This document shows positions 1 through 64,000 of a DNA stretch of 64,000 bases, piece by piece (positions within the stretch are counted from its first letter, which is position 1; every line of letters begins with the position of its first letter). The stretch comes from Aggregatilinea lenta. Its GTDB lineage: Bacteria; Chloroflexota; Anaerolineae; Aggregatilineales; Aggregatilineaceae. The notes beneath the pieces are model-generated. The model searched no databases. It saw only the letters and a program-made list of their open reading frames with translations, and was not told the origin of the DNA. The position numbers and the translations under genes are program-made. The stretch spans positions 1,655,506 to 1,719,505 of the forward strand of contig NZ_BFCB01000002.1 of NCBI RefSeq assembly GCF_003569045.1, in the 5' to 3' direction.

Positions 1-3000
1 GACGCGTGGACACGCGGTTGATCACGGCCAGCCGCTGCGCCTGGGCGTCCAGCTCGGTCGCGCGCTGCCGGGCGGCGTTGAACAGCCGCGCATTTTCCAG
101 CGCGACGCCGGACAGATTTGCCAGCCGCTGGATCAGCTCCAGGTTCTCGCGGAAGCCGAATGCGTTTTCGATCTCGCTGCCCAAATGCAGCGCGCCGACC
201 GCCTGCCCCGCGACGATCGTCGGCACGACCAGCGTCGTGCGCTCGCCATCGGCGTACCACGCATCCAGGTCACGGTAAATCGCGCGCGACGCCGATTCAT
301 ACTGGAGCCGGTAGAGGCGCGGTTGAAGCTCGCGATAGGCCGCGCCGATTGCGGTTTCGTCCACAGGCAGCGGCTCGCCGCGCGTGACCATCATCGCACC
401 GCCGGGCGTCGGGCTGGCGCGGGAAATGTTGAACAGGCCGGTGCTCTCGTCGTAGAGCGCGACGCTCATGCGTGTGAAGGGCACCATTTGCTGCAAGCCG
501 TGCCCGATCGCCTCGATCACCGAGTCCGCATTCAGCGAGCTGGACACCGCCTCCATCATCTCGTTCAGGCGCTGTTCCTGTTCGGCGGCGCGCACCGTTT
601 CCAGGTAGAGGCGCGTCGTCTCGATGGCCGCGGCGGCCTGCGACGCGAACAGCTCGAACGGCTGAAGCGACGATACGGTCGGCACGCTGCCGTCGACCGG
701 CTCGGACATTTCGATGATGCCGATGATGCGCTTCTGGTCCTGCCCGACCAGCGGCAGGTAGAACACGTCCTGCGGATGCCAGATGTCCAGCGGGGCAGTG
801 CTGGGGACAGCCGGTTCGCCGCCGTACACGTTGCGGCGCACCCACGGGTGGCTGTAGCGCAGGTAGAAGCCCGCGCCGATCTTCATCTCGTGGAAATCGA
901 GGTCCTTGATCCACTGCCGCCAGCGCTCGCCGTTCAGCACCCGCGTGGCCAGCAGCTCCGATTCGTCGGCGCTGTACCCGGCAGAAATAACCGAGGTCGG
1001 TTCCAGGCGCTCGTCACGCAGCGTGATCACGACGCGCTTCCAGCCCGCCTGCTTGATCCCCTCCGCGACGACTTGCAGACGCGAGGGCACATCCGGCGCG
1101 TTCTGGATCTCGCTGGCGACGAGATGCAACTGCGCCAGCCGGTCGCGTTCGCGGCGGGTCGCTTCCGCTTCCTGCTGGATGCGCTCGATCAAGCGGAAGT
1201 TTTCGATGCTGAAGGCCGCCTGCGACGCGAACAGTTCCAGCGCCTCGATCGTGTCCACCGTGGGGCGGCGGCCCGACCGGGGCTGGTCCACGCTCATCAG
1301 GCCAATCAGACGCCGTTCCGCGCCGTAAATGGGAACCAGCAGCAGGTCGTCGGGGTGCCAGGCGCGCTGCCCGGCCCGCTGCGGTTCGGTCGGCAAGGAA
1401 TAGGTCGGTAGATTCTGCGGTAGGTCGGCGGAGCCTTCGGCAGGGATGAAGAAGCTGCCACTGATGCGGAAGCGTGACTGCATCAGGTCGTGGGCCTGTG
1501 CCAGCGGCGGGTTCACCTGCCGCACGGCATCGAAGTCCGACTGGGACATGCCCGCCTGCGCCGTGCGGTGCAGCACCTGCCCGCGCTCGTCCACGATGCT
1601 GATCAGCACCGCGTCGAAGCCGACCGTCTCGCGCACACTGTTGGCGACCGCCGCCAGTAGATCGGGCAGTGTCGCGCCCTGGCGGAAGCGCTCGCCCAGC
1701 TCGGAGATGCGGCCCATACGCTCGGCGCGCACACGCAGCTGCTGGTTGGCGGCGATCTGCTCCTGGTAGCGGCGCGCGTTGCCGATGGCGATCGCGGCCT
1801 GATTGGACACGGCCAGCCCGAACTCGATCACCCGCGTGTCGATCACGCCCGGCGCGTCGGCAAACAGGTGAATGACGGCCATCGCCTGATCTTCGAACAC
1901 CACCGGCGCGGCGAGGGCGGACTGCGCGCTGTCCGGCGCGGCGCTGATCTGCGTCTCCTGCGCGTAATCGGTCACCAGCACTGCGTCGCGGCGCACAATC
2001 GCCAGCTTCTCGATGGGCGCGAGATCCGCAAGCAGCTTCGCTTCGCCCAACCGCCGCTCGATCAGCGGCTCGTCGGGGCTGGGCCAGTCGTCGTGCGGGG
2101 CCAGCAGCGCGATACTGACCGCCGTCGCGTCGGTCGAGCGCAGCATCTCCTGCCGGATCACTTCCAGCACGCGGTCCAGCTCGATCGTCTGGCTTAGCTC
2201 GAACGTCACGCGGCTGAGCGAATCCAACTCGCGCAGGCGCTGGCGCAGCCCGGCATCGGTCGACTGGTAGAGCCGCATGCGGTCGATCATGGCCGCGATT
2301 TGCGTCGCAATCGCCGCCAGCAGATCCGCGTCGTCCTGCGTGTACGGCTCGCCGCCGATGCGGTTGGCGACGCTCATCTCGCCGATGCTGTGCCCGTGGA
2401 TCGACACCGGGACCAGGATCGCGTTCACCAGATTGAACTGGCCAATCAGCGCGCGGTACGGCGGCAGGATCTGGCGATCGTCGCGCAGGTTGTTGCTGAT
2501 GAACGGCTGGCGCGACACCAACACGCTGTTCTCGAAGCCCGGCGAATAGGTGTCGATGGCATACGGCTCGTCCAGCACGAGGCCCCACACCGTCGTGGGA
2601 GCAATCACGAGCTGGCCTGTGCCTTCGTCCAACAGCGCGAGGCTGACCACGCTCGATTCCAGCAAATTGGCGATGGCGACCAGGACCTGCTCAAAGGTGT
2701 CGTCGCCGGGGGCCGGTTCGGACGCGATCTCGGTGATGGCGCGCAGTCCTTCAGCCTCGTGCGTGCGGCGCTGCATCTGGCGATAAACGCGCGCGCTGTC
2801 GATCAGCAGCGCAGCCTGCTCGGTGAACACCGTCAGCATGCGAGCGTCGTCTTCGGTAAAACCGCCCCCGCCAACCTTGTTGCCCACCTGGATCACGCCC
2901 AGGCGGCGGCCACCCGCCACCAGCGGCGCGATGATCGTCTGGCGGATGCCGACCAGTGACGCCAACCGCCCCAGGTCCGAATCGCCCAGGCGCTCATCGT

Positions 3001-4741
3001 GGCGTACATCGGCGCTGATCCACGGCTCGTCGCGCAGCCAGATCTCCTCGGAGGGGCTGCCGGGCGGCAGGGGAACGCGGTAAAAGGCCACGCCGTCGTC
3101 GTCGTCCAGGCCATAAAACGGCGTCTGGCTGATCAGCAGGCGATCTTCCGGGTCGTAGAGCAGCACACCGCACAGCCGCGCGTCCAGCAGCTCCGCGAGG
3201 CGCGTGGTGATCTGCGCGTACAGGTCGGTGGGCGCGCGCAGCACCCCGACCGCTTGCCCGATCTCGCGCAGGGCGCTCAGCTCCTGCGTGCGACGCTGGC
3301 CCTCGACGTACAGGCGCGCGTTTTCGATCACGACCGCCGCCTGTGCTGCGAAGGTCGTCATCGAGCGCATGTCGTCCTGCGCGAATGGCCTGCCATCCTG
3401 CCGGTTGGCGGCCAGCAGCAGCCCCACGCGCCGCGCGCCGAGCACCATCGGAATGAGCACCACGCTCTTAAGCTCGACCGCGCCGCGCAGGTCGTCCAGC
3501 GCCAGCCCGTCGAGCTGCGGATCGTCGGGATCGTTGGTGAACCACCAGGGGCGCTGCCAGATGCCGTACAACTCCGTGCCCGGCTCCAATGCCAGCCGGT
3601 ACGGGGCCATCACCTCGTCATCGACGCCATGGAACGGCAGCTGGGCGCGGAAGGTCTGCGTTTCGTCGTCATAGGCCAGCACGCCGCAGATCCGGACATC
3701 GATCACCTGCGACAGCCGCTCGGTGAGATGGCCGAATACCTGGGTGGGGTTGTCGAGATCGCTCAGGGTGTTGGTGATCTGCTGCACACCGCTCAGCTCG
3801 GCCACACGCGCAGTCTGGTCGCGGTAGACGCGCGCCACCTCGACCGCCGCCGCGATCTGCTCGGATAGCGCCATCAGCAGCGCCTGATCGCGCTGGGCGA
3901 AGGCGTTCAGCCGCTCGTCCATCAGGCCCAGCGTGCCGACGAACCGGCCCGACACCACCAGCGGCACGCCCAGGTAGCTCTTAAACGGCACGCGCGACGT
4001 CTGGGTAACGTCGGCGCGGGAGAATGCATCGCCAATGAGCAGCGGCTGCCGGTAGACCGCAATCCAGCCGCTGTAGCCTTCACCTAACTGGTAAATGGGT
4101 GGGCCGCTGCGCTCCGGCGGCGACTCCCCGACTTCCCCGGCGATGCGCAGCGTCTGCGACTCCGGCTGCCAGAGCGTGATTTCGGCGCGCTCGAACGCCA
4201 CCGCCGGGCGGATGGTGCGCAAAATACCCTCAATCGTCGCGCTCAGCGTCAGGCCCGCGCCGACCACCTGGCTGATGTCGGTCGCGATCGCCATCGCGCG
4301 CAGCGGATCGAAGTCCGTTGTGCTGATCCCGCCGCGCCCGCCTTCGCGCATGACGACCAACATGCGCCGTCCCCCGGCTTCGGGCACGGCGTGCGACACG
4401 GCTTCGATGCGGCGCTTGCCCAACCGGAACGACGCGTGGCCGCCTTCGGCCAGCAGGTCGAACAGCACGTCCGGCGGGTTGATCATCTGCGTCATCAGGC
4501 CCAGGCTGGGCGTGCCACCGTCCATCTCGAACCACTGGCGCGCGATGTCATTGGCCCAGATGATGCGTCCCCGGCCCTCGGCCAGCAGCACGGCTTCATC
4601 GTCCGGCCCCAGGCTGACGGGCACCACCGGGCGCGCCGCCATCTCGCTGCCGGACACCATCGCATGCTGGGTCTGCCGGATGAGGGCGTAGAGCCATGCG
4701 AAGAAGATCACGCCTATGACTATGAGGAAAACTTCAATCAT
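1..4741 (-). CDS. Membrane-anchored PAS / multi-GAF signalling protein (partial, 3' end outside window)
   Basis: The frame stays open for about 1,580 codons on the minus strand and leaves the window, so the C-terminal output domain is unseen. The ATG start opens with a hydrophobic helix (MIEVFLIVIGVIFFAWLYAL). A PAS-like region follows at about residues 45-115. After it come eight consecutive GAF-like modules of about 180 residues, each ending in a helix of the type ENARLY/ENARLF and a short linker into the next; a ninth begins at the window edge. GAF domains bind small ligands or act as dimerisation sensors. The gene lies 81 bp downstream of a response regulator on the same strand and is probably cotranscribed. 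The output could be a histidine kinase, phosphatase or cyclase; this cannot be decided here. Confidence 0.85.
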   Translation of the reverse strand, partial: MIEVFLIVIGVIFFAWLYALIRQTQHAMVSGSEMAARPVVPVSLGPDDEAVLLAEGRGRIIWANDIARQWFEMDGGTPSLGLMTQMINPPDVLFDLLAEGGHASFRLGKRRIEAVSHAVPEAGGRRMLVVMREGGRGGISTTDFDPLRAMAIATDISQVVGAGLTLSATIEGILRTIRPAVAFERAEITLWQPESQTLRIAGEVGESPPERSGPPIYQLGEGYSGWIAVYRQPLLIGDAFSRADVTQTSRVPFKSYLGVPLVVSGRFVGTLGLMDERLNAFAQRDQALLMALSEQIAAAVEVARVYRDQTARVAELSGVQQITNTLSDLDNPTQVFGHLTERLSQVIDVRICGVLAYDDETQTFRAQLPFHGVDDEVMAPYRLALEPGTELYGIWQRPWWFTNDPDDPQLDGLALDDLRGAVELKSVVLIPMVLGARRVGLLLAANRQDGRPFAQDDMRSMTTFAAQAAVVIENARLYVEGQRRTQELSALREIGQAVGVLRAPTDLYAQITTRLAELLDARLCGVLLYDPEDRLLISQTPFYGLDDDDGVAFYRVPLPPGSPSEEIWLRDEPWISADVRHDERLGDSDLGRLASLVGIRQTIIAPLVAGGRRLGVIQVGNKVGGGGFTEDDARMLTVFTEQAALLIDSARVYRQMQRRTHEAEGLRAITEIASEPAPGDDTFEQVLVAIANLLESSVVSLALLDEGTGQLVIAPTTVWGLVLDEPYAIDTYSPGFENSVLVSRQPFISNNLRDDRQILPPYRALIGQFNLVNAILVPVSIHGHSIGEMSVANRIGGEPYTQDDADLLAAIATQIAAMIDRMRLYQSTDAGLRQRLRELDSLSRVTFELSQTIELDRVLEVIRQEMLRSTDATAVSIALLAPHDDWPSPDEPLIERRLGEAKLLADLAPIEKLAIVRRDAVLVTDYAQETQISAAPDSAQSALAAPVVFEDQAMAVIHLFADAPGVIDTRVIEFGLAVSNQAAIAIGNARRYQEQIAANQQLRVRAERMGRISELGERFRQGATLPDLLAAVANSVRETVGFDAVLISIVDERGQVLHRTAQAGMSQSDFDAVRQVNPPLAQAHDLMQSRFRISGSFFIPAEGSADLPQNLPTYSLPTEPQRAGQRAWHPDDLLLVPIYGAERRLIGLMSVDQPRSGRRPTVDTIEALELFASQAAFSIENFRLIERIQQEAEATRRERDRLAQLHLVASEIQNAPDVPSRLQVVAEGIKQAGWKRVVITLRDERLEPTSVISAGYSADESELLATRVLNGERWRQWIKDLDFHEMKIGAGFYLRYSHPWVRRNVYGGEPAVPSTAPLDIWHPQDVFYLPLVGQDQKRIIGIIEMSEPVDGSVPTVSSLQPFELFASQAAAAIETTRLYLETVRAAEQEQRLNEMMEAVSSSLNADSVIEAIGHGLQQMVPFTRMSVALYDESTGLFNISRASPTPGGAMMVTRGEPLPVDETAIGAAYRELQPRLYRLQYESASRAIYRDLDAWYADGERTTLVVPTIVAGQAVGALHLGSEIENAFGFRENLELIQRLANLSGVALENARLFNAARQRATELDAQAQRLAVINRVSTR

Positions 4742-4822
4742 CGGTCCTGCTCGCCCACTGCCGGATCGTGCCAATCCTGGCCGGGGCCACCCCTCGGTAC
4801 TCGCTTACATGGACGGAACGGA

Positions 4823-5731
4823 TCACCACTCGGTCGCGATAGGCGCCACGTCGTTGGTCGATCCCCGGCGGCGGCTTTCGGCGGCCAGCTCGGTGATCTC
4901 GCGGATGTCCGCAAACTTGCGCGACGCGTTGGACACCATGCCCACGGCCAGCGTCATCAACGGCACCTTCTCGTTGTCCTTCATCATGAAGCCGCGTTCG
5001 CGGTCGATGAACGAATAGTGCTGCTGGATATCTTCGGCAAACCTGGAGGAAAGCCGCTCGACCAGCGCCTCTGGGCGCGTCGCGTAGGAAATAATCACGA
5101 AGTTGTCGCCACCCGCGTGTCCCACGAAATCGTCGGGTGTGCCCACGGCGTCGAGCACTTCGCCGATCAGCAGCGCTATGAAGCGCAGCGCCTCGTTCCC
5201 CGCGACGAAGCCATAGACGTCCTTGAACGCCTCGTAATGTGCCATGCGCAGGTCGAGGTACGACCACGTACGATCGTCGCGCATCAGGTCGCGCAGCTTG
5301 TCCTCGATGAGCAGGCTGCTGGGCAGGCCGCTGTTGGGATCAGTGGTGTTGTCGCGCTCGGAGCGCTCGATCTGGTTCTTGACACGCAGCTTGAGTTCTT
5401 CGATGTCGAACGGCTTGGTAATGTAATCGTCCGCGCCCAGCTCCAGCCCGGCGATCTTGTCGCTGCGCTCGTCCTTCTGGGTGAGAAAGATGATCGGGAT
5501 ATGGCTGGTGCGTGTCGTAGAACGCAAGTCGCGGCAGACGTCGTAGCCGTTCATGTCCGGCAGCATAATGTCGAGCACGATGAGCTGCGGGAGCTGCTTA
5601 CGCGTCAGCGCCAGTGCCTCATTGCCGCGCGGCGCAACCTGCACCTCGTAGCCCTGCCCAGAGAAGTAGATTTTCAGCATGTTGGAGATGTCGAAGTCGT
5701 CTTCGACCACCAGGATTCGGCCCTTGCTCAT
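4823..5731 (-). CDS. Response regulator: receiver plus degenerate GGDEF domain
   Basis: 302 aa. An N-terminal receiver (about residues 4-120) has the acidic pair D11/D12, phospho-acceptor D54 (VLDIMLPDMNG) and the conserved Lys in TKPFD. A GGDEF-fold domain follows (about 140-290); its signature reads AGGDNF instead of GGDEF, so diguanylate cyclase activity is doubtful. I chose the ATG at 5731 because it begins MSKGRILVVEDD, the normal receiver start, with a GGAAGG ribosome site upstream; 20 further codons are open upstream but look non-coding. It sits directly before the multi-GAF gene and may serve the same pathway. It probably works as an adaptor rather than making c-di-GMP. Confidence 0.88.
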   Translation of the reverse strand: MSKGRILVVEDDFDISNMLKIYFSGQGYEVQVAPRGNEALALTRKQLPQLIVLDIMLPDMNGYDVCRDLRSTTRTSHIPIIFLTQKDERSDKIAGLELGADDYITKPFDIEELKLRVKNQIERSERDNTTDPNSGLPSSLLIEDKLRDLMRDDRTWSYLDLRMAHYEAFKDVYGFVAGNEALRFIALLIGEVLDAVGTPDDFVGHAGGDNFVIISYATRPEALVERLSSRFAEDIQQHYSFIDRERGFMMKDNEKVPLMTLAVGMVSNASRKFADIREITELAAESRRRGSTNDVAPIATEW

Positions 5732-5848
5732 TACCCGTCCACCTTCCCCGTCCAGGGGTCTGTCGTAATTACTTGCCGGGCGGCGCGCCACCCCTAGGGT
5801 CCTTACTATACAATCGAATGGCAGCGATAGCTACTGGCGCATACCATC

Positions 5849-6943
5849 TTAGCGACCAGCTAACCGCCGCGCCGCCTGTTCGCGCACGTGCGCGATGGTC
5901 TCGTCCGTGACGGCGTGCTCGAAGCTGCGGAATCCACTCAGCCGGAAGCCGTGCCGCGCCGCGATCGCGCCGATCTCGTCCACGCGCGCCCGGTCGATGT
6001 GCTTGCCGACGCTGTAATCCTCGTAGCGTCCTTCGAGCGCCAATGCCATCGTCTCCGCCATGCACGCGTAGGACTTGCCCGGCGGAAAGCCAAAATTGAA
6101 GTTGAAGTTCACCGGGCCGGGCACTTCGACCATGCCGCCCTCGATCACCAGCACGTCGTCGCGTGCCTCTGCCACCCGCACGGACACGTCTCGCGGGCGG
6201 GCCACGTCGCACACTACCGCGCCGGGCTTGAGATGCTCCGGCTCGATCACAGCGCTGACCTGGCTCGTCACGGTCAGCACGAGGTCGGCGTCGTAAATGG
6301 CGGTGATGTCGCACGTGGCGGTGAGACGCGCCCGCTGGCCCTCGCAGCGCTCGCGCACGGCGTCCACCGCCTCCTGCCGCCGCCCGACCAGAACCAACTC
6401 TGGCACGAGGCCCGCCAGGATCTCGGCGCACACGCTGCCGATAGTGCCCGTCGCACCGACGATGGCCGCCGTCGCGCTGTCGAGCGAAATATCCATGCGG
6501 CGCGCCGCCTCGCGCACCGCTTCGATCGCCATGTAGACCGTGTAGGCGTCGCCGTTGGTGACCGGCATCTCCAGCCGCTCGGCGATGGTCACGCCGCCGT
6601 CGCCTACCACGGACGTATACGCGCCCAGACCCAGCAGGCGCGCGCCGAGGCGATCGGCCATGCCGCCGCACGCGACGATCTTGCGGTAGACCGTCTCCAC
6701 CGGCAGCTTGAGCATCGTTGCCGGGGTGAACGGGCAGGCGATGAACCACCCGCGCAGCTCGCGCCCGGTCGCTTCGGAGCGCACGCCCGTAATCTCGGAA
6801 ATGTACACGGGCGGGAAAAAGCGCGAAAAGAAATTGATCTGGCCTTCGGTCAGGATTTTGCCGACCAGCGGCCACTTGCGCGAGACGTCCGCCTTGGGGC
6901 TGATCGGGTGAATGATAAACGCAAACGTATCGTCGATGGTCAC
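5849..6943 (-). CDS. Acyl-ACP-reductase-like NAD(P)-dependent dehydrogenase (COG5322 type)
   Basis: 364 aa. The middle holds a Rossmann nucleotide-binding motif (AAIVGATGTIGSVCAEI, about residues 160-176) of the shikimate-dehydrogenase-like type. Upstream is a stretch of the form LGAYTSVVGDGG...MPVTNGDAYT, and downstream GKSYACMAETMALALEG. By recall, this arrangement matches cyanobacterial long-chain acyl-ACP reductases, which turn fatty acyl-ACP into fatty aldehyde; a Cys and a Lys act in that family, and the Cys in YACMAETM is a candidate. No aldehyde-deformylating oxygenase is nearby, so an alkane pathway is not supported. The real substrate may differ (wax ester, plasmalogen or polyketide aldehyde). 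It stands alone between genes of unrelated function. Confidence 0.7.
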   Translation of the reverse strand: MTIDDTFAFIIHPISPKADVSRKWPLVGKILTEGQINFFSRFFPPVYISEITGVRSEATGRELRGWFIACPFTPATMLKLPVETVYRKIVACGGMADRLGARLLGLGAYTSVVGDGGVTIAERLEMPVTNGDAYTVYMAIEAVREAARRMDISLDSATAAIVGATGTIGSVCAEILAGLVPELVLVGRRQEAVDAVRERCEGQRARLTATCDITAIYDADLVLTVTSQVSAVIEPEHLKPGAVVCDVARPRDVSVRVAEARDDVLVIEGGMVEVPGPVNFNFNFGFPPGKSYACMAETMALALEGRYEDYSVGKHIDRARVDEIGAIAARHGFRLSGFRSFEHAVTDETIAHVREQAARRLAGR

Positions 6944-7120
6944 AACAAAGCCTTTTCGGGCCTCATATTCATTTACAGTACCTTTATTTTACATTAATGA
7001 TCGGCGGCAGGCAACAGTCTATGGAAGCGACTTGTAGGGACGGAGGCCCACCCACATCTTCGGGCCGGACGATGGGGGCGTTACCGCGCAATTGTGCGAG
7101 TGTGGCGTGCTGTTTTAGTG

Positions 7121-8488
7121 TTACCACTGTTCCAGGTAGGAGTCTTCTGCGCCGGGTTCGATGTGGCGCGGATAGCGGCGGCGGTGCAGCCGTGCGATGG
7201 CAGGGCGCGTCTTGTGGTGGTCGCTCTCTTCGTAGGTGACATTGCGCGCGATCACGCGGCGATCGGGCGAGGCGAACAGCACCACGTCCGACTCGATCAC
7301 GCGGCCCGGCATGACCACCATGCCCGATCCGATCCGCGCGTTGTGGCCGACGCACGCACCCAGCACCGGCTGGCCGGTGTCTTCCAGCTCGCCGTAGGCG
7401 TTCATGGCGCGCAGGGAGGCGGGCAGCAAGTTGAAGTCGGTGAAGGTCGTGCCCGCGCCCAAGAAACTGTTGCGTCCGATGACGCACATCTGCACGCAGG
7501 TGTTCTGCGCGACGATGGTATATTCCATCAGCGTGGACATAAACAGCCCCGCGCGGAACGGCAGGAAGCAGTTGTTGCCGACCACGCTCAGCATGAGTTG
7601 GCAGCCCTGCGCCACGTTGACGTTATCCCCGATGATGCAGTTGTCGATGACCGCGCCCGGCCCGATGTAGCAGCCGCGCCCGATGGTCGTGGGCCCCAGG
7701 ATCACGGCGGACGGATCGACGATCGTGCCCTCGCCCACCTGCACCAGCCTGGAACACGAGAGCACTTGCTTTTGCTCCAGAATGGCGCGGAACAGCACCT
7801 TCAGCGCAAACAGATTATGCTGCGCGAGGTATTCCTCGAAGCGGCTCCCGCGCGAAAACACGCCCAGGATGATGTTGGCGAAGTAGACGTGCACCCAGCT
7901 GTCGATGGACAGGCACGAGCGCTCGGTGAGCAGGTGCGTCAGGTCGAGGCCACGCCCGGCGCCACTTTTGGCACTAGGACGCAGGTTCGCCATCGAGTCG
8001 GGTACGTTGTAGTAGCCCTTCTCTTTGTAGTCGCTGTAGACCGGGATGGCGTGCCAGTGACGCGGCTCCGCGAAGCCTTTCGGGAAGTACCACAGGTCGA
8101 GCGCGTACGCCTGCACCTGCCCGCCGGCGTCCTGCACCGGTTCCAGGCGCGAGAGCGGCACGGTGTACTTCATCCACGCTGCGTCGGTAACGGGCAGCAC
8201 GGCACGGCACGGCAGGCGGCTGGCGCGCGCTTGCTCGAAGAACGCGCTGAAGAACTCGCGGTCGAAATAGAGGTTGTCGCGGTAGACGACCATCTCCCCG
8301 GCGTCTGACCCGACGCCCACCAGATCGTGAATCGAGCGCAGCGGCAGCTCGGCGGGAGCTGCCCCCAGCAGTTCGTCCAGGATGTCGGCGTGGTGCATTT
8401 TCAGCGGCTTGTTGAGGATGCTCAAGTCCCGCGCGGGTTCGTTAAAGGGGAAAACCAGATGGTCGTCTTCGATGGTGAACTTGCGCAT
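7121..8488 (-). CDS. Left-handed beta-helix (hexapeptide repeat) protein, nucleotidyl/acyltransferase-like
   Basis: 455 aa from the ATG at 8488. The first half (about residues 1-240) is of unclear fold. The second half (about 245-420) shows irregular hexapeptide periodicity (VGEGTIVDPSAVILGPTTIG, then GAVIDNCIIGDNVNVAQG), the hallmark of left-handed parallel beta-helix domains seen in sugar-nucleotide pyrophosphorylases and acyltransferases. No clear GTP/UTP-binding signature is visible at the N-terminus, so transferase activity is not proven. The open frame continues upstream to 8626, but that part runs into an intergenic repeat, so the shorter start is preferred. No strong ribosome site was seen at either start. 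Possible role in envelope or capsule sugar modification; this is inference. Confidence 0.6.
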   Translation of the reverse strand: MRKFTIEDDHLVFPFNEPARDLSILNKPLKMHHADILDELLGAAPAELPLRSIHDLVGVGSDAGEMVVYRDNLYFDREFFSAFFEQARASRLPCRAVLPVTDAAWMKYTVPLSRLEPVQDAGGQVQAYALDLWYFPKGFAEPRHWHAIPVYSDYKEKGYYNVPDSMANLRPSAKSGAGRGLDLTHLLTERSCLSIDSWVHVYFANIILGVFSRGSRFEEYLAQHNLFALKVLFRAILEQKQVLSCSRLVQVGEGTIVDPSAVILGPTTIGRGCYIGPGAVIDNCIIGDNVNVAQGCQLMLSVVGNNCFLPFRAGLFMSTLMEYTIVAQNTCVQMCVIGRNSFLGAGTTFTDFNLLPASLRAMNAYGELEDTGQPVLGACVGHNARIGSGMVVMPGRVIESDVVLFASPDRRVIARNVTYEESDHHKTRPAIARLHRRRYPRHIEPGAEDSYLEQW

Positions 8489-8614
8489 GGGTTGCAGCCA
8501 TTGACTCAGCGAATAGCAGTAGGCTTTTAGCGGGTCGCCAAAAGCAGGATCGGAACATCGCGCTGCCCCATCCCTGTGCCCTTCCCCCACGCATACGGAG
8601 GGAAGGCGGCAAAT

Positions 8615-8690
8615 CGGGCAGAGCAAGCCCCACCCCTATGGGTCGATTTCTGCCCTCTCCAACTTGATTGGAAAGGGGCCGGGGGTGAGG
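8615..8690. repeat. Composite intergenic repeat island (types B and D)
   Basis: Two repeat modules seen elsewhere in the window sit side by side. 8615-8640 is a degenerate type B copy (GAGCAAGCCCCACCCCTA). 8653-8690 is type D (CCCTCTCCAACTTGATTGG, then AAAGGGGCCGGGGGTGAGG), an interrupted inverted repeat. The island fills the gap between two minus-strand genes. Confidence 0.8.
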
Positions 8691-8722
8691 TCTATTCGAT
8701 AACCGGATGCGCGATTCTTTGC

Positions 8723-9541
8723 CTAACTCCCGTCGGCCAGCAAAAACGTCCGCAGCGTGCCGATAAAGCGTTCCGGTGAATCCCGCATAATGAAGTGGCC
8801 CGCGTCGGGGAACCACTCGATCTGCGCGTGGGGCACCCCGGCTTTGAGCGTCTCGTTTTCGCTGGGCCGGACGATGATGTCGCGCTTACCGTACATACCC
8901 AGCGTCGGGACCTGGATCGTGTGCAGGTCGGGCCGCAGGTCGGTCTGGCGCAGTGTGCCGATGCTTTGAAAAAATGACTCCATGCTGATCATCGACACGT
9001 CTTTGTTGATCATGCGCGCCATTGAGCGGCCATTGCGCGCCATGAAGTAGCTGTAACCCTGCAAAAAAACGCGCAGGCCGCGTCCATGAAACAGCCAGAA
9101 AAATGCCGCCATCTTGGGATTGCCGGACAGCTTGAGCAGCAGGTTCAACGAGTTACCATCGATTGGCGAACCGATGACGCCCACCTTAACTACCTTGTCC
9201 GGGTGGTTGATCGCCATGCTCAACGACACCGTGCCGCCCATCGAGTGCCCGATCAGCGGGGCCTTGACGATGCCCATGCGATCCATGAACTGGTGGACCA
9301 TTTCGACGTAGATCGGGACGGTGTAGGCACTGGTGCGGCGCGTAAGGTGGTCGGCCATCATGCCCGATTCGCCAAAGCCGAAGAAGTCCAGCGCGTAGGT
9401 GCGAAAATCGCGTCCGAGGGCCTCGATCGTGTCCCGCCACAGCGACCACGAGCCGAGCCACCCGTGCAGCAACAACACAGGTCGCCCACGTCCGTAGGTC
9501 TCGTAGTGGATGATCCCCGGTTCAGTGACAAGTGATGGCAC
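8723..9541 (-). CDS. Alpha/beta-fold hydrolase
   Basis: 272 aa from the GTG at 9541, which has a purine-rich GAGGGGGGCC upstream; an ATG five codons earlier (9556) is the alternative. The protein shows the oxyanion-hole segment LLLHGWLGS, the nucleophile elbow GHSMGG (Ser in the centre), an acid in KRDIIVRPSE and the C-terminal catalytic His in DAGHFIMRD. This is a complete Ser-Asp-His triad of the type found in esterases, haloalkane dehalogenase relatives and meta-cleavage hydrolases. The cap region is rich in Met and aromatic residues, suggesting a hydrophobic substrate. No signal peptide is visible, so it is cytosolic. It lies downstream of the GTPase gene, with a gap of about 90 bp. Confidence 0.85.
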   Translation of the reverse strand: MPSLVTEPGIIHYETYGRGRPVLLLHGWLGSWSLWRDTIEALGRDFRTYALDFFGFGESGMMADHLTRRTSAYTVPIYVEMVHQFMDRMGIVKAPLIGHSMGGTVSLSMAINHPDKVVKVGVIGSPIDGNSLNLLLKLSGNPKMAAFFWLFHGRGLRVFLQGYSYFMARNGRSMARMINKDVSMISMESFFQSIGTLRQTDLRPDLHTIQVPTLGMYGKRDIIVRPSENETLKAGVPHAQIEWFPDAGHFIMRDSPERFIGTLRTFLLADGS

Positions 9542-9628
9542 CCCGGCCCCCCTCATACAGCACGTGATTGTTCCCCACCCCGCCAGATGTGCCCGTTCCC
9601 GTGGCCGGGAGCTGGGCGGATCGAATGT

Positions 9629-10174
9629 CTACGTCTCTTCCATCTCCTCGAGAATGGAGTAGAGCAGTTCGAGCAGCACGTTCTTGACGCTTTCTTTGTC
9701 GGTCGCCACGCACGGCAGCAGCTTGATGTCGTCATCGATCCGCAGCGCGATACGCAGGTCATCGGCGGCCCAGGCTTCGGGATGGTCCTGCTTGTTCGCC
9801 GCCACGACGTAGGGGGTTGGGGCGTACGCGCGGAAGGTTTCCAGAATGCTCTTCGCCTCGCGGAAAGTTTCCGGCTTGGAGCTGTCCACCATCACCACGA
9901 AGCCGAGCATACCTTCGGCCAGGATCTCCCACATAAAGTCAAACCGGCGCTGGCCGGGGGTGCCGAACAGGTACAGGACCAGATCGTCATCCACGGTGAT
10001 GCGGCCAAAGTCCATCGCCACGGTGGTCGTTTCTTTCGTTCCAAACTCCGCCGAGGTTTCTGAAATCCCCTCATCCGTCGTCACCACATCAATTTCACTG
10101 ATCGAGCGGATGAACTCGGTCTTTCCAGCGTTGAACGGGCCGGTGACGACCATCTTGACGGTTTGAATGGGCAT
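9629..10174 (-). CDS. MglA-like small Ras-superfamily GTPase
   Basis: 181 aa. G1 P-loop GPFNAGKTEF, G3 FGTPGQRRFDF and G4 NKQD are all present, giving a complete nucleotide site. The G3 motif has the PGQ form of the MglA/SRP-beta-like bacterial GTPases (COG2229 group). Such proteins act as cytosolic polarity or signalling switches, usually with Roadblock or DUF4388 partners. A DUF4388 gene lies just upstream on the same strand (82 bp gap), which supports a functional pair. The ATG at 10174 begins MPIQTVKMVVTG; a GTG four codons upstream (10186) is the alternative. The C-terminus ends in an acidic helix. Confidence 0.88.
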   Translation of the reverse strand: MPIQTVKMVVTGPFNAGKTEFIRSISEIDVVTTDEGISETSAEFGTKETTTVAMDFGRITVDDDLVLYLFGTPGQRRFDFMWEILAEGMLGFVVMVDSSKPETFREAKSILETFRAYAPTPYVVAANKQDHPEAWAADDLRIALRIDDDIKLLPCVATDKESVKNVLLELLYSILEEMEET

Positions 10175-10256
10175 GGTCGATCTCACTCTTCCATCGTTAT
10201 GTGCCTGCGCAAGCAGACCTGATTGGGCTTACGGTCGAAAGGGTTCAGGGTCGAAA

Positions 10257-11150
10257 TTAAGATTCCTTGATCCGGGCGATCAACCGCTCTACCACGCTCC
10301 GCTTGACCGTCACCTGCGGACGGGGCGGCCCGGCATAGGCGCCCGGCGCGCCGACCGGTTGCGGCTGGAGATGCGGCGGCTTGAGCAGCTCGACCAGACC
10401 CGCTTGCAGCAGCCCGTAGACCACGCGGCGGATCTCGGTGTCGGTCATGTTGCAGGCTTTGGCAATCTGCCGGATCGAGTTCTTAGGATTGATGAAGGAC
10501 ACCACGCGCCATTCTTCAACGCTGAGGTGAATGCCCCGGAACTTCTCGCTGGGTGATTCCGGAAACTTGAGCGCCATGTCGAGGTTGGGCAGCTCGTCTT
10601 CGAGCGGCTTGATCTCTTTGATGCGGCGCGTGCCTTCGATGATGACGTTTTTGAGGTCGATGGGCACCGTAATGTGGTCGGACGAGGGCAGCTCGTTCTC
10701 CTGAAAGATGAACGGCTCTTTGGCCCACGCCATCATGTCATACATGATATCCACGGTGTGCTGCTGGATGCTGCGCACGATGTCCGTCTGGTTGACGTAG
10801 TTCGCGTTGATCAGCATCAGCGCGAGCGCCTTGTCGGAGTATTTCGCCCCGCGCTCGCGGATGATCCGCGCCTGCTCGGCGTTGAGCTTGCCCGCCCTGT
10901 GCAGCACGTTCGCCAGATGCCCGTCCTGGCTCCCCATCGCCGCCAGGATCAGCTTGCCGTCACGGAACCATGCGGCGGCGCGCTCCGCACCCGGCACGAC
11001 CTTCGGGCGTTTGTTGCCCGCGCCGTCGGTGATGGTTTCTTTCGTGACCACTGGCTCATACACGCGGAGGGTCCCGGTCTTATGAGCCAGGCTGATCAGG
11101 TTCAAGATCTGGGTGGTGCTAAAGTCAGCCAGGTTCCCTTTGAGTGCCAT
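10257..11150 (-). CDS. DUF4388 domain protein with C-terminal winged-helix-like region
   Basis: 297 aa. The first about 100 residues fit DUF4388 (MALKGNLADFSTTQILNLI, SLAHKTGTLRV, then a strand containing WFRDGKLILAAMG). This domain is common in Chloroflexota, Deinococcus and Myxococcus next to MglA-type GTPases and two-component genes. Residues about 225-265 (IRQIAKACNMTDTEIRRVVY) look like a small winged helix. The end is Pro-rich and basic. I chose the ATG at 11150 because it has an AGGA site about 11 nt upstream and starts the recognisable domain; the frame remains open upstream to 11378 without domain content. It probably pairs with the GTPase gene that follows. Confidence 0.82.
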   Translation of the reverse strand: MALKGNLADFSTTQILNLISLAHKTGTLRVYEPVVTKETITDGAGNKRPKVVPGAERAAAWFRDGKLILAAMGSQDGHLANVLHRAGKLNAEQARIIRERGAKYSDKALALMLINANYVNQTDIVRSIQQHTVDIMYDMMAWAKEPFIFQENELPSSDHITVPIDLKNVIIEGTRRIKEIKPLEDELPNLDMALKFPESPSEKFRGIHLSVEEWRVVSFINPKNSIRQIAKACNMTDTEIRRVVYGLLQAGLVELLKPPHLQPQPVGAPGAYAGPPRPQVTVKRSVVERLIARIKES

Positions 11151-11409
11151 CAGCGCTGTTCCTAACTTCGGAATGGATTCAAGCCGGCGGGAGAACCGCG
11201 TTGTTGGCCAAGCGGCATTGATCGCGGCATTATACCCCGCCCCAACAGGCGAGTCAATTAGGGTTAAGAAAGCATAGTTTAACGTTAAGACGGCGCTCGA
11301 AACTTCTGTCCTACGATTTTCCCACGATGTTAGGGTTACCGTGCATATTATGCTACATTCGTCTGATTCAGGGAACAAGGAGCTTTAAGTACTGGTAGAC
11401 GAATAATTC

Positions 11410-12585
11410 GTGAAAATGTCCCGCTTCGCCCACCTGCTCACTCGCCGCCTGGTGCGCCGTCTCACCGGCCCTGCCGCGCGCCCGACCCTGGTGCTCTTAG
11501 TCGCGCTCGCGGTGCTCGCCGCCGGATGCGACCTGCACGGCAGCACCCTGCGCATTACGGCGACACCGGCCCTGACGAGCGCCCGGTCCACCTCCGTGCC
11601 GCCGACCCTCGGACCGCCGACGCCCACGCCCACCGCCGAGTACCCGGCGGCCTACAACCCGCTGACCGGGCTGACCGTAGACGATCCATCCGTGCTCCAG
11701 CGCCGCCCGCTGGCCGCGAAAATCTCCAACGCGCCGGACATCGTACGGCCCCAGGCGGGCATCTCAGACGCCGACATGGTCTTCGAACATTATACTGAAG
11801 GTCGCCTGACGCGCTTTACGGCCATTTTCTGGACGCATACGCCGCCGCGTCTCGGCTCAATTCGCTCGGCGCGCCTGCTCGACATGGAGATCCCGTCCAT
11901 GTACGGCACACTGCTGGTCTATTCGGGCGCGAGCGAGCCGATCCGCCAGCGTATCGCGTCGCTGCCGTTTGCCCCGCGCGCCTTCGAGGGCGTGACGGTC
12001 GGGCCGCCGCTGTACTTCCGCGACCCGGAGATCGAAGTGCCGCACAACCTGTTCGCCGTGCCGTCCGAAGTTTGGGCGCGCGCCGACACGATGGGCGTCG
12101 ATACGCCACCCGTGATCAACGATATCCCCTTCGACGACGCGCCGCCGCCCGGAGACGGGCCGGTCACGTCGATCACTGTGAACTACGGGCCGGATGTGGT
12201 CGAGTGGCAGTACGACGCGGACACAGGGCGCTACGCGCGCTTCGTGGACGGGGAACCGCACCGCGACGCCAACAACAACGCGCAGGTGACGGCATCGAAC
12301 GTGGTCGTCGTCTATGCTTATCACCAGCCGGATCTGAGCATCGTGGAGAGCGAATGGCAGGGCAGCAAGAGCTTCTCGATCGAGATCCAGATCTGGACGC
12401 TGGGGCCGGTCAAGGTCTTCCGCGACGGCGAGGAGATCGACGGCTGGTGGATGCGCTGGGAGGAAGACAGGCCGCTGACCTTCTGGCGCGACGAGGACGG
12501 CACGCAGCCCATCCCACTCAAACCGGGCAACACGTGGTTCCAGGTCGTGCCGCTCGACTTCGAGGACGTGACCACCGGCTCATGA
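11410..12585 (+). CDS. DUF3048 family lipoprotein
   Basis: 391 aa. A basic N-terminus and hydrophobic stretch end in lipobox LAAGC, so the mature protein is probably a lipid-anchored extracytoplasmic lipoprotein. A Thr/Pro-rich linker follows (about residues 55-75). The body carries DUF3048 features: YNPLTGLTVDD, RRPLAAKISNAPDIVRPQAG, ISDADMVFEHYTEG, LGSIRSARLLDMEI, and later EWQYDADTGRYARFVDGEPH. The family (YerB-like) has unknown molecular function. The start is uncertain: GTG at 11410 or ATG two codons on, and neither has a clear ribosome site. It is divergent from the DUF4388 gene, with regulatory space of about 260 bp between them. Confidence 0.85.
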   Translation: MKMSRFAHLLTRRLVRRLTGPAARPTLVLLVALAVLAAGCDLHGSTLRITATPALTSARSTSVPPTLGPPTPTPTAEYPAAYNPLTGLTVDDPSVLQRRPLAAKISNAPDIVRPQAGISDADMVFEHYTEGRLTRFTAIFWTHTPPRLGSIRSARLLDMEIPSMYGTLLVYSGASEPIRQRIASLPFAPRAFEGVTVGPPLYFRDPEIEVPHNLFAVPSEVWARADTMGVDTPPVINDIPFDDAPPPGDGPVTSITVNYGPDVVEWQYDADTGRYARFVDGEPHRDANNNAQVTASNVVVVYAYHQPDLSIVESEWQGSKSFSIEIQIWTLGPVKVFRDGEEIDGWWMRWEEDRPLTFWRDEDGTQPIPLKPGNTWFQVVPLDFEDVTTGS

Positions 12586-12644
12586 CACGCCAGGACACAG
12601 GCGTACAATAGAGATACTGGAATGGCCGGGGGTCGAACAGCCGG

Positions 12645-13190
12645 ATGAACAGCATCTCATTTGCGGATGTCCTGCTATGGGGCGGCGCGCTTCTGCTCGG
12701 CGGGCTGACCTTATACCATGGTGCGCTAATTTCCGGCTTCTACAAAGATCCACTCCTCGCGCGTTTTCGCCGCTACGGTGAGGAACGCCGCCCTGCCCCC
12801 GCGCTCAGCTTCCTGGTCGTGCTCGGCACGTGGTGCATGCTGATGGCGATCATCGCCCGCTCGCTCACACAGCGCTTCCTGGTGCTGCAAGGCAACCTGC
12901 TCCCCCTGGTATTTTTCGTGTTGGCGGCGATGGCATTCAGCGGCGCGGTTACCGTCGCGCGCGTCGAAGCGCTGCGCGTGATGCTGCCGCGCTGGTACTT
13001 CGACCTGCTGCTGACCGCCTCACGCGAGGAGCGGCGGCTGATCGCGTACGCGTGGCTGCGGCTGCCGCGCAAGATGCGCTGGCACCTGAACGGCGACCAG
13101 GCGGCCTTTCGGGTCTGGGCGGACATGGTGCGCCTCACGATCATCTACGGCGCGCGCGATCCCGACGATCCGTGGGCGCAGTGGGTGTAG
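12645..13190 (+). CDS. Conserved-looking membrane protein of unknown function
   Basis: 181 aa. Three hydrophobic segments are visible, at about residues 8-30, 52-72 and 83-103 (LLPLVFFVLAAMAFSGAVTV). A cytosolic, Arg-rich C-terminal half follows with a Trp-containing helix. I do not recognise a family. It lies 59 bp after the DUF3048 lipoprotein on the same strand and may share its transcript. No signal peptide cleavage site is seen. Confidence 0.65.
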   Translation: MNSISFADVLLWGGALLLGGLTLYHGALISGFYKDPLLARFRRYGEERRPAPALSFLVVLGTWCMLMAIIARSLTQRFLVLQGNLLPLVFFVLAAMAFSGAVTVARVEALRVMLPRWYFDLLLTASREERRLIAYAWLRLPRKMRWHLNGDQAAFRVWADMVRLTIIYGARDPDDPWAQWV

Positions 13191-13200
13191 GGTAAGAGCA

Positions 13201-13342
13201 CCTCACCCCCGGCCCCTCTCCAATCTGGGTTGGAGAGGGGAGACAAGCAAACAGTTCGCAGGTTTTGTAGGGACGGGTTTGCAACCGCCCGTTTTCAGCC
13301 GATCATCACATATCAACGTAGGGGCGTATTGCGATACGCCCC
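13201..13342. repeat. Composite intergenic repeat island (types D, C and A)
   Basis: Three modules lie in a row. 13201-13240 is type D (CCTCACCCCCGGCCCCTCTC, then CAATCTGGGTTGGAGAGGGG). 13267-13291 is type C (GTAGGGACGGGTTTGC, then AACCGCCCG). 13318-13342 is type A (GTAGGGGCGTATTGCG, then ATACGCCCC). It separates the convergent membrane-protein and prenyltransferase genes and may also serve as a bidirectional terminator, because each unit is an inverted repeat. Confidence 0.85.
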
Positions 13343-13371
13343 ATTTTTGCCCAACGGATCGTGGGTTTCGC

Positions 13372-14268
13372 TTACGCGATCACAATCGGGACCTGGAGCA
13401 TTTCGCCCATCGTGGCGGTGTAGTCCAGCTCCATCTTGGTGTAAACTTCGCCGTGCGCATAGGCCGTGTTGTAGATATAACGGCGCTCGTCGGCGTAAGT
13501 CGGCGCCTCGGCAATAAAGCGCGTCAGGTGCTCCGGCAACTTGAGCGGCACGTGTTCCAGCGGCACGGGCAGCACGTAGCTCAGGCGCACGATGTCGGGC
13601 GAATCCCAATTGAACGTCAGGTAAATTGACGCGGCTGTGGCGTTGGTCAGAACCTCGTCTTCCGGCGGCACGAGGAAGCCCGCGTCCGCGATCTGCCCCG
13701 CGACTTTTTGAGGCGTGAACAGCTCGCGCCCCCCGGTGAAGCAGTACAGGTTCACCGTGCGGCTGAGGTAATCCAGTGCCAGCAGGCTGACGGTGCTCAG
13801 GTCATACTTCTTATAGTAGTCCATCACGTTGCGCACGCTGTCGGGCAGGGCCGGGATGCGACACACCTCCTCGATCGTCGTGCGAGCCTTCATGAACGGC
13901 CAGATCTTGCGCATGCCGTGCGTGACGCTCACGTCGATCCCGTAGCCGCAAAAGGAAATGGCCTCGTTGAGCGCCGGAAGCAAGTCGTAAATTGGGTGAC
14001 CGTCGGGGTTCAGGAATCCCTTCTCCACGGCCACCGGGTACGGATCGTAGCCCTGCACCGTATCCACGTAGCGGATGTCGAGGTCGCGCTTGCCGGCGGG
14101 ATGCGAGGTGGTGCGCATCGCCACTGCCGCGCCGGTAAAAAACGGCTCATACGTGCGCATCACCGGCACGTATCGATCTTCCAGCGGCTCGACTTCACAG
14201 ATCTGCGCCGCCGCCTCGATATCGCGGAACAATACCTCTAGCGTCCTGGTTTTCGTTTCAATCACCAT
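13372..14268 (-). CDS. ABBA-fold aromatic prenyltransferase (NphB/CloQ-like)
   Basis: 298 aa, close to the usual length of about 300. Recalled NphB/CloQ features can be followed along the chain: DLDIRYVD (NphB LDFSIS, with the Mg-binding Asp), VEKGFLNPDGHPIYDLL (NphB VEKGL...GHPVDDLL), MRKIWPFM (NphB FKKTYAFF), LDYLSRTVNLYC (NphB MDYKKRQVNLYF) and LTFNWDSPDIVRLSYV (NphB PTLNWETGKIDRLCF). The family transfers dimethylallyl, geranyl or farnesyl groups onto aromatic acceptors in the cytosol. No polyketide, aminocoumarin or isoprenoid genes flank it, so the acceptor is unknown. The ATG at 14268 is preceded by GGGAG at the right distance. It is an orphan in this window. Confidence 0.85.
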   Translation of the reverse strand: MVIETKTRTLEVLFRDIEAAAQICEVEPLEDRYVPVMRTYEPFFTGAAVAMRTTSHPAGKRDLDIRYVDTVQGYDPYPVAVEKGFLNPDGHPIYDLLPALNEAISFCGYGIDVSVTHGMRKIWPFMKARTTIEEVCRIPALPDSVRNVMDYYKKYDLSTVSLLALDYLSRTVNLYCFTGGRELFTPQKVAGQIADAGFLVPPEDEVLTNATAASIYLTFNWDSPDIVRLSYVLPVPLEHVPLKLPEHLTRFIAEAPTYADERRYIYNTAYAHGEVYTKMELDYTATMGEMLQVPIVIA

Positions 14269-14437
14269 GCGAGTCTCCCTCTCAGCAACCTGGATGCAGC
14301 AATTTAAGCGGGCCATCGGGCAGTGACGCAGTCAATGCGCAAAACCCCTGGACGTGCAGATTCTTGCTATGCGGAGAGACACAAACGCCCGCCCGGAGAA
14401 GGCGGGTGACGTCGCGGAAACTCCACACCCGGCTTCA

Positions 14438-14465
14438 ATGTAAGGAAATCAATGCGGGGAGTCAA
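14438..14465 (-). promoter_or_regulatory. Candidate sigma70-type promoter for the prenyltransferase gene
   Basis: Read on the minus strand: TTGACT, 16-nt spacer, TTACAT. It would give a leader of about 160 nt before the ATG at 14268. Judged by eye only. Confidence 0.4.
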
Positions 14466-14609
14466 TAGGATATGAATACTGAAGTAATTAGCTTTTACTT
14501 TTCAGATAATATTTTAAAACATAATTCACATTCACAAAAAAAGTAAACTCGACACTGAGATTTAATGAACGTGTATGGATCAACTTTGTATTTAATGTGT
14601 AAATTTTTA

Positions 14610-14637
14610 TTGCCCAATAGAAAAGAAACAATAAAAT
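14610..14637 (+). promoter_or_regulatory. Candidate promoter for the 14688 gene
   Basis: TTGCCC, 16-nt spacer, TAAAAT inside the AT-rich block, about 50 bp before the ATG. AT-rich DNA gives many chance matches, so this is tentative. Confidence 0.3.
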
Positions 14638-14687
14638 TAACCTGTACGAATTAACGATTCGTCTCTTCTTGGGTAGGAGCAAACATC

Positions 14688-15083
14688 ATGGCACAGCAAA
14701 TCGAAAAAATCCCGGAGCATTCCATCATCCTGATTCACTTCAAGGGTTGGGTCGACCCCGTTGCGGAGATCGATCCCCTGCTGAACGCCGTCGTGGAATT
14801 CAAGCGCCAGACCAACAGACACGTCTACCGCGTGCTGGACTTTTCGCAGGCAAAGCTGGACTTTGGCGAGATGGTTCAGGGCATGGGGATTGAGATCAAC
14901 CGTGAGGGCGGCAGCAACGATCCTGGCGTCACCACCTACTTCGTCGTCAACGACGACATGCACAAGCTGGGCGTGCAGAGCCTCCAACAGCAGGACCAGT
15001 ATGGCAAAGCGCCGGTCCAATTCTTCATGAGCTGCGACGAAGCCATCGAGCATGCCAAGGCGGAGACTGCCCAGGCCAGCTAA
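14688..15083 (+). CDS. Small cytosolic protein, possibly SpoIIAA/STAS-like
   Basis: 131 aa. Alternating strands and helices (SIILIHFKGWVDPVAEIDPL, VYRVLDFSQAKLDFGEMV, VTTYFVVNDDMHKLGVQS, PVQFFMSCDEAIEHAKAE) suggest a small alpha/beta fold like the SpoIIAA-like proteins often seen in Chloroflexota. I cannot assign a function. GGAGC lies 9 nt before the ATG, a good ribosome site. The gene has its own AT-rich promoter region and is alone on its strand. Confidence 0.7.
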   Translation: MAQQIEKIPEHSIILIHFKGWVDPVAEIDPLLNAVVEFKRQTNRHVYRVLDFSQAKLDFGEMVQGMGIEINREGGSNDPGVTTYFVVNDDMHKLGVQSLQQQDQYGKAPVQFFMSCDEAIEHAKAETAQAS

Positions 15084-15158
15084 CGCACCATCCACAGCGT
15101 CCACAGGCCCGTTTCTGGCGGATGACGGGCTTGTGGGCGCTGCCCACGCAGCGGCGAA

Positions 15159-15683
15159 CTATGCCAGCGCTTTTTGCAGCACGATCACCACGTGCAGATT
15201 GCGTCCGAAGGGGCGCGGTCCGGTGCGGCGCAGTTCGGCATAACCTAACCGCTGCCAGAAGCGCAGCGCATCCCTATTCGGCTCGACCACGCCCAGGCCG
15301 ATGGCGCGCGCGCCCTGGCTGGCCGCCCACGCCTCGAACGCGCCCACGACCGACGCGCCCAGTCCGTGCCCGCGCTGCTCCGGCGCGATCATCAACAGGC
15401 CGATAAACCACACGTCTGGCATCGGATAGCCGACCATCGCGTCGAGCACGCCGACCAGCCGGTCCCCCCGCCACAGCCCCAACAGGCGCTTGTCGTCCAG
15501 CGTCTTGCCGGGTGCCAGATCGGCCATGACGTCGAACGCCGCTTCGGCGTCTGGCGGCTGACCCTCCACCAGCACCGTGTAATCGTCACAGGCTTCGAGC
15601 AGCGTTTGCAGCGCGCCCGCATCCTGGGGCGTGAGTTCCCGCGCCTCGACCTGTCCCACCGTAAAGACCGGCATAGGATGCAC
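15159..15683 (-). CDS. GNAT-family N-acetyltransferase
   Basis: 174 aa. The acetyl-CoA pyrophosphate-binding motif A is clear: IGLLMIAPEQRGHGLGASVV (Q/R-x-x-G-x-G/A form, RGHGLG). The last motif NRDALRFWQRLGY is typical of the GNAT C-terminal helix. The acceptor substrate cannot be predicted. The GTG at 15683 has AGGGGC upstream; an ATG three codons in (15674) is the alternative. The gene starts only 9 bp after the stop of the NUDIX-like gene and is probably in an operon with it. Confidence 0.85.
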   Translation of the reverse strand: MHPMPVFTVGQVEARELTPQDAGALQTLLEACDDYTVLVEGQPPDAEAAFDVMADLAPGKTLDDKRLLGLWRGDRLVGVLDAMVGYPMPDVWFIGLLMIAPEQRGHGLGASVVGAFEAWAASQGARAIGLGVVEPNRDALRFWQRLGYAELRRTGPRPFGRNLHVVIVLQKALA

Positions 15684-15692
15684 CGCCCGCCC

Positions 15693-16337
15693 CTAATAGC
15701 CGGGCGCGACACGCGCGTCCGTGGGGGGGTGCAGCACGGCCTGCCCGTTGATGCGTACCGAGCGGGATGCGCCATCCACGTCCATCTCGACGGTGCCGCA
15801 GTTGTCGATCAGATCGTGCGTGGTCCACAGCGCGCCGCTTTCGGGCGGCAGATCGAGCAACAGGCCGAGCGTGCCCGGCGTGGTGAAAGTCACGTTATAA
15901 ATTTCGAAGAAATAATGGGTGAGCACGCCGGTCTGCCCCAGGCGGCCCGTGAAGCCTTCCTGCTCCACGGTCCATAGCCGCTGCCAGCTCACGTCGCGCG
16001 CGGTCAGCGACGGCAGCAGGCTCGATTCGAGCACGAGTTCTTCGTGCAGCTCGCGGAACGGCGTCAGTTCGCGGCCTTCACCACGATAGAACCACACACG
16101 GAAGTCGTCCAGCGCGGCGTGCGGCAGGGTGAGGCGCAGATCGCGCGAATTGGCGTCTTCGAACTCGGCGCCCATTTCCAGCACGGGCCGCGCGTCATCG
16201 ACCGTCAGCGCGCCGCCGATCGGCGACAGGATATACACGCCTCGGCGGCGGCGGTTCTCGTTGATCAGCAGGAGATAGCGCCCTTCGTGCGCGATGCGGC
16301 ACAGCACGGCACAGCTTATACGAATACGGTTTTCCAT
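15693..16337 (-). CDS. NUDIX-like protein, possibly SMODS-associated NUDIX type
   Basis: 214 aa from the ATG at 16337 (AGGGAG 5 nt upstream). It begins with strands RISCAVLCRI and GRYLLLINENRRRRGVYIL, then SPIGGAL, and a helix carrying TPFRELHEELVLE, which fits the REXXEE part of a Nudix box. By recall, the order (sugar-like GGAL turn, DLRLTLP strand, FYRGEGRELTPFRELHEEL) resembles the NUDIX variant found beside SMODS nucleotidyltransferases in predicted conflict systems, but no SMODS gene lies nearby. It could equally be a housekeeping nucleotide-processing protein. It is divergent from dprA and upstream of a GNAT gene. Confidence 0.55.
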   Translation of the reverse strand: MENRIRISCAVLCRIAHEGRYLLLINENRRRRGVYILSPIGGALTVDDARPVLEMGAEFEDANSRDLRLTLPHAALDDFRVWFYRGEGRELTPFRELHEELVLESSLLPSLTARDVSWQRLWTVEQEGFTGRLGQTGVLTHYFFEIYNVTFTTPGTLGLLLDLPPESGALWTTHDLIDNCGTVEMDVDGASRSVRINGQAVLHPPTDARVAPGY

Positions 16338-16526
16338 ACCGGCTCCCTGGCTGCTCTCACCATGCAAATTGTCGCGCGGCGCGCGCCAAACGACAACCCG
16401 CCCACCTTACACGACGCTTGCCCCGTCAGGCCGTCAGGGTTAGGCTTATACGCAGCGCAGCCATCTTCCGGCTGCGCGTGCATCCTGGCTGTTCATGGAG
16501 AGAGCGGCGACGGCTGCCGCCAGCCT

Positions 16527-17417
16527 ATGATCGACGATCCCGTACCGGAACTCGTGCAATCCGTGGCCCTGGGCCTGATTCCTGGACTGGGCAGCAAGAC
16601 GCTCTACCGCCTGCTCGACGCGTTCGGCGCGTTGGACGGCATCTTTGAGGCCCCGCACGACGCGCTGCTGGCCGTGCGCGGCATCGGCCCCAAGCTGGCC
16701 GCCGCCATTCGGGCCGCCGACCTCGACCGGACCCGCGAGGACATTATCCGCTGGCGTGCCGGGGGCATCCAGATCGCCCGCCGCGACGATCCGTGCTTCC
16801 CGCGTCTGCTGCGCGAGCTGGACGATGCGCCGCCAGTTCTGTTCTGGCGCGGCGATCTGCGTCCCGACGAAGCACGCACCGTCGCCATCGTCGGCACGCG
16901 CACGCCGTCCGCCCCGGCCCGACGCACGGCGGAGGCACTCGCAGGGGCATTGTCTGCTTGCGGCTGCACAATCGTCAGTGGGCTGGCCGCCGGGATCGAT
17001 ACCGCCGCCCACCGGGGTGCGCTGCACGCCGGCACGCGCACGCTTGCCGTACTGGGCAGCGGCGTGAATAGGGTTTACCCGCCGGGCAATCAGGCGTTGG
17101 CCCGGCAGATCGTCGCCAGCGGCGCGGTGATCGCGGAGGTGCATCCCAACGCAGGTCCGAATGCTCCGGCGCTGGTCGCGCGCAACCGGCTGATCAGCGG
17201 CCTGAGCGATGCGGTGATCGTCGTCGAAGCGGGCGCGACGAGCGGCAGCCTGCATGCGGCTCGCTTCGCGGGGGCGCAGGGACGCGCCGTGTATGCCGTC
17301 GAGTGCGCCGCTGCCGGAACGCAGCATCTGATCGAGACGGGAGCCGCGCAGCCACTGCCGCCTACCGCTGGCGCGTGGTACGCGCTTGCGGAGCGGCTCG
17401 CCGCCGGGATGTTCTAG
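16527..17417 (+). CDS. dprA: DNA processing protein DprA (Smf)
   Basis: 296 aa. An N-terminal helix-hairpin-helix region (VALGLIPGLGSKTLYRLLD, VRGIGPKLAAAI) is followed by the DprA Rossmann-like core: VAIVGTRTPSAPARRTAEAL, IVSGLAAGIDTAAHRGAL, LAVLGSGVNRVYPPGN, ALVARNRLISGLSDAVIVVE and SGSLHAARFAGAQGRAVYAV. In the known family DprA loads RecA onto incoming single-stranded DNA during natural transformation. The C-terminal winged helix present in many homologues is absent here. The ATG at 16527 was chosen by domain boundary; its ribosome site is weak. No com genes are in the window. Confidence 0.93.
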   Translation: MIDDPVPELVQSVALGLIPGLGSKTLYRLLDAFGALDGIFEAPHDALLAVRGIGPKLAAAIRAADLDRTREDIIRWRAGGIQIARRDDPCFPRLLRELDDAPPVLFWRGDLRPDEARTVAIVGTRTPSAPARRTAEALAGALSACGCTIVSGLAAGIDTAAHRGALHAGTRTLAVLGSGVNRVYPPGNQALARQIVASGAVIAEVHPNAGPNAPALVARNRLISGLSDAVIVVEAGATSGSLHAARFAGAQGRAVYAVECAAAGTQHLIETGAAQPLPPTAGAWYALAERLAAGMF

Positions 17418-17525
17418 CGGCCCGGCAGCGTTTTTAAAGATCGAGTAGTATTGAGGTACGCGCGGCCAGGCCCTTCCGGCAGTCTGGGCACCGCCGACTG
17501 TAGCACTTTGACGGAGGCGCGCCGC

Positions 17526-17554
17526 TTGACGACCCAACATAGATCTGTTTTAAT
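17526..17554 (+). promoter_or_regulatory. Sigma70-type promoter for the 17629 gene
   Basis: TTGACG, 17-nt spacer, TTTAAT, in the 211-bp gap after dprA. It leaves a leader of about 70 nt before the ATG. Confidence 0.55.
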
Positions 17555-17628
17555 GGGACTACATTTGTGGGTTTGTTTTTGGTTAGTGGGATATATGGGC
17601 TTTCCCCACGGGAAAAGGTAGGCTCGCC

Positions 17629-18264
17629 ATGTCGCCAGATAGCAATCATCGCGCACCCAGCCGGTTAGCCCCTATCCGACCCGGTAAGGATTACCCCAAG
17701 CCCTCTCCGCTCGACGTCACGACGGCAGGCACGCGTCCCAGCCCTTCGCGCGACTTCGAGCCGGAGCCGTACGACGTCATCGGGAGCGCCTTCGAGGACG
17801 AGCCGCAGGTCCCTGACGAACCCACCTACGAAGAAGCATCCACTTACGAGCACACCAACGGCAGCCGCGCTTCACGGTCCACTTTCGCACAGCCCCCTGC
17901 CACGCTGCCAGACAGCAGCGGGTCCAGGCGCAACGCCGTGCTGCCGAGCGATGCGCTCGACTGGCAGGCGGCCTCGATGCCAAGCAACCCAAACGAGCTG
18001 TCGAAGAAGGAACGCTACCAACTGCTGATGGAAACGGTGCAGTATTACGAGGATCGCTGGAAGCTGGCCAGCATCCGCACGCTGCATGGCAACCGCATGG
18101 CAGCCTACCTGACCCCGTGCAAGAAGCACCTGGACCTGAAGTCGGCGCTTGCCCGCCAGCAGGTGATGGTCATCTGGCTCGACCAGCACGGCAACTCGGA
18201 CATCAAGGAGCCCCGACCCCGCAGTTTGATCCAGCGCTTCCTCGACTGGCTGCGCGGCGGGTAG
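17629..18264 (+). CDS. Protein of unknown function with disordered N-terminus
   Basis: 211 aa. Residues 1 to about 120 are rich in Pro, Ser, Glu and Asp and look disordered. The rest (from NELSKKERYQLLMETVQYYE to RFLDWLRGG) is helical, with a single Cys in TPCKKHLDLK. I do not recognise the family. It has its own upstream promoter and is followed by a strong terminator, so it is a monocistronic unit. The sequence AAGGTAGG upstream can serve as ribosome site. Confidence 0.65.
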   Translation: MSPDSNHRAPSRLAPIRPGKDYPKPSPLDVTTAGTRPSPSRDFEPEPYDVIGSAFEDEPQVPDEPTYEEASTYEHTNGSRASRSTFAQPPATLPDSSGSRRNAVLPSDALDWQAASMPSNPNELSKKERYQLLMETVQYYEDRWKLASIRTLHGNRMAAYLTPCKKHLDLKSALARQQVMVIWLDQHGNSDIKEPRPRSLIQRFLDWLRGG

Positions 18265-18287
18265 CCGCTCTCTACCACTGACTGCAA

Positions 18288-18311
18288 AGCCCCGGCGACC
18301 GGGGCTTTTTT
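18288..18311 (+). terminator. Rho-independent terminator
   Basis: AGCCCCGG, short loop CGA, CCGGGGCT, then six T. It closes the 17629 gene. Confidence 0.9.
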
Positions 18312-18414
18312 GCGCCTCCTGATCCTTTCCCTCTACTTGTGTCGGGAAGGAGAAAGGCAAAAGCCGGGCGAGCAAGCGCCGCCCCACGGTTCCGTGCTTT
18401 TCATCCATAGTCGC

Positions 18415-18443
18415 TTGACAGCGACTATACCGAACGGTATACT
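18415..18443 (+). promoter_or_regulatory. Near-consensus promoter of the TetR gene, overlapped by its operator
   Basis: TTGACA, 17-nt spacer, TATACT. The -10 region overlaps the palindrome at 18426-18441, so a bound repressor would exclude RNA polymerase. The start codon lies 30 bp downstream. Confidence 0.85.
18426..18441. promoter_or_regulatory. TetR operator, copy 1
   Basis: TATACCGAACGGTATA: two perfect 7-bp arms around AA. The same 14-base core recurs at 19081, ahead of the glycosidase gene. Confidence 0.85.
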
Positions 18444-18472
18444 CTTCATCATCACGGAAAGGATGCACCTGC

Positions 18473-19042
18473 GTGGATACCCGTTCGGAGCTGCTGGCCG
18501 CAGCGCTCACCCTGTTTAGCAGCGAGGGCTACGACGCCGCCGGCGTGCAGCGCATCGTCGAAGCCGCCAACGTCACCAAGCCGACGCTCTACCATTATTT
18601 CGGCAGCAAGCGCGGCCTGTTCGAGGCGCTGGTCCAGGACCGGGGCGAAGGGCTGCTGGCCGACGTGCGGCAGGCGACTGTCTACCACCGCAACATCACC
18701 GGCTCGATCAACACGGTGGTTCACGTTTACTTCGACTACGCGCGCCGCCAGCCGGAGTTCTACCGGATGCTGCTGGCGATGTGGTTCGCGCCGCCCTCGG
18801 CGGAATATTCCCCGGCAGTGCGCGCGCTGCTGGCCCAACAGCAGCACTTGCTGGAAACAATGTTCGAGCGCGCCACCGAGGATCACGGCAACATGCGCGG
18901 GCGGCACATGCTCTACGCGATGAGCCTGAAGGGGCAGATCGACACGTACATCGGGCTGGGGCTGCAAGGCTACGTCGATCTGACGTCAAACGATCTGGTT
19001 TACCGGATGATCCACCAGTTTATGCACGGCATATTCTCGTGA
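18473..19042 (+). CDS. TetR-family transcriptional repressor
   Basis: 189 aa starting at GTG. The N-terminal DNA-binding helix-turn-helix is typical (ALTLFSSEGYDAAGVQRIVE, AANVTKPTLYHYFGSKRGLF). The remaining all-helical region is the ligand and dimerisation domain; the inducer is unknown. Its promoter is overlapped by a palindrome, consistent with autorepression, and the same palindrome sits in the 70-bp gap before the next gene, a GH13 glycosidase. That makes the glycosidase the likely target. A TetR controlling a glycoside hydrolase is less usual than a LacI-type regulator. Confidence 0.92.
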   Translation: MDTRSELLAAALTLFSSEGYDAAGVQRIVEAANVTKPTLYHYFGSKRGLFEALVQDRGEGLLADVRQATVYHRNITGSINTVVHVYFDYARRQPEFYRMLLAMWFAPPSAEYSPAVRALLAQQQHLLETMFERATEDHGNMRGRHMLYAMSLKGQIDTYIGLGLQGYVDLTSNDLVYRMIHQFMHGIFS

Positions 19043-19080
19043 GCACTCGTTTTGAGCGCGCTCTTTTTTTGCCCCGTTTC

Positions 19081-19096
19081 TATACCGAACGGTACA
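19081..19096. promoter_or_regulatory. TetR operator, copy 2
   Basis: TATACCGAACGGTACA, 14 bases identical to copy 1 and 15 of 16 overall. It lies between the TetR stop and the GH13 start (ATG 17 bp downstream). Confidence 0.8.
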
Positions 19097-19112
19097 CAGG
19101 AGATGGCACATC

Positions 19113-20501
19113 ATGACGCAAACGATGACACGATCCACAACGCAAATCATGACGCCGCAATGGATCGACGACGCCCGCTTCTACCACATCTACCCGCTCG
19201 GCCTACTGGGCGCGCCCGCGCGCAACGACTTCAGCGCCGATCCGGTTCCGCGCCTGGAGGCCCTGCACCCGTGGATCGAGCACATCGCCGGGCTGAACCT
19301 GAACGCCGTATACCTGGGGCCGGTGTTCGAATCGACCGCGCACGGCTACGATACCGCCGATTATTTCCGCGTGGACCGGCGGCTGGGTACATGGGACACG
19401 CTGCGCGACGTGATTGCGGCAATGAAAGCGCGCGGGATGCGTGTGATCCTCGACGGCGTGTTCAACCACGTTGGGCGCGATTTTTGGGCATTCCGCGACG
19501 TACTGGCGCACGGGCAAGCGTCCGCTTATACGGGCTGGTTCCACAACATCGACTTCAGCCGCACCAGCCCGTACGGCGATCCGTTCGGCTACGAGGGCTG
19601 GGCGGGCTGCATGGATCTGGTCAAGCTGAACACGTCGCATCCCGGCGTGCGGGGGCACCTGTTCGACGCGGTGAGCACCTGGATCGCGGACTTCGACATC
19701 GACGGACTGCGGCTGGATGCCGCCGACGCACTCGATCACGACTTTCTGCGGGCGCTGGTCGCGCACTGCCACACCATCAAGCCGGATTTTTGGCTGATGG
19801 GCGAAGTCGTGCATGGCGACTACCGGCAGTGGGCAAATCCCGCCATGCTCGACGCGACGACCAATTACGAGCTGTACAAGGGGCTGTATTCCAGCCACGC
19901 GGACCGCAACTATTTCGAGATTGCGTATTCGCTCAACCGCGAGTTCGGGCCGGAGGGAATGTACCGCAACCTGCGGCTGTACACCTTCGCGGACAACCAC
20001 GACGTGAATCGCGTCGCGTCGGACCTCGACGATCCGGCGCATTTGTACCCGCTGTATTTGCTACAGTTCACCGTGCCGGGCGTGCCGTCCGTATATTACG
20101 GCAGCGAGTGGGGCCTCACCGGGACGCGCACCCGATCCAGCGATGCCGCACTGCGCCCGGCGCTCACACTCGACGCGGCGACGGCTGCGCCCCACCCCGC
20201 GCTGGCGAACGCGATCCGGCGGTTCGCCGCCCTGCATCGCGATTTGCCCGCGCTGCGTCATGGCGACTTTCGGCAGGTGCACGTCGATCATGAGCAGATC
20301 GCGTTCGAGCGCCGCGCCGGGGATCAGAGCGTGATCGTGGCGACCAACGCGGCGGACCATCCCGTGACGCTGACGCTCGGCAGGCTGCCGGGGAGTCGCC
20401 TGCGCGACGCGCTCAACGGCGGCCCGGCGATCCCGGTGCATCACGGGCAGGCGACCGTCACGCTGAATTCCGCCTGGGGCGCAGTGTGGGTAGCGGAATG
20501 A
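19113..20501 (+). CDS. GH13 alpha-amylase family glycosidase
   Basis: 462 aa. The four conserved GH13 regions are present: DGVFNH (from D114), GLRLDAADAL with nucleophile D202, GEVV with acid/base E231, and FADNHDV with the transition-state Asp at 297. A small beta-sandwich domain closes the C-terminus. Length and motifs fit a cytosolic neopullulanase or cyclomaltodextrinase-like enzyme that hydrolyses short alpha-glucans; no signal peptide is visible. The ATG follows AGGAG at a good distance. It is preceded by a TetR gene and TetR operator. No sugar transporter is adjacent. Confidence 0.92.
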   Translation: MTQTMTRSTTQIMTPQWIDDARFYHIYPLGLLGAPARNDFSADPVPRLEALHPWIEHIAGLNLNAVYLGPVFESTAHGYDTADYFRVDRRLGTWDTLRDVIAAMKARGMRVILDGVFNHVGRDFWAFRDVLAHGQASAYTGWFHNIDFSRTSPYGDPFGYEGWAGCMDLVKLNTSHPGVRGHLFDAVSTWIADFDIDGLRLDAADALDHDFLRALVAHCHTIKPDFWLMGEVVHGDYRQWANPAMLDATTNYELYKGLYSSHADRNYFEIAYSLNREFGPEGMYRNLRLYTFADNHDVNRVASDLDDPAHLYPLYLLQFTVPGVPSVYYGSEWGLTGTRTRSSDAALRPALTLDAATAAPHPALANAIRRFAALHRDLPALRHGDFRQVHVDHEQIAFERRAGDQSVIVATNAADHPVTLTLGRLPGSRLRDALNGGPAIPVHHGQATVTLNSAWGAVWVAE

Positions 20502-20508
20502 AAAACAG

Positions 20509-20537
20509 CCGTTAGCAGTTAGCGGTTAGTGATTAGC
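20509..20537. repeat. Intergenic repeat type E
   Basis: CCGTTAGCAGTTAGCG followed by GTTAGTGATTAGC: a direct repeat of the unit GTTAG. Its first 16 bases are identical to 39469-39484. Confidence 0.75.
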
Positions 20538-20541
20538 AAGC

Positions 20542-20572
20542 AAAAAGCGGGGCGGATAAACAACCCGCCCCG
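20542..20572 (-). terminator. Terminator of the HxlR gene
   Basis: Read on the minus strand: CGGGGCGG, loop, CCGCCCCG, then CTTTTTG. It lies between convergent genes and could act in both directions. Confidence 0.7.
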
Positions 20573-20585
20573 TCACCCCTCCGCG

Positions 20586-20957
20586 TCAATTGCGCTCGTC
20601 GTAGACGGTCCGCGCGGCGGCGATCTCCCCGATGTGCTGCTCGGCCCAGTCGCGGATCGCGGCGAGCGGCGCGCCGAGCGTTTCGCCCAGCGGCGTCAGC
20701 TCATATTCCACGTGCGGCGGGACCTCCGGATAAATCGTGCGGCTGATCACACCATCACGCTCCAAACGGCGCAGCGTTTGCGCCAGCATCTTCTGCGAAA
20801 TGCCGTGGATCTCGCGCTGAAGCTCGGAAAAGCGCTTGGGGCCATCGTCCAGCAAGCCGATGATCAGCGCGGTCCACTTGTCACCGATCAGGCTGAGCAC
20901 CTGCCGCGTGGGACAGGTTGCTGCATACACGTTGGGAGGGAAGACGTTAGTTTCCAC
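20586..20957 (-). CDS. HxlR-family transcriptional regulator (QorR-like)
   Basis: 123 aa from GTG, with GGAG upstream. It has the HxlR winged-helix pattern: a Cys near the N-terminus (CPTRQVLSLIGDKWTALII), FSELQREIHGISQKMLAQTL and the wing VEYELTPLGETL. HxlR proteins often sense electrophiles through that Cys. It is divergent from a QorB-like reductase gene, the same layout as E. coli ytfH/ytfG (qorR/qorB), so redox or quinone-responsive control of its neighbour is likely. Two palindromes lie in the shared promoter region. Confidence 0.9.
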   Translation of the reverse strand: METNVFPPNVYAATCPTRQVLSLIGDKWTALIIGLLDDGPKRFSELQREIHGISQKMLAQTLRRLERDGVISRTIYPEVPPHVEYELTPLGETLGAPLAAIRDWAEQHIGEIAAARTVYDERN

Positions 20958-20975
20958 GAGGTAACTCCATTACTC

Positions 20976-20991
20976 GAAAGTGCCTACTTTC
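20976..20991. promoter_or_regulatory. Palindrome in the divergent promoter region (candidate HxlR operator)
   Basis: GAAAGT-GCCT-ACTTTC: perfect 6-bp arms. It lies 18 bp upstream of the regulator's own start. Confidence 0.5.
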
Positions 20992-21010
20992 CATTTTACA
21001 GCAACTAACT

Positions 21011-21023
21011 TATAGTAACTATA
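21011..21023. promoter_or_regulatory. Palindrome in the divergent promoter region (candidate HxlR operator)
   Basis: TATAGT-A-ACTATA: perfect 6-bp arms around one base, 33 bp before the qorB-like start. Confidence 0.5.
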
Positions 21024-21056
21024 GATCTTTTGCACGAACAATTCTGGAGGATACCA

Positions 21057-21962
21057 ATGTCAGCGACTCATCAACCAGTCCTGCTCGTCACGGGCGCGTC
21101 CGGTCACATGGGACGCCGCGTGCTCGAGCTGCTGCTCGACGCACAGGCGGGGCCGATCATCGCGACCACCCGTACCCCGGACAGCCTGGCCGAGTTCAGC
21201 GCGCGTGGCGTCACCGTGCGCCACGGCGACTTCAACAATCCCGATACGCTGCCCGCCGCGTTCGCGGGCGCGGATCGCCTGCTGCTGATCAGCACCGACG
21301 TCGTGATGGAGCCGGGGCTGCGCACCCGGCAGCACCTTACCGCCGTCCAGGCCGCACAGACGGCGGGTGTAGGCCACGTGATCTACACGTCGCTGACCAA
21401 CCCCGGCCCAGACTCGCTCGTCAGCCTCGCGCCCGACCACCACGCGACGGAAGAGGCACTGCGGGCCAGCCCGATGAACTGGACGCTGCTGCGCAATAAC
21501 GTGTACGCCGACCCGCTGCCCGGCGCGCTGGCCCAGGCGATCCAGATAGGCAGCCTGTACCGCGCTTCCGGCGATGGCCGCATCGGCTACGTCACGCGTG
21601 AAGACTGCGCCCGCGCCGCTGCCGCCGTCCTGGCCGACGGATTCACGGGGCGGCGCACGCTGGACGTCACGGGGCCGGACGCGCTCTCGGGCGCGGATCT
21701 GGCCGCGCTGGCCACGTCGATCAGCGGCAAGCCGGTGGCGTACGTGCCGCTGCCGCCAGACGTGCTGCGCGAGAATCTGCGCCAGGCGGGTCTGCCCGAT
21801 CCGGTCATTGAGGTGATCGTCACCTTCGACGAATCCGCCGCCGCTGGACAGCTCGACGTGGTGACATCCGCCGTTGAGGAGCTGACCGGGCACGCACCGA
21901 CGCCGGTCGCAGCATTTCTCGCGCAGCACAAAGAGGTGCTCCTGGGGACGCCGCAGCGGTAA
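21057..21962 (+). CDS. NmrA/QorB-like NAD(P)H-binding reductase
   Basis: 301 aa. The Rossmann motif VTGASGHMGRRVLELLL is at the N-terminus. It is followed by ATTRTPDSLAEFSARGVTVR and HGDFNNPDTLPAAFAGADRL, the NmrA/QorB layout of atypical short-chain dehydrogenases. QorB-type enzymes reduce quinones using NADPH. The ATG at 21057 has GGAGG 7 nt upstream; a TTG nine codons earlier is in frame but unlikely. It is divergent from an HxlR gene. It shares a hairpin with the convergent gene downstream. Confidence 0.88.
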   Translation: MSATHQPVLLVTGASGHMGRRVLELLLDAQAGPIIATTRTPDSLAEFSARGVTVRHGDFNNPDTLPAAFAGADRLLLISTDVVMEPGLRTRQHLTAVQAAQTAGVGHVIYTSLTNPGPDSLVSLAPDHHATEEALRASPMNWTLLRNNVYADPLPGALAQAIQIGSLYRASGDGRIGYVTREDCARAAAAVLADGFTGRRTLDVTGPDALSGADLAALATSISGKPVAYVPLPPDVLRENLRQAGLPDPVIEVIVTFDESAAAGQLDVVTSAVEELTGHAPTPVAAFLAQHKEVLLGTPQR

Positions 21963-22000
21963 CGAAGTTGATCGCCCCTGGCCGTAATTTAGCCGCTAGA

Positions 22001-22033
22001 AATAAGCACCATTCATTCCGAGTGGTGCTTATT
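22001..22033. terminator. Bidirectional terminator
   Basis: AATAAGCACCA, loop, then TGGTGCTTATT, followed by TTCTTTC. It lies between convergent genes, and the stop codon of the minus-strand gene is inside it. Confidence 0.85.
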
Positions 22034-22882
22034 TTCTTTCCGATTTACTAAAGGTTTGAGAGTCCGAATCAAATGTTCTTCAAGCTCGCAACGCCCGAAA
22101 TTAACATACTGAAAACGTATGCGACACCTTCCGAGAAAATCAGTAACTATGTCATCTTCTTCCGATGTAAATCCTCGTTTCCTGCCACTTTTGATCTGTA
22201 GGGTAAACCCGAATAGTTCCACGCCAAGATTACGTCGCAATGCGGAAAAATAAGTATGTCTACTGTGAGTAATGTAACGTTCGGCAAGATTCGAACTTTC
22301 GCCAATGTAGACGAGTCTTCCCTGCTCGTCTTCAACAAAATATAAGCCGGGACCAGTGCGGGGATTCGCATCAAACCATGAGGCAGGCTTCTGAGAAAAC
22401 AACTCTTGCTGAGCGAGATCTAATAGCTGATCTTTGTGGGATTGTGCCCAATTCCACGCACCGACAGGAATTTTGCCCTGGTACAAATTTCTTTTTCCGA
22501 GTTGGAATTTATTCAAAGGCGTAGGTAAATTGACTATACCGGTTTCTTCTATTTCTTTACGCCCAATATGCGTTTCCATAACTTGAACACGAAAGTCTGG
22601 CAAAGAAAGATTGGGCACTAATGATAGGCTACTTTTTGAACTCTGGTAATCCTTATAAAAGGTGGATGTTCTCTCACAAAACTGTTGTTTGAGACGCTTA
22701 TCTACATTCTTAGCTTCGCCGATATAGTAAGGTCGGCTTTCATAAGATATCAAGTAGTTACCATAACCATTGTGCTTTACTTGGCTAACCTCAAGAGGAT
22801 GCGCTTGAGTCAAAACGCGCAGACCATCCATTAAAATATCATCAGCGTGTTCTTGGCAAACGAGCCAGTTATTTTGAGCCAT
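22013..22882 (-). CDS. Protein with two GIY-YIG-like domains
   Basis: 289 aa from the ATG at 22882. Two GIY-YIG-type cores are visible. The first is YLISYESRPYYIGEAKNVDKRL (positions about 47-68). The second is GLYFVEDEQGRLVYIGESSNLAERY (about 178-202). The second keeps the two Tyr-containing strands and an Arg in the following helix; the first is also close to consensus. GIY-YIG domains are nucleases of homing, repair (UvrC) and restriction systems. The base composition is clearly more AT-rich than the flanks, suggesting recent acquisition. No partner genes (methylase, intron) are nearby. Catalytic competence needs a structure check. Confidence 0.75.
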   Translation of the reverse strand: MAQNNWLVCQEHADDILMDGLRVLTQAHPLEVSQVKHNGYGNYLISYESRPYYIGEAKNVDKRLKQQFCERTSTFYKDYQSSKSSLSLVPNLSLPDFRVQVMETHIGRKEIEETGIVNLPTPLNKFQLGKRNLYQGKIPVGAWNWAQSHKDQLLDLAQQELFSQKPASWFDANPRTGPGLYFVEDEQGRLVYIGESSNLAERYITHSRHTYFSALRRNLGVELFGFTLQIKSGRKRGFTSEEDDIVTDFLGRCRIRFQYVNFGRCELEEHLIRTLKPLVNRKENKHHSE

Positions 22883-22924
22883 TAAAAACAAGTCTCCAAG
22901 CTCTAGAAACCCTCTTAATCGAGC

Positions 22925-24043
22925 TTAACTTACCACTCGCAAATTACTCTCACCAGCCAACGCAGGGGCCGGGGACGGCTCACGATCGATCTCGGCCCGC
23001 CACACCTTCCACAGCAGCACGCCCCAGATGACCAGCACCAGCGCCGTATTGTAATAGGTGAGCAACTCGCGATGATCGGGGCTGTGCATCACGATGGGCA
23101 GGTTGACCAGTATGAGCAGAATCACGCCTAACCGCTGCTGCTGCTGGAACAGCGGGATCAGTGCGACGGCCAGCAGCGTCAGCACACTGTTGCCGACCGA
23201 GTACGGCGCGATCAGCAGCGAGGCGGCGACCAGCATCCCGGCTTTGTAGCGGGACAGGGTGCGCTGGCTGAACCAGACGATCGCCGCCGTCACCGCCAGC
23301 ACTGCCGCCCACAGTATCCAGTTGATCGCGTCCGGCACGCCGAGGCGTTCCAGAGAGGCCATCAGGCTCATATCCACGACCGTGTGACGCTCAGGGATGC
23401 CGAATACCGCGTCGATCCAGGCGGGTCCGCGCCACAGGAAGCCGAGCGCGACGGGGATCAGCACATAAACGCCGGTCCTCAGCAGCAGGCGCGGCGAAAA
23501 CGTAAGTAGCATATAGAGGCCCAGGCAGGCCAGGAACAACACCGCAACCTGGGGCTTGGACGTGGCGAACAAGATCCCGAACGCAAGCGACAGCGGGTCT
23601 TTTTTGGCGTAGCCGTAGAGCGACAGCAGGATGCCGCCGATGACAACTGCCTCGACGTTGCCGTCCGCGTACTGGCGCAGGGCCGGGAACGACGCGACCG
23701 TCAGCAGGATGCTGGCCCAATACAGCTTCTTCTTGCGTACGACCGGCACGCTGGCGATTAGCACGGCCAGCGTGAGGTACATCATGAGGCCCCAGGAGGT
23801 TTTCATCGGCATCTGGCCGAGGATCAGCAGCGGGAAAATACTCCACGGCGCGTTGCGAAACTTGAAATCCTCGTAATTCAGTGGGCCGCGCAGGCCGTGC
23901 CAGATATCGTACCAGTCGATAGCAAGCGATGTCCCTTCGATCTTGATCCGGCTGGCGAAAACGGCGAACATCACAGCCACCAGCAGAAACAGAATCCCAC
24001 TGATAGCCCATTCGGTGTACTTCGACTTCATCTGGCGCGACAT
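22925..24043 (-). CDS. Polytopic membrane protein, GT87/DUF2029-like
   Basis: 372 aa with about nine hydrophobic segments from residue 12 onward. An extracytoplasmic loop (about 37-70: LAIDWYDIWHGLRGPLNYED) carries several acids, as in polyprenol-phosphate-dependent mannosyltransferases (DUF2029/GT87). An interior ATSKPQVAVLFLACLG segment is also typical of that group. The reaction is not proven. The start at 24043 begins MSRQMKSKYTEW; Met5 is an alternative. It is alone between an AT-rich gene and the M32 peptidase. Confidence 0.65.
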   Translation of the reverse strand: MSRQMKSKYTEWAISGILFLLVAVMFAVFASRIKIEGTSLAIDWYDIWHGLRGPLNYEDFKFRNAPWSIFPLLILGQMPMKTSWGLMMYLTLAVLIASVPVVRKKKLYWASILLTVASFPALRQYADGNVEAVVIGGILLSLYGYAKKDPLSLAFGILFATSKPQVAVLFLACLGLYMLLTFSPRLLLRTGVYVLIPVALGFLWRGPAWIDAVFGIPERHTVVDMSLMASLERLGVPDAINWILWAAVLAVTAAIVWFSQRTLSRYKAGMLVAASLLIAPYSVGNSVLTLLAVALIPLFQQQQRLGVILLILVNLPIVMHSPDHRELLTYYNTALVLVIWGVLLWKVWRAEIDREPSPAPALAGESNLRVVS

Positions 24044-24129
24044 TGATCCGATCCTAAAAGCATGCGGCTAGCCGTGCTCATTGTAGTGCAAAGCAATCCG
24101 AAGGCAACTGAGCGCAGCGAGGAGGCAGC

Positions 24130-24157
24130 AAAAAAGGCGGCCCTCAAGCCGCCTTTT
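24130..24157 (-). terminator. Terminator of the M32 carboxypeptidase gene
   Basis: On the minus strand: AAAAGGCGGC, short loop, GCCGCCTTTTTT. It starts about 20 bp after the stop codon. Confidence 0.85.
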
Positions 24158-24176
24158 CGTTTTGCAGTTCGCCGGT

Positions 24177-25679
24177 CTACAGGTCGTAGATTGCGGTGTA
24201 CTTGTTCTTCAGGTAGCGCACGAACGAGCGCGTCTGGATCTTCTCGCCGGTCACGCGCTGAGTTAGCTCCTGCGGCCAGTACTTGCGCCCGTACTGGTGG
24301 ATGTTCTCACGCAGCCACGCCAGCAGCGGCTCGAAGTTGCCCTGCTCGATCTGTTCCGGGATGGCGGGTACGTCCTTGAGCGCCTGATCCCAGTATTGCA
24401 CCGAGAGGAAGTTGCCCAGCGAGTAGGTCGGGAAGTAACCGACCAGACCGGACGACCAGTGCACGTCCTGCAAGATGCCTTTGGCGTCGGTGGGCGGCAC
24501 AATGCCCATGTACTGCTCCATCTTGGCGTTCCAGGCTGCGGGCGCATCCGCGACGGCCAGCTTGCCTTCGAGCAGGTCGTTTTCCATCTCGAAGCGCAGC
24601 ATGATGTGCAGGTTATAGGTCACCTCGTCGGCCTCGACGCGGATCAGTGAGCGCGATACGGCGTTGATCATGCGGTAGAACTCGTCCACCGAGACGCTGC
24701 CGAACTGCTGCGGGAAGGTCGCTTGCAGCGCCGGATAGTAGTGGTTCCAGAAGCCCCGGCTGCGCCCGACGATGTTTTCCCACAGGCGCGACTGGCTCTC
24801 GTGCACGCCGAGCGACACGCCGCCCGCCAGGGCCGTGCCCTCGTACTTCTGCGCGCAACCCTGCTCGTACATGGCGTGGCCGGTTTCGTGGATCGAGCCA
24901 AACAGCGCCGTCGGCAGGTAATCAGGATAGTAGCGTGTGGTGATGCGTATGTCGTTGATCGAGAAGCCGGTCGTGAACGGATGCACGGCCTTATCCTGCC
25001 GCCCGCGCGTCATGTCATAGCCGAGCTGCTTGATCACCGCCAGCCCGAACTCCGCCTGCTTGTCCACGTCGTACTGCTCGTGCAGCAGTGACTCATCCAC
25101 GTGATCCAGACGCTCGAAGATGGCCGCGACGAACGGCACGAGATCCTCACGCAGGCCCGCGAACAACGTCTCGACGTCGTTGGTCTTCATACCCGGCTCG
25201 TACTCGTCGAGCAGCGCGTCGTAGGGGCGCTCCTCGTAACCGAGCGCCTCGGCCTTCTGGCGCATCAGGTCGTAGATCTTCTCGAGCGTCGGGGCGAATC
25301 CGGCGAAGTCGTTCTCCGCGCGGGCCTTCGCCCAGACTTCGTGCGCCAGGGTCGTTTCGCGCGCGATGGCAGTCACCAGCGAAGTCGGCAGCTTGGTCTG
25401 GATGTCGAAGTCGTGGCGGATGACGCGCACCAGGGCTGCGTCGTCGCTGTCCGGGTCGGCATCCTTCACGGCAGCTTCCGCGTTTTCGATCAGGCGGGCG
25501 GTATCGTCGTCCACGAACAGCTCGTGCGCCAGCTTGCTCAACGTCGCCAGCTGTTCGGCACGCGCGTTTGCGCCGCCGGACGGCATGTACGTCTGCTGAT
25601 CCCAGCCCAGCAGCGCCGCCGCATAGTTGAGGTTGAGCACGTCCGCCAGACGTAGATTGAGCGCTTGCACTTCTTCCAT
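24177..25679 (-). CDS. M32-family metallocarboxypeptidase
   Basis: 500 aa, the normal family length. The zinc site HETGH (H264, E265, H268) is visible in SIHETGHAMYEQG, and the downstream segment HESQSRLWENIVGRS carries the third-ligand region. The N-terminus (LGWDQQTYMPSGG, then ARAEQLATL) matches the family. These enzymes are cytosolic and remove C-terminal residues with broad specificity. I took the ATG at 25679, which begins MEEVQALNLRLADVL; a frame open for 15 more codons upstream lacks family similarity. Monocistronic, with its own terminator. Confidence 0.93.
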   Translation of the reverse strand: MEEVQALNLRLADVLNLNYAAALLGWDQQTYMPSGGANARAEQLATLSKLAHELFVDDDTARLIENAEAAVKDADPDSDDAALVRVIRHDFDIQTKLPTSLVTAIARETTLAHEVWAKARAENDFAGFAPTLEKIYDLMRQKAEALGYEERPYDALLDEYEPGMKTNDVETLFAGLREDLVPFVAAIFERLDHVDESLLHEQYDVDKQAEFGLAVIKQLGYDMTRGRQDKAVHPFTTGFSINDIRITTRYYPDYLPTALFGSIHETGHAMYEQGCAQKYEGTALAGGVSLGVHESQSRLWENIVGRSRGFWNHYYPALQATFPQQFGSVSVDEFYRMINAVSRSLIRVEADEVTYNLHIMLRFEMENDLLEGKLAVADAPAAWNAKMEQYMGIVPPTDAKGILQDVHWSSGLVGYFPTYSLGNFLSVQYWDQALKDVPAIPEQIEQGNFEPLLAWLRENIHQYGRKYWPQELTQRVTGEKIQTRSFVRYLKNKYTAIYDL

Positions 25680-25993
25680 GTGGTCTCTCTCTTTCAGCCC
25701 AGGAGCGGTCTTATCCTGTTTCATATACGAAGGCAGTGTCAGTTTTTGGCCTGCCGAAGGATTGAAGTGAATGCTTAAGACTACCGGACGAGCGCACGAA
25801 CGGCAATAAAAAACCGCGGCGCACGCCGTGCCGTTCGGCAGCGATAGGCCGCCAACGTCCCTTACATGAATTTATACGCTTTTCACACTATTTATAGACT
25901 GTTGCAGTATCATGAACGATAACACTTACGTGAATACGCATTCTCCCAAGGATGCAACTCCCGCCCCGCCACATAGAGACATGGAGACATCCG
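25680..25993. other. Intergenic region between divergent M32 and sulfurtransferase genes
   Basis: No gene seen. A small GC hairpin followed on the minus strand by six T (about 25807-25835) lies in the M32 leader and could act as an attenuator. The AT-rich part from 25860 to 25920 probably holds the promoters. Confidence 0.4.
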
Positions 25994-26833
<840 letters not shown>

Positions 26834-26846
26834 CCACAAGGATGAC

Positions 26847-26882
26847 AAAAAAACCGGGCACAGGAAATTCCTGTGCCCGGTT
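26847..26882 (-). terminator. Terminator of groEL
   Basis: On the minus strand: AACCGGGCACAGGAA, its complement, then seven T. It is a long perfect stem about 25 bp past the groEL stop. Confidence 0.92.
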
Positions 26883-26907
26883 GGCCTATCAATCGGCCAG
26901 CGGCAGA

Positions 26908-28560
26908 TTACATCATGCCGCCCATGCCACCCATACCGTCCATGCCACCACCGGGCATCGGCGGTTCGTTGTGCGGAATGTCGGTGATGAGGGCTTCGGT
27001 GGTCAGGATCATACCGGCGATGCTGGCCGCGTTTTCGAGCGCGCCGCGCGTCACCTTGGCCGGGTCGATGATACCGGCCTTGATCATGTCCACGAATTCG
27101 TTGGTCATCACGTCGTAGCCGATGTTCGTGTCCTTCTTCGCCACCTGGTTATCGTGGATCTGCTGCTGGATCACGCCACCGTCCAGGCCCGCGTTCGCCA
27201 CGATCCGGCGCATCGGCATTTGCAAGGCGCTGCGCACGATCTGTACGCCGGTCTGCTGGTCAGGATCGGCCAGCTTCACGTCGTCGAGCGCGCTGATCGC
27301 GTTCACCAGAGCGACGCCGCCGCCGGGCACGATGCCTTCTTCAACTGCCGCACGGGTCGCGCTCAGGGCGTCTTCCACGCGGTGCTTCTTTTCCTTCAGC
27401 TCGGTCTCGGTCGCCGCGCCGACGCCGATCACCGCCACACCGCCGCTCAGCTTCGCCAGACGTTCCTGGAGCTTTTCACGGTCGTAGTCGCTGGTCGAGT
27501 TCTCGATCTCCACGCGGATTTCTTCCACGCGGCCCTTGATAGCCGACTCCTCGCCTGCTCCGTCGATGATGGTGGTGTTGTTCTTGTCCACCACGACCTT
27601 GCCCGCGCGACCGAGGTCCGCAATGGTGGTCGAGTCGAGCTTGCGGCCCAGTTCTTCCGTAATCACCTGCCCACCGGTCAGCGCGGCGATGTCGTTGAGC
27701 ATGGCCTTACGACGGTCGCCGAAGCCGGGAGCCTTGATCGCCACGACGTTGAGCATGCCGCGCAGCTTGTTAAGCACCAGCGTCGCCAGCGCTTCGCCGT
27801 CGATGTCCTCGGCGATGATCACCAGTTCGCGCTTGCCGAGCTGCAGCAGCTTTTCGAGCACGGGAACCATGTCCTGCGCGGCGGAGATCTTCTTGTCGTG
27901 AATGAGGATGTACGCGTCGTTGATGACGGCTTCCATCGTGTCGGGAGTGGTGATGAAGTACGGCGAGATGTAGCCACGGTCGAACTGCATGCCCTCGACG
28001 AACTTGGTTTCGAACTCCAGACCTTTACTCTCCTCGACCGTGATGACGCCGTCCTTGCCGACCTTGTCCATCACGTCCGCGATCAGCTCACCGATTTCGC
28101 GGTCCTGGGCGCTGATGGCTGCCACGGACGCGATCTCTTCCTTGGTGCTGATCTCGGTCGCCATGGCGCGGATGGCCTGCGACACCTTGTCCGATGCAAC
28201 ATCCATACCACGCTTGAGCAGCATCGGGTTGGCCCCGGCGGCCAGGTTCTTCAGGCCCTCGGTGACCATGTAGTAGGCCAGGACGGTGGCGGTGGTGGTC
28301 CCGTCGCCCGCGATGTCGTTGGTCTTGGTGGCGGCTTCCTTCAGAAGCTGCGCGCCCATATTCTCGTACGGGTCTTCCAGCTCGATTTCCTTGGCGACCG
28401 ACACACCGTCGTGGGTGATGGTCGGGGCGCCGAACTTCTTGTCGATGGCGACGTTGCGGCCCTTCGGACCGAGCGTGGTCATGACGGCGTTCGCCAGGGT
28501 GTCCACGCCCTTCTTCAGGCTGCGACGCGCTTCTTGATCAAAAACGAGTTGCTTCGGCAT
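26908..28560 (-). CDS. groEL: Chaperonin GroEL (Hsp60)
   Basis: 550 aa. Classic markers are present: [32 protein letters not shown] (ATP site), [31 protein letters not shown] and the flexible Gly-Met tail ending GMGGMGGMM. It forms the double-ring ATP-dependent folding chamber in the cytosol. The ATG at 28560 follows AGGAG exactly as expected. No groES lies upstream or downstream in the window, so the co-chaperonin must be elsewhere. No CIRCE element (TTAGCACTC-N9-GAGTGCTAA) was seen upstream, so HrcA control is not indicated. Confidence 0.97.
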
Positions 28561-28913
28561 AGCTGTTGTACTCCTCTTAGGCTTGAATTTTTCAACTGCC
28601 GTTGAATGGCAATGATTCGCTTCGAAATGCCCGCTTGGTGTGGCCGGGCAAATGCTCCGTACAGTTAGATGCAAAACGGGCGAGATTGTACCGACCCTGC
28701 CCTATGATCAATACCCCACTAACGTTAGAAATACATATAAAGTGCGGTAAAGATATATCAGAACAGGTTCAAATGGGCCATTCCGGTAGCAATCGAGGCG
28801 ACAGAGTGCTACCGGCACGCCGGGCCGCACGGATCTATCGAGGAATGGCCCGGCCTGTACTATAATGAACAGCAGCGTTCTTAATGCTTCACGTTTAATA
28901 AGGATTAACTCCA
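28561..28913. other. Intergenic region between divergent groEL and M24 genes
   Basis: No gene or CIRCE element seen in this 353-bp stretch. A TATAAT at 28861-28866 is a candidate -10 box for the M24 gene, 47 bp before its ATG; no good -35 box accompanies it. On the minus strand TACAAT (around 28690) is a weak candidate for groEL. Confidence 0.4.
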
Positions 28914-29996
28914 ATGGATTACAAAACTGAAGTTCAGTCCAAGCTGGACCAACTGCGCAGCCTGATGACCGATCACGGGCTGGAAGCGTTGTGGCTGCGG
29001 CGCATTGATAATTTTGCATGGCTGACGGGCGGCATCGACACGGCGATCAACGTCGCGGATATCGCCGGGGGGCCGAGCATCCTCGTGACGCCGGAGGCCG
29101 CGACGGTGTGGACCAACCGCATCGAAGCGCCCCGGCTGGACGCGGATGGCCTCAGCGCGCGCGGCTTCGACCTGCACGTCTCGCCCTGGGAAGCGGAGGA
29201 ATCGCCGCACCTCGCCGGACGCACGGGCACGGACATCGCGCATGCTGGGACCAGCAACGTCAGCAGCGACTTGCAGCACCTGCGCCTGACCCTGGGCGAC
29301 AACGAGCAGGCGCGCTTCCGCGCGTTGGGTGCGGACTGCGCCAAGGCGATGGATGCCGCGATCAAGCGCGTACAGCCGGGCCAGACCGAGGCCGAGATCG
29401 GCGGCGGCGTGGCCGACGAGCTGCGGCGCTACGCGATTACGCCGGTCGTGGTGCTGATTGCCACCGACGAGCGCATCTTCAAGTTCCGCCACCCCCTGCC
29501 CACCACCAAGCCGCTGGACAAGTACGCCATGCTGGTGCTGTGCGGGCGGCGCGAGGGGCTGGTGTGCTCCGTGACGCGGCTGGTCCACTTCGGCCCGATC
29601 GACGACGACCTGCGCCACCGCATCGAAGCCTGCGCCGAGATCGACGCGCGCATCACCGCCGCGTCGCGCCCAGGGCAAACGCTGGACGACATGTTCAACA
29701 CCATCACCGAGGCGTACGCGGTAGTCGGCTTCGCGGACGAGTGGCAGCTTCACCACCAGGGTGGGCTGGCGGCCTACAACCCGCGCGAGATCATCGCCAC
29801 GCCGGGCAACGGGACCACGATCAAGCCCGGCATGATCTGCGCGTGGAACCCCAGCATCACCGGCTCGAAGGTCGAGGACACAATCCTGATCACGGACGGC
29901 GCGCCGGAAATCCTGACCGCGATCCCCGGCTGGCCCACCAAGTCGTTCGAGATCGACGGCGTGACGTACGCGCGCCCGGTGATCCTGGAGAAGTAG
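28914..29996 (+). CDS. M24-family (Xaa-Pro peptidase/creatinase-like) protein lacking metal Asp ligands
   Basis: 360 aa. It has an N-terminal creatinase-like domain and a C-terminal pita-bread domain with LHHQGGLAAYNPREIIATPG and WNPSITGSKVEDTILIT. In true M24 metalloproteases two Asp residues lie in a strand pair of the type VDLGARYNGYCADITRT. Here the segment reads LVLCGRREGLVCSVTRLVHFG, so both ligands are missing. Creatinase works without metal, so enzymatic activity is still possible. The substrate is unknown. TAAGGA lies upstream of the ATG. Confidence 0.82.
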   Translation: MDYKTEVQSKLDQLRSLMTDHGLEALWLRRIDNFAWLTGGIDTAINVADIAGGPSILVTPEAATVWTNRIEAPRLDADGLSARGFDLHVSPWEAEESPHLAGRTGTDIAHAGTSNVSSDLQHLRLTLGDNEQARFRALGADCAKAMDAAIKRVQPGQTEAEIGGGVADELRRYAITPVVVLIATDERIFKFRHPLPTTKPLDKYAMLVLCGRREGLVCSVTRLVHFGPIDDDLRHRIEACAEIDARITAASRPGQTLDDMFNTITEAYAVVGFADEWQLHHQGGLAAYNPREIIATPGNGTTIKPGMICAWNPSITGSKVEDTILITDGAPEILTAIPGWPTKSFEIDGVTYARPVILEK

Positions 29997-30319
29997 TGCA
30001 GTAGGGCAGAAAACACAACATCAGGGCGGGTTAGAAACCCGCCCCTACAAAACCCGTTGAGACGGCTTGTCTCCCCTCTCCAGTCTGAGCTGGAGAGGGG
30101 CCAGGGGTGAGGTCGCGTTTGCCTTTTGCCGTTCGCTTTTGCTTTTAAAACTAAAAACTGACGACTGAAAACTAACCACTGTCGTTTCCACCGGATGCTC
30201 AGCGTAGGCTGAGCGCCGCTTCACCGTCCTGAGAGGGTCAACATCCGCCCTCCAATCGCGTTTATGATGGGACTGCGCCATGTAGAGCGCATCCCATAAA
30301 CCGGAAGGAGTGAGCCTAG
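29997..30319. other. Intergenic region filled with repeats
   Basis: No gene seen. The first half is repeat island 30024-30181. The rest holds short GC-rich DNA and the ribosome site GGAAGGAG ahead of the 30320 gene. Confidence 0.55.
30024..30181. repeat. Composite intergenic repeat island (types C, D and an E-like block)
   Basis: 30024-30048 is type C in reverse (GGGCGGGTTAGAAACCC, then GCCCCTAC). 30071-30112 is type D in reverse (CTCCCCTCTCCAGTCTGAGC, then TGGAGAGGGG and GGGGTGAGG). About 30140-30181 is an A-rich tract of ACTAAAAACTGACGACTG type, resembling a degenerate E unit on the other strand. Confidence 0.75.
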
Positions 30320-32878
30320 ATGCATCCTCGAAACTGGCTAAACCACACGCTGATCGTCCTGTTGGCGCTCAGCCTATTTATCCCCTTGATGCCGTCCGCC
30401 GCCCGCGCCGCACAGACCAGCGCCGCGCCGGTCATCTTTTTGCGCGACGGCGACTTCTGGTCCTGGTCACCGCAGACGGCTGTCCTCACACAGTTGACGA
30501 CCTGGGGCTACAACGAGCGCCCGATCCTTTCGCCCGACGGCCAGCGCTTCGCGTACGTCTCGTGGGCGCAGATCACCGTGGACGCGATCGCGGCGGGCAA
30601 GCCCGTCTTCGACATCGCGCCGAGCAACATCTGGCTGTGGGACATCCCGACGGGTGGCGCGACGCGCATCGCAGACCAGCCGCAGGGCGCGTCCTACCAG
30701 CCCGACGACGGCAGTCCTGGCCGCTTCATCGTGCGCGGCACGCCGGTCTGGTCGCCGGACGGCACGCAACTCGCCTGGGCCGAATACCTCGTGCCGGAGA
30801 ACGAGTACCGGCTGGTGGCCTACAGCTTCAACACGGGCGAGACGCGCGTCATCGTGCCGGAGCTGCCCTTCCCCTACGCCGACGCCGGGTTCTTCCCGAT
30901 GGCCGAGCCGGAATGGAGCGAGGCGGGTCTCGCGCTGGTCAACGGCACGATCAACAACGTAGGGGAATACGTCGAGTCGCTGTACTACTACGACACGACC
31001 GGCAACCTGCTCAGCCAGACGCTGATCGGCAGTTCGTCCAGCGAACAGGTCTGGGCGTGGCACTGGATGCGCGCCGACGACCAGGACGCCATCGGCGTGT
31101 GGCATCCGTCCGGCAAGCAGGAGCTGGTCGAGCCGCGCACGACCACGATCCAGGACATGCCCGCCACGCCGCAGCTCGTCGCCGCGCTGGCCGGGGCCGA
31201 TTCGCTGGCGCTCAGCGTGACGCCCACGACGCTGCCGGACGGCAATCTCGCGCCAGCGTGGACGCTGACCGCGCCGGACGGCTTCCAGGCGACGCTGGCC
31301 TTCGCCGGGCGGGCGCAGAACATCGCGCTCTCGCCGGATGGGCAGGAACTCGCCTACATCACCGACGCGCTGTACGTGTCGAGCGGCGGGCAGATGGTCG
31401 CCATCCCCGGCACGGACGGCATCGAGTCCGGCGCGGAGACGGCGGTCGTCTGGGGGCCGAGCACGTGGCGCGTCGGGCCGGAAACGGCTGAACAGCCCGG
31501 CGATGGCGGCGGGGTGGCCTGCACGCTGCAGCCCCGGCTGGCGGTGGGCGGCTACGGACAGGTGACGCCCGGCCTGCCGAACATCATCCGTACGCTGCCC
31601 CGGCGCGGATCGGGCAGCGGCGTGGTGGGACGCATCCCGGCTAACGGCGTGTTCCAGGTGATCAGCGGCCCAGTGTGTGATGCGGAAGGCCGCAACTGGT
31701 GGGAGGTCGATTACGAGGGCTTCCACGGCTGGACCGCCGAGGGCGAAGGCACGGCCTACTGGCTCGCACCGTACTCACCCGCCACGCCCGCGCAACCGAT
31801 CGTGTGCGGCCCCACGCCGCGCCTGCAGATCGGCACCTCGGCGTTCGTGCTGCCGGGCCAGCCGAACATCCTGCGCGACCAACCCCGGCGCGGCACGGTC
31901 AGCAACGTGGTCGGCGTGCTGCCCGGCGGCGCATTCTTCCGCGTGATCGCCGGACCGGAATGCGACCCGGAGGGCCGCTACTGGTGGCAGGTCCAGTACC
32001 AGGGCGTCACCGGCTGGACGCCTGAAGGCGAAGACAGCACCTACTGGGTGTCGCCGTTCGGCTGCCCGTCCAGCCCGGCCCCGCGACTGGTGCCCGGCGA
32101 CCAGGGCCGCGTCACGCCCGGCGATCCCAACACGCTGCGCAGCGCGCCAGGCGCGACTAACACTGCCGTGAGCGAGATTCCCGGCGGCGGCGTGTTCATT
32201 GTGCTGAGCGGTCCGCAGTGCGGGCCGGAAGGCTGGACGTGGTGGCGCGTCAACTATGCGGGCGTCACCGGTTGGACCGCCGAAGGGCAGAACAGCACCT
32301 ACTGGCTGGAGCCGTTCGCCAGCCTGCCGCCCGTCGATCCGGGCGAACCCGCCGCGTGCTCGCCCGCGCCGCGCCTGACGACTGGCATCACGGCCTACGT
32401 GCTGCCCGGCCAGCCCAACACGATCCGCGCACAGCCCTCGCTGAACGCTTCCAGCCTGGGCCAGATCCCCGGCGGTGCGTTCTTCCGGGTGATCGCGGGG
32501 CCGCAGTGCGGCACGGACGGCCACGCATGGTGGCAGATCCGCTACGGCGATATCACCGGCTGGACGGCGGAGGGCGAAGGCATCTCGTACTGGGTGTCGC
32601 CGTTCACCTGCCCCGCCGCGCCGCCTACACGCTTGATGCCCGGCATCCAGGCGCAGGTCACACCCGGCGACGCCAACGTGATCCGCAGTGGACCGGGCAC
32701 GGGGAACAGCAGCGTCGTCATCGGCTCGATTCCCGGCAGCGGCATCTTCGACGTGATCGGCGGGCCGCAGTGCGGCAACGACGGGCGCGTCTGGTGGCAG
32801 GTCCGCTATGGCACGACCCAGGGCTGGACCGCCGAGGGCGATGGCGATACGTACTGGGTGCAGCCGCTCAACTCATAA
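30320..32878 (+). CDS. Secreted beta-propeller protein with five SH3-like repeats
   Basis: 852 aa. A signal peptide ends near SAARAAQ. Residues about 35-385 form a TolB/WD-like propeller (DGDFWSWSPQTAVLTQL, LSPDGQRFAYVSW, WSPDGTQLAWAEY, LSPDGQELAYITD). Five SH3b-type repeats of about 85 residues follow, each starting after a Cys with PRL and ending with GWTAEGE...YW. Inside each are a PG.PN..R strand, a second Cys (GPxC) and WW.V.Y; the conserved Cys pair suggests one disulfide per repeat. Such repeats often bind cell-wall or surface glycans. The paralogue downstream has a single repeat. The start follows GGAAGGAG. Confidence 0.85.
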   Translation: MHPRNWLNHTLIVLLALSLFIPLMPSAARAAQTSAAPVIFLRDGDFWSWSPQTAVLTQLTTWGYNERPILSPDGQRFAYVSWAQITVDAIAAGKPVFDIAPSNIWLWDIPTGGATRIADQPQGASYQPDDGSPGRFIVRGTPVWSPDGTQLAWAEYLVPENEYRLVAYSFNTGETRVIVPELPFPYADAGFFPMAEPEWSEAGLALVNGTINNVGEYVESLYYYDTTGNLLSQTLIGSSSSEQVWAWHWMRADDQDAIGVWHPSGKQELVEPRTTTIQDMPATPQLVAALAGADSLALSVTPTTLPDGNLAPAWTLTAPDGFQATLAFAGRAQNIALSPDGQELAYITDALYVSSGGQMVAIPGTDGIESGAETAVVWGPSTWRVGPETAEQPGDGGGVACTLQPRLAVGGYGQVTPGLPNIIRTLPRRGSGSGVVGRIPANGVFQVISGPVCDAEGRNWWEVDYEGFHGWTAEGEGTAYWLAPYSPATPAQPIVCGPTPRLQIGTSAFVLPGQPNILRDQPRRGTVSNVVGVLPGGAFFRVIAGPECDPEGRYWWQVQYQGVTGWTPEGEDSTYWVSPFGCPSSPAPRLVPGDQGRVTPGDPNTLRSAPGATNTAVSEIPGGGVFIVLSGPQCGPEGWTWWRVNYAGVTGWTAEGQNSTYWLEPFASLPPVDPGEPAACSPAPRLTTGITAYVLPGQPNTIRAQPSLNASSLGQIPGGAFFRVIAGPQCGTDGHAWWQIRYGDITGWTAEGEGISYWVSPFTCPAAPPTRLMPGIQAQVTPGDANVIRSGPGTGNSSVVIGSIPGSGIFDVIGGPQCGNDGRVWWQVRYGTTQGWTAEGDGDTYWVQPLNS

Positions 32879-33024
32879 AGCGCGGACATCCGCCAAAAGA
32901 CGGAGCCGAGATCGGGCTTGCGGCGGGCGACCCGGCGGCCCGGATGTGGTTAGATGAGTATGGGGATTGCCTGACCTGATCACATCCGGCGCAGTCCGCC
33001 GGATCGAGTTCCAAGGAGTGGACC

Positions 33025-34485
33025 GTGTACCGTAAAACACTCATGCTCGCGCTCGCCGCGTGCCTGTTCGGGGCGCTGCCCGGCCTGTGGGCCGTGCGCG
33101 CCCAAATCGAAAACCCGGCAGCGAACCTCGTCCTGTTCGTACAGGGTGGCAACCTGTGGGTCTGGGATGTCGCCAGCGGCGAGTCGCAGCCGATCACGCT
33201 CAATACACACATCGAAGGTGTGGCCCTGTCGCCCGCGGGCGGCCTCGTCGCCATGCGTGACTGGTCCCCGATCAGTTATGACGCGTGGGAACGCTCCGGC
33301 GGGATCGGCGGCGGTCCGCTGCCCTCGGATATCGTGGTAGTCAACTACGTCACGCTCGAACCGGGCATGACCATCGCCGCGCAGCCGGATGACGCGTCGT
33401 TCTTTGTGGACGGCGTGCCGGACAGCGCGATCCTGCGCTCCGACCCGACGTGGTCGCCTGACGGCGCGTCCGTCGCCTGGACCGAGCTGCACTACCCCAG
33501 CCTCTCGCCGGAGAGCAATCGCCTGGTGATGTACACGTTCGCCACGGGCGAGACGCGCGTGGTGACCACCAACCTGCCGGACATGATGGGCGTGCCCCAA
33601 CCGCTTCAGGTGAAATGGGGCGAAGGCGGTCTCGCGCTGCGCGTCACGCTGTTCGACGAAGCGAGCATCACCTATCCCGAGCAGATCCTGGTCTACGACA
33701 CGGACGGAAATCTGCGCGCCCAGACGGTCGTGAGCGAGGACGAAGGGGCGCTCGCGGACTACCAGTGGATCACCTGGAACGATGCGCCGTATGTGGGCAT
33801 CCAGTTCGGGGATGGCCACTGGGAACTGCTCGATCCCGCGACCGGGAACCGCCAGCCCGCGCCCGCCGCGCCGCAGCTTTACGGCACGGTCTTCCCCGAC
33901 GACTCGCTCGGCCTGAGGGTCAGCCGGGATGCGCAGTCCGGCAGCTACTGGAACAGCTTCACCTGGACGGCCACCACGCCTGACGGCCAGCCGGGCAGCA
34001 GCCTGCCAATCACGAGCGCGCCGGGCAGCGTGGCCCTGGCGGCGGACGGCCAGCGTATCGCTTATACCAATGACCACGGCGGCCTGTCAGTGTGGCAAAA
34101 TGGGCAAGCGATCGACATGCCGGGCACGCTGGTGGTGGACGCCTACGCGCCGGTACTGTGGGGACCCAACGGCTGGCGCATCGCGGCAGCAGGCAATGGT
34201 GACGCGCCGCAGGACGCCTGCGCAACCACGCTGCCGCCCCGCCTCCAACCGGGCGTGCAGGCGCAGGTGATCCCTGGCACGTCCGCGAATAACTTGCGCG
34301 CCGACCCGGGCGCGGGCGCGGCATCGCTGGGCCAGATCGATCCGGGCGCCGCGTTCACCGTACTGGACGGCCCACTGTGCGCCGGGGGCATGTACTGGTA
34401 TCAGGTGGACTACAACGGGACAGTGGGCTGGACCGCCGAGGGTGATGCCGCCGCCTACTGGATCGAGCCGCTCCCGGCGTCGTAA
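33025..34485 (+). CDS. Secreted beta-propeller protein with one SH3-like repeat (paralogue)
   Basis: 486 aa starting at GTG, preceded by AAGGAGTGGACC. A signal peptide runs to about residue 26 (AVRAQ). The propeller matches the upstream neighbour block by block (NLVLFVQGGNLWVWDVASGE, WSPDGASVAWTELHYP, RLVMYTFATGETRVV). One C-terminal SH3b-type repeat follows (LPPRLQPGVQAQVIPG, then GWTAEGDAAAYWIEPL), with the same Cys pair. It is a tandem duplication with four repeats lost or gained. The gap to the upstream gene is 146 bp, so the two may be separately transcribed. Confidence 0.83.
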   Translation: MYRKTLMLALAACLFGALPGLWAVRAQIENPAANLVLFVQGGNLWVWDVASGESQPITLNTHIEGVALSPAGGLVAMRDWSPISYDAWERSGGIGGGPLPSDIVVVNYVTLEPGMTIAAQPDDASFFVDGVPDSAILRSDPTWSPDGASVAWTELHYPSLSPESNRLVMYTFATGETRVVTTNLPDMMGVPQPLQVKWGEGGLALRVTLFDEASITYPEQILVYDTDGNLRAQTVVSEDEGALADYQWITWNDAPYVGIQFGDGHWELLDPATGNRQPAPAAPQLYGTVFPDDSLGLRVSRDAQSGSYWNSFTWTATTPDGQPGSSLPITSAPGSVALAADGQRIAYTNDHGGLSVWQNGQAIDMPGTLVVDAYAPVLWGPNGWRIAAAGNGDAPQDACATTLPPRLQPGVQAQVIPGTSANNLRADPGAGAASLGQIDPGAAFTVLDGPLCAGGMYWYQVDYNGTVGWTAEGDAAAYWIEPLPAS

Positions 34486-34514
34486 CGCCGCACGCAGCTT
34501 CGCCGAACGACAAA

Positions 34515-34544
34515 CGCCCCGATCCGCAGATGTGGATCGGGGCG
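34515..34544. terminator. Terminator-like hairpin after the paralogue
   Basis: CGCCCCGATCC, 8-nt loop, GGATCGGGGCG: a perfect 11-bp stem without a T-run. Possibly Rho-assisted, or only an mRNA-stabilising hairpin. Confidence 0.6.
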
Positions 34545-34548
34545 CTGC

Positions 34549-34653
34549 GTTAAGAGCACCTCACCCCACTCGCTACCGCTCGTTTTCCTCTCCCCAATCC
34601 GATTGGAGAGGGGGAAGAACCGTGCTCCCTAGGGGCGAGGCTTGCTCCGCTCG
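34549..34653. repeat. Composite intergenic repeat island (types D and B)
   Basis: 34549-34614 is type D with an inserted segment (TAAGAGCACCTCACCCC, CTCGCTACCGCTCGTTTTCC, then CTCTCCCCAATCCGATTGGA). It shares TAAGAGCACCTCACCCC with the island at 13191. 34629-34653 is type B (CTAGGGGCGAGGCTTGC, then TCCGCTCG). Confidence 0.75.
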
Positions 34654-34667
34654 TTTGTTGTGCCGTC

Positions 34668-35768
34668 CTACTCCAGATCGATCACGACCACCATATTCGC
34701 ATCGTCGTCGCTGATATACCCTGTGAAGGCCAGCCGCGAGCCGTCGGCTGAAAACGTCAGGTTGTTCGTGACTTCGTTCGCGCGGAGGTCCAGATCCACC
34801 TCCGGCAGCGGGATCGCCTGCGGCACGACGTCGGGTGCGTCCAGCGACACGATCTGGACCGAGGTCAGGTCGGCGTCCACCCAGGCGACGCGGCTGCCAT
34901 CCGGCATGACGGCGACCGGGCTGCCGACCTTCTCAAGCGCCAGCAGTTCCGTTTCCGCCCCGCTTGCCACGTCCAGCGCGTAGAGTGCGCCCGCCTGGTT
35001 GTCGTAATAGATCAGGGTCCCGTCCGGCGTAACCGTAACGCGGCGAATGGGCAGCAGTGGGCGTTCGTCGTCACCATCGCGCAGCAGGGACACCTTACCT
35101 GTCGCCAGATCCCACACCCAGATTTTGCCGCCCAGCGAGACGGTAATCAGTGCATCCCCTACGGGCGACGCGGCGACCGTCATCGTGCTCATACCCGCTG
35201 CCTGCCGACTCATCGCTTCCATCGCCTGCGCATAGCTGCCGTACTGGCGGGCCAGCAGCCCCGACGGCGTGCCCGCTGCGAGATCCCACAGCAGGGTCAT
35301 ATTCGTCGGGCCGGTCAGCGCCGTGACCAGCGTCCCGTCCGGCAAAAAGCCCACGCGCGCGGCTCCCACCACTGCCGGGATGCGCCGGATTTCCTCCCCG
35401 CTCGCCGTGTCCCACACGAAGATCCAGCCGCTGCCATGATACGAAACCAGCGTCGCGCCGTCCGGCGAGAACGCAGCGTCCCACGCGTAGTCCGTGGGGC
35501 CGATGAGCCGCGTCACGTCGCCCGTATCCAGGTTGACCAACTGGATCGGCAGCAGGCTCAGGATCAGCTCGTTACCGTGATACGCGCTGTTCTCCCACAC
35601 GGCCAGCAGCGACCCATCGGGCGACAGCACGCTTTGGACCAGCTCGCCAGTGATGTCGATAGTGCGCACCGCCGGATCGCTTTGCGCCGCGGCAGTGGTG
35701 GGCAGTCCTACCCCGGCGAGCAGGATGAGCGCCAGCCCCACACTGAGATAAATCTTTAGATGTCGCAT
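34668..35768 (-). CDS. Secreted WD40-like beta-propeller protein
   Basis: 366 aa. The signal peptide is MRHLKIYLSVGLALILLAGV, with likely cleavage after TAAAQ. Repeating blade motifs of the form SPDG and IWVWDLATGK / IFVWDTASGEE are spread over the whole chain (about seven blades). It is extracytoplasmic and probably a protein-interaction platform. It is convergent with the SH3/propeller pair, suggesting a small cluster of surface propellers. No catalytic motif is seen. The ATG has AAGGAGATG further upstream. Confidence 0.8.
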   Translation of the reverse strand: MRHLKIYLSVGLALILLAGVGLPTTAAAQSDPAVRTIDITGELVQSVLSPDGSLLAVWENSAYHGNELILSLLPIQLVNLDTGDVTRLIGPTDYAWDAAFSPDGATLVSYHGSGWIFVWDTASGEEIRRIPAVVGAARVGFLPDGTLVTALTGPTNMTLLWDLAAGTPSGLLARQYGSYAQAMEAMSRQAAGMSTMTVAASPVGDALITVSLGGKIWVWDLATGKVSLLRDGDDERPLLPIRRVTVTPDGTLIYYDNQAGALYALDVASGAETELLALEKVGSPVAVMPDGSRVAWVDADLTSVQIVSLDAPDVVPQAIPLPEVDLDLRANEVTNNLTFSADGSRLAFTGYISDDDANMVVVIDLE

Positions 35769-35939
35769 TGGTCGAGCATCTCCTTAACCACCTCAGCAAA
35801 AAAGAAACGTCCTTCGATCCTAGCCGAAATCGCGCCGCGATCCTAGCGCATGAAACAGCGCAAATCCGTAGCGGAAACGCCGCCGTCTCTGTACACTAGG
35901 GGCGCATCCAATTTATACACATCCTGAAGTGAGCGACTG

Positions 35940-36986
35940 ATGTTAGATCCGAGCCAGCACCCTCACCGGCGCTACAATCCGCTCTCGGGCGAATGGATTT
36001 TGGTCTCGCCGCACCGCACCAGGCGGCCCTGGCAGGGGCAGGTCGAACAGACCCCGCTCGAGGCGCGTCCCGCCTACGACCCGACCTGCTACCTGTGCCC
36101 TGGCAACGAGCGCGCGGGCGGCAACCGCACGCCGGAGTACACCGGCACGTTCGTGTTCGACAACGACTTTCCCGCGCTGCTGCCCGACTCGCCCGGCGAG
36201 ATCGTGGAACCGGATTCGCCGTTCTTCCGCATGGAAGGCGACCGGGGGATCTGCCGCGTGATCTGCTTCAACCCGCGCCACGACCTGACGCTGGCACAGA
36301 TGGAGATCGCGGACATCCGGCGCGTGATCGATACGTGGGCCGAGCAGATCGTCGATCTCGGCTCGCGCGAGTTCATCAACTACGTGCAGATCTTCGAGAA
36401 CAAGGGCGCGCCGATGGGCGCATCCAATCCGCATCCACACGGGCAGATCTGGGCGACCATGCGCCTTCCGTACGAGATCCAGCGCGAAGACGCCAACCAG
36501 CGCGGCTACTTCGAGGCGCACGGGCGCACGCTGCTCAGCGACTACCTGGACGAAGAACGCGAGCGGGACGAGCGCATCCTCTACAGCAACGATCACTGGA
36601 CGGTCCTCGTGCCGTTCTGGGCATTCTGGCCCTACGAAACGATGCTGATCAGCCACCGGCCCGCGCCGGACCTGCTCTCGCTGGACGGCGTCGAGCGCGA
36701 CGCGCTGGCGGACGCGCTGCACGCGATCACCGTGCGCTACGACAACCTGTTCCAGGCGTCGTTTTCGTACGGCATGGGCTTCCACCAGCAGCCCACCGAC
36801 GGCGTGGAGCATCCGTACTGGCATCTACATGCGCACTTCTACCCGCCCCTGCTGCGCAGCGCGACCGTGCGCAAGTTCGTCGCCAGCTACGAGCTGCTCG
36901 GCACGCGCCAACGCGACATCAGCGCCGAGATGGCCGCGCATACGCTCAAAGAATTACCCGACGTTCACTATACAAGAGCCGAGTGA
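35940..36986 (+). CDS. galT: Galactose-1-phosphate uridylyltransferase GalT
   Basis: 348 aa. The zinc-binding Cys pair CYLCPGN and the catalytic segment [10 protein letters not shown], where the second His forms the uridylyl-enzyme, are both visible. [17 protein letters not shown] is the usual N-terminus and [17 protein letters not shown] the C-terminal ligand region. GalT swaps UMP between UDP-glucose and galactose-1-phosphate in the Leloir pathway. It is followed after one base by galK, so the two are translationally coupled. No galE or galM is in the window. Confidence 0.96.
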
Positions 36987-36987
36987 G

Positions 36988-38144
<1,157 letters not shown>

Positions 38145-38148
<4 letters not shown>

Positions 38149-38216
38149 GGACGGGTTATAACCCTCATGACGATCCGGTTGGTTTGCGTAGGGGCGTATA
38201 GCTATACGCCCCTACG
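38145..38216. repeat. Composite intergenic repeat island (types C and A)
   Basis: 38145-38164 is type C (GTAGGGACGGGTTATAACCC) and supplies the galK stop codon. 38187-38216 is the best type A copy: CGTAGGGGCGTATAG followed by its exact complement, a perfect 30-base palindrome. Confidence 0.88.
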
Positions 38217-38245
38217 TCGTGTTCCGGCAGCGGGAAGGGCATCCC

Positions 38246-39418
38246 ATGCCTGAACCAACCCCCATGCCGCCTGCGCCGCCGCATCCCGCGCGCGGATCGC
38301 TGGCCGAGGTCGGTGCGGTGTTCTTGAAGATCGGCGCGACGGCGTTTGGCGGTCCGGCGGCGCACGTCGCCATCATGCATGACGAGATCGTGGAGCGTCG
38401 CAAGTGGGTCGATAACCAGCATTTTCTGGACCTGCTCGGCGCGACGAACCTGATCCCCGGCCCGAACTCCAGCGAAATGAGCATGCATCTCGGCTTCGTG
38501 CGGGCGGGCCTGCCAGGGCTGATCGTAGGCGGCGGCGCGTTTTTGCTGCCCGCGATGCTGATGGTGCTGGCGCTGGCATGGGTCTACCAGGAGTTCGGAT
38601 CGACGCCTGCCGCCGAATGGCTGCTCTACGGCGTGAAGCCCGTGATCATCCCGCTGATCGTCTCGGCACTGATCACGCTGGGGCAGAAGGCCGTGCGCGA
38701 CCGGCTGTCCATCGTGCTCGGCGCGGCAGCGTTCGGGCTGTATTTCCTGGGCGTGAACTTCGTGCTGCTGCTGCTCGGCAGCGGGCTGATCCTGATGTTC
38801 GCGCGCAACGCCGACCGTCTGCGGCCCGGCCCGCATATGTTGCTGCCGCTGCCGCTGATCGGATCGGGCCTGTTCGCCGCATCGGACGTGGCCGCGTATA
38901 ACCTGTGGCGCTTGTTCCTGATCTTCCTGAAGATCGGCGCGCTGTTGTATGGCTCCGGCTACGTGCTGTTCGCCTACATGCACGCCGATCTGGTCGAGCA
39001 TTATCACTGGCTGACCGAACAACAGTTGATCGACGCGATCGCGGTGGGGCAGATGACACCAGGGCCGCTTTCGACCACGGCGACGTTCATCGGCTACCAG
39101 TTGGGCGGCGTGCCGGGCGCGCTGCTGGCGACGCTGGGCATCTACCTGCCCGCCTTCGTGATCGTGGCGATCAGCAACCCGCTGATCCCGCGCATCCGGC
39201 GATCGCCGCTGGCGAGCAGCTTCCTCGACGGCGTGAATGTCGCGGCGCTAGCGCTGATGGCGGCGGTCACGTGGGAACTGGGGCGCGCGGCGTTCGTAGA
39301 TGCGTACACCCTGGCGGTGGGGATCGTCGCCGCAGCGCTGCTGTTCCGCTACCGGGCCAACTCGGCGCTGCTGGTACTCTATGGCGCGATCATGGGGCTG
39401 CTGAGCGCGGTGATTTGA
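38246..39418 (+). CDS. chrA: Chromate transporter, two-domain CHR family
   Basis: 390 aa, the long-chain form. Two homologous membrane halves are visible. Half one has TAFGGPAAHVAIMHDEIVER and ATNLIPGPNSSEMSMHLG; half two has LLYGSGYVLFAYMHADLVE and AVGQMTPGPLSTTATFIGY. These FGGP and PGP motifs are the CHR family signature; members export chromate or take up sulfate-like anions across the inner membrane. I used the ATG at 38246 with GGGAAGG upstream; a GTG nine codons earlier overlaps the repeat. No chrB regulator is adjacent. Confidence 0.92.
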   Translation: MPEPTPMPPAPPHPARGSLAEVGAVFLKIGATAFGGPAAHVAIMHDEIVERRKWVDNQHFLDLLGATNLIPGPNSSEMSMHLGFVRAGLPGLIVGGGAFLLPAMLMVLALAWVYQEFGSTPAAEWLLYGVKPVIIPLIVSALITLGQKAVRDRLSIVLGAAAFGLYFLGVNFVLLLLGSGLILMFARNADRLRPGPHMLLPLPLIGSGLFAASDVAAYNLWRLFLIFLKIGALLYGSGYVLFAYMHADLVEHYHWLTEQQLIDAIAVGQMTPGPLSTTATFIGYQLGGVPGALLATLGIYLPAFVIVAISNPLIPRIRRSPLASSFLDGVNVAALALMAAVTWELGRAAFVDAYTLAVGIVAAALLFRYRANSALLVLYGAIMGLLSAVI

Positions 39419-39684
39419 GCTTGTCAGGACGCCGGATTGCGGCTACTGTTATGGACTGAAGCGGCTAGCCGTTAGCAGTTAGCGATCCCCCAGGAGCGAA
39501 GGCACCGCGCAACAGCCAAAAACGAAAGCTCGCGGCGAGCGCACATAATATGCCTTTCGCAGGGGCGTATCGCGATACGCCCCCATCGGGCGGAGCAAGC
39601 CCCGCCCCTACGCAACAACTCGACCGGTGGTCGCCGCTTTTACTTGAGCTACCCGCTAAAAACGGATCGCTGAAAACTTGAACT
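39419..39684. other. Intergenic region made mostly of repeats
   Basis: It holds the island 39469-39612 and a final A-rich tract (about 39650-39680) of CTAAAAACGGATCGCTGAAA type. No gene seen. Confidence 0.55.
39469..39612. repeat. Composite intergenic repeat island (types E, A and B)
   Basis: 39469-39484 is type E (CCGTTAGCAGTTAGCG). 39562-39583 is type A (GGGGCGTATCG, then CGATACGCCCC, a perfect 22-base palindrome). 39588-39612 is type B in reverse (GGGCGGAGCAAGCCCC, then GCCCCTACG). Confidence 0.85.
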
Positions 39685-40242
39685 ATGGATCGTAGTATTT
39701 ACTTCAACGATTGGCAGGCGTGCCTGCGCGCGCACTACGTGCACGTGATCCGCACCAACGACGCGGTAACGGAGCCGACGCTGCGCCACGTGCTGCTGCA
39801 AACCGGCCTCACGGACGCCGACCTCGACGCGATTGCCGCCGAAGCACGCGGCCTGGATCCCTTACCGCCCGGCATGCCCTTCGATGCGGAAACAATCGCG
39901 CCGGAAACCGCCGCAGCGGCGGAACTTCCCGCAGACGCGCCCGCCGAAGAGGTCCCGGTCGAGACGGAGATACTGGTCCAGGACGCCATTGCGGAAGCGG
40001 TCGAGGACGTGGACGAGATCGCCCCGGCGGATCTGGACGAACCCGATGTTGACGAGATGGAGCCGGATCTGCCCTACGACGACGCACCTTACCCGGACGC
40101 GACCGGTGAAGTCGAGATCGGATACGACGAGGGCGAGTTGGACGAAAGCGACCTCGACGAGCGGGAACTAGATGAGGACGACTCCGATGCGGACGAGCCG
40201 CCCTCCTACGAGCCACCGAGCCAGCAGTTGTCGCTGTTCTAA
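39685..40242 (+). CDS. Acidic protein with a C-terminal sliding-clamp-binding motif
   Basis: 185 aa. The first about 55 residues form a compact helical region (YFNDWQACLRAHYVHVIRTN, then LLQTGLTDADLDAIAAEA). Residues about 60-178 are extremely rich in Asp and Glu and certainly disordered. The protein ends in QQLSLF, a perfect match to the QL[SD]LF peptide that binds the hydrophobic cleft of the beta clamp (DnaN). I do not recognise the family. The acidic tract resembles DNA mimicry, and the tail implies docking on the replication clamp; both are inference. It precedes a HAD gene by 28 bp. Confidence 0.78.
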   Translation: MDRSIYFNDWQACLRAHYVHVIRTNDAVTEPTLRHVLLQTGLTDADLDAIAAEARGLDPLPPGMPFDAETIAPETAAAAELPADAPAEEVPVETEILVQDAIAEAVEDVDEIAPADLDEPDVDEMEPDLPYDDAPYPDATGEVEIGYDEGELDESDLDERELDEDDSDADEPPSYEPPSQQLSLF

Positions 40243-40270
40243 GCGACCCGATGCCCTGAAGGAGCGTGTC

Positions 40271-40912
40271 ATGATCAAAAACCTGATCTGGGACCTGGAT
40301 GGGACGCTGTTCGACACCTACCCCGCCTTCGTCGCGGCGTTCGTGGACGCCTGCGCCACGTTCGGCGCGCAGCCCGACCCGGCGCACATCGACGCGCTGG
40401 TGAAGCAGGACATGGCGACGTGCGTCACGGGGCTGTCGCGCGAGCTGGGGATCAGCGAGGAACAGCTTGAGGAGCAGTTCGACGTGTTTTACAAGGCATA
40501 CGGGCTGGCGAAGCAGGTCCCATTCCCCGGCCTTGTCGCCGTGCTGGATTACGCGCAGTCGGTGGGCGGCGTGAACACGATCATCACGCATCGCCGCGCC
40601 GAAACGACTGACCAACTCCTGGATCTGCACAGGCTGGCGGGACGCTTCGCGGATCGCATCACTGCGGATGACAACTACCCGCGCAAACCCGATCCGGCAG
40701 CGTTTATCGCCATGCGCGACCGGCACGGCTTCCGCCCCGACGAGACGCTGTGCATCGGGGATCGGGACATCGATACGCTGGCGGCGCACGGCGCGGGCCT
40801 GCGTGCGTGCATCTACGGGACGCCCGGCGACGCCGCGCCGGATCTCGTCGTCACCGACTACGCCGATCTGCTGGCCTACTTGCAGCACGAAAACCAGGCC
40901 GTGCCGGACTAG
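40271..40912 (+). CDS. HAD-superfamily phosphatase
   Basis: 213 aa. Motif I WDLDGTLFD (nucleophile Asp and proton-donor Asp), motif II IITHRR, motif III KPDP and motif IV IGDRDIDTLAA are all in order, with a helical cap between motifs I and II. This is the phosphoglycolate-phosphatase-like subclass I. The real substrate is unknown. The ATG at 40271 follows GAAGGAG. It probably shares a transcript with the preceding acidic-protein gene (28 bp). Confidence 0.9.
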   Translation: MIKNLIWDLDGTLFDTYPAFVAAFVDACATFGAQPDPAHIDALVKQDMATCVTGLSRELGISEEQLEEQFDVFYKAYGLAKQVPFPGLVAVLDYAQSVGGVNTIITHRRAETTDQLLDLHRLAGRFADRITADDNYPRKPDPAAFIAMRDRHGFRPDETLCIGDRDIDTLAAHGAGLRACIYGTPGDAAPDLVVTDYADLLAYLQHENQAVPD

Positions 40913-40965
40913 GCGCTTGTCGCCGTGCCGCGCGTTAACTCAGCCTTCCACTCGTTCCCTGAGCA

Positions 40966-41444
<479 letters not shown>

Positions 41445-41464
41445 CAATCGAATACTTCCCATTC

Positions 41465-41551
41465 GGAGGGGTGCCAGAGTGGTTGAATGGGGCGGTCTCG
41501 AAAACCGTTGTAGGGTTCTCCCTACCGTGGGTTCGAATCCCACCCCCTCCG
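41465..41551 (+). tRNA. tRNA-Ser (anticodon CGA)
   Basis: The acceptor stem GGAGGGG pairs with CCCCTCC. The anticodon loop CTCGAAA gives CGA (reads UCG). A long variable arm (TGTAGGG, then CCCTACC) and TTCGAAT in the T loop fit class II tRNA-Ser. CCA is encoded at 41552-41554. Confidence 0.96.
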
Positions 41552-41555
41552 CCAG

Positions 41556-41591
41556 AAAAAACCGGCCCGTGACACGCACGAGCCGGTTTTT
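41556..41591 (+). terminator. Terminator of tadA / tRNA-Ser
   Basis: AAAAACCGGC, 16-nt loop, GCCGGTTTTT followed by GTTT. Confidence 0.88.
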
Positions 41592-41622
41592 GTTTCCGCT
41601 AAGAAGCCTTTAGCCCCCCGTC

Positions 41623-42327
41623 TCACCAAGGTTTCGGCTTCCCGAGGAGCCGCCGCAAGCCCAGATGTTCAATCGCCGCCTCTTCACGTGCCCGGTGATT
41701 TTCGTCATCAGGGTTAAATGGATCGGAAGTTAGAACAACCAGCAGACCGTTGTGGATTGGGATAATCTCATCACATACTTCTAGCGTTCTAAAGCTTTCT
41801 ACACCCAATCGGTCAACTAAAACCTCGCCAAAGTAGGATAACCAACCCATTCTAATCGGATAATAATCTCCATTTGGCCCTATAGCGGAGCCAGACTGTA
41901 ATTCCGATAGTTTTTTAGGCCAAGCGTACACAGTAACCTTGCCGGGTCTAAAAACAGGCACAATTTCTGTAATGAGCATTTTGAGTAGAGATAGATCAAC
42001 TGTACTTGAATGCAGGTGTTCAGAATTAAACTCCAGGAGGGTGTTACTTGGCATTATTTTGTGATCAGTTTTGATGGTGCTGCTCAATTTGACGCCTTGA
42101 CCTGATAGAAGACTTACACGGCAATCCATATCCGTTTGGTAAAACTCCGGCACGATCGAAAGCTCAAATTCACGAGGAGATGAAAGACGGATGTCTTCCT
42201 GATCGGGAAAGTTCGGAATTGCAGCAGGAAATATGAGCGTTGCAATCGCCGGAAGCTGAACTATCTCCCGAATAACGTCTGGCGTTAGAGGCTCAAAGCT
42301 AAGCGCCTGGAACACATACCTGATCAT
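41623..42327 (-). CDS. AT-rich orphan protein, possibly immunity-protein-like
   Basis: 234 aa, convergent with tRNA-Ser. No signal peptide or membrane segment. Its sequence is a mixed alpha/beta chain with GWLSYFGEVLVDRLGVESFR and a C-terminal stretch NGLLVVLTSDPFNPDDENHR followed by a helix. This ending reminded me of polymorphic-toxin immunity proteins (Imm52-like), but I cannot confirm it and no toxin lies beside it. Codon use is noticeably more AT-rich than that of its neighbours, suggesting foreign origin. Position next to a tRNA 3' end fits an insertion hot spot, although no duplicated tRNA end was found. Confidence 0.6.
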   Translation of the reverse strand: MIRYVFQALSFEPLTPDVIREIVQLPAIATLIFPAAIPNFPDQEDIRLSSPREFELSIVPEFYQTDMDCRVSLLSGQGVKLSSTIKTDHKIMPSNTLLEFNSEHLHSSTVDLSLLKMLITEIVPVFRPGKVTVYAWPKKLSELQSGSAIGPNGDYYPIRMGWLSYFGEVLVDRLGVESFRTLEVCDEIIPIHNGLLVVLTSDPFNPDDENHRAREEAAIEHLGLRRLLGKPKPW

Positions 42328-42470
42328 TCGCCGCTCCTCGGAACCGCTACATACACTTACTATATACCCGCATCACGCCGCTTACCCGCAACTTGCCTTC
42401 CCCCGCCCGCCCCGCTAGACTTGGGAGCCGTTCGCTTGTGCCGGAAGTGAAATTTCCGAGGTGGTGACAC

Positions 42471-42716
42471 ATGGACCGCGAAGAAGTCAAAGCCAAGCTG
42501 CGCACGTTCGTCGTAACCGAACTCATCCGCAATCCCAAATATCCCCTGCAAGACGACGAACCGCTGATCACGGGCGGGCTGATCGACTCGTTCTCGCTGG
42601 CGCACTTCGGCGTGTATGCCGAGCAGGAATTCGGCATCTACATCCCCGACCCCGACCTGACGGTCGAAAATCTCGACACGCTCAACGACATGGTGAATCG
42701 CGTTCTGCAAGGCTGA
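42471..42716 (+). CDS. Stand-alone acyl-carrier-protein-like protein
   Basis: 81 aa. The phosphopantetheine site is recognisable as GGLIDSFSLAHF, where the Ser of the DS pair would carry the arm. Helices before (MDREEVKAKLRTFVVTELI) and after (LTVENLDTLNDMVNRVL) complete the four-helix ACP fold. It is too divergent to be the fatty-acid-synthesis AcpP and is not in a fab cluster, so it may serve a specialised ligase or a non-ribosomal-type transfer. No ligase gene is nearby. GAGGTGGTGAC lies ahead of the ATG. Confidence 0.82.
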   Translation: MDREEVKAKLRTFVVTELIRNPKYPLQDDEPLITGGLIDSFSLAHFGVYAEQEFGIYIPDPDLTVENLDTLNDMVNRVLQG

Positions 42717-42759
42717 GACGCGCGGCATCCGCTGGCGGCAGCCAGGAGGAGCAACCCCG

Positions 42760-44079
42760 ATGCGACGATGGATCGCGGCAGGACTGGTGCTGGCGGTGAT
42801 GCTGGCCGCGTGCGGCACGGCGTCGCCCGGCGCGCGCCAGATCACGCCGACGCCCGCCGCCTCGCTGCGCGGCCTCACCAACGCAGACGATCTCGTCACG
42901 TCCGCACCGGAGGGCACGCCCACCCCGGTGCCTGCGGCGGACCAGTTCACGGTGCGCGTATGGTGGCCGGACGAGATCTACCCCGCCGACGACGATCCCT
43001 CGCAGCCGATCCTCACCGGTCAGTTCGACGACTTCACGCAGACCTACAGCCGCTATACGCTCCAGGTGCGGCGCAAGCGCGCCAACGGCCTGGGCGGGAT
43101 TCTGCCGACTCTGCGCACGGCGCAGCCCATCGCGCCCGGCGCGCTGCCCGACCTCACCCTGATGCGCCGGTCGGACATGGTCACCGCCGCGACGGAAGGG
43201 CTGATCGTGCCCATTGATACGTGGATTCCGCCGGACATCCTCGAAAGCCTGCTGCCGGGCGTCGCGGAAATCGGCGAGATCGACGGCACGCTGTACGGCC
43301 TGCCCTACCTGCTGACGCTGTACCACATGGCCTACCGCGAATCGGTTTATCCCGACCCGCCGACGACCTTCGAGGCGGTGCTGGCGCAGACGCCCACGTA
43401 CCTGTTTCCCGGCAACGTGACCGGTCAGGGCACGGGCGCGAATCTGACGCTGCTGCTGCAATATTGGGCGGCGGGGGGCCAGCTCGTGGACGCGGACGGG
43501 CTGCCTGCGTTGAACCGCGACCCGCTGCTGGCCGTGTACAGTTATTACGAGCAAGGGGTTGCGCTAGGGATTTTTGGCCCGGACCTGATGGCGTTTTCCC
43601 AGACCAGCGAGTATTGGGACCAATTCGAGACGGGCGCGGCCAGTCTGGCGTTCGTCAACTCAAGCACATACCTGCGCCGCCGGGCCAGCGTGCCCAATAC
43701 CGCGCCGAGCACCATCCCCACGCTGACCGGCACGGCGATCACTACGCCCGAAAGCTGGATGTGGGTACTGACCACCTCCGACCCGGACCGGCAGAACCAG
43801 GCGCGGGCCTTTCTCTCGTGGATGATGCGCGTCAGCCAGCAGAGTGCATTCAGCGAATCGTACGGCTACCTGCCCACCGCGCAGCGCGCGTTGCAATTGT
43901 GGGACGATCAGAGCTATGCGAGCTTCGCGCAGAGCCTGCTGGCGAACATGGTCCAGGTGCCGGTCACGCAGCGCTCGAACAGCGCCGCCGCCGCGCTGCA
44001 AGCGGGGTTCGCCGCCGTACTGGACGGCACGCCGGCAGAAACTGCCGCCGACGAGGCCCTCCAACTGTTAGCGAACTGA
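42760..44079 (+). CDS. Extracellular solute-binding lipoprotein
   Basis: 439 aa. Lipobox LAACG follows a hydrophobic signal (AGLVLAVMLAACG). A Thr/Pro linker leads into a type II periplasmic-binding fold of the sugar-binding family 1 type (FTVRVWWPDEIYP, LPYLLTLYHMAYRESV, YPDPPTTFEAVLAQ). Such lipoproteins feed ABC importers. No permease or ATPase gene is adjacent, so it is an orphan receptor in this window. Its start is 43 bp after the ACP stop, on the same strand. Substrate unknown. Confidence 0.82.
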   Translation: MRRWIAAGLVLAVMLAACGTASPGARQITPTPAASLRGLTNADDLVTSAPEGTPTPVPAADQFTVRVWWPDEIYPADDDPSQPILTGQFDDFTQTYSRYTLQVRRKRANGLGGILPTLRTAQPIAPGALPDLTLMRRSDMVTAATEGLIVPIDTWIPPDILESLLPGVAEIGEIDGTLYGLPYLLTLYHMAYRESVYPDPPTTFEAVLAQTPTYLFPGNVTGQGTGANLTLLLQYWAAGGQLVDADGLPALNRDPLLAVYSYYEQGVALGIFGPDLMAFSQTSEYWDQFETGAASLAFVNSSTYLRRRASVPNTAPSTIPTLTGTAITTPESWMWVLTTSDPDRQNQARAFLSWMMRVSQQSAFSESYGYLPTAQRALQLWDDQSYASFAQSLLANMVQVPVTQRSNSAAAALQAGFAAVLDGTPAETAADEALQLLAN

Positions 44080-44088
44080 GCGCGGTGC

Positions 44089-44463
44089 TCAGTCCGCCCC
44101 CATCAGGTCTTCCAGCGCCACCAGCAGATCGGGGAAACGCACCGGCTTGGGCATATACAGGTTCGCGCCCGCCTCGCGCGCCTGGGCGCTGTTGGCGGGA
44201 TCGTTATGTGCGGAGATCATGATGACCGGCAGTGCGGCGAACTCCGGCTGGGCGCGCAGCCGCCTGCAGACCTCGAAGCCGTCGATATCGGGCAGCATGA
44301 GATCCAGCAGCAGCGCCGCCGGACGCTCCGTCTGCACCAGCGACAGGCCATCCAACCCGGTATACGCGCCACGCACGTCATAGCCCTTCAGACGCAAGAA
44401 CGTCGTGAGCATGTCTACCATCGCCGGTTCGTCGTCGATGACCGCAATCAATCGTCCTGTCAT
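44089..44463 (-). CDS. Single-domain response regulator (receiver only)
   Basis: 124 aa. Acidic pocket D10/D11, phospho-acceptor D54 (LLLDLMLPDIDG), Thr/Ser position in VIMISAHN and Lys in MPKPVRF are all present. There is no output domain, as in CheY-like relays. The start ATG overlaps the stop of the upstream GNAT-like gene in an ATGA, so it is translationally coupled to that gene. No histidine kinase lies nearby. Confidence 0.92.
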   Translation of the reverse strand: MTGRLIAVIDDEPAMVDMLTTFLRLKGYDVRGAYTGLDGLSLVQTERPAALLLDLMLPDIDGFEVCRRLRAQPEFAALPVIMISAHNDPANSAQAREAGANLYMPKPVRFPDLLVALEDLMGAD

Positions 44464-45683
44464 GTCCCCTCGTTTTCGCGCGGTTCGCTGCCAGCCTCCG
44501 CCGGGCCGGGGGCGGATCGCAAGACCCGTTCATAAAACCTGAAGCGTTTGTACGGCTCGGCGTTCAACGCTTCGACGATGCGATTCATGTCGTCGTTGGT
44601 TTCCAGCACCCAACCTGCGTCGGCGCGCCGCCAGCCCATTTCATCCGCGATGCTCTCGACCTGATTGAGCAGCTCGACCATCATCGCCGCCTCGACGCCC
44701 ATGTTCCTGAAGTCCTGTTTGACGCCCATCAGCGGCACGCGGATGCGGTCGATCTTCGAGCGCAGCTTCCAGTGCCACAGCACCTGGAGCAGCGTGATCG
44801 GCTCCGGGATGCTGGGGCGCGGGTAGGCACGTTTGAGCGCGCCGTTCAGGTCGGGAATACCCAGCATGAAACCCGCCGGTTCGCCCGCCACGTCCGCAAA
44901 AAACGTCAGGCGCGGGTCGAGGAACTGACCCAGACTCTCGACCAGCTCGTCCAGCTCCGGGTCCGACAGAGGCACGAAGCCCCAGTTGTGATCCCACGCT
45001 TGGTTATAGATCTCCTTGAGTGTTTGCAGCTCGGTCTTGACCGCGTCGCCGTCGAGCACGCGCACGCGGATCTGGCGGCGTTCGGCGTTGCGGCGCGTGA
45101 CGCGCACTGCCTGCTTGATCTTGGGCGACGACGTGAACCCCGCCAGCGTGAAGTTGTAGCAGATCAGGTCCATCGCCTTGGCGAAGCCGGGCGCGCGGTT
45201 CAACAGATCCTCATAGTACGGGCGGTTATAGGGCATCAGCACGGCGGGCGGATCGTCGAAGCCCTGCACCAGCACGCCGCACTCGTCGTTGGTAGAAAAC
45301 GTCGCCGGGCCGCGCAGCGCGTCATAACCGCGCGCCTGCGCCCACTCCACCGCCGTGTTCAGCAGGGCGTCCGCCACGGCCTGATCGTTGATCGTCTCGA
45401 ATGCGCCGAAGAACGCGATGTTCTCGTCGTGAAACTCGTTGTGGCGGCGGTTGACGTACGCCGCAATCGTGCCAACCACCTGCTTGCCCCGGCGCGCGAG
45501 GAAATAATCCCCTTCCAGGTGCTGCCAGGTGGGATTCTTTTTCTGGTCGAACTTGTGCTTCTGCATCGACATCAGAGGTGGAACCCAGTATGGGCTGGTC
45601 CGGTACAGCGTCCACGGAAACGTAATGAATGCCCGGTAGTCCGCCTTAGACGCAACCTTCGCCACCGTCAGTGCGTCAATCAC
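44460..45683 (-). CDS. GNAT-like protein (tandem paralogue 2)
   Basis: 407 aa from the GTG at 45683, chosen because GGAGGAG lies 8 nt upstream and the first residues then align with the neighbour (VIDALTVAKVASKADY versus MTDPISVRKVESKSDL). Conserved blocks include FPWTLYRTSPYWVPPLMSMQ, GTIAAYVNRRHNEFHDENIA and GYDALRGPATFSTNDECGV. The fold looks like a GNAT acetyltransferase (YghO-like group by recall); the substrate is unknown. It is coupled to the receiver gene by a 4-bp overlap. A longer frame upstream is open to 46049 but non-coding. Confidence 0.75.
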   Translation of the reverse strand: MIDALTVAKVASKADYRAFITFPWTLYRTSPYWVPPLMSMQKHKFDQKKNPTWQHLEGDYFLARRGKQVVGTIAAYVNRRHNEFHDENIAFFGAFETINDQAVADALLNTAVEWAQARGYDALRGPATFSTNDECGVLVQGFDDPPAVLMPYNRPYYEDLLNRAPGFAKAMDLICYNFTLAGFTSSPKIKQAVRVTRRNAERRQIRVRVLDGDAVKTELQTLKEIYNQAWDHNWGFVPLSDPELDELVESLGQFLDPRLTFFADVAGEPAGFMLGIPDLNGALKRAYPRPSIPEPITLLQVLWHWKLRSKIDRIRVPLMGVKQDFRNMGVEAAMMVELLNQVESIADEMGWRRADAGWVLETNDDMNRIVEALNAEPYKRFRFYERVLRSAPGPAEAGSEPRENEGT

Positions 45684-45763
45684 GTGTGCTCTCCTCCATC
45701 GTCCGATCGGTAACAGCTTAAGATCGTTGATCTTACCCATGTAAACGCGGCTGGCAAATCGAC

Positions 45764-46954
45764 TTACGGCTGCGGAGGCGCTTGCACGACGTAGCCCGGC
45801 TTGAGCGGCAGTTCGTAAAACCGGTAGCGCTTGTAGATCACGGAGTTGTACGCCTCCACAAGGCGCTGCATCGGCTCGTTGGTTTCCAACACCCAGCCGC
45901 CGTCGCCGACCTCCCAGCCGAGCGCCTGTGCCGCCTTGTACGCCTCGACGAACATGGCCGACTCGATGCCGATGCCCCGGTGGCCCTCCTCCACGCCCAT
46001 CAGCATGATGCGGATGCGCGTGATCTTCGAGCGCACCTTCCAATGCCACAGCAACTGCAGCAGCGTGACCAGCTCCAGCTTACCGGGACGCGGGTACGCC
46101 TTCAGCAGCACCTGGTTGAGGTCCGGCAGAGCCAGCATGAACGCCACCGGCTTGCCTTCGATCTCCGCAAAAAACGTCAGCCGCGGCTCGAAGTACTGGC
46201 CCAGGTCCTTAACCATCTCGTCCAGCTCTTTGCTGGAAAACGGCACGTAGCCCCAGTTCTCGTCCCAGGCCAGGTTATAAATATCCTTGAGTAGCTGGAA
46301 CTCGTGATCGAGGTGCTTGGTATCGGGCGTGCGGATAATGATGCTGCGGCGCTTACTGTTTTGCTGCGTGATACGGAACAGCTTTTCGAGCTTGGGCGAG
46401 TTGTTTATGGCCTGGAACGTGATGTAATAGCTGTAGAGGTCCATCACCCTCTCGAAGCCGGGCGTCGCTTCGACAAGGCGCTGGTAGTAGGGCGGATTGT
46501 AGGGCATGAGCACCACGGGTGGATCGTCGAAGCCCTCGATCATGATGCCGCACTCTTCGTTGGTCGAAAACGTCGCCGGGCCGCGCAGCGCGTCGTAGCC
46601 GAGCGCGCGCACGTAGTCCGCCGCCGTGTCGAGCAGCGCCGTCGCCGCTTCCTGGTCGTCGTAGACCTCAAACGCGCCGAAGAAGCCGATGTGCTCGTGG
46701 TGATATTCGTTGTGGCGGTGGTTGACAAACGCCGCGACGGTCCCCACGGGCCGATCGCCGCGCCACGCGATGAAATAGTCGCCCTCCAGGTGCTCCCAGG
46801 TCGGGTTTTTGGCTTTGTCGAACTTGTGGCGCTGCATCGACATCAGCGGCGGGACCCAGTAGGCGTTATCGCGATAGACCGTCCAGGGGAACTTTAAAAA
46901 AACATCAAGGTCGCTTTTAGACTCGACCTTGCGCACAGATATAGGGTCTGTCAT
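45764..46954 (-). CDS. GNAT-like protein (tandem paralogue 1)
   Basis: 396 aa. It is a paralogue of the next gene with the same blocks: YWVPPLMSMQRHKFDKAKNP, GTVAAFVNHRHNEYHHEHIG and GYDALRGPATFSTNEECGI, then FDDPPVVLMPYNPPYY. A second GNAT-like half is suggested by LLMGVEEGHRGIGIESAMFV (RGIGIE resembles an acetyl-CoA loop). The ATG at 46954 has AGGAAATCAGGC upstream. Cytosolic; function unknown. The pair plus the receiver probably form one operon. Confidence 0.75.
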   Translation of the reverse strand: MTDPISVRKVESKSDLDVFLKFPWTVYRDNAYWVPPLMSMQRHKFDKAKNPTWEHLEGDYFIAWRGDRPVGTVAAFVNHRHNEYHHEHIGFFGAFEVYDDQEAATALLDTAADYVRALGYDALRGPATFSTNEECGIMIEGFDDPPVVLMPYNPPYYQRLVEATPGFERVMDLYSYYITFQAINNSPKLEKLFRITQQNSKRRSIIIRTPDTKHLDHEFQLLKDIYNLAWDENWGYVPFSSKELDEMVKDLGQYFEPRLTFFAEIEGKPVAFMLALPDLNQVLLKAYPRPGKLELVTLLQLLWHWKVRSKITRIRIMLMGVEEGHRGIGIESAMFVEAYKAAQALGWEVGDGGWVLETNEPMQRLVEAYNSVIYKRYRFYELPLKPGYVVQAPPQP

Positions 46955-47139
46955 GCCTGATTTCCTTGAGTGTGCAGCGATAAACTTTAGTTTCAGGCGA
47001 CAATGTTACTCCGCTCCCCCAGGCGGGCCAAATATCGCCGCCTACAGGGCGAGAATCCGGCACGGACCACATTTCAGCCGTCATCAGGGAACCCTTTGTT
47101 GCCCGGCTGCGACTAATGGATCGAACTGAAGGAGCCGCC

Positions 47140-47694
47140 ATGCACCCGCCATCTGATCCCGATCGGGCGCTGCTGAATGCCATCGCACAGGGGGATACGC
47201 ACGCGCTGGAAGCGCTGTATGTGCAGCATGGGCTGCGACTGCTGCACTATCTCGTCGGGCAGCTCGGCGACCCCGCGCTGGCCGAAGAAGTGCTGCAAGA
47301 CGTGATGCTGGCGATCTGGCAGCAGGCGCGGCGCTTCCGAGGCGAAAGCCGCGTCACGACCTGGATGCTCGCCATCGCGCGGCACCACGCGATCAGCGCG
47401 CGGCGACGGCAGAAGGCTCCACCCGGCATCCTGCCCGATCATGCCGTCAGCAGCGCCCCGCCCCCGCTGGATACGCTGATCCGACGGGACGAGTGCGAGG
47501 CCGTGCGCGAAGCGCTGCACAGCCTGCCGGACGACCAGCGCGAAACGCTCGAGCTCGTCTTTTACCACGGCCTCAGCGGGCCAGAAGCTGCGCGCGTGCT
47601 GGGCGTGGCGCACGGCACGGTCAAAAGCAGGTTGCACCGCGCCAAGGCGAGCTTACAGAAGTTATTGAGCATCGAGGAGAAGAACGATGCATAA
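47140..47694 (+). CDS. ECF-family RNA polymerase sigma factor
   Basis: 184 aa from the ATG at 47140, which has AAGGAG 6 nt upstream; an ATG 8 codons earlier has none. Region 2 (LYVQHGLRLLHYLVGQLGDP, EEVLQDVMLAIWQQARRF, VTTWMLAIARHHAIS) and region 4 (LPDDQRETLELVFYHGLSGP, AARVLGVAHGTVKSRLHRA) are complete and joined by a short linker, the ECF layout. Its stop overlaps the next gene by 8 bp, typical of sigma/anti-sigma pairs. The next gene has a zinc anti-sigma finger. Confidence 0.95.
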   Translation: MHPPSDPDRALLNAIAQGDTHALEALYVQHGLRLLHYLVGQLGDPALAEEVLQDVMLAIWQQARRFRGESRVTTWMLAIARHHAISARRRQKAPPGILPDHAVSSAPPPLDTLIRRDECEAVREALHSLPDDQRETLELVFYHGLSGPEAARVLGVAHGTVKSRLHRAKASLQKLLSIEEKNDA

Positions 47695-50164
47695 ATCGTG
47701 GCTGGACCAACTGCCCTATTACGCCGCCGGGACGCTGCCCGACGCCGAGCGCGCCGCCCTGGAACAGCATCTGGCCGGGTGCGCCGAGTGCCGCCGCGCG
47801 CTGGACGAGTGGCTCGTGATCGGGCAGGCCGTGACGGGGAACGCCATCGAACGTGCCACGTCTCTACCGCCGCTGCCCGCCCTACCGCCCCAAACCGCGC
47901 CGCGCCGCCGGATCGCCCGCGTGCCGCTGGCCTGGGCCGCATCGATCCTGCTCGCGCTGGCGGTCGGCGTCCTGGCCGGGCTGCGCTTCGAACCGGACGA
48001 ATCGAGCGGACCGCACGGCAGCGTGTTCATCCAGGCGACCGAGGCCGCGCCGGAGCCGGGCGCAGAATCGCTGCCGCCTGCCGCAGACCTGGATCTGCCG
48101 GGCGTGCCGGTGCCGAAGATCCCCCGCATCGACGAGACGCCGTCCTACCTGATCCATCCCGGCACCACCGCCACACTGCTAGCGCTCAACACACTCGGCT
48201 ACACCGACCTGAACCCGCCCGTGTACGAGGTACAGATCGACGAGCTGACCGATCCAATCCGCGCCACTCTGGAAGACACGAGCGTCACGCCGGATGACAT
48301 CGTCGCGTTCGTCAATCACAGCACCGGTTTCCGCGCGCTGGCGCGCCTGGGCGGAACGGTCGATCTTGCCGAGCGGATCGTGGCGGCGGGTTATCCCTTG
48401 ATCGCCGCGACGACGGTGCGTTTCGAGCCGGACGACATCTTCGAGGGCATCCGCCTGTACGCAGATTATCACGTCGTCACCGGCTACGATATAGATCAGC
48501 GCGCGCTGCTGGCGTACGACGCCTACGATCTGCGCCCAACCAGCGATCCCGCACTGATCCCCTATTCGGCCTTCGACGCGTTGTGGACGCCATCCGCCAA
48601 TGCATTCATCGTGATTTACCCGCTCGACGACGAGGCACGCGTGATGCAGATTCTGGGCGACTATGCCGATCCCGACGCCGCCGCACGCGCCGCCTTCGAC
48701 CAGGGCATCGCGCAGACGAGTCTCGACGGGGCGGACGCGCTGGCGTGGCTCAAACTCGGCAACGCGTGCTACGCGCTGGGCAAGTTCGATCAGGCTGCCG
48801 ACGCCTACGACATGGCGCTGGATCAGGGCCTGTCGCTGACTCTGCTGCAAGGCCAGTTCGGGCCGTTCCAGGTTTATTACGCCCAGGAACGTTACGAGGA
48901 CGTCGTCCGGCTGCTGCGCAACAGCGCCCCGGCGGACGGCATGAATGCCGAAGAGTGGCAGTACTGGTACGGCATAACCGAGATCACGTTGGGGAACGTC
49001 GAGGAGGGCCGTCCATATCTGGAACGCGCACAGGCGCTCAATCCGGCGTACTTGCCTGCAACGGCTGCTCTGGCTGACTTCAACATGCAGGCCGCCGCAA
49101 ACGCCACCGAGCAACCCGGCTCGCTTACGAACGCGACCCCCATGCCAAACACCCCGTTTCCCATGTCCCTCCTGCGGCTGGCGGGGATTCGCTACGTGGC
49201 GCAAGCCTGGAACAATGACGGTCCCGCGACGCTTGAAATGGCATTCAGCGCGCGGGGCAACAGCCAGAGTCAGACCTACATTCAGGCATTCCTGCGGCCC
49301 AACGTGGAAGACAAAAGCACCCGCCCCGACGAGCTAGTGCAGTACGTCAACGAGCACACCGATCTACATGCGGTCATGCGGATCGGCGGGGATCGGGCAG
49401 TGCTCAAGCGACTGCTGGCGTGGGGCTTCCCGGTCATCGTCGAGCAGGGATTCCAGCCCGACGGGGAAGACTGGCTCGGCCACTACGTCCTGCTCATGGG
49501 CTACGACGATCTGTCGGGCGCGTTCCTGACCTACGACAGCTATCTTGGCCACGGCAACCGGCAGGGCATGCCACAGCCCTATGACACGTTCGACAACGCG
49601 TGGCGGCAGTTCAACCGCGTGTTCATCGTCGTCTACCAGCCTATGGAAGAACGCAGGTTACAACTTGCGCTCGGCGATTACACAGATGAGAGCTACGGCG
49701 TACAGGTAGCACTTGAGGCAGCGCAGCGCGAAGCTGAGGCAGACGCAGACGATGCGTTTGCGTGGTTCAGCCTGGGATCGTCCTACATCGCACTGCAGGA
49801 CTACGAGAACGCAGCGGCGGCCTACGACAAAGCATTCCAGTTGATGCTGCCCCCACACATGTTGTGGTACCAGTTCGGCCCGTACGAGGCGTACTACAAC
49901 GCAGGTCGCTACGAAGACGTGCTCGCGCTGGCCCTGTCGAACCTGGGCACGACCACCTACGTCGAGGAAACCTACTACTGGCAGGGCAAAGCTTATGCCG
50001 CCCTGGGGCGTGTCGTCCAGGCAAAGGGCAGCTTCCAGCAGGCGCTGGCGCTGAACCCGAACTATGCGCAGGCAGAGGAGGCACTTGTGGATCTTCTGCC
50101 CGGCTTCGTCGCCACGCCGGATGCGACTGAGGTCCCGGACGCCACCGAAGCCGCCGCGCCGTAG
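47687..50164 (+). CDS. Transmembrane anti-sigma factor fused to two Cys-less C39-like modules and TPR-like repeats
   Basis: 825 aa. Residues 1-60 form a zinc anti-sigma domain (H28, C32, C35). Residues about 84-105 are the single membrane segment (LAWAASILLALAVGVLAGL). Outside follow two units of the same plan. Unit 1 (about 150-450) has a C39-peptidase-like domain and a TPR-like pair. Unit 2 (about 495-795) has AWNNDGPATLEMAFSARG, GHYVLLMGYDDLSGAF and TYDSYLG, then TPR-like helices. The usual catalytic Cys (NNCGPAT) is Asp in unit 2 and missing in unit 1; the His is kept only in unit 2. Probably a sensing rather than a cleaving domain. It overlaps the sigma gene by 8 bp. Confidence 0.88.
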   Translation: MHKSWLDQLPYYAAGTLPDAERAALEQHLAGCAECRRALDEWLVIGQAVTGNAIERATSLPPLPALPPQTAPRRRIARVPLAWAASILLALAVGVLAGLRFEPDESSGPHGSVFIQATEAAPEPGAESLPPAADLDLPGVPVPKIPRIDETPSYLIHPGTTATLLALNTLGYTDLNPPVYEVQIDELTDPIRATLEDTSVTPDDIVAFVNHSTGFRALARLGGTVDLAERIVAAGYPLIAATTVRFEPDDIFEGIRLYADYHVVTGYDIDQRALLAYDAYDLRPTSDPALIPYSAFDALWTPSANAFIVIYPLDDEARVMQILGDYADPDAAARAAFDQGIAQTSLDGADALAWLKLGNACYALGKFDQAADAYDMALDQGLSLTLLQGQFGPFQVYYAQERYEDVVRLLRNSAPADGMNAEEWQYWYGITEITLGNVEEGRPYLERAQALNPAYLPATAALADFNMQAAANATEQPGSLTNATPMPNTPFPMSLLRLAGIRYVAQAWNNDGPATLEMAFSARGNSQSQTYIQAFLRPNVEDKSTRPDELVQYVNEHTDLHAVMRIGGDRAVLKRLLAWGFPVIVEQGFQPDGEDWLGHYVLLMGYDDLSGAFLTYDSYLGHGNRQGMPQPYDTFDNAWRQFNRVFIVVYQPMEERRLQLALGDYTDESYGVQVALEAAQREAEADADDAFAWFSLGSSYIALQDYENAAAAYDKAFQLMLPPHMLWYQFGPYEAYYNAGRYEDVLALALSNLGTTTYVEETYYWQGKAYAALGRVVQAKGSFQQALALNPNYAQAEEALVDLLPGFVATPDATEVPDATEAAAP

Positions 50165-50172
50165 CCGTCACC

Positions 50173-50214
50173 GGATCGCGCCGGGGAATGTACGCGTGTT
50201 CCCCGGCGCGATCC
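50173..50214. terminator. Long perfect hairpin after the anti-sigma gene
   Basis: GGATCGCGCCGGGGAA, 10-nt loop, and the exact complement: a 16-bp stem without a T-run. It separates the sigma operon from the tRNA promoter. Confidence 0.7.
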
Positions 50215-50261
50215 GCCCCTGGAACTTTGCACAAACCGCCTCGAAAACGCCCAACTCCATC

Positions 50262-50290
50262 TTGACACCGCCCGGCCCGTTTGGTATGCT
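50262..50290 (+). promoter_or_regulatory. Promoter of tRNA-Asn
   Basis: TTGACA, 17-nt spacer, TATGCT, ending 11 bp before the tRNA 5' end. Confidence 0.88.
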
Positions 50291-50301
50291 TCCTATCGCC
50301 T

Positions 50302-50374
50302 TCCTGAGTAGCTCAATCGGCAGAGCAATCGGCTGTTAACCGATGGGTTGTAGGTTCGAGTCCTACCTCAGGAG
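50302..50374 (+). tRNA. tRNA-Asn (anticodon GTT)
   Basis: The acceptor TCCTGAG pairs with CTCAGGA. The anticodon loop CTGTTAA gives GTT. D arm and TTCGAGT T loop are normal. CCA is encoded at 50375-50377. Confidence 0.96.
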
Positions 50375-50379
50375 CCAAC

Positions 50380-50413
50380 AAAAAGCCCTCGACCGCATGG
50401 ACGAGGGCTTTTG
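50380..50413 (+). terminator. Terminator of tRNA-Asn
   Basis: AAAAGCCCTCG, loop, CGAGGGCTTTT. It can also act on the minus strand for the aminopeptidase gene. Confidence 0.88.
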
Positions 50414-50426
50414 ATTTCCAAACCGG

Positions 50427-50457
50427 TAGGAGGCAAGCAATTGGGAATTGCCCCTAC
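50427..50457. repeat. Degenerate type B repeat
   Basis: GTAGGAGGCAAGC, loop, then TTGCCCCTAC: an inverted repeat related to the type B units. Confidence 0.5.
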
Positions 50458-50471
50458 GCGCCTGTACCGCC

Positions 50472-51578
50472 TTAGATCACGAACTCGCCGTTCTTGTAGA
50501 ACAGCTCGCCGTCCACGATGATTTCGCCGCCCTGGCGCATGTCGCAGATCATGTCCCAGTGTACGAACGAGTTGTTGACGCTGCCCGTTTCGCCGTAGCC
50601 CTGGCCCACCGCCATGTGTACCGTGCCGCCGATCTTCTCGTCGAACAGGATCGAGCCGGTGAACTGCTGGATGTCGCGGTTGGTACCGATGGCGAACTCA
50701 CCCAAACGGCGCGCCCCGGCGTCCGTATCCAGCGTGGCGATCAGGAATTCCTCGTTGGCCTGGGCTTTAGCATCCACCACCAGACCGTCCTTGAACTTCA
50801 ACTCGATGCCCTTGACCTCGTTGCCCTGGTAGTAGGCAGGATAGGTGAAGCGCACCCAGCCGTTGACGCTGTCTTCCACCGGCCCAGTGAAAATCTCGCC
50901 ATCCGGGAAGTTTTCCTTGCCGCCCGCATTCTTGAACAAGCGCCCGTCGATGGACATTTCCAGGTCGATGTGGTCGCCCTTCACCTGCAGGTGCTTCTTG
51001 CCGGTCAGCCACTCGATCAGGCGCTCATGCGACTGGTATACGGCTTTCCACGCCGCGACCGGATCGTCGTGCTCGACCTTGCACGCGCCGTAGAGAAAGT
51101 CCTCGTACTGGCGCAGCGACATACCCGCCGCCTGCGCGTATCCGAAGGTCGGGAACTGGGTCGTGCAGCGGCGCAGCTCTTTCGCCGCCTCACGCCGCAT
51201 CTGGATCTGGATCAGCTCGCTGTGATACTGAGCGCGGGCGCGCTGGCGGTCCAGCGGGTAGCCGGACAGGGCGCGCGGGTTCTGCGAGGACTCGATGCGG
51301 ATGATCGTCTCGCAGGTCTCGTACATCAGCTTGAGCATGGGGTTCACGGTCGACAACTGGTCCAGGCTGGCGCCGGATTCGAGCGCGACTTCGTCTTCCT
51401 GCTGCATCTGGATGTACACGAACGGCAGCCCGCCCGCGTTGAACGCCTCTTCGTACAGGGCCTGTGCGAGCGGCTGGGACTCAGGGCTGAGCGCGCGGAT
51501 CAGGAGCTTCTCACCCGGTTGCAGCGCAAGCGAATAGTTGACCAGCACCTGCGCCATTGTTTGAATGCGGTTATCCAT
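50472..51578 (-). CDS. M29-family (thermophilic-type) aminopeptidase
   Basis: 368 aa, the usual length. Family markers are NFPDGEIFTGPVEDSVNGWV (metal-binding Glu), LGEFAIGTNRDI, and the C-terminal HMAVGQGYGETG, NNSFVHWDMICDMR (metal-binding His and Asp). These dimeric cytosolic zinc/cobalt enzymes remove N-terminal residues. The ATG at 51578 is kept because it begins MDNRIQTMAQVLVNYSLAL; Met8 is an alternative. A GGAGG lies 12 nt upstream. It is followed by the shared tRNA-Asn terminator. Confidence 0.95.
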   Translation of the reverse strand: MDNRIQTMAQVLVNYSLALQPGEKLLIRALSPESQPLAQALYEEAFNAGGLPFVYIQMQQEDEVALESGASLDQLSTVNPMLKLMYETCETIIRIESSQNPRALSGYPLDRQRARAQYHSELIQIQMRREAAKELRRCTTQFPTFGYAQAAGMSLRQYEDFLYGACKVEHDDPVAAWKAVYQSHERLIEWLTGKKHLQVKGDHIDLEMSIDGRLFKNAGGKENFPDGEIFTGPVEDSVNGWVRFTYPAYYQGNEVKGIELKFKDGLVVDAKAQANEEFLIATLDTDAGARRLGEFAIGTNRDIQQFTGSILFDEKIGGTVHMAVGQGYGETGSVNNSFVHWDMICDMRQGGEIIVDGELFYKNGEFVI

Positions 51579-51669
51579 TAGAGCGTTGTTCCTCCGGCAG
51601 TTGTGAACTTAAACCGTATCGCAATAATGCCATTGGGCAGATTGTACCACGCTACCGGAGGTCGGGGTC

Positions 51670-52590
51670 CTACAGATCCGGCAGGTGGGCGCGATGCTTG
51701 ACGAAGTCCAGCAGGCCGTTCCACACCGGGATCGCCTGCATGCGGATGGCCTCGCGCTGGTCCGGCGGGGTGTTCTCGAACAGGTTCGTGAGGCGCATCA
51801 GCAGCCGCAGCGCGCAGAAGACGTCCCAGAAGGCGCGATCGGGGATCGGGCCGGAAACGACCTCGTACTCGGCCAGAAACTGATCGCTCAGCGGCACGCC
51901 GTACGCGCCGAGCACTGCGCTGGCATAGCCGATGTCGAAGCGAGGATCGGCCAGCAGCGCGTTTTCCCAGCCGAGCACCGCGACGATGTGCACGCGGTCG
52001 CCCAGGACGTTGCCGAGCGTATAGTCGCCGTGCAGCACGGCATGCGGCAGCTCCTGCACGTCGCCGGCACGCGGCAGCAGCCAGTCGAGGATGGCGTCCA
52101 TCTCCGACGTGCCGAACGCCCGCACGCGCGCCGCCAGCGAGTCGAAGGCATAACGGAACGGCAGAATCGCCAGGTCCGGCAGTTCTTCCCATTCCAGTTG
52201 GTGCAGCTGCGCCAGGGTCTGCGCGAAGGCCGGACCCACGCGCGCGAAAAAGGCGTGCGTCTGCCCCTCCTCGCCGTGCGCGTCGATGTGCTCGGACAGC
52301 ATCAGCACCTCGCGCGAGGCGCGGCCCCAGCCCAGGTAATAGACGTCGGGCACGGGGAAGCCGACATCGCGCAGCGCCTGCATTACGCTGAAGGCGCGCG
52401 CAGCCTGGGACATAGCCGTCATCGGGTAGCGGGTGAGCATTACGCCCTGCGGCAGCATGGGATCGTCCAGCGCAAACGCGCGGTGGCGGTCGGAACGGCC
52501 CACGCCGAGCGGGATCGGCCACGTGGGCACGGTACGGCCAAAGGCCATGCGCAGAATATGATCGATTTCGGATTCGTAGTGAGTGTTCAT
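51670..52590 (-). CDS. APH-family phosphotransferase-like protein with altered metal site
   Basis: 306 aa. The kinase-like C-lobe has the catalytic loop VLHGDYTLGNVLGD, with HGD and the metal-binding Asn. In the APH family the next metal-binding Asp sits in IDWE; here the strand reads AVLGWENALLADPRFDIGY, a Gly in place of that Asp. The N-lobe has a putative Gly-rich turn but no obvious Lys. Known APH members phosphorylate aminoglycosides, choline or macrolides; this one may bind a substrate without full kinase activity. Start codon lacks a clear ribosome site. Confidence 0.75.
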   Translation of the reverse strand: MNTHYESEIDHILRMAFGRTVPTWPIPLGVGRSDRHRAFALDDPMLPQGVMLTRYPMTAMSQAARAFSVMQALRDVGFPVPDVYYLGWGRASREVLMLSEHIDAHGEEGQTHAFFARVGPAFAQTLAQLHQLEWEELPDLAILPFRYAFDSLAARVRAFGTSEMDAILDWLLPRAGDVQELPHAVLHGDYTLGNVLGDRVHIVAVLGWENALLADPRFDIGYASAVLGAYGVPLSDQFLAEYEVVSGPIPDRAFWDVFCALRLLMRLTNLFENTPPDQREAIRMQAIPVWNGLLDFVKHRAHLPDL

Positions 52591-52897
52591 CGGCGGCAGA
52601 TTTTAGCGTGACCCGGCGCTTCCTCCCCTGGTCCCCGTCAAATGGGTAGTAGAAGCATACGCCAAGCATCAAGATCTGCAAAGTGGATGGGAAGCCATCG
52701 GTGATCAAGGGACAATTTTCAGCAAGCGCAAAATCCGAATATCAGTGCGCGATCCGTAGGGGCGGGGCTTGCTCCGCCCGTTGAGAGAAAGGCCGGGTAT
52801 GGCAAGCCTTACCCCTACAGAAAAACGGCAGGACACATTCAGAAAATGACCGAGTCTATCTCTTAATCTGACAGAAATGGGGCATCGGGGCTGCTCC
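52591..52897. other. Intergenic region with type B repeats
   Basis: No gene seen. 52756-52819 holds the repeat copies. The remaining DNA is unremarkable. Confidence 0.5.
52756..52819. repeat. Type B repeat and a degenerate copy
   Basis: 52756-52780 is GTAGGGGCGGGGCTTGC, then TCCGCCCG, the best type B copy. 52795-52819 is a weaker inverted form (GTATGGCAAGCC, then TTACCCCTAC). Confidence 0.75.
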
Positions 52898-55060
52898 CTA
52901 CTCCCCGCGCGCGAACCGGACCCAATCGTACGCCAGCGTCAGCGGACGCGCGTCCGCTGACATGCCCAGATCCGCCGCCGAGATCATGCCGTCCGCCGAG
53001 AGGGACAGAATCAGGTCGCCATTCACCCCCGCGATCACGTCCGCCGGGATGATAAGCGTCTGCTCGGACCAGTCGCCGGGCGCGGCGGTAAACTCGCCCA
53101 GCCGCGTGCCGTTGGCAACGACCTTCACCGTGCGCGCTTCCGCAAAGGCCGCCACACGCACGGTCAGCGTGTAGTCGCTGCCGTCCACAGGCAGATGCGC
53201 GTAGAGCAGCGCCTCCTCGATGCCGCCCGCCCAGCGCGCGCTGATCCCGCCCACGTCCTCGTGCGTATACCAGCCGTGCCCGATGAATCCCTCGTCGCCC
53301 GTCGCGCCCAGGTCGAGCGTGTACGCGCCCGGCGCGGATTCCGGCGGGGTGCGCGGCGGGCAGCCCTCCGGGTGGCTCGTGGTACGGTACAGGACCGCGT
53401 CATCCTCGACCGTCACGAAGCATAGCGACGGATGCCCGTTCATGAACGCCAGCGTTTCGAGCGCGCGCTCCGGCGTCAGCCAGCCCAGGTGCACCACCAC
53501 ATACCCGACCGGCCACTCGTCCACGATGCGCGCCAGCTCCCCGATATCCGGCCCGGTGCCGAGCGTCTGCGCACCCGTCAGGCCAGCGAACAGCGGCGAG
53601 GTCACGTAATACTCCTGCTTGTCCGGCGCGAAGCGGGCCAGCATCCCGCTGACCGTGCGCTTGTGGTGCGTGATGGCGTAGAACTGCGCGTCCGCGTGCG
53701 CGCCGACCTCGCGCCAGCCGCTGAACGGTCCCGTCGGCACGTCGATCACCACGTAGTCGTAGTTGGGGTCATTCTCCGCGCCCATCATCGTGTAAAAATC
53801 GTAGGCGCGCGGCGCGGGCGCGGACGGGAACGGGGCCAGCGCCCCCGCATCCAGCAGGAAGGCGAACACCAGCGCCCCGGCGAGCAGTCCGCGCGCGAAT
53901 CCAGGCTGCACGCGCCGCAGCCAGGGATCGAACGTCAGCGCGGCGAACGCGATCAGCGCCAGCACAGCGGGCGGCGTGAAGCGCGCGGGCGTGCGCATCT
54001 GGCCCTCGGTCAGGTCGAACACGGCGCGGAAGGGCAGCGGGATTGTCTGCCCGGCCAGCGTGACCTCCGGCCCCAGCGCCAACACCAGCGGCGGGAGCGC
54101 GATCAGCAGCCAGAACCAGCGCATACGCGGACGGCGGCGCATCAGCAGCCCGGCAGCGACCAGCGGGATCAGCAGGCGGCCCAGGCTGCGGTCGCCCTCG
54201 CCCGGCTGGAGCAGCAGCGCCTCCGGCGGCAGGGAATAGGCGCGCAGCGTGTAATCGTCCGCCTGGACCAGATCGTCCGCATCATAGGCGAGCATCTGTC
54301 GCAGCGGGGCAACCACATAAGCCAGCGCCATCACGACGATTACGACCAGCGCGCCAAGCGCCACCAGCCGCGCGCGGACGGGCCGTGTCCGCACCTGGAC
54401 CAGCGTGAGCAGCGCGTAAGGCCCCAGCAGCAGCGCCGCCCACAGCAGGACCAGCGGATCAGACAGCCACATGCCCCACAGCGCGCCGCCCAACGCCACC
54501 GCCCAACGCCATCGCCGCGTCACCGCGACGCGATCCCACAGCAGCAGCGCCAGCGGCAGCCAGAACACGCCGATCAGGTTGAGGTGCGCGCTGGCGGCAT
54601 GGTCGAGCATGTAGGGTGTGAAGGCGAAGGCCGTGCCCCCGACCAGCGCACCCGTCCACCCGACACCCTGCCGCCGCAGGAACGCGGCCATCAGCGCCCC
54701 GGCCAGCGTGAACGCCAGCGGCAGGATCGCGTTGGCAGCGGCCAGATGCCCCGCAAGCGGTTCCAGCGCCATGTACACCGGCAGCCAGACGGGCGCGAGC
54801 GTGTGGTAAGCCAGGTTGTGTGTATAGGGGGCCAGCACCATATCGGTGGTGTAAGCGTCCTGCCCGGTCAGCACGGCGTGACGCAGCCACCACAGGTTCC
54901 AGTGGAACATGAAGTAGTCCCAGTGCCCTTCGCGGTCGATCTGGCCTTCGACCCATGTGCCGGGGTGCAGCGTCAGCGGCACGAGCACGACGGCGCTCAA
55001 CAGCGCGAAGAAGACCAGGATCAGCAGCGCGCGCCGGAAGGATACATGGCGGGCGGTCAC
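52898..55060 (-). CDS. Large polytopic membrane protein with extracytoplasmic C-terminal domain
   Basis: 720 aa from the GTG at 55060, chosen because GGAG lies 7 nt upstream and the first membrane helix (LLILVFFALLSAVVLV) follows directly; ATG at 55111 and 55176 and GTG at 55192 are alternatives. About 10-11 membrane segments occupy residues 1-430. Loop 1 (HWDYFMFHWNLWWLRHAVLT) resembles GT-C-fold mannosyl or oligosaccharyl transferases. The C-terminal half is soluble and beta-rich, with GHGWYTHEDVGG and a jelly-roll-like end. The role is probably envelope glycan transfer; this is inference. It is divergent from the SPFH-like gene. Confidence 0.65.
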   Translation of the reverse strand: MTARHVSFRRALLILVFFALLSAVVLVPLTLHPGTWVEGQIDREGHWDYFMFHWNLWWLRHAVLTGQDAYTTDMVLAPYTHNLAYHTLAPVWLPVYMALEPLAGHLAAANAILPLAFTLAGALMAAFLRRQGVGWTGALVGGTAFAFTPYMLDHAASAHLNLIGVFWLPLALLLWDRVAVTRRWRWAVALGGALWGMWLSDPLVLLWAALLLGPYALLTLVQVRTRPVRARLVALGALVVIVVMALAYVVAPLRQMLAYDADDLVQADDYTLRAYSLPPEALLLQPGEGDRSLGRLLIPLVAAGLLMRRRPRMRWFWLLIALPPLVLALGPEVTLAGQTIPLPFRAVFDLTEGQMRTPARFTPPAVLALIAFAALTFDPWLRRVQPGFARGLLAGALVFAFLLDAGALAPFPSAPAPRAYDFYTMMGAENDPNYDYVVIDVPTGPFSGWREVGAHADAQFYAITHHKRTVSGMLARFAPDKQEYYVTSPLFAGLTGAQTLGTGPDIGELARIVDEWPVGYVVVHLGWLTPERALETLAFMNGHPSLCFVTVEDDAVLYRTTSHPEGCPPRTPPESAPGAYTLDLGATGDEGFIGHGWYTHEDVGGISARWAGGIEEALLYAHLPVDGSDYTLTVRVAAFAEARTVKVVANGTRLGEFTAAPGDWSEQTLIIPADVIAGVNGDLILSLSADGMISAADLGMSADARPLTLAYDWVRFARGE

Positions 55061-55296
55061 ATGCTGCTCCGGGAGCGGGTGAGTCTCATATGCCGGGCGT
55101 GGCGGCCTCATCTGATTGGATGGATCTGATCGTCTGATCGAACGACTCGCTAATTTTGCCGCAAACCCGTTCGTCATTACAATTCGAGTCACACGGTTTC
55201 AGCTTCCAGGTTCGTAACTCGGCGCGCGCAACGCCCGCCCGCGCCCTTGCACACGCACACCGATCCGGCGGATTCGCCGCAGCTCAGGACGGCACG

Positions 55297-56571
55297 ATGC
55301 CCGACACAGATCCTTCCAACCCGGTCCGCTACACCCGCTTCGGCGGGATCTTCGGCGTGCACGGCCTGCGCGCGCTGACGCGCCGCACCTACCGCAGCAG
55401 CATGGTGTGGTGGCTGATGCGCGTGGTCGAGGGCATGGTCATTGGCGGCGGACTGGTCGTGATCGGCGTGCTGATCGTCATGATCAACAACCTGCTCGGC
55501 GGCGCGGCGTGCTTCGGCCAGGGCGCGGTCGGCATGATCCTGCTGGGCATCTTCGTGCTGCTGTGGTTCATGGCCGCGCCGTTCAGCCAGCGCTGGATCG
55601 TCGGCGTGCCGGACGGCTGGTATTACCTCGTCGAGGACGGCAACGGGGCCGTGGTCGAGTTCCTCAGCGCGGGTCGCTGGATTGTGCCATGGAGCTGGCG
55701 CGCGGTGGTGCGTCCCTACGCGAACTTCCAGGTGCTCGAAAGCCACCCGGTGATCGAGGACGCGCTGCAGTCGGACTATTTGCCCGTCACCGTCGAGGCG
55801 GTGGTGACGGTGGTGTTTGACCCCACGCAGGCCGATCCGTCCGGCTTCGACGACCTGGGCGCGATGGCGACGCGCGACGCCTTCAAGCAGCTTATCGCGC
55901 GCCAGACCGAGGAAGCCGTGCTCGGCTATCTGGCGATGCTCGCCCCCACCCAGGGCCGCTCGCTGAGCAGCCAAGCTACGCTGGAGGACGTCATCCGCCA
56001 ACATGTGGGGCGGCTCGACGTGCTGGGGCTGTTCGTGCCCGCCAGCCAGCCGCCTGCCGTGACGATCCGGCTGGCTCCGGCACTGCGCGAGGCGTTCTTC
56101 GAGGTGTGGGCGGATCTCGGCTACGACCGCTACGAGATGCCCACGCGCCTCGACCTGCCTGCCATTGAGCGCGCGCTGGACCTGCCGCCGCACGAAGCCT
56201 ACCAGCTCGTGTACCTGATGCAGCGCGGCACGCGCGCCAGCCGGACCACATCACAGGTCGCACGCTGGCAAGAGGGCGCACCCCGGCCCCAACGTGCAGC
56301 GCCCGCCGAACCTGCCCCGCCATCCCCGTCGGACCGCGTCGCGCAGACGATGCAGCACGACGTGCTCCGCGACACACTGGAGCACGACGCCGTCAGCGAC
56401 ACGCTGGAACATTCCGCCGTGCAGCCCGCCGAGGATGCCTCCATCGAAGCCCCCGCGCCGCCGGAGGAAGCAGAACGCTCGATCCGCCGCGACGCCGATC
56501 AGGCCCCGGACCCATTCGACCTGCGCCGCGAGCGCAAGGCAAAACGCCGCGCCAGCCGGCGGCTGGAGTAG
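55297..56571 (+). CDS. Membrane protein with SPFH/band-7-like domain
   Basis: 424 aa. Two membrane segments are at about residues 45-68 and 78-97. An SPFH-like region follows (GVPDGWYYLVEDGNGAVVEF, then DYLPVTVEAVVTVVFDPTQA). Residues about 245-300 may be helical and dimerising. The C-terminus (from about 315) is a Pro/Ala/Glu-rich low-complexity tail ending in a basic stretch (RRERKAKRRASRRLE). SPFH proteins organise membrane microdomains; no NfeD partner is adjacent. The ATG at 55297 has CAGGAC at about -10. Confidence 0.65.
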   Translation: MPDTDPSNPVRYTRFGGIFGVHGLRALTRRTYRSSMVWWLMRVVEGMVIGGGLVVIGVLIVMINNLLGGAACFGQGAVGMILLGIFVLLWFMAAPFSQRWIVGVPDGWYYLVEDGNGAVVEFLSAGRWIVPWSWRAVVRPYANFQVLESHPVIEDALQSDYLPVTVEAVVTVVFDPTQADPSGFDDLGAMATRDAFKQLIARQTEEAVLGYLAMLAPTQGRSLSSQATLEDVIRQHVGRLDVLGLFVPASQPPAVTIRLAPALREAFFEVWADLGYDRYEMPTRLDLPAIERALDLPPHEAYQLVYLMQRGTRASRTTSQVARWQEGAPRPQRAAPAEPAPPSPSDRVAQTMQHDVLRDTLEHDAVSDTLEHSAVQPAEDASIEAPAPPEEAERSIRRDADQAPDPFDLRRERKAKRRASRRLE

Positions 56572-56747
56572 CCAAGCGTCGATTCACCCGCTTTACTACC
56601 CCACTCTAGACACTCATCAGCGCCGGGATCCGCGTGTGCGGATCCCGCTGCGCTGCCGTGCGTGCAACCCGGTCGGCGGTTTTCCGTATAAAACAGCAGA
56701 AGCCAGCAGATAACGCTCACGTTAAGAGCAGAATTAGGGGGCGCCGC

Positions 56748-57752
56748 ATGAAAGCGATAGTCTACACGTCCTACGGACCACCCGACGTCCTCCATCTCAC
56801 CGAGATCGAAAAGCCCGCGCCAAAGGACAATGAGATCCTGATCCGGGTTTTTGCAGTTCCCGTCAGCTTTGGGGACGTCCTGGCGCGGAAGTTCAACACC
56901 GTCTCGCCGCGCAATTTTTCCATGCCCGCCCTGCTGTGGCTCCCGTCACGGCTCGCTTTCGGCATCCGCAAGCCGCGCAAACCGGTCCTGGGCAGCGAAT
57001 TTGCTGGAGAAGTCGAAGCCGTTGGCGCGGCAGTCACGCGCTTCAAGCCGGGCGACCGCGTGTTTGGCTATCGTGGGGCCAGCTTCGGCGCGTATGCTGA
57101 GTACCTGTGTATGTCCGAAACCGGCACGGTGACCCCCATGCCCGCCAACATGACCTACGAAGAAGCCGCCACCATCCCCTACGGCGCGCTGACGGCGGGA
57201 AATCTGCTCAAGAAGGTGAACATCCGGCCCGGCCAGAAAGTGCTGATCAACGGCGCGTCCGGCGGCATTGGCTCGGCGGCGGTCCAGTTCGCCAAACATG
57301 CCGGGGCGGAAGTGACCGGCATATGCAGCACACCGCGCGTCGATCTCGTCAAGGCGCTAGGGGCCGATCACGTCATCGACTACACCCGCGAGGACTTCAC
57401 CCAGAACGGCGAGACTTACGACCTGATCTTCGACATTCTGAACAAAAGCTCGTTTGCGTGCTGCAAAGACTCCCTCACGCCCAATGGACGCTATCTGTTA
57501 GCCAGTTTCAAGATGAAACAGATCTTCCAGATGCTGCGGACCTCGATCACCGGCGGCAAAAAAGTGATCTGTGCGCTGTCGGTCGAAAACCAGGCTGACC
57601 TGGAACGCGTCAAAACGCTGGTCGAGGAAGGCGCAATCAAAGCCGTCATCGACCGGTGTTACCCGCTGGAGCAAGCCGCCGAGGCGCACCGGTACGTCGA
57701 GGCCGGAGGCAAAACCGGCAGTGTCGTGCTCACCGTGACGCCCAGCGCCTGA
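56748..57752 (+). CDS. Zinc-independent quinone oxidoreductase/MDR-family dehydrogenase (copy 1)
   Basis: 334 aa. The N-terminal GroES-like part (PPDVLHLTEIEKPAPKDNEI, GSEFAGEVEAVGAAVTRFKP, GDRVFGY) and the Rossmann motif VLINGASGGIGSAAVQFAKHAG are complete. The structural zinc loop of alcohol dehydrogenases is missing, so it is of the quinone oxidoreductase type. AARs of this type reduce quinones or enones with NADPH. The ATG at 56748 follows TAGGGGG. Copy 2 lies 51 bp downstream, so the two form a tandem pair. Confidence 0.9.
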   Translation: MKAIVYTSYGPPDVLHLTEIEKPAPKDNEILIRVFAVPVSFGDVLARKFNTVSPRNFSMPALLWLPSRLAFGIRKPRKPVLGSEFAGEVEAVGAAVTRFKPGDRVFGYRGASFGAYAEYLCMSETGTVTPMPANMTYEEAATIPYGALTAGNLLKKVNIRPGQKVLINGASGGIGSAAVQFAKHAGAEVTGICSTPRVDLVKALGADHVIDYTREDFTQNGETYDLIFDILNKSSFACCKDSLTPNGRYLLASFKMKQIFQMLRTSITGGKKVICALSVENQADLERVKTLVEEGAIKAVIDRCYPLEQAAEAHRYVEAGGKTGSVVLTVTPSA

Positions 57753-57803
57753 TCTGACGGTGAACCGCCATCATTAACGCTGCGCTATCTGGAGAAATAA
57801 CAC

Positions 57804-58793
57804 ATGAAAGCAATGGTTTACACCCAGTACGGATCGCCGGACGTCTTGCATCTTGAGGACGTCGCAACGCCTACGCCCGCCGACAATGAAGTCCTGGTGA
57901 AGATCTACGCCTCGTCGATTAACGCTGCGGACTGGCATCTGCTGCGCGCCAAGCCGTTTCTCGCCCGCCTGGATAACGGCCTGCTAAAGCCCAAACGCAC
58001 GATCCTCGGCGCGGATGTTGCCGGGCGGGTGGAAGCCGTCGGCGGTGCCGTGACGCAGTTCAAGCCCGGCGACGAGGTGTTCGGGGATCTTTTCGAGTCC
58101 GGTCATGGCGCGTTTGCCGAGTATGCCACCACGCCCGAACAGCTTCTCGCGCTCAAACCGGCCAACATCACGTTCGAGCAGGCCGCCGCTGTGCCGCTGG
58201 CTGGCGTCACCGCCCTGCAAGCGCTGCGTCGCGTGAACGTCCAGCCTGGCGAGCGGGTGCTGATCAATGGTGCGACAGGCGGCGTCGGCAGCTTCGCCGT
58301 GCTGATCGCCAAAGCGTACGGGGCAGAGGTCACCGGCGTGTGTAACCCGGCTAAAATGGACACGGTGCGCTCGCTCGGCGCGGATCACGTCATCGACTAC
58401 ACACAGGAAGATTTCACCCACAGCGGGCAGCAGTATGACGTGATCGTCGACATCGCGGCCAACCGTTCCGCGTCCGATTACAAGCGCGCTTTGAGTCCGC
58501 AGGGGCGATACATCTTCGTCGGGTTCTCGACGATGGGACACATGATCCGCACGACGCTTCAGGGCATGTGGATTTCGCGGACCAGCGACAAGCGGTTCGT
58601 GTTCATGGGGACGGCGAAGCCCAACCAGCCGGACCTGCTGATCCTGAGCGAAATGCTTGAATCCGGTAAGATCGTGCCCCACATCGACAAGACGTACCCG
58701 CTGAGCGAGGTCCCAGACGCCATCCGGTACATGGAGTCCCGGCGCATCCACGGCAAGGTCGTCATCACGGTGGCGCAAAACGACCCGGCCTGA
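57804..58793 (+). CDS. Zinc-independent quinone oxidoreductase/MDR-family dehydrogenase (copy 2)
   Basis: 329 aa. It has the same plan as copy 1: KAMVYTQYGSPDVLHLEDVA, GADVAGRVEAVGGAVTQFKP, NGATGGVGSFAVLIAKAYG, and DHVIDYTQEDFTHSGQQYDV. The last string is nearly shared with copy 1 (ADHVIDYTREDFT), supporting a recent tandem duplication. Active-site zinc ligands are missing. GGAGA lies 9 nt before the ATG. Substrate unknown. Confidence 0.9.
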   Translation: MKAMVYTQYGSPDVLHLEDVATPTPADNEVLVKIYASSINAADWHLLRAKPFLARLDNGLLKPKRTILGADVAGRVEAVGGAVTQFKPGDEVFGDLFESGHGAFAEYATTPEQLLALKPANITFEQAAAVPLAGVTALQALRRVNVQPGERVLINGATGGVGSFAVLIAKAYGAEVTGVCNPAKMDTVRSLGADHVIDYTQEDFTHSGQQYDVIVDIAANRSASDYKRALSPQGRYIFVGFSTMGHMIRTTLQGMWISRTSDKRFVFMGTAKPNQPDLLILSEMLESGKIVPHIDKTYPLSEVPDAIRYMESRRIHGKVVITVAQNDPA

Positions 58794-58811
58794 CGCGGTG
58801 CCCCAGGGCCG

Positions 58812-59168
58812 CTACTCGTCCCGCCGCACGATGACCGTGCGCATCACGCCGCTGTTCATCTGCGCCAGGATCATCGTTTGATCGTCCGGCGTGCAGCCGA
58901 TCAGCAGCTTGATCTCTGCGTCGCGCTTGAGGCCGTCCACCGAACAGGAGATCGCGTCGACGCGCGTGCCGCCCTCCGAGCCGCGCCACACGTCGATCCC
59001 GGCCCCGTCGCCGGAAGTTGTGTCTTCCAGATAACCGTAATCGACCGGATAAATCATGGCCGGGTAGCGCGGGTGCGCGCTGCCCTTCGGGCGGTCGATC
59101 ACGATCGGGCAGTGGGCCACAAGCTGATCGAGCGCGTCCCAGAAGTCGCCCGTGAAATTGAGCGTCAT
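58812..59168 (-). CDS. Inorganic-pyrophosphatase-like small protein, incomplete active site
   Basis: 118 aa, shorter than the about 175 aa of family I pyrophosphatases. Family-like pieces are visible: IDRPKGSAHPRYPAMIYPVD, YGYLEDTTSGDGAGIDVW. The usual acidic cluster D-G-D-P-x-D reads DGAGID here, so one metal Asp is Ala and the Pro is Gly. The C-terminal third of the family is absent. Full pyrophosphatase activity is therefore unlikely; a nucleotide or phosphate sensor is possible. Its start is 4 bp after the stop of the ATPase gene, on the same strand: an operon. Confidence 0.7.
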   Translation of the reverse strand: MTLNFTGDFWDALDQLVAHCPIVIDRPKGSAHPRYPAMIYPVDYGYLEDTTSGDGAGIDVWRGSEGGTRVDAISCSVDGLKRDAEIKLLIGCTPDDQTMILAQMNSGVMRTVIVRRDE

Positions 59169-59172
59169 GTCG

Positions 59173-60414
59173 TCAGCCCTCCGGCAACGTAACCGGGGGT
59201 GTCGAGGGGCGCGGCTCCGGGGCTTGCGGATGGTTGCGGATGAACGCGGCCAGCACCGGCGGCGAGATCCGCACGCCCTGCCCGCTCGGGTTTTGCGTCA
59301 GCATCGACTTGTTCAGCAACTCGCGGATCAGTGCGCCATTCTGGTCCTGCTTGTCCTCCGCGACAGCATACAGCGCCTTGATCTCCTCGGCGTTCAGGCC
59401 GCGCAACAGCGTCTCCGCCTCGGCCTGGACGTTCGGCTCGGCGACCAGCCGCTTCGCCGCAAGCTGGACCGCCTGCGCGTAATCGGGCGCTTGAAGCTGG
59501 CCGAGCTTTTCGGCGTGCATGAAACCCGCGCGCACCAGGCCCGCGAAGCCGCCCGTCGCGCGGATCAGCAGGCCGAGCGCGTAATCGTCCTTGGAGACGG
59601 TGCGTTCCTCCAGCTGCTCGATCATGCGCCAGGCATCGTCGTCGCCATACGGCCCCAGGTAGGTCGCGTTGTCGTTGAACAGCTCGATGAACGGCTCCAG
59701 CACAGTCATGCGGTTCCCGGCGAGGTACGGCAGGCTGTTGCGCGTGAAGGTCACAAACATCACGCTGTACTTGAAGCGGTCGCGGATGCTGCGCAGCGCC
59801 ACGAAGAAATAGTTGGGCATGGCTTGCAGCAGGCCCTCGAATTCATCCATGAAGTACACGATGCGCAGCGGCGATCCCAGCAGCCGCGCCCCACTCAGCG
59901 ACGCGTCGAGGATGCCTTCCAGCCGCCGCAGCGCGAGGTGCGCGTGCAGCGAGTCCTCGAAGTCGGTCACGTCGGGATGCGCGTTCTCGAAGCGTTCCTG
60001 ATAGCGCGTGATCTGGCGCTCAAGCTCGGGATTGGGCGTCTGGGTCGGCGGCGGATCGTAGACGGGATAGAGCTGCGGCGTGATCGTCGTGCGGTGCACC
60101 AGCAGCTCGAAGCCCGGCCACGCCCGTGCGGCAATGTCGCCCGACGACTGCGGCAGCGCGGGCAGCAGCGCGTTGGGGTCGATGTTGATCGCCACCAGCG
60201 GCCCCTGCTTGGCGCTCAGCGGCGCGAAGCGGTTCCAGGGGCTGTTAGGATCGCTCGCGGCCAGCCGCTCCTGGTCCAGAAACCGCAGCAGATTGGTTTT
60301 GCCGACGCTGGGCGGGCCGATCACCGAAACGGACTGGCCCCGGTCGAGCGCCTGGACAATCGAAGACACTTCGTCGTGCCGGAAATCAGGGTGATAGTAC
60401 CGAGCCTGGGCCAT
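59173..60414 (-). CDS. AAA/STAND-type ATPase
   Basis: 413 aa from the ATG at 60414. Walker A is GPPSVGKTNLLRFLD and Walker B IVYFMDEFEGLLQ. Sensor-like and arginine residues follow (FVALRSIRDRFKYSVMFVTF). The C-terminal part (about 320-400) is a winged-helix-like region (LNKSMLTQNPSGQGVRISPP). The layout is like Orc1/Cdc6-type or STAND ATPases, which act as switches in signalling or DNA metabolism. It is followed after 4 bp by the pyrophosphatase-like gene. Function not known. Confidence 0.82.
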   Translation of the reverse strand: MAQARYYHPDFRHDEVSSIVQALDRGQSVSVIGPPSVGKTNLLRFLDQERLAASDPNSPWNRFAPLSAKQGPLVAINIDPNALLPALPQSSGDIAARAWPGFELLVHRTTITPQLYPVYDPPPTQTPNPELERQITRYQERFENAHPDVTDFEDSLHAHLALRRLEGILDASLSGARLLGSPLRIVYFMDEFEGLLQAMPNYFFVALRSIRDRFKYSVMFVTFTRNSLPYLAGNRMTVLEPFIELFNDNATYLGPYGDDDAWRMIEQLEERTVSKDDYALGLLIRATGGFAGLVRAGFMHAEKLGQLQAPDYAQAVQLAAKRLVAEPNVQAEAETLLRGLNAEEIKALYAVAEDKQDQNGALIRELLNKSMLTQNPSGQGVRISPPVLAAFIRNHPQAPEPRPSTPPVTLPEG

Positions 60415-60718
60415 ACCTCGCGTCCCTTCTGCGCACCGGCGCACACATCCTCATAGTTTAATCGAGCCGGGTGCAACTCACCAGCGCGAGCCGGACGCCG
60501 TCCCTCAATGAAAAATGAAAGAATTTCGTAAAAAGAAGAATAACCTCAACAATATAGTGTATAATCCCGGTTGATGTGGTGTGCACAGTGCTCACACCCG
60601 AGGTCGTTTGCCAACGCATACTGGCTTCGGTACAATCTTCCTAATCGCCACTCCGCTTTTCTTCTCTGCAACGGGCGTCTGTGAGACACGCCTGTTTCAC
60701 GCTGTCTGAGGGGTTTCA
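60415..60718. other. Promoter region of the pyruvate dehydrogenase operon
   Basis: No gene in this 304-bp stretch. An AT-rich part (60505-60565) holds TATAAT at 60560-60565; no clear -35 was found. The transcript would carry a leader of about 145 nt. Confidence 0.45.
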
Positions 60719-61702
60719 ATGGCAACACCAAATAAAGAGACATTGCTTGAATGGTACCGCCAGATGGTGTTGATCCGGCGGTTTGAGGAGCGCTGCGCCG
60801 AGCTGTATCAGGAAGGCCTGATCGGGGGCTTCCTGCATCTGTACATCGGCCAGGAAGCGACCGGCGTCGGGGCGGTGAGCGCGCTAGCGGAGAAGGACCA
60901 CATCATCACGGCTTACCGTGATCACGGGCTGGCGCTCGCGCGCGGCCTGGACCCGAACGCGATTATGGCCGAGATGCTCGGCAAGCGTACGGGCGTGAGC
61001 GGCGGGAAGGGCGGTTCGATGCACCTCGCCAACCGCGACCTGCACTTCTGGGGCGGCTACGGCATCGTCGGCGGGCACCTCCCGCTGGCGGATGGCATCG
61101 CGCTGTCGATTCAATACCAGGATTTGGGCGAAGTCGTGCTGTGCCTGATGGGCGACGGCGCGACGAATATCGGCTACTTCCACGAGTCGCTGAACCTCAG
61201 CGCGGTGTGGAACTTGCCGGTGGTGTGGCTGGTCGAAAACAACCAGTACGGCATGGGTACGGCGGTCGACCGCGCCAGCGGCGCGACCGAGCTGGTGCGC
61301 CGCGCGATGGCCTACAGCAGCGAGAACGGGCGCGGTATGAAGATGGGTCCGCGTCTGGACGGCATGGACGTGCAGGCCGTGCACGACGGCATCAGCGAAG
61401 CGGTTGAATACGCGCGCACGAACGGCCCGATCCTCGTCGAGTCCCTGACCTACCGGCTTGAAGGTCACAGTATGGGCGATCCGCAGCGCTACCGTACCAA
61501 GGAAGAAGTCGAGTCCTACGTGTCGAACGGCCCGATTGGCCGCTTCCGCAAGGTGCTCATCGAGAAGTACAAGAACATCGAGTCGCGTCTGGACGAAATC
61601 GACGCTCAGATGCTCCAGGTTGTCGAGGACGCGGTCGAGTTTGCGCGCAACAGCGACGACCCGACCTACGAAGATTTGATCAGTCACGTGTACGTGGATT
61701 GA
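60719..61702 (+). CDS. pdhA: Pyruvate dehydrogenase E1 component, alpha subunit
   Basis: 327 aa. The thiamine-diphosphate motif is GDGATNIGYFHESLNLSAVW with the closing NN (LVENNQYGMGT). RRFEERCAELYQEGLIGGFL and YRDHGLALARGLDPNAIMAE match E1alpha. Together with E1beta it decarboxylates pyruvate and passes the acetyl group to lipoyl-E2. The phospholoop REGHS...RYR region is present as LEGHSMGDPQRYRTKEE. First gene of the pdh operon; E1beta begins 11 bp after the stop. The substrate could also be acetoin or a branched-chain 2-oxo acid. Confidence 0.93.
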   Translation: MATPNKETLLEWYRQMVLIRRFEERCAELYQEGLIGGFLHLYIGQEATGVGAVSALAEKDHIITAYRDHGLALARGLDPNAIMAEMLGKRTGVSGGKGGSMHLANRDLHFWGGYGIVGGHLPLADGIALSIQYQDLGEVVLCLMGDGATNIGYFHESLNLSAVWNLPVVWLVENNQYGMGTAVDRASGATELVRRAMAYSSENGRGMKMGPRLDGMDVQAVHDGISEAVEYARTNGPILVESLTYRLEGHSMGDPQRYRTKEEVESYVSNGPIGRFRKVLIEKYKNIESRLDEIDAQMLQVVEDAVEFARNSDDPTYEDLISHVYVD

Positions 61703-61713
61703 GGCTCCGATAA

Positions 61714-62694
61714 ATGGCAGACACCCCTATTACCATCCGTGAAGCGCTCAGCGCGGCTCTGCGCGAGGAAATGCGTCGGGACGAACGCGTCTTTATCATG
61801 GGCGAAGAAGTCGGCGTGTGGGGCGGCACCTATGCCGTAACGCGCGGCTTTCTGGACGAATTTGGCGCCAAGCGCGTGCGTGACACCCCCATCTCGGAGA
61901 TGGTGATCGCCGGAGCCGCCACCGGCGCGGCGATGTACGGACTGCGCCCCGTTGCGGAACTCATGACGATCAATTTCGCCTTCCTGGCGCTGGACGCGAT
62001 TATTAACCACGCTGCCAAGGTGCGCTACATGTTCAACGGCCAGTTCACCGTGCCGCTGGTGATCCGTACCACGACCGGCGGCGGCAAGCAGTTGGGTGCG
62101 ACGCACTCTCACGCACCGGAAGTGATTTTCGCGCATTTCCCCGGCCTGTATGTGGGCATCCCCAGCACGGCATACGACGCCAAGGGCATGCTCAAGGCAT
62201 CGATCCGCAGCGATAACCCGGTCATGTTCGTCGAGCACAGCACCATGCTCCAGCGCCGCAGCGATGTGCCGGACGACGAAGACTTCGTACTGCCCATCGG
62301 CAAGTCGGACGTAAAGCGCGAAGGCGACGACGTGACCATCGTGACGTTCGGCAAGGGCGTCGAGTGGTCTACCAAAGCCGCCGAGATGCTCGAAAAAGAT
62401 GGCATTCAGGCTGAGATCGTGGACTTGCGCTGGCTGCGTCCGCTGGACCTGGAGCCGGTCTACGAGAGCTTCAAGAAGACCAACCGCTGCGTGATCGTCG
62501 AAGAAAGCCTGCCGATGTTCAACGTCGGGGCGGAAGTGGCGGCCAAGCTTCAGGAGAACATGTTCGATTATATGGACGCGCCGATCAAGCGCGTCGCGGC
62601 GATGGACCAGCCCCTGCCCTACTCGCGGGATATCGAGCTGATGGCGCTGCCGAGCGCCGAGAAGGTTGTCGCCGCCGTCAAGGAGTTGGTGTAA
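61714..62694 (+). CDS. pdhB: Pyruvate dehydrogenase E1 component, beta subunit
   Basis: 326 aa. Transketolase-like pyrimidine-binding half: REALSAALREEMRRDERVFI, MGEEVGVWGGTYAVTRGFLD, TPISEMVIAGAATGAAMYGL, which includes the conserved Glu for cofactor activation. The C-terminal half (RWLRPLDLEPVYESFKKTN, VEESLPMFNVGAEVAA) is complete. It forms an alpha2-beta2 heterotetramer with E1alpha. The last base of its stop TAA is the first base of the E2 start codon, so translation is coupled. Confidence 0.94.
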   Translation: MADTPITIREALSAALREEMRRDERVFIMGEEVGVWGGTYAVTRGFLDEFGAKRVRDTPISEMVIAGAATGAAMYGLRPVAELMTINFAFLALDAIINHAAKVRYMFNGQFTVPLVIRTTTGGGKQLGATHSHAPEVIFAHFPGLYVGIPSTAYDAKGMLKASIRSDNPVMFVEHSTMLQRRSDVPDDEDFVLPIGKSDVKREGDDVTIVTFGKGVEWSTKAAEMLEKDGIQAEIVDLRWLRPLDLEPVYESFKKTNRCVIVEESLPMFNVGAEVAAKLQENMFDYMDAPIKRVAAMDQPLPYSRDIELMALPSAEKVVAAVKELV

Positions 62695-64000
62695 TGGCTG
62701 AGCAAGTGATTATGCCCAAGCTCGGCTTCGACATGGCCGAGGGCACGCTGATCAACTGGACAAAGCAGGTCGGTGACGCGGTCAGCAAGGGTGACGTGAT
62801 TGCGGAAATCGAAACCGACAAAGCGACCATCGAGATCGAATCGCAGGTCGGCGGCACGATTTTGAAGCTCCTGGCCGAACCGGGCGCCGTGCTGCCGGTT
62901 GGCTCCCCGATCGCCTACGTTGGCGCTGAGGGCGAAACTGTGGCGGACGAAGGCGGGGCCAAGCCCGATCAGGCGCAGGATTCCGCCGAAGCCGCCGTCG
63001 CAGAACCGGAAGATGCGCCGGGTACCACCGAGGACGTGCATGAAGGGGAAGCGCGCCAGGACCAGACCGGAGCCACCCCGCAGCAGCCCGCCTCGGCTGA
63101 AGTTCAGCCGAAAGGCAACGGGAATTTCCCGGCGGGCCTGAAGGCCAGCCCCATCGCGCGACGCATCGCCGACGAGCGTGGGATCGACCTGAGCCGCGTG
63201 CAGGGCACAGGCCCCGGTGGCCGCATCGTCAAGAAGGACGTCGAGGACGTCCCGGCAGGTGAAGCGCCCGCCGCCCCGGTGCAGCCTGCCGCAGCACCCG
63301 CAGCCGCCGCGCCTGCTGCCCCGGCTTCCGCGCCGACCTATGGCGCTGTCCCGACCGACCAGGACGTCGAGGAAATCCCGCTGAGCAAGATGCGCTCGCG
63401 CATCGGCCAGCGCATGATCCAGAGCAAGCAGCAGGTTCCGCACTTCTACGTGACCAGCAGCATCGACGTGACGGCGCTGATGGACCTGCGCCGCCAGCTC
63501 AACGCGAGCCTGGACGACGACGCGGCGAAGATCACGGTCAACGACCTGATCGTCAAGGCCACCGCTCTGACGCTGCGCCAGTTCCCGAACCTGAACTCGC
63601 ACTACTACGGCGACAAGGTCATCCGCTACAACCGGATCAATGTCGGCATGGCCGTCGCCACGCCGGACGGCGGGCTGATCAACGTCGTCGCGCAGGACGC
63701 GGACAAGACCGCGCTCGGCACGATGGCCGCCCAGAACCGCGAGATCATTGGCCGCGCGCGCGAAGGTAAAATCAAGCCGGAAGACGTGGAAGGCAGCACC
63801 TTCAGCGTCAGCAATCTCGGCCCGTACGATGTGGATCACTTCATCGCGATCATCAACCCGCCCGAAGCGGGCATCCTCGCCATCGGCACGGCGACCAAGA
63901 CGCCCGTCGTGCTGGACGACGACACCATCGGCGTGCGCATGATCCTGAAGGCGACCATCAGCGTCGATCACCGTGTCAGCAATGGCGCGGAGGGTGCGGA
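62694..64000 (+). CDS. pdhC: Pyruvate dehydrogenase E2 (dihydrolipoyl acetyltransferase), partial at window end
   Basis: About 435 residues are visible. The lipoyl domain is at 1-80 (VIMPKLGFDMAEG, EIETDKATIEIES, with the lipoyl-Lys in DKA). An Ala/Pro/Glu-rich linker follows, then a peripheral-subunit-binding domain (ASPIARRIADERGIDLSRV, GTGPGGRIVKKDV). A second Ala/Pro linker leads to the catalytic domain from about 225 (SKMRSRIGQRMIQSKQQVPH). The window ends just after the active-site motif, which reads DHRVSNGAEGA: the usual HRxxDG has Asn for Asp. Only the last few residues are missing. The order E1alpha-E1beta-E2 is the normal operon. Confidence 0.93.
   Translation, partial: MAEQVIMPKLGFDMAEGTLINWTKQVGDAVSKGDVIAEIETDKATIEIESQVGGTILKLLAEPGAVLPVGSPIAYVGAEGETVADEGGAKPDQAQDSAEAAVAEPEDAPGTTEDVHEGEARQDQTGATPQQPASAEVQPKGNGNFPAGLKASPIARRIADERGIDLSRVQGTGPGGRIVKKDVEDVPAGEAPAAPVQPAAAPAAAAPAAPASAPTYGAVPTDQDVEEIPLSKMRSRIGQRMIQSKQQVPHFYVTSSIDVTALMDLRRQLNASLDDDAAKITVNDLIVKATALTLRQFPNLNSHYYGDKVIRYNRINVGMAVATPDGGLINVVAQDADKTALGTMAAQNREIIGRAREGKIKPEDVEGSTFSVSNLGPYDVDHFIAIINPPEAGILAIGTATKTPVVLDDDTIGVRMILKATISVDHRVSNGAEGA

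Follow-up and report, generated by a model that had tools for sequence, protein, structure and literature searches.

To our knowledge, the signals sensed by many ECF anti-sigma factors are unknown. Among the closest described systems, RsiV of Bacillus subtilis, the membrane anti-sigma factor of the RsiV-SigV pair, is reported to bind lysozyme directly through its outer domain (PMC5014341), followed by regulated proteolysis (PMC5014341, PMC4183432). The C39-like domain (CLD) of HlyB lacks the catalytic Cys and peptidase activity, and is described as binding the substrate and acting as the main specificity determinant (PMC11026475). ASDI-family Class I anti-sigma factors carry an Hx3Cx2C domain, are encoded beside an ECF gene and often contain a membrane helix (PMC7406223); a text search of that source returned no occurrence of "C39", and the searched text describes no such outer domain.

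The locus studied here combines elements of these systems in two overlapping genes. Coordinates are positions in the window, the whole stretch of 64,000 nt that was analysed, and not in the contig.

47088..47116, + strand: predicted sigma-dependent promoter of the operon, GGAACC-N17-GACTAA, conserved before most sigma relatives in the family
47140..47694, + strand: ECF sigma factor, 184 residues from the ATG at 47140 (Pfam Sigma70_r2 and Sigma70_r4_2)
47687..50164, + strand: anti-sigma factor, 825 residues, overlapping the sigma gene by 8 nt
47699..47794, + strand: cytosolic zinc-finger anti-sigma domain zf-HC2, H28/C32/C35 (Pfam, 39.0 bits)
47918..47986, + strand: single membrane helix, approximately residues 78-100 (hydropathy)
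48104..48625, + strand: unit 1, degenerate C39-like domain, with Pro in the Cys column, Asp in the His column and the Asp kept
48668..49099, + strand: TPR repeats of unit 1 (Pfam TPR_1, strongest over residues 351-379; helices in the model)
49163..49648, + strand: unit 2, C39-like domain without nucleophile (Pfam Peptidase_C39_2, 43.9 bits)
49217..49219, + strand: Asp511, codon GAC, replacing the catalytic Cys (alignment column)
49481..49483, + strand: His599, catalytic His retained (alignment column)
49535..49537, + strand: Asp617, third active-site residue retained (alignment column)
49739..50095, + strand: TPR repeats of unit 2, approximately residues 685-803 (Pfam TPR_2 and others; helices in the model)

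Both genes were found where the first-pass annotation had placed them. The sigma protein matched Sigma70_r2 (50.9 bits) and Sigma70_r4_2 (56.5 bits), each above cut-off, and no region 3 was among the listed Pfam matches, which is the domain content that defines an ECF sigma factor. A longer sigma reading frame starting at 47116 is unlikely because the -10 element of the conserved promoter occupies 47111-47116 and the ATG at 47140 is preceded by AAGGAG. The zinc finger proposed earlier was observed with its three residues in place, within a zf-HC2 match at residues 5-36 scoring above its cut-off of 22.2 bits. The anti-sigma protein thus shows the sequence features of a Class I (zinc) anti-sigma factor, with an N-terminal Hx3Cx2C domain and a gene adjoining an ECF gene, and we infer that this domain binds and inhibits the sigma factor. 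A single hydrophobic stretch was observed, as predicted; the six top-scoring 19-residue windows begin at residues 78-83, and no window past residue 110 exceeded 1.4. The outer part does contain two similar units (35.5% identity), each a C39-like domain followed by the TPR-like repeats that had been noted. The term Cys-less fits the C39 modules but cannot be extended to the entire outer region: the protein contains three Cys (C32, C35, C361), the last of which lies in the TPR stretch of unit 1.

The C39 similarity suggested from the letters alone was recovered by both profile and model. Unit 2 matched Peptidase_C39_2 (PF13529) at residues 501-619, against a cut-off of 24 bits, and its AlphaFold model (pLDDT 90.3) had tied best C39-type matches to PeiR (8z4h, Z 16.9), 3erv (Z 16.8) and the ComA peptidase domain (3k8u, Z 16.0). 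PeiR is a pseudomurein endoisopeptidase, a wall endopeptidase. Unit 1 was modeled at pLDDT 79.3 and matched PeiR-C90A (Z 13.2) and the HlyB domain 3zua (Z 12.8), and profile and models together support a C39 fold, strongly for unit 2 and less so for unit 1. The Cys-position motif of unit 2 reads WNNDGPAT, with the His and Asp strands retained as described, and unit 1 indeed lacks both Cys and His while keeping its own Asp. Neither unit has the Cys, His and Asp of an active C39 cysteine peptidase. The proposal of a fold kept and a nucleophile lost is thus consistent with both units, and by its active-site columns unit 2 is a C39 fold and not a C39 peptidase. A match to the PA2778 family cysteine peptidase (NCBIfam NF033920) reached 45.4 bits, under the curated cut-off of 150.

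The locus shares with RsiV-SigV a membrane anti-sigma factor, with the HlyB CLD a Cys-less C39 domain, and with the ASDI family an Hx3Cx2C domain adjoining an ECF gene and a membrane helix. It differs from RsiV, whose ligand is known and whose outer domain is DUF4163-DUF3298 rather than C39; neither DUF was among the Pfam matches of the anti-sigma protein at E 0.1. HlyB belongs to an ABC transporter and has no sigma factor, and no transporter domain was found among the same matches at E 0.1, which limits that likeness to the domain. By analogy, the best reading is that the anti-sigma factor may work like RsiV, with a dead C39 domain of the HlyB type in its outer part.

We propose, with a probability of roughly 60%, that the two genes form an ECF signalling unit that regulates itself and senses through a retired wall-linked peptidase, which has become a receptor that no longer cuts and that governs the release of the sigma factor. 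The proposal draws on sequence-level evidence (the architecture, the fold, the loss of the nucleophile with the motif kept, the purifying selection seen in one pair, the conserved promoter element and the murJ neighbourhood of the free enzyme), from which we infer sigma binding, the existence and type of a ligand, a proteolytic step and a regulon. At rest, the zinc-finger domain in the cytosol would keep the sigma factor at the membrane. Outside, the C39-TPR units, relatives of a C39-TPR enzyme whose gene adjoins murJ, would bind that enzyme's type of ligand, uncut, in the old cleft, mainly through unit 2; most of the cleft of unit 1 is lost, and binding like that of unit 2 is therefore impossible for it. 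The likeliest ligand would be a wall or wall-precursor peptide. Its binding, or the loss of that binding, would open the anti-sigma factor to regulated proteolysis, and the freed sigma factor would transcribe the operon that encodes it through the GGAACC-N17-GACTAA promoter, and perhaps a few other genes. Homologues of M50/site-2 proteases were observed in the source genome and in 14 of 14 control genomes, so their presence here says little.

The first-pass annotation had proposed a search for the same fusion beside ECF genes, with a count of how often the Cys position is Asp. The same sigma gene followed by a zinc-finger/C39-TPR anti-sigma gene was found in 5 of 17 other genomes of the family, these pairs having been located through sigma orthology and not by motif, and a further case (G062) lies beside a different ECF gene whose product is 21% identical to the window sigma factor. 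Asp accounts for one of the seven Cys-less cases; the Cys column holds D, A, S, S, S and Q in the six family anti-sigma factors and G in G062. Homologues of this architecture that keep Cys, which the annotation held would make this a simple mutant, were not found among the five other family cases or G062. That the Asp is an ordinary one-strain point mutation of an otherwise active sensor-peptidase has a negligible probability, given that all five orthologous anti-sigma factors found also lack Cys; we counted nothing in its favour. Absence of the Cys is not peculiar to one genome.

The motif QxWNNxGP occurred at 31 places in 18 family genomes, with Cys at 25, and the remaining six were exactly the six anti-sigma factors (backwards control, 0). 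Across 154 genomes of the order, seven places without Cys were observed, namely the six family anti-sigma factors and G062. A class-wide sample of 396 genomes gave four non-Cys places, our own and three others, which we judged to be chance as no listed reading frame there reads as a C39 protein. A stricter motif run across the genome contig collection (from which the source genome was perhaps excluded) gave five places, all already known; this strictest scan additionally asked for L or F after GPA[AT] and excluded the TCN serine. What the scans recognise is limited to QxWNNxGP with any residue other than Trp in the Cys position, so modules as degenerate as unit 1 would be missed.

The loss of Cys tracks the anti-sigma context, since, among the sequences compared, every relative without a linked sigma gene has Cys and every sigma-linked one lacks it. 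Among 69 related rows outside the window (rows with fewer than 270 aligned columns or E above 1e-30 were left out), all 63 without a same-strand upstream sigma gene carry Cys and all six with one do not. This 63-versus-7 split was first made by the residue itself, and re-sorting the 69 non-window rows by upstream sigma gene gave the same division. The absence of a sigma gene refers to the flanks compared, which reach at least 550 nt upstream in 53 of the 63 rows. At L042, near a Cys-intact copy, a weak "sigma" match on the opposite strand (E 4e-4) was discounted because its translation does not resemble a sigma factor. The active-site residues Q, W, N, N, C, G, P, H and D are invariant in the sigma-free set (n = 63), and the seven Cys-less cases retain QxWNN_GP and the Asp, with the His kept in six (His to Gln in G062). 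The His and Asp in six of seven, together with Ser in three, give some room to the reading that catalysis persists through another nucleophile or chemistry and that its product is the signal. We consider this highly improbable because the replacements are so varied, and A, Q and G are implausible nucleophiles, although Ser in three cases could retain trace activity. These seven sequences, in which the nucleophile changed while the motif around it stayed, are a clean natural example of what is probably the conversion of a peptidase into a receptor.

In the C39 tree the branches of the fused copies are long (0.64 to 2.81 for the end branches, versus a median of 0.22; G002 and G014 share a stem of 0.75), and unit 1 is degenerate. 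Both would fit outer modules that are functionless, decaying remnants, a reading that we regard as highly improbable in view of the intact frames, the pocket motif kept in 7 of 7 cases, the confident unit 2 model, and a dN/dS of 0.10 for the dead C39 domain. This value comes from one close pair (G002 versus G014) and, for that pair, shows purifying selection.

Since TPRs typically bind peptides or proteins, and the fused copies all align over their TPR part, the TPRs might instead sense a partner protein, with the C39 domain a rigid spacer or scaffold whose Cys was lost as catalysis became useless or harmful. Unit 1, retained though most of its cleft is gone, would suit such a role, and the kept motif residues may serve the fold and not the pocket, as motif residues can be structural. 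In the same single pair, however, the C39 domain is at least as constrained as its TPRs (dN/dS 0.10 versus 0.16), and Gln, His and Asp, which a spacer does not obviously require, are kept in 6 of 6 family cases. We consider the scaffold role unlikely, and prefer the non-cutting receptor.

The link of that receptor to the wall comes through its free relatives. The source genome encodes a free C39-TPR copy, 56% identical to the unit 2 region, which like the anti-sigma factor has a C39-TPR unit and, by eye, a short N-terminus and a preceding hydrophobic stretch. Unlike the anti-sigma factor, the free proteins have an intact Cys-His-Asp, no ECF gene in the flanks compared and mostly murJ as the next gene. 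The gene murJ, which encodes the lipid II flippase, was next downstream on the same strand at 45 of 63 loci, and at 37 loci no more than 160 nt separated the free gene from the first MurJ residue in the alignment. The wall link of the sensor, drawn from this neighbourhood and the PeiR fold match, is indirect, because none of the six fused copies outside the window was observed beside murJ (downstream flanks of 0 to 5327 nt) and murJ was not seen alongside 18 of the 63 free copies. That link lends indirect support to the wall fragment named in the first-pass annotation as one possible ligand. The sensor has a presumably active enzyme relative in its own genome, of a kind that mostly adjoins a gene of known function, and its ligand can therefore be sought through what the active copy cuts. 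The murJ neighbourhood of the free enzyme and the sigma group with other outer domains described below are new leads from this analysis.

A more specific version, doubtful but worth stating, is that the anti-sigma factor acts as a receptor that gauges the flow of wall precursors: a disarmed decoy, it would compete with the murJ-linked C39-TPR enzyme for the same lipid II or peptidoglycan peptide and signal through the sigma factor how much of it stays uncut. The ECF lineage of G062 would then have undergone this conversion independently, its sensor combining a dead C39 with a dead M23 domain; an M23 domain was observed in G062, and a LysM domain in one sister, both of which also count in favour of the broader wall-linked reading. 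The six family cases are probably of common ancestry according to the sigma tree. The C39 tree reads as one Cys change, at a support of 50, so that the Cys may have been lost once or more often, the seventh case included. If the G062 conversion was independent, the change from enzyme to receptor would be a repeatable route to new anti-sigma sensors.

A full-length search had at first suggested that the fusion was unique, and the sigma search refuted this by finding the orthologous pairs. When the whole protein or residues 1-436 served as query, other fused copies were matched only across the C39-TPR part, and the N-terminal query proved a poor test for orthologous fusions. A peptide-pattern scan of the genome contig collection returned no relative. 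In the plasmid collection, six records from Deinococcus and Meiothermus were matched, each over less than 80% of the protein; four of the six places carry an annotation as C39 peptidase. None of the neighbours of the window pair (GNAT, M29 peptidase, APH) had a counterpart in the 18 stretches compared, and PADLOC anti-phage defence models gave no family at E 0.001 for either the sigma or the anti-sigma protein.

A GGAACC-N17-GACTAA-type element was also observed 5' of most sigma relatives in the family. GGAACY-N17-GWCTAA matched once in the source genome, at the operon's own promoter, and this pattern search found no target there besides the sigma operon. The 18 family genomes gave 17 matches versus 18 for the backwards pattern, and allowing up to two mismatches gave 2 matches in the window versus 2.18 expected. 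It is only the position of the element before sigma genes, and not its family-wide frequency, that argues for the predicted promoter.

Relatives of the sigma factor beyond the order were listed at 16 places, of which 13 were retrieved; a partner frame was obtained for 12 of the 13, several plainly wrong, and no C39 domain was seen by eye among the partners at these 13 places. Within the order, the sigma group comprises 34 copies in 32 of 154 genomes (E 1e-30), and elsewhere pairs with anti-sigma factors bearing WD40, SH3, SnoaL and fasciclin-esterase outer domains. Judged from these pairings, the group is not tied to a single signal, and with no fewer than five types of outer domain attached to a single sigma lineage it provides a natural swap experiment in anti-sigma sensing.

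The sigma and anti-sigma genes form a two-gene operon in the window, with an overlap of 8 nt:

47140-47694, + strand, ECF sigma factor gene (Pfam Sigma70 r2 and r4_2)
47687-50164, + strand, anti-sigma factor gene (Pfam zf-HC2 at residues 5-36, Peptidase_C39_2 at 501-619, and TPRs)

A single membrane helix was located near residues 78-100 of the anti-sigma factor, and its outer part of about 725 residues consists of two C39-TPR units (units 1 and 2) sharing 35.5% identity, so that the zinc finger, one helix and long two-unit outer part proposed in the first-pass annotation were borne out. Retention of the C39 fold, also proposed there, was supported by the Pfam match and by AlphaFold2 models of both units, which matched C39-type structures. 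The unit 2 model, built from seven aligned sequences, had a mean pLDDT of 90.3 and a pTM of 0.89. In a structure search its first half matched PeiR (8z4h; Z 16.9, 143 aligned, 2.0 Å), 3erv (Z 16.8, 157 aligned, 3.1 Å) and the ComA peptidase domain (3k8u; Z 16.0, 135 aligned, 2.1 Å), scores that are ties, and its second half matched TPR proteins (top of list at Z 17.6). Unit 1 was modelled with a mean pLDDT of 79.3 and a pTM of 0.78 from an alignment that contained unit 2 and therefore helped the prediction; its C39 matches, PeiR-C90A (Z 13.2, 142 aligned, 2.6 Å) and the HlyB C39-like domain (3zua; Z 12.8, 129 aligned, 2.7 Å), were interspersed with TPR proteins scoring up to Z 14.6. Directly downstream of the anti-sigma gene is a tRNA-Asn gene (50302-50377), ahead of a convergent M29 peptidase gene. 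On the other side, two adjacent minus-strand ORFs (44460-46954; 529 and 396 aa) appeared alike and acetyltransferase-like by eye, the 396-aa ORF matching Pfam Acetyltransf_1, and are probably a tandem duplication.

The lost Cys is not a private mutation. In A. lenta itself, two free C39-TPR proteins retain the Cys; across the unit 2 region they share 56% and 46% identity with the anti-sigma factor. Sigma orthology led to five of the 17 other family genomes in which the gene after sigma encodes an anti-sigma factor that combines zf-HC2, one C39-TPR unit and, by eye, a hydrophobic stretch. In all five the Cys was replaced, by Ala (G001), Ser (G002, G004, G014) or Gln (G011). Homologues of the same architecture that keep the Cys, which the first-pass annotation had named as evidence against its reading, were absent from these five orthologues. 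G006 has two further sigma copies, each at the end of a contig, which cuts off the partner gene, and the copy in G010 has a partner with another outer domain. Scanning the 18 family genomes with a DNA pattern for QxWNNxGP gave 31 places; 25 encode Cys, and the 6 that do not are exactly the six anti-sigma factors. Two non-Cys-codon patterns gave 7 places altogether in the 154 genomes of the order, and the seventh case (G062) was located through this motif; a stricter pattern in genome_contigs (84,980 species by database description) gave 5 places, each already known.

Ten residues (Q506, W508, N509, N510, C511, G512, P513, G598, H599 and D617, unit 2 numbering) were invariant in 63 distinct Cys sequences, a non-random sample taken from loci fetched as good matches. 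The seven Cys-less copies retained all of these but C511, except for G062, where residue 598 is A and residue 599 is Q. The nucleophile is thus consistently gone, with several replacements incapable of its role. As this comparison sorted rows by the Cys-place residue itself, the 69 rows outside the window were re-sorted by the presence of a same-strand upstream sigma gene, and the division was identical: Cys was present in 0 of 6 rows with the sigma gene and in 63 of 63 without, none of the 63 having HxxxCxxC earlier in frame (upstream flank examined, 2 to 4167 nt; at least 550 nt in 53). Between G002 and G014, dN/dS was 0.10 for the dead C39 domain, and the free protein gave 0.03 over its C39 domain and 0.05 over the whole unit. 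The dead domain is thus maintained, under constraint somewhat below that of the free enzyme. The N-terminal 110 codons of the anti-sigma factor gave 0.81, from few changes only. The main rival explanation is that the C39 domain serves as a scaffold and the TPRs do the sensing; the TPRs of the dead unit had a value of 0.16.

The closest free C39-TPR gene in A. lenta lies about 390 nt ahead of murJ (Pfam MurJ, 280 bits; locus L115, 3062-6750). For 45 of the 63 free copies the adjacent downstream gene, on the same strand, is a MurJ homologue, in 37 of these with at most 160 nt to the first aligned MurJ residue; the other 18 include the second A. lenta copy and some with little flank. This neighbourhood ties the presumed parent enzyme to lipid II export or wall building, and it fits the wall-endopeptidase fold match and the Pfam LysM and M23 domains found in the G011 anti-sigma factor and the G062 protein, respectively. 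The Cys-intact C39-TPR/murJ pair, present at most of the loci examined in this order, may merit its own study as a wall enzyme.

G062 (family f8) presents the seventh case beside a different ECF, which is 21% identical to that of the window and gave no hit in the order-wide sigma search at E 1e-30. The protein just downstream has a Pfam-unmatched N-terminus, which we infer from its position to be an anti-sigma domain, then a hydrophobic stretch (by eye), a C39 domain that reads WNNGGP and has Gln in place of the His, TPRs and, at the C-terminus, an M23 domain. The latter reads NLYFE by eye where HLHFE is expected in the M23 family, so that its HxH is lost and it, too, looks dead. This second ECF/anti-sigma-like pair occupies 663-3276 of locus L104 (also L147). 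Immediately upstream of its sigma gene, at 3370-4602 of L104, is a gene whose product reads by eye as an intact LysM-M23 protein.

In the proposed mechanism, the zinc-finger domain would bind sigma and the outer C39-TPR units would bind a ligand and leave it uncut; altered binding would trigger proteolysis, and the freed sigma would then drive its own operon. M50 proteases were found in A. lenta, and likewise in 14 of 14 control genomes. Given the murJ link of the presumed parent enzyme, the likeliest ligand would be a peptide of the wall or of a wall precursor. GGAACC-N17-GACTAA was observed upstream of 7 of nine family sigma copies, and a GTCTAA variant upstream of one; the G010 copy had no such match. 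Across the 18 genomes GGAACY-N17-GWCTAA gave 17 matches, 8 of them ahead of family sigma genes, versus 18 for the backwards-read control, so matches elsewhere are no more than chance. The single A. lenta match lies at 47088-47116 (control, 0). These patterns predict that sigma autoregulates and that its regulon is small or more loosely marked. Excerpts of published work offer precedents for an anti-sigma factor as receptor (RsiV, PMC5014341) and for an inactive C39 domain that binds (HlyB, PMC11026475). Our search, with most subscription journals outside its reach, returned no publication joining an anti-sigma factor with a C39 peptidase, and a wider search of the same reach no title on such a protein; within that literature, the earlier statement that this architecture is undescribed held. 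As far as tested, what is new is the combination, the conserved Cys loss and the murJ-linked relative.

The sigma group that includes the window copy numbers 34 members, spread over 32 of the 154 order genomes (cut-off E 1e-30 or better; weakest member E 1e-39). The next match was at E 3e-24 among 61 relatives, and in a class-wide sample the gap around the group closes (E down to 3e-31).

Outer parts of the partners of the 34 sigma copies
Cys-less C39-TPR: 6
WD40-type propellers: 7 (5 by Pfam, 2 by likeness)
SH3 label: 12 (9 by Pfam SH3_3 at E 0.01 or better, two under cut-off; 3 by eye)
SnoaL domains: 2 (two stretches apiece)
Fasciclin-esterase: 4 (1 by Pfam, 3 by close likeness)
Unknown: 3

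A zf-HC2 match was present in 11 of 20 non-C39 partners scanned; the remainder had an N-terminus alike by eye, with zinc ligands partly or wholly absent. On the sigma tree (33 rows) the five partner labels required 4 changes, the minimum for five labels, or 6 (minimum 5) with 'unknown' counted as a label. The C39 cases and the unknown G006a formed one cluster (support 85/77) adjoining the WD40 clade (join support 86/86). From these label changes, the sigma lineage appears to have swapped its partner's outer part a few times. The fasciclin and esterase domains occur in the anti-sigma factors of L122, L125, L126 and L127 (Pfam on L122); the L122 esterase retains a GNSLGG serine motif by eye, and the outer enzyme may here be active. 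The two anti-sigma factors with SnoaL domains (L189 and L193) belong to different branches of the sigma tree.
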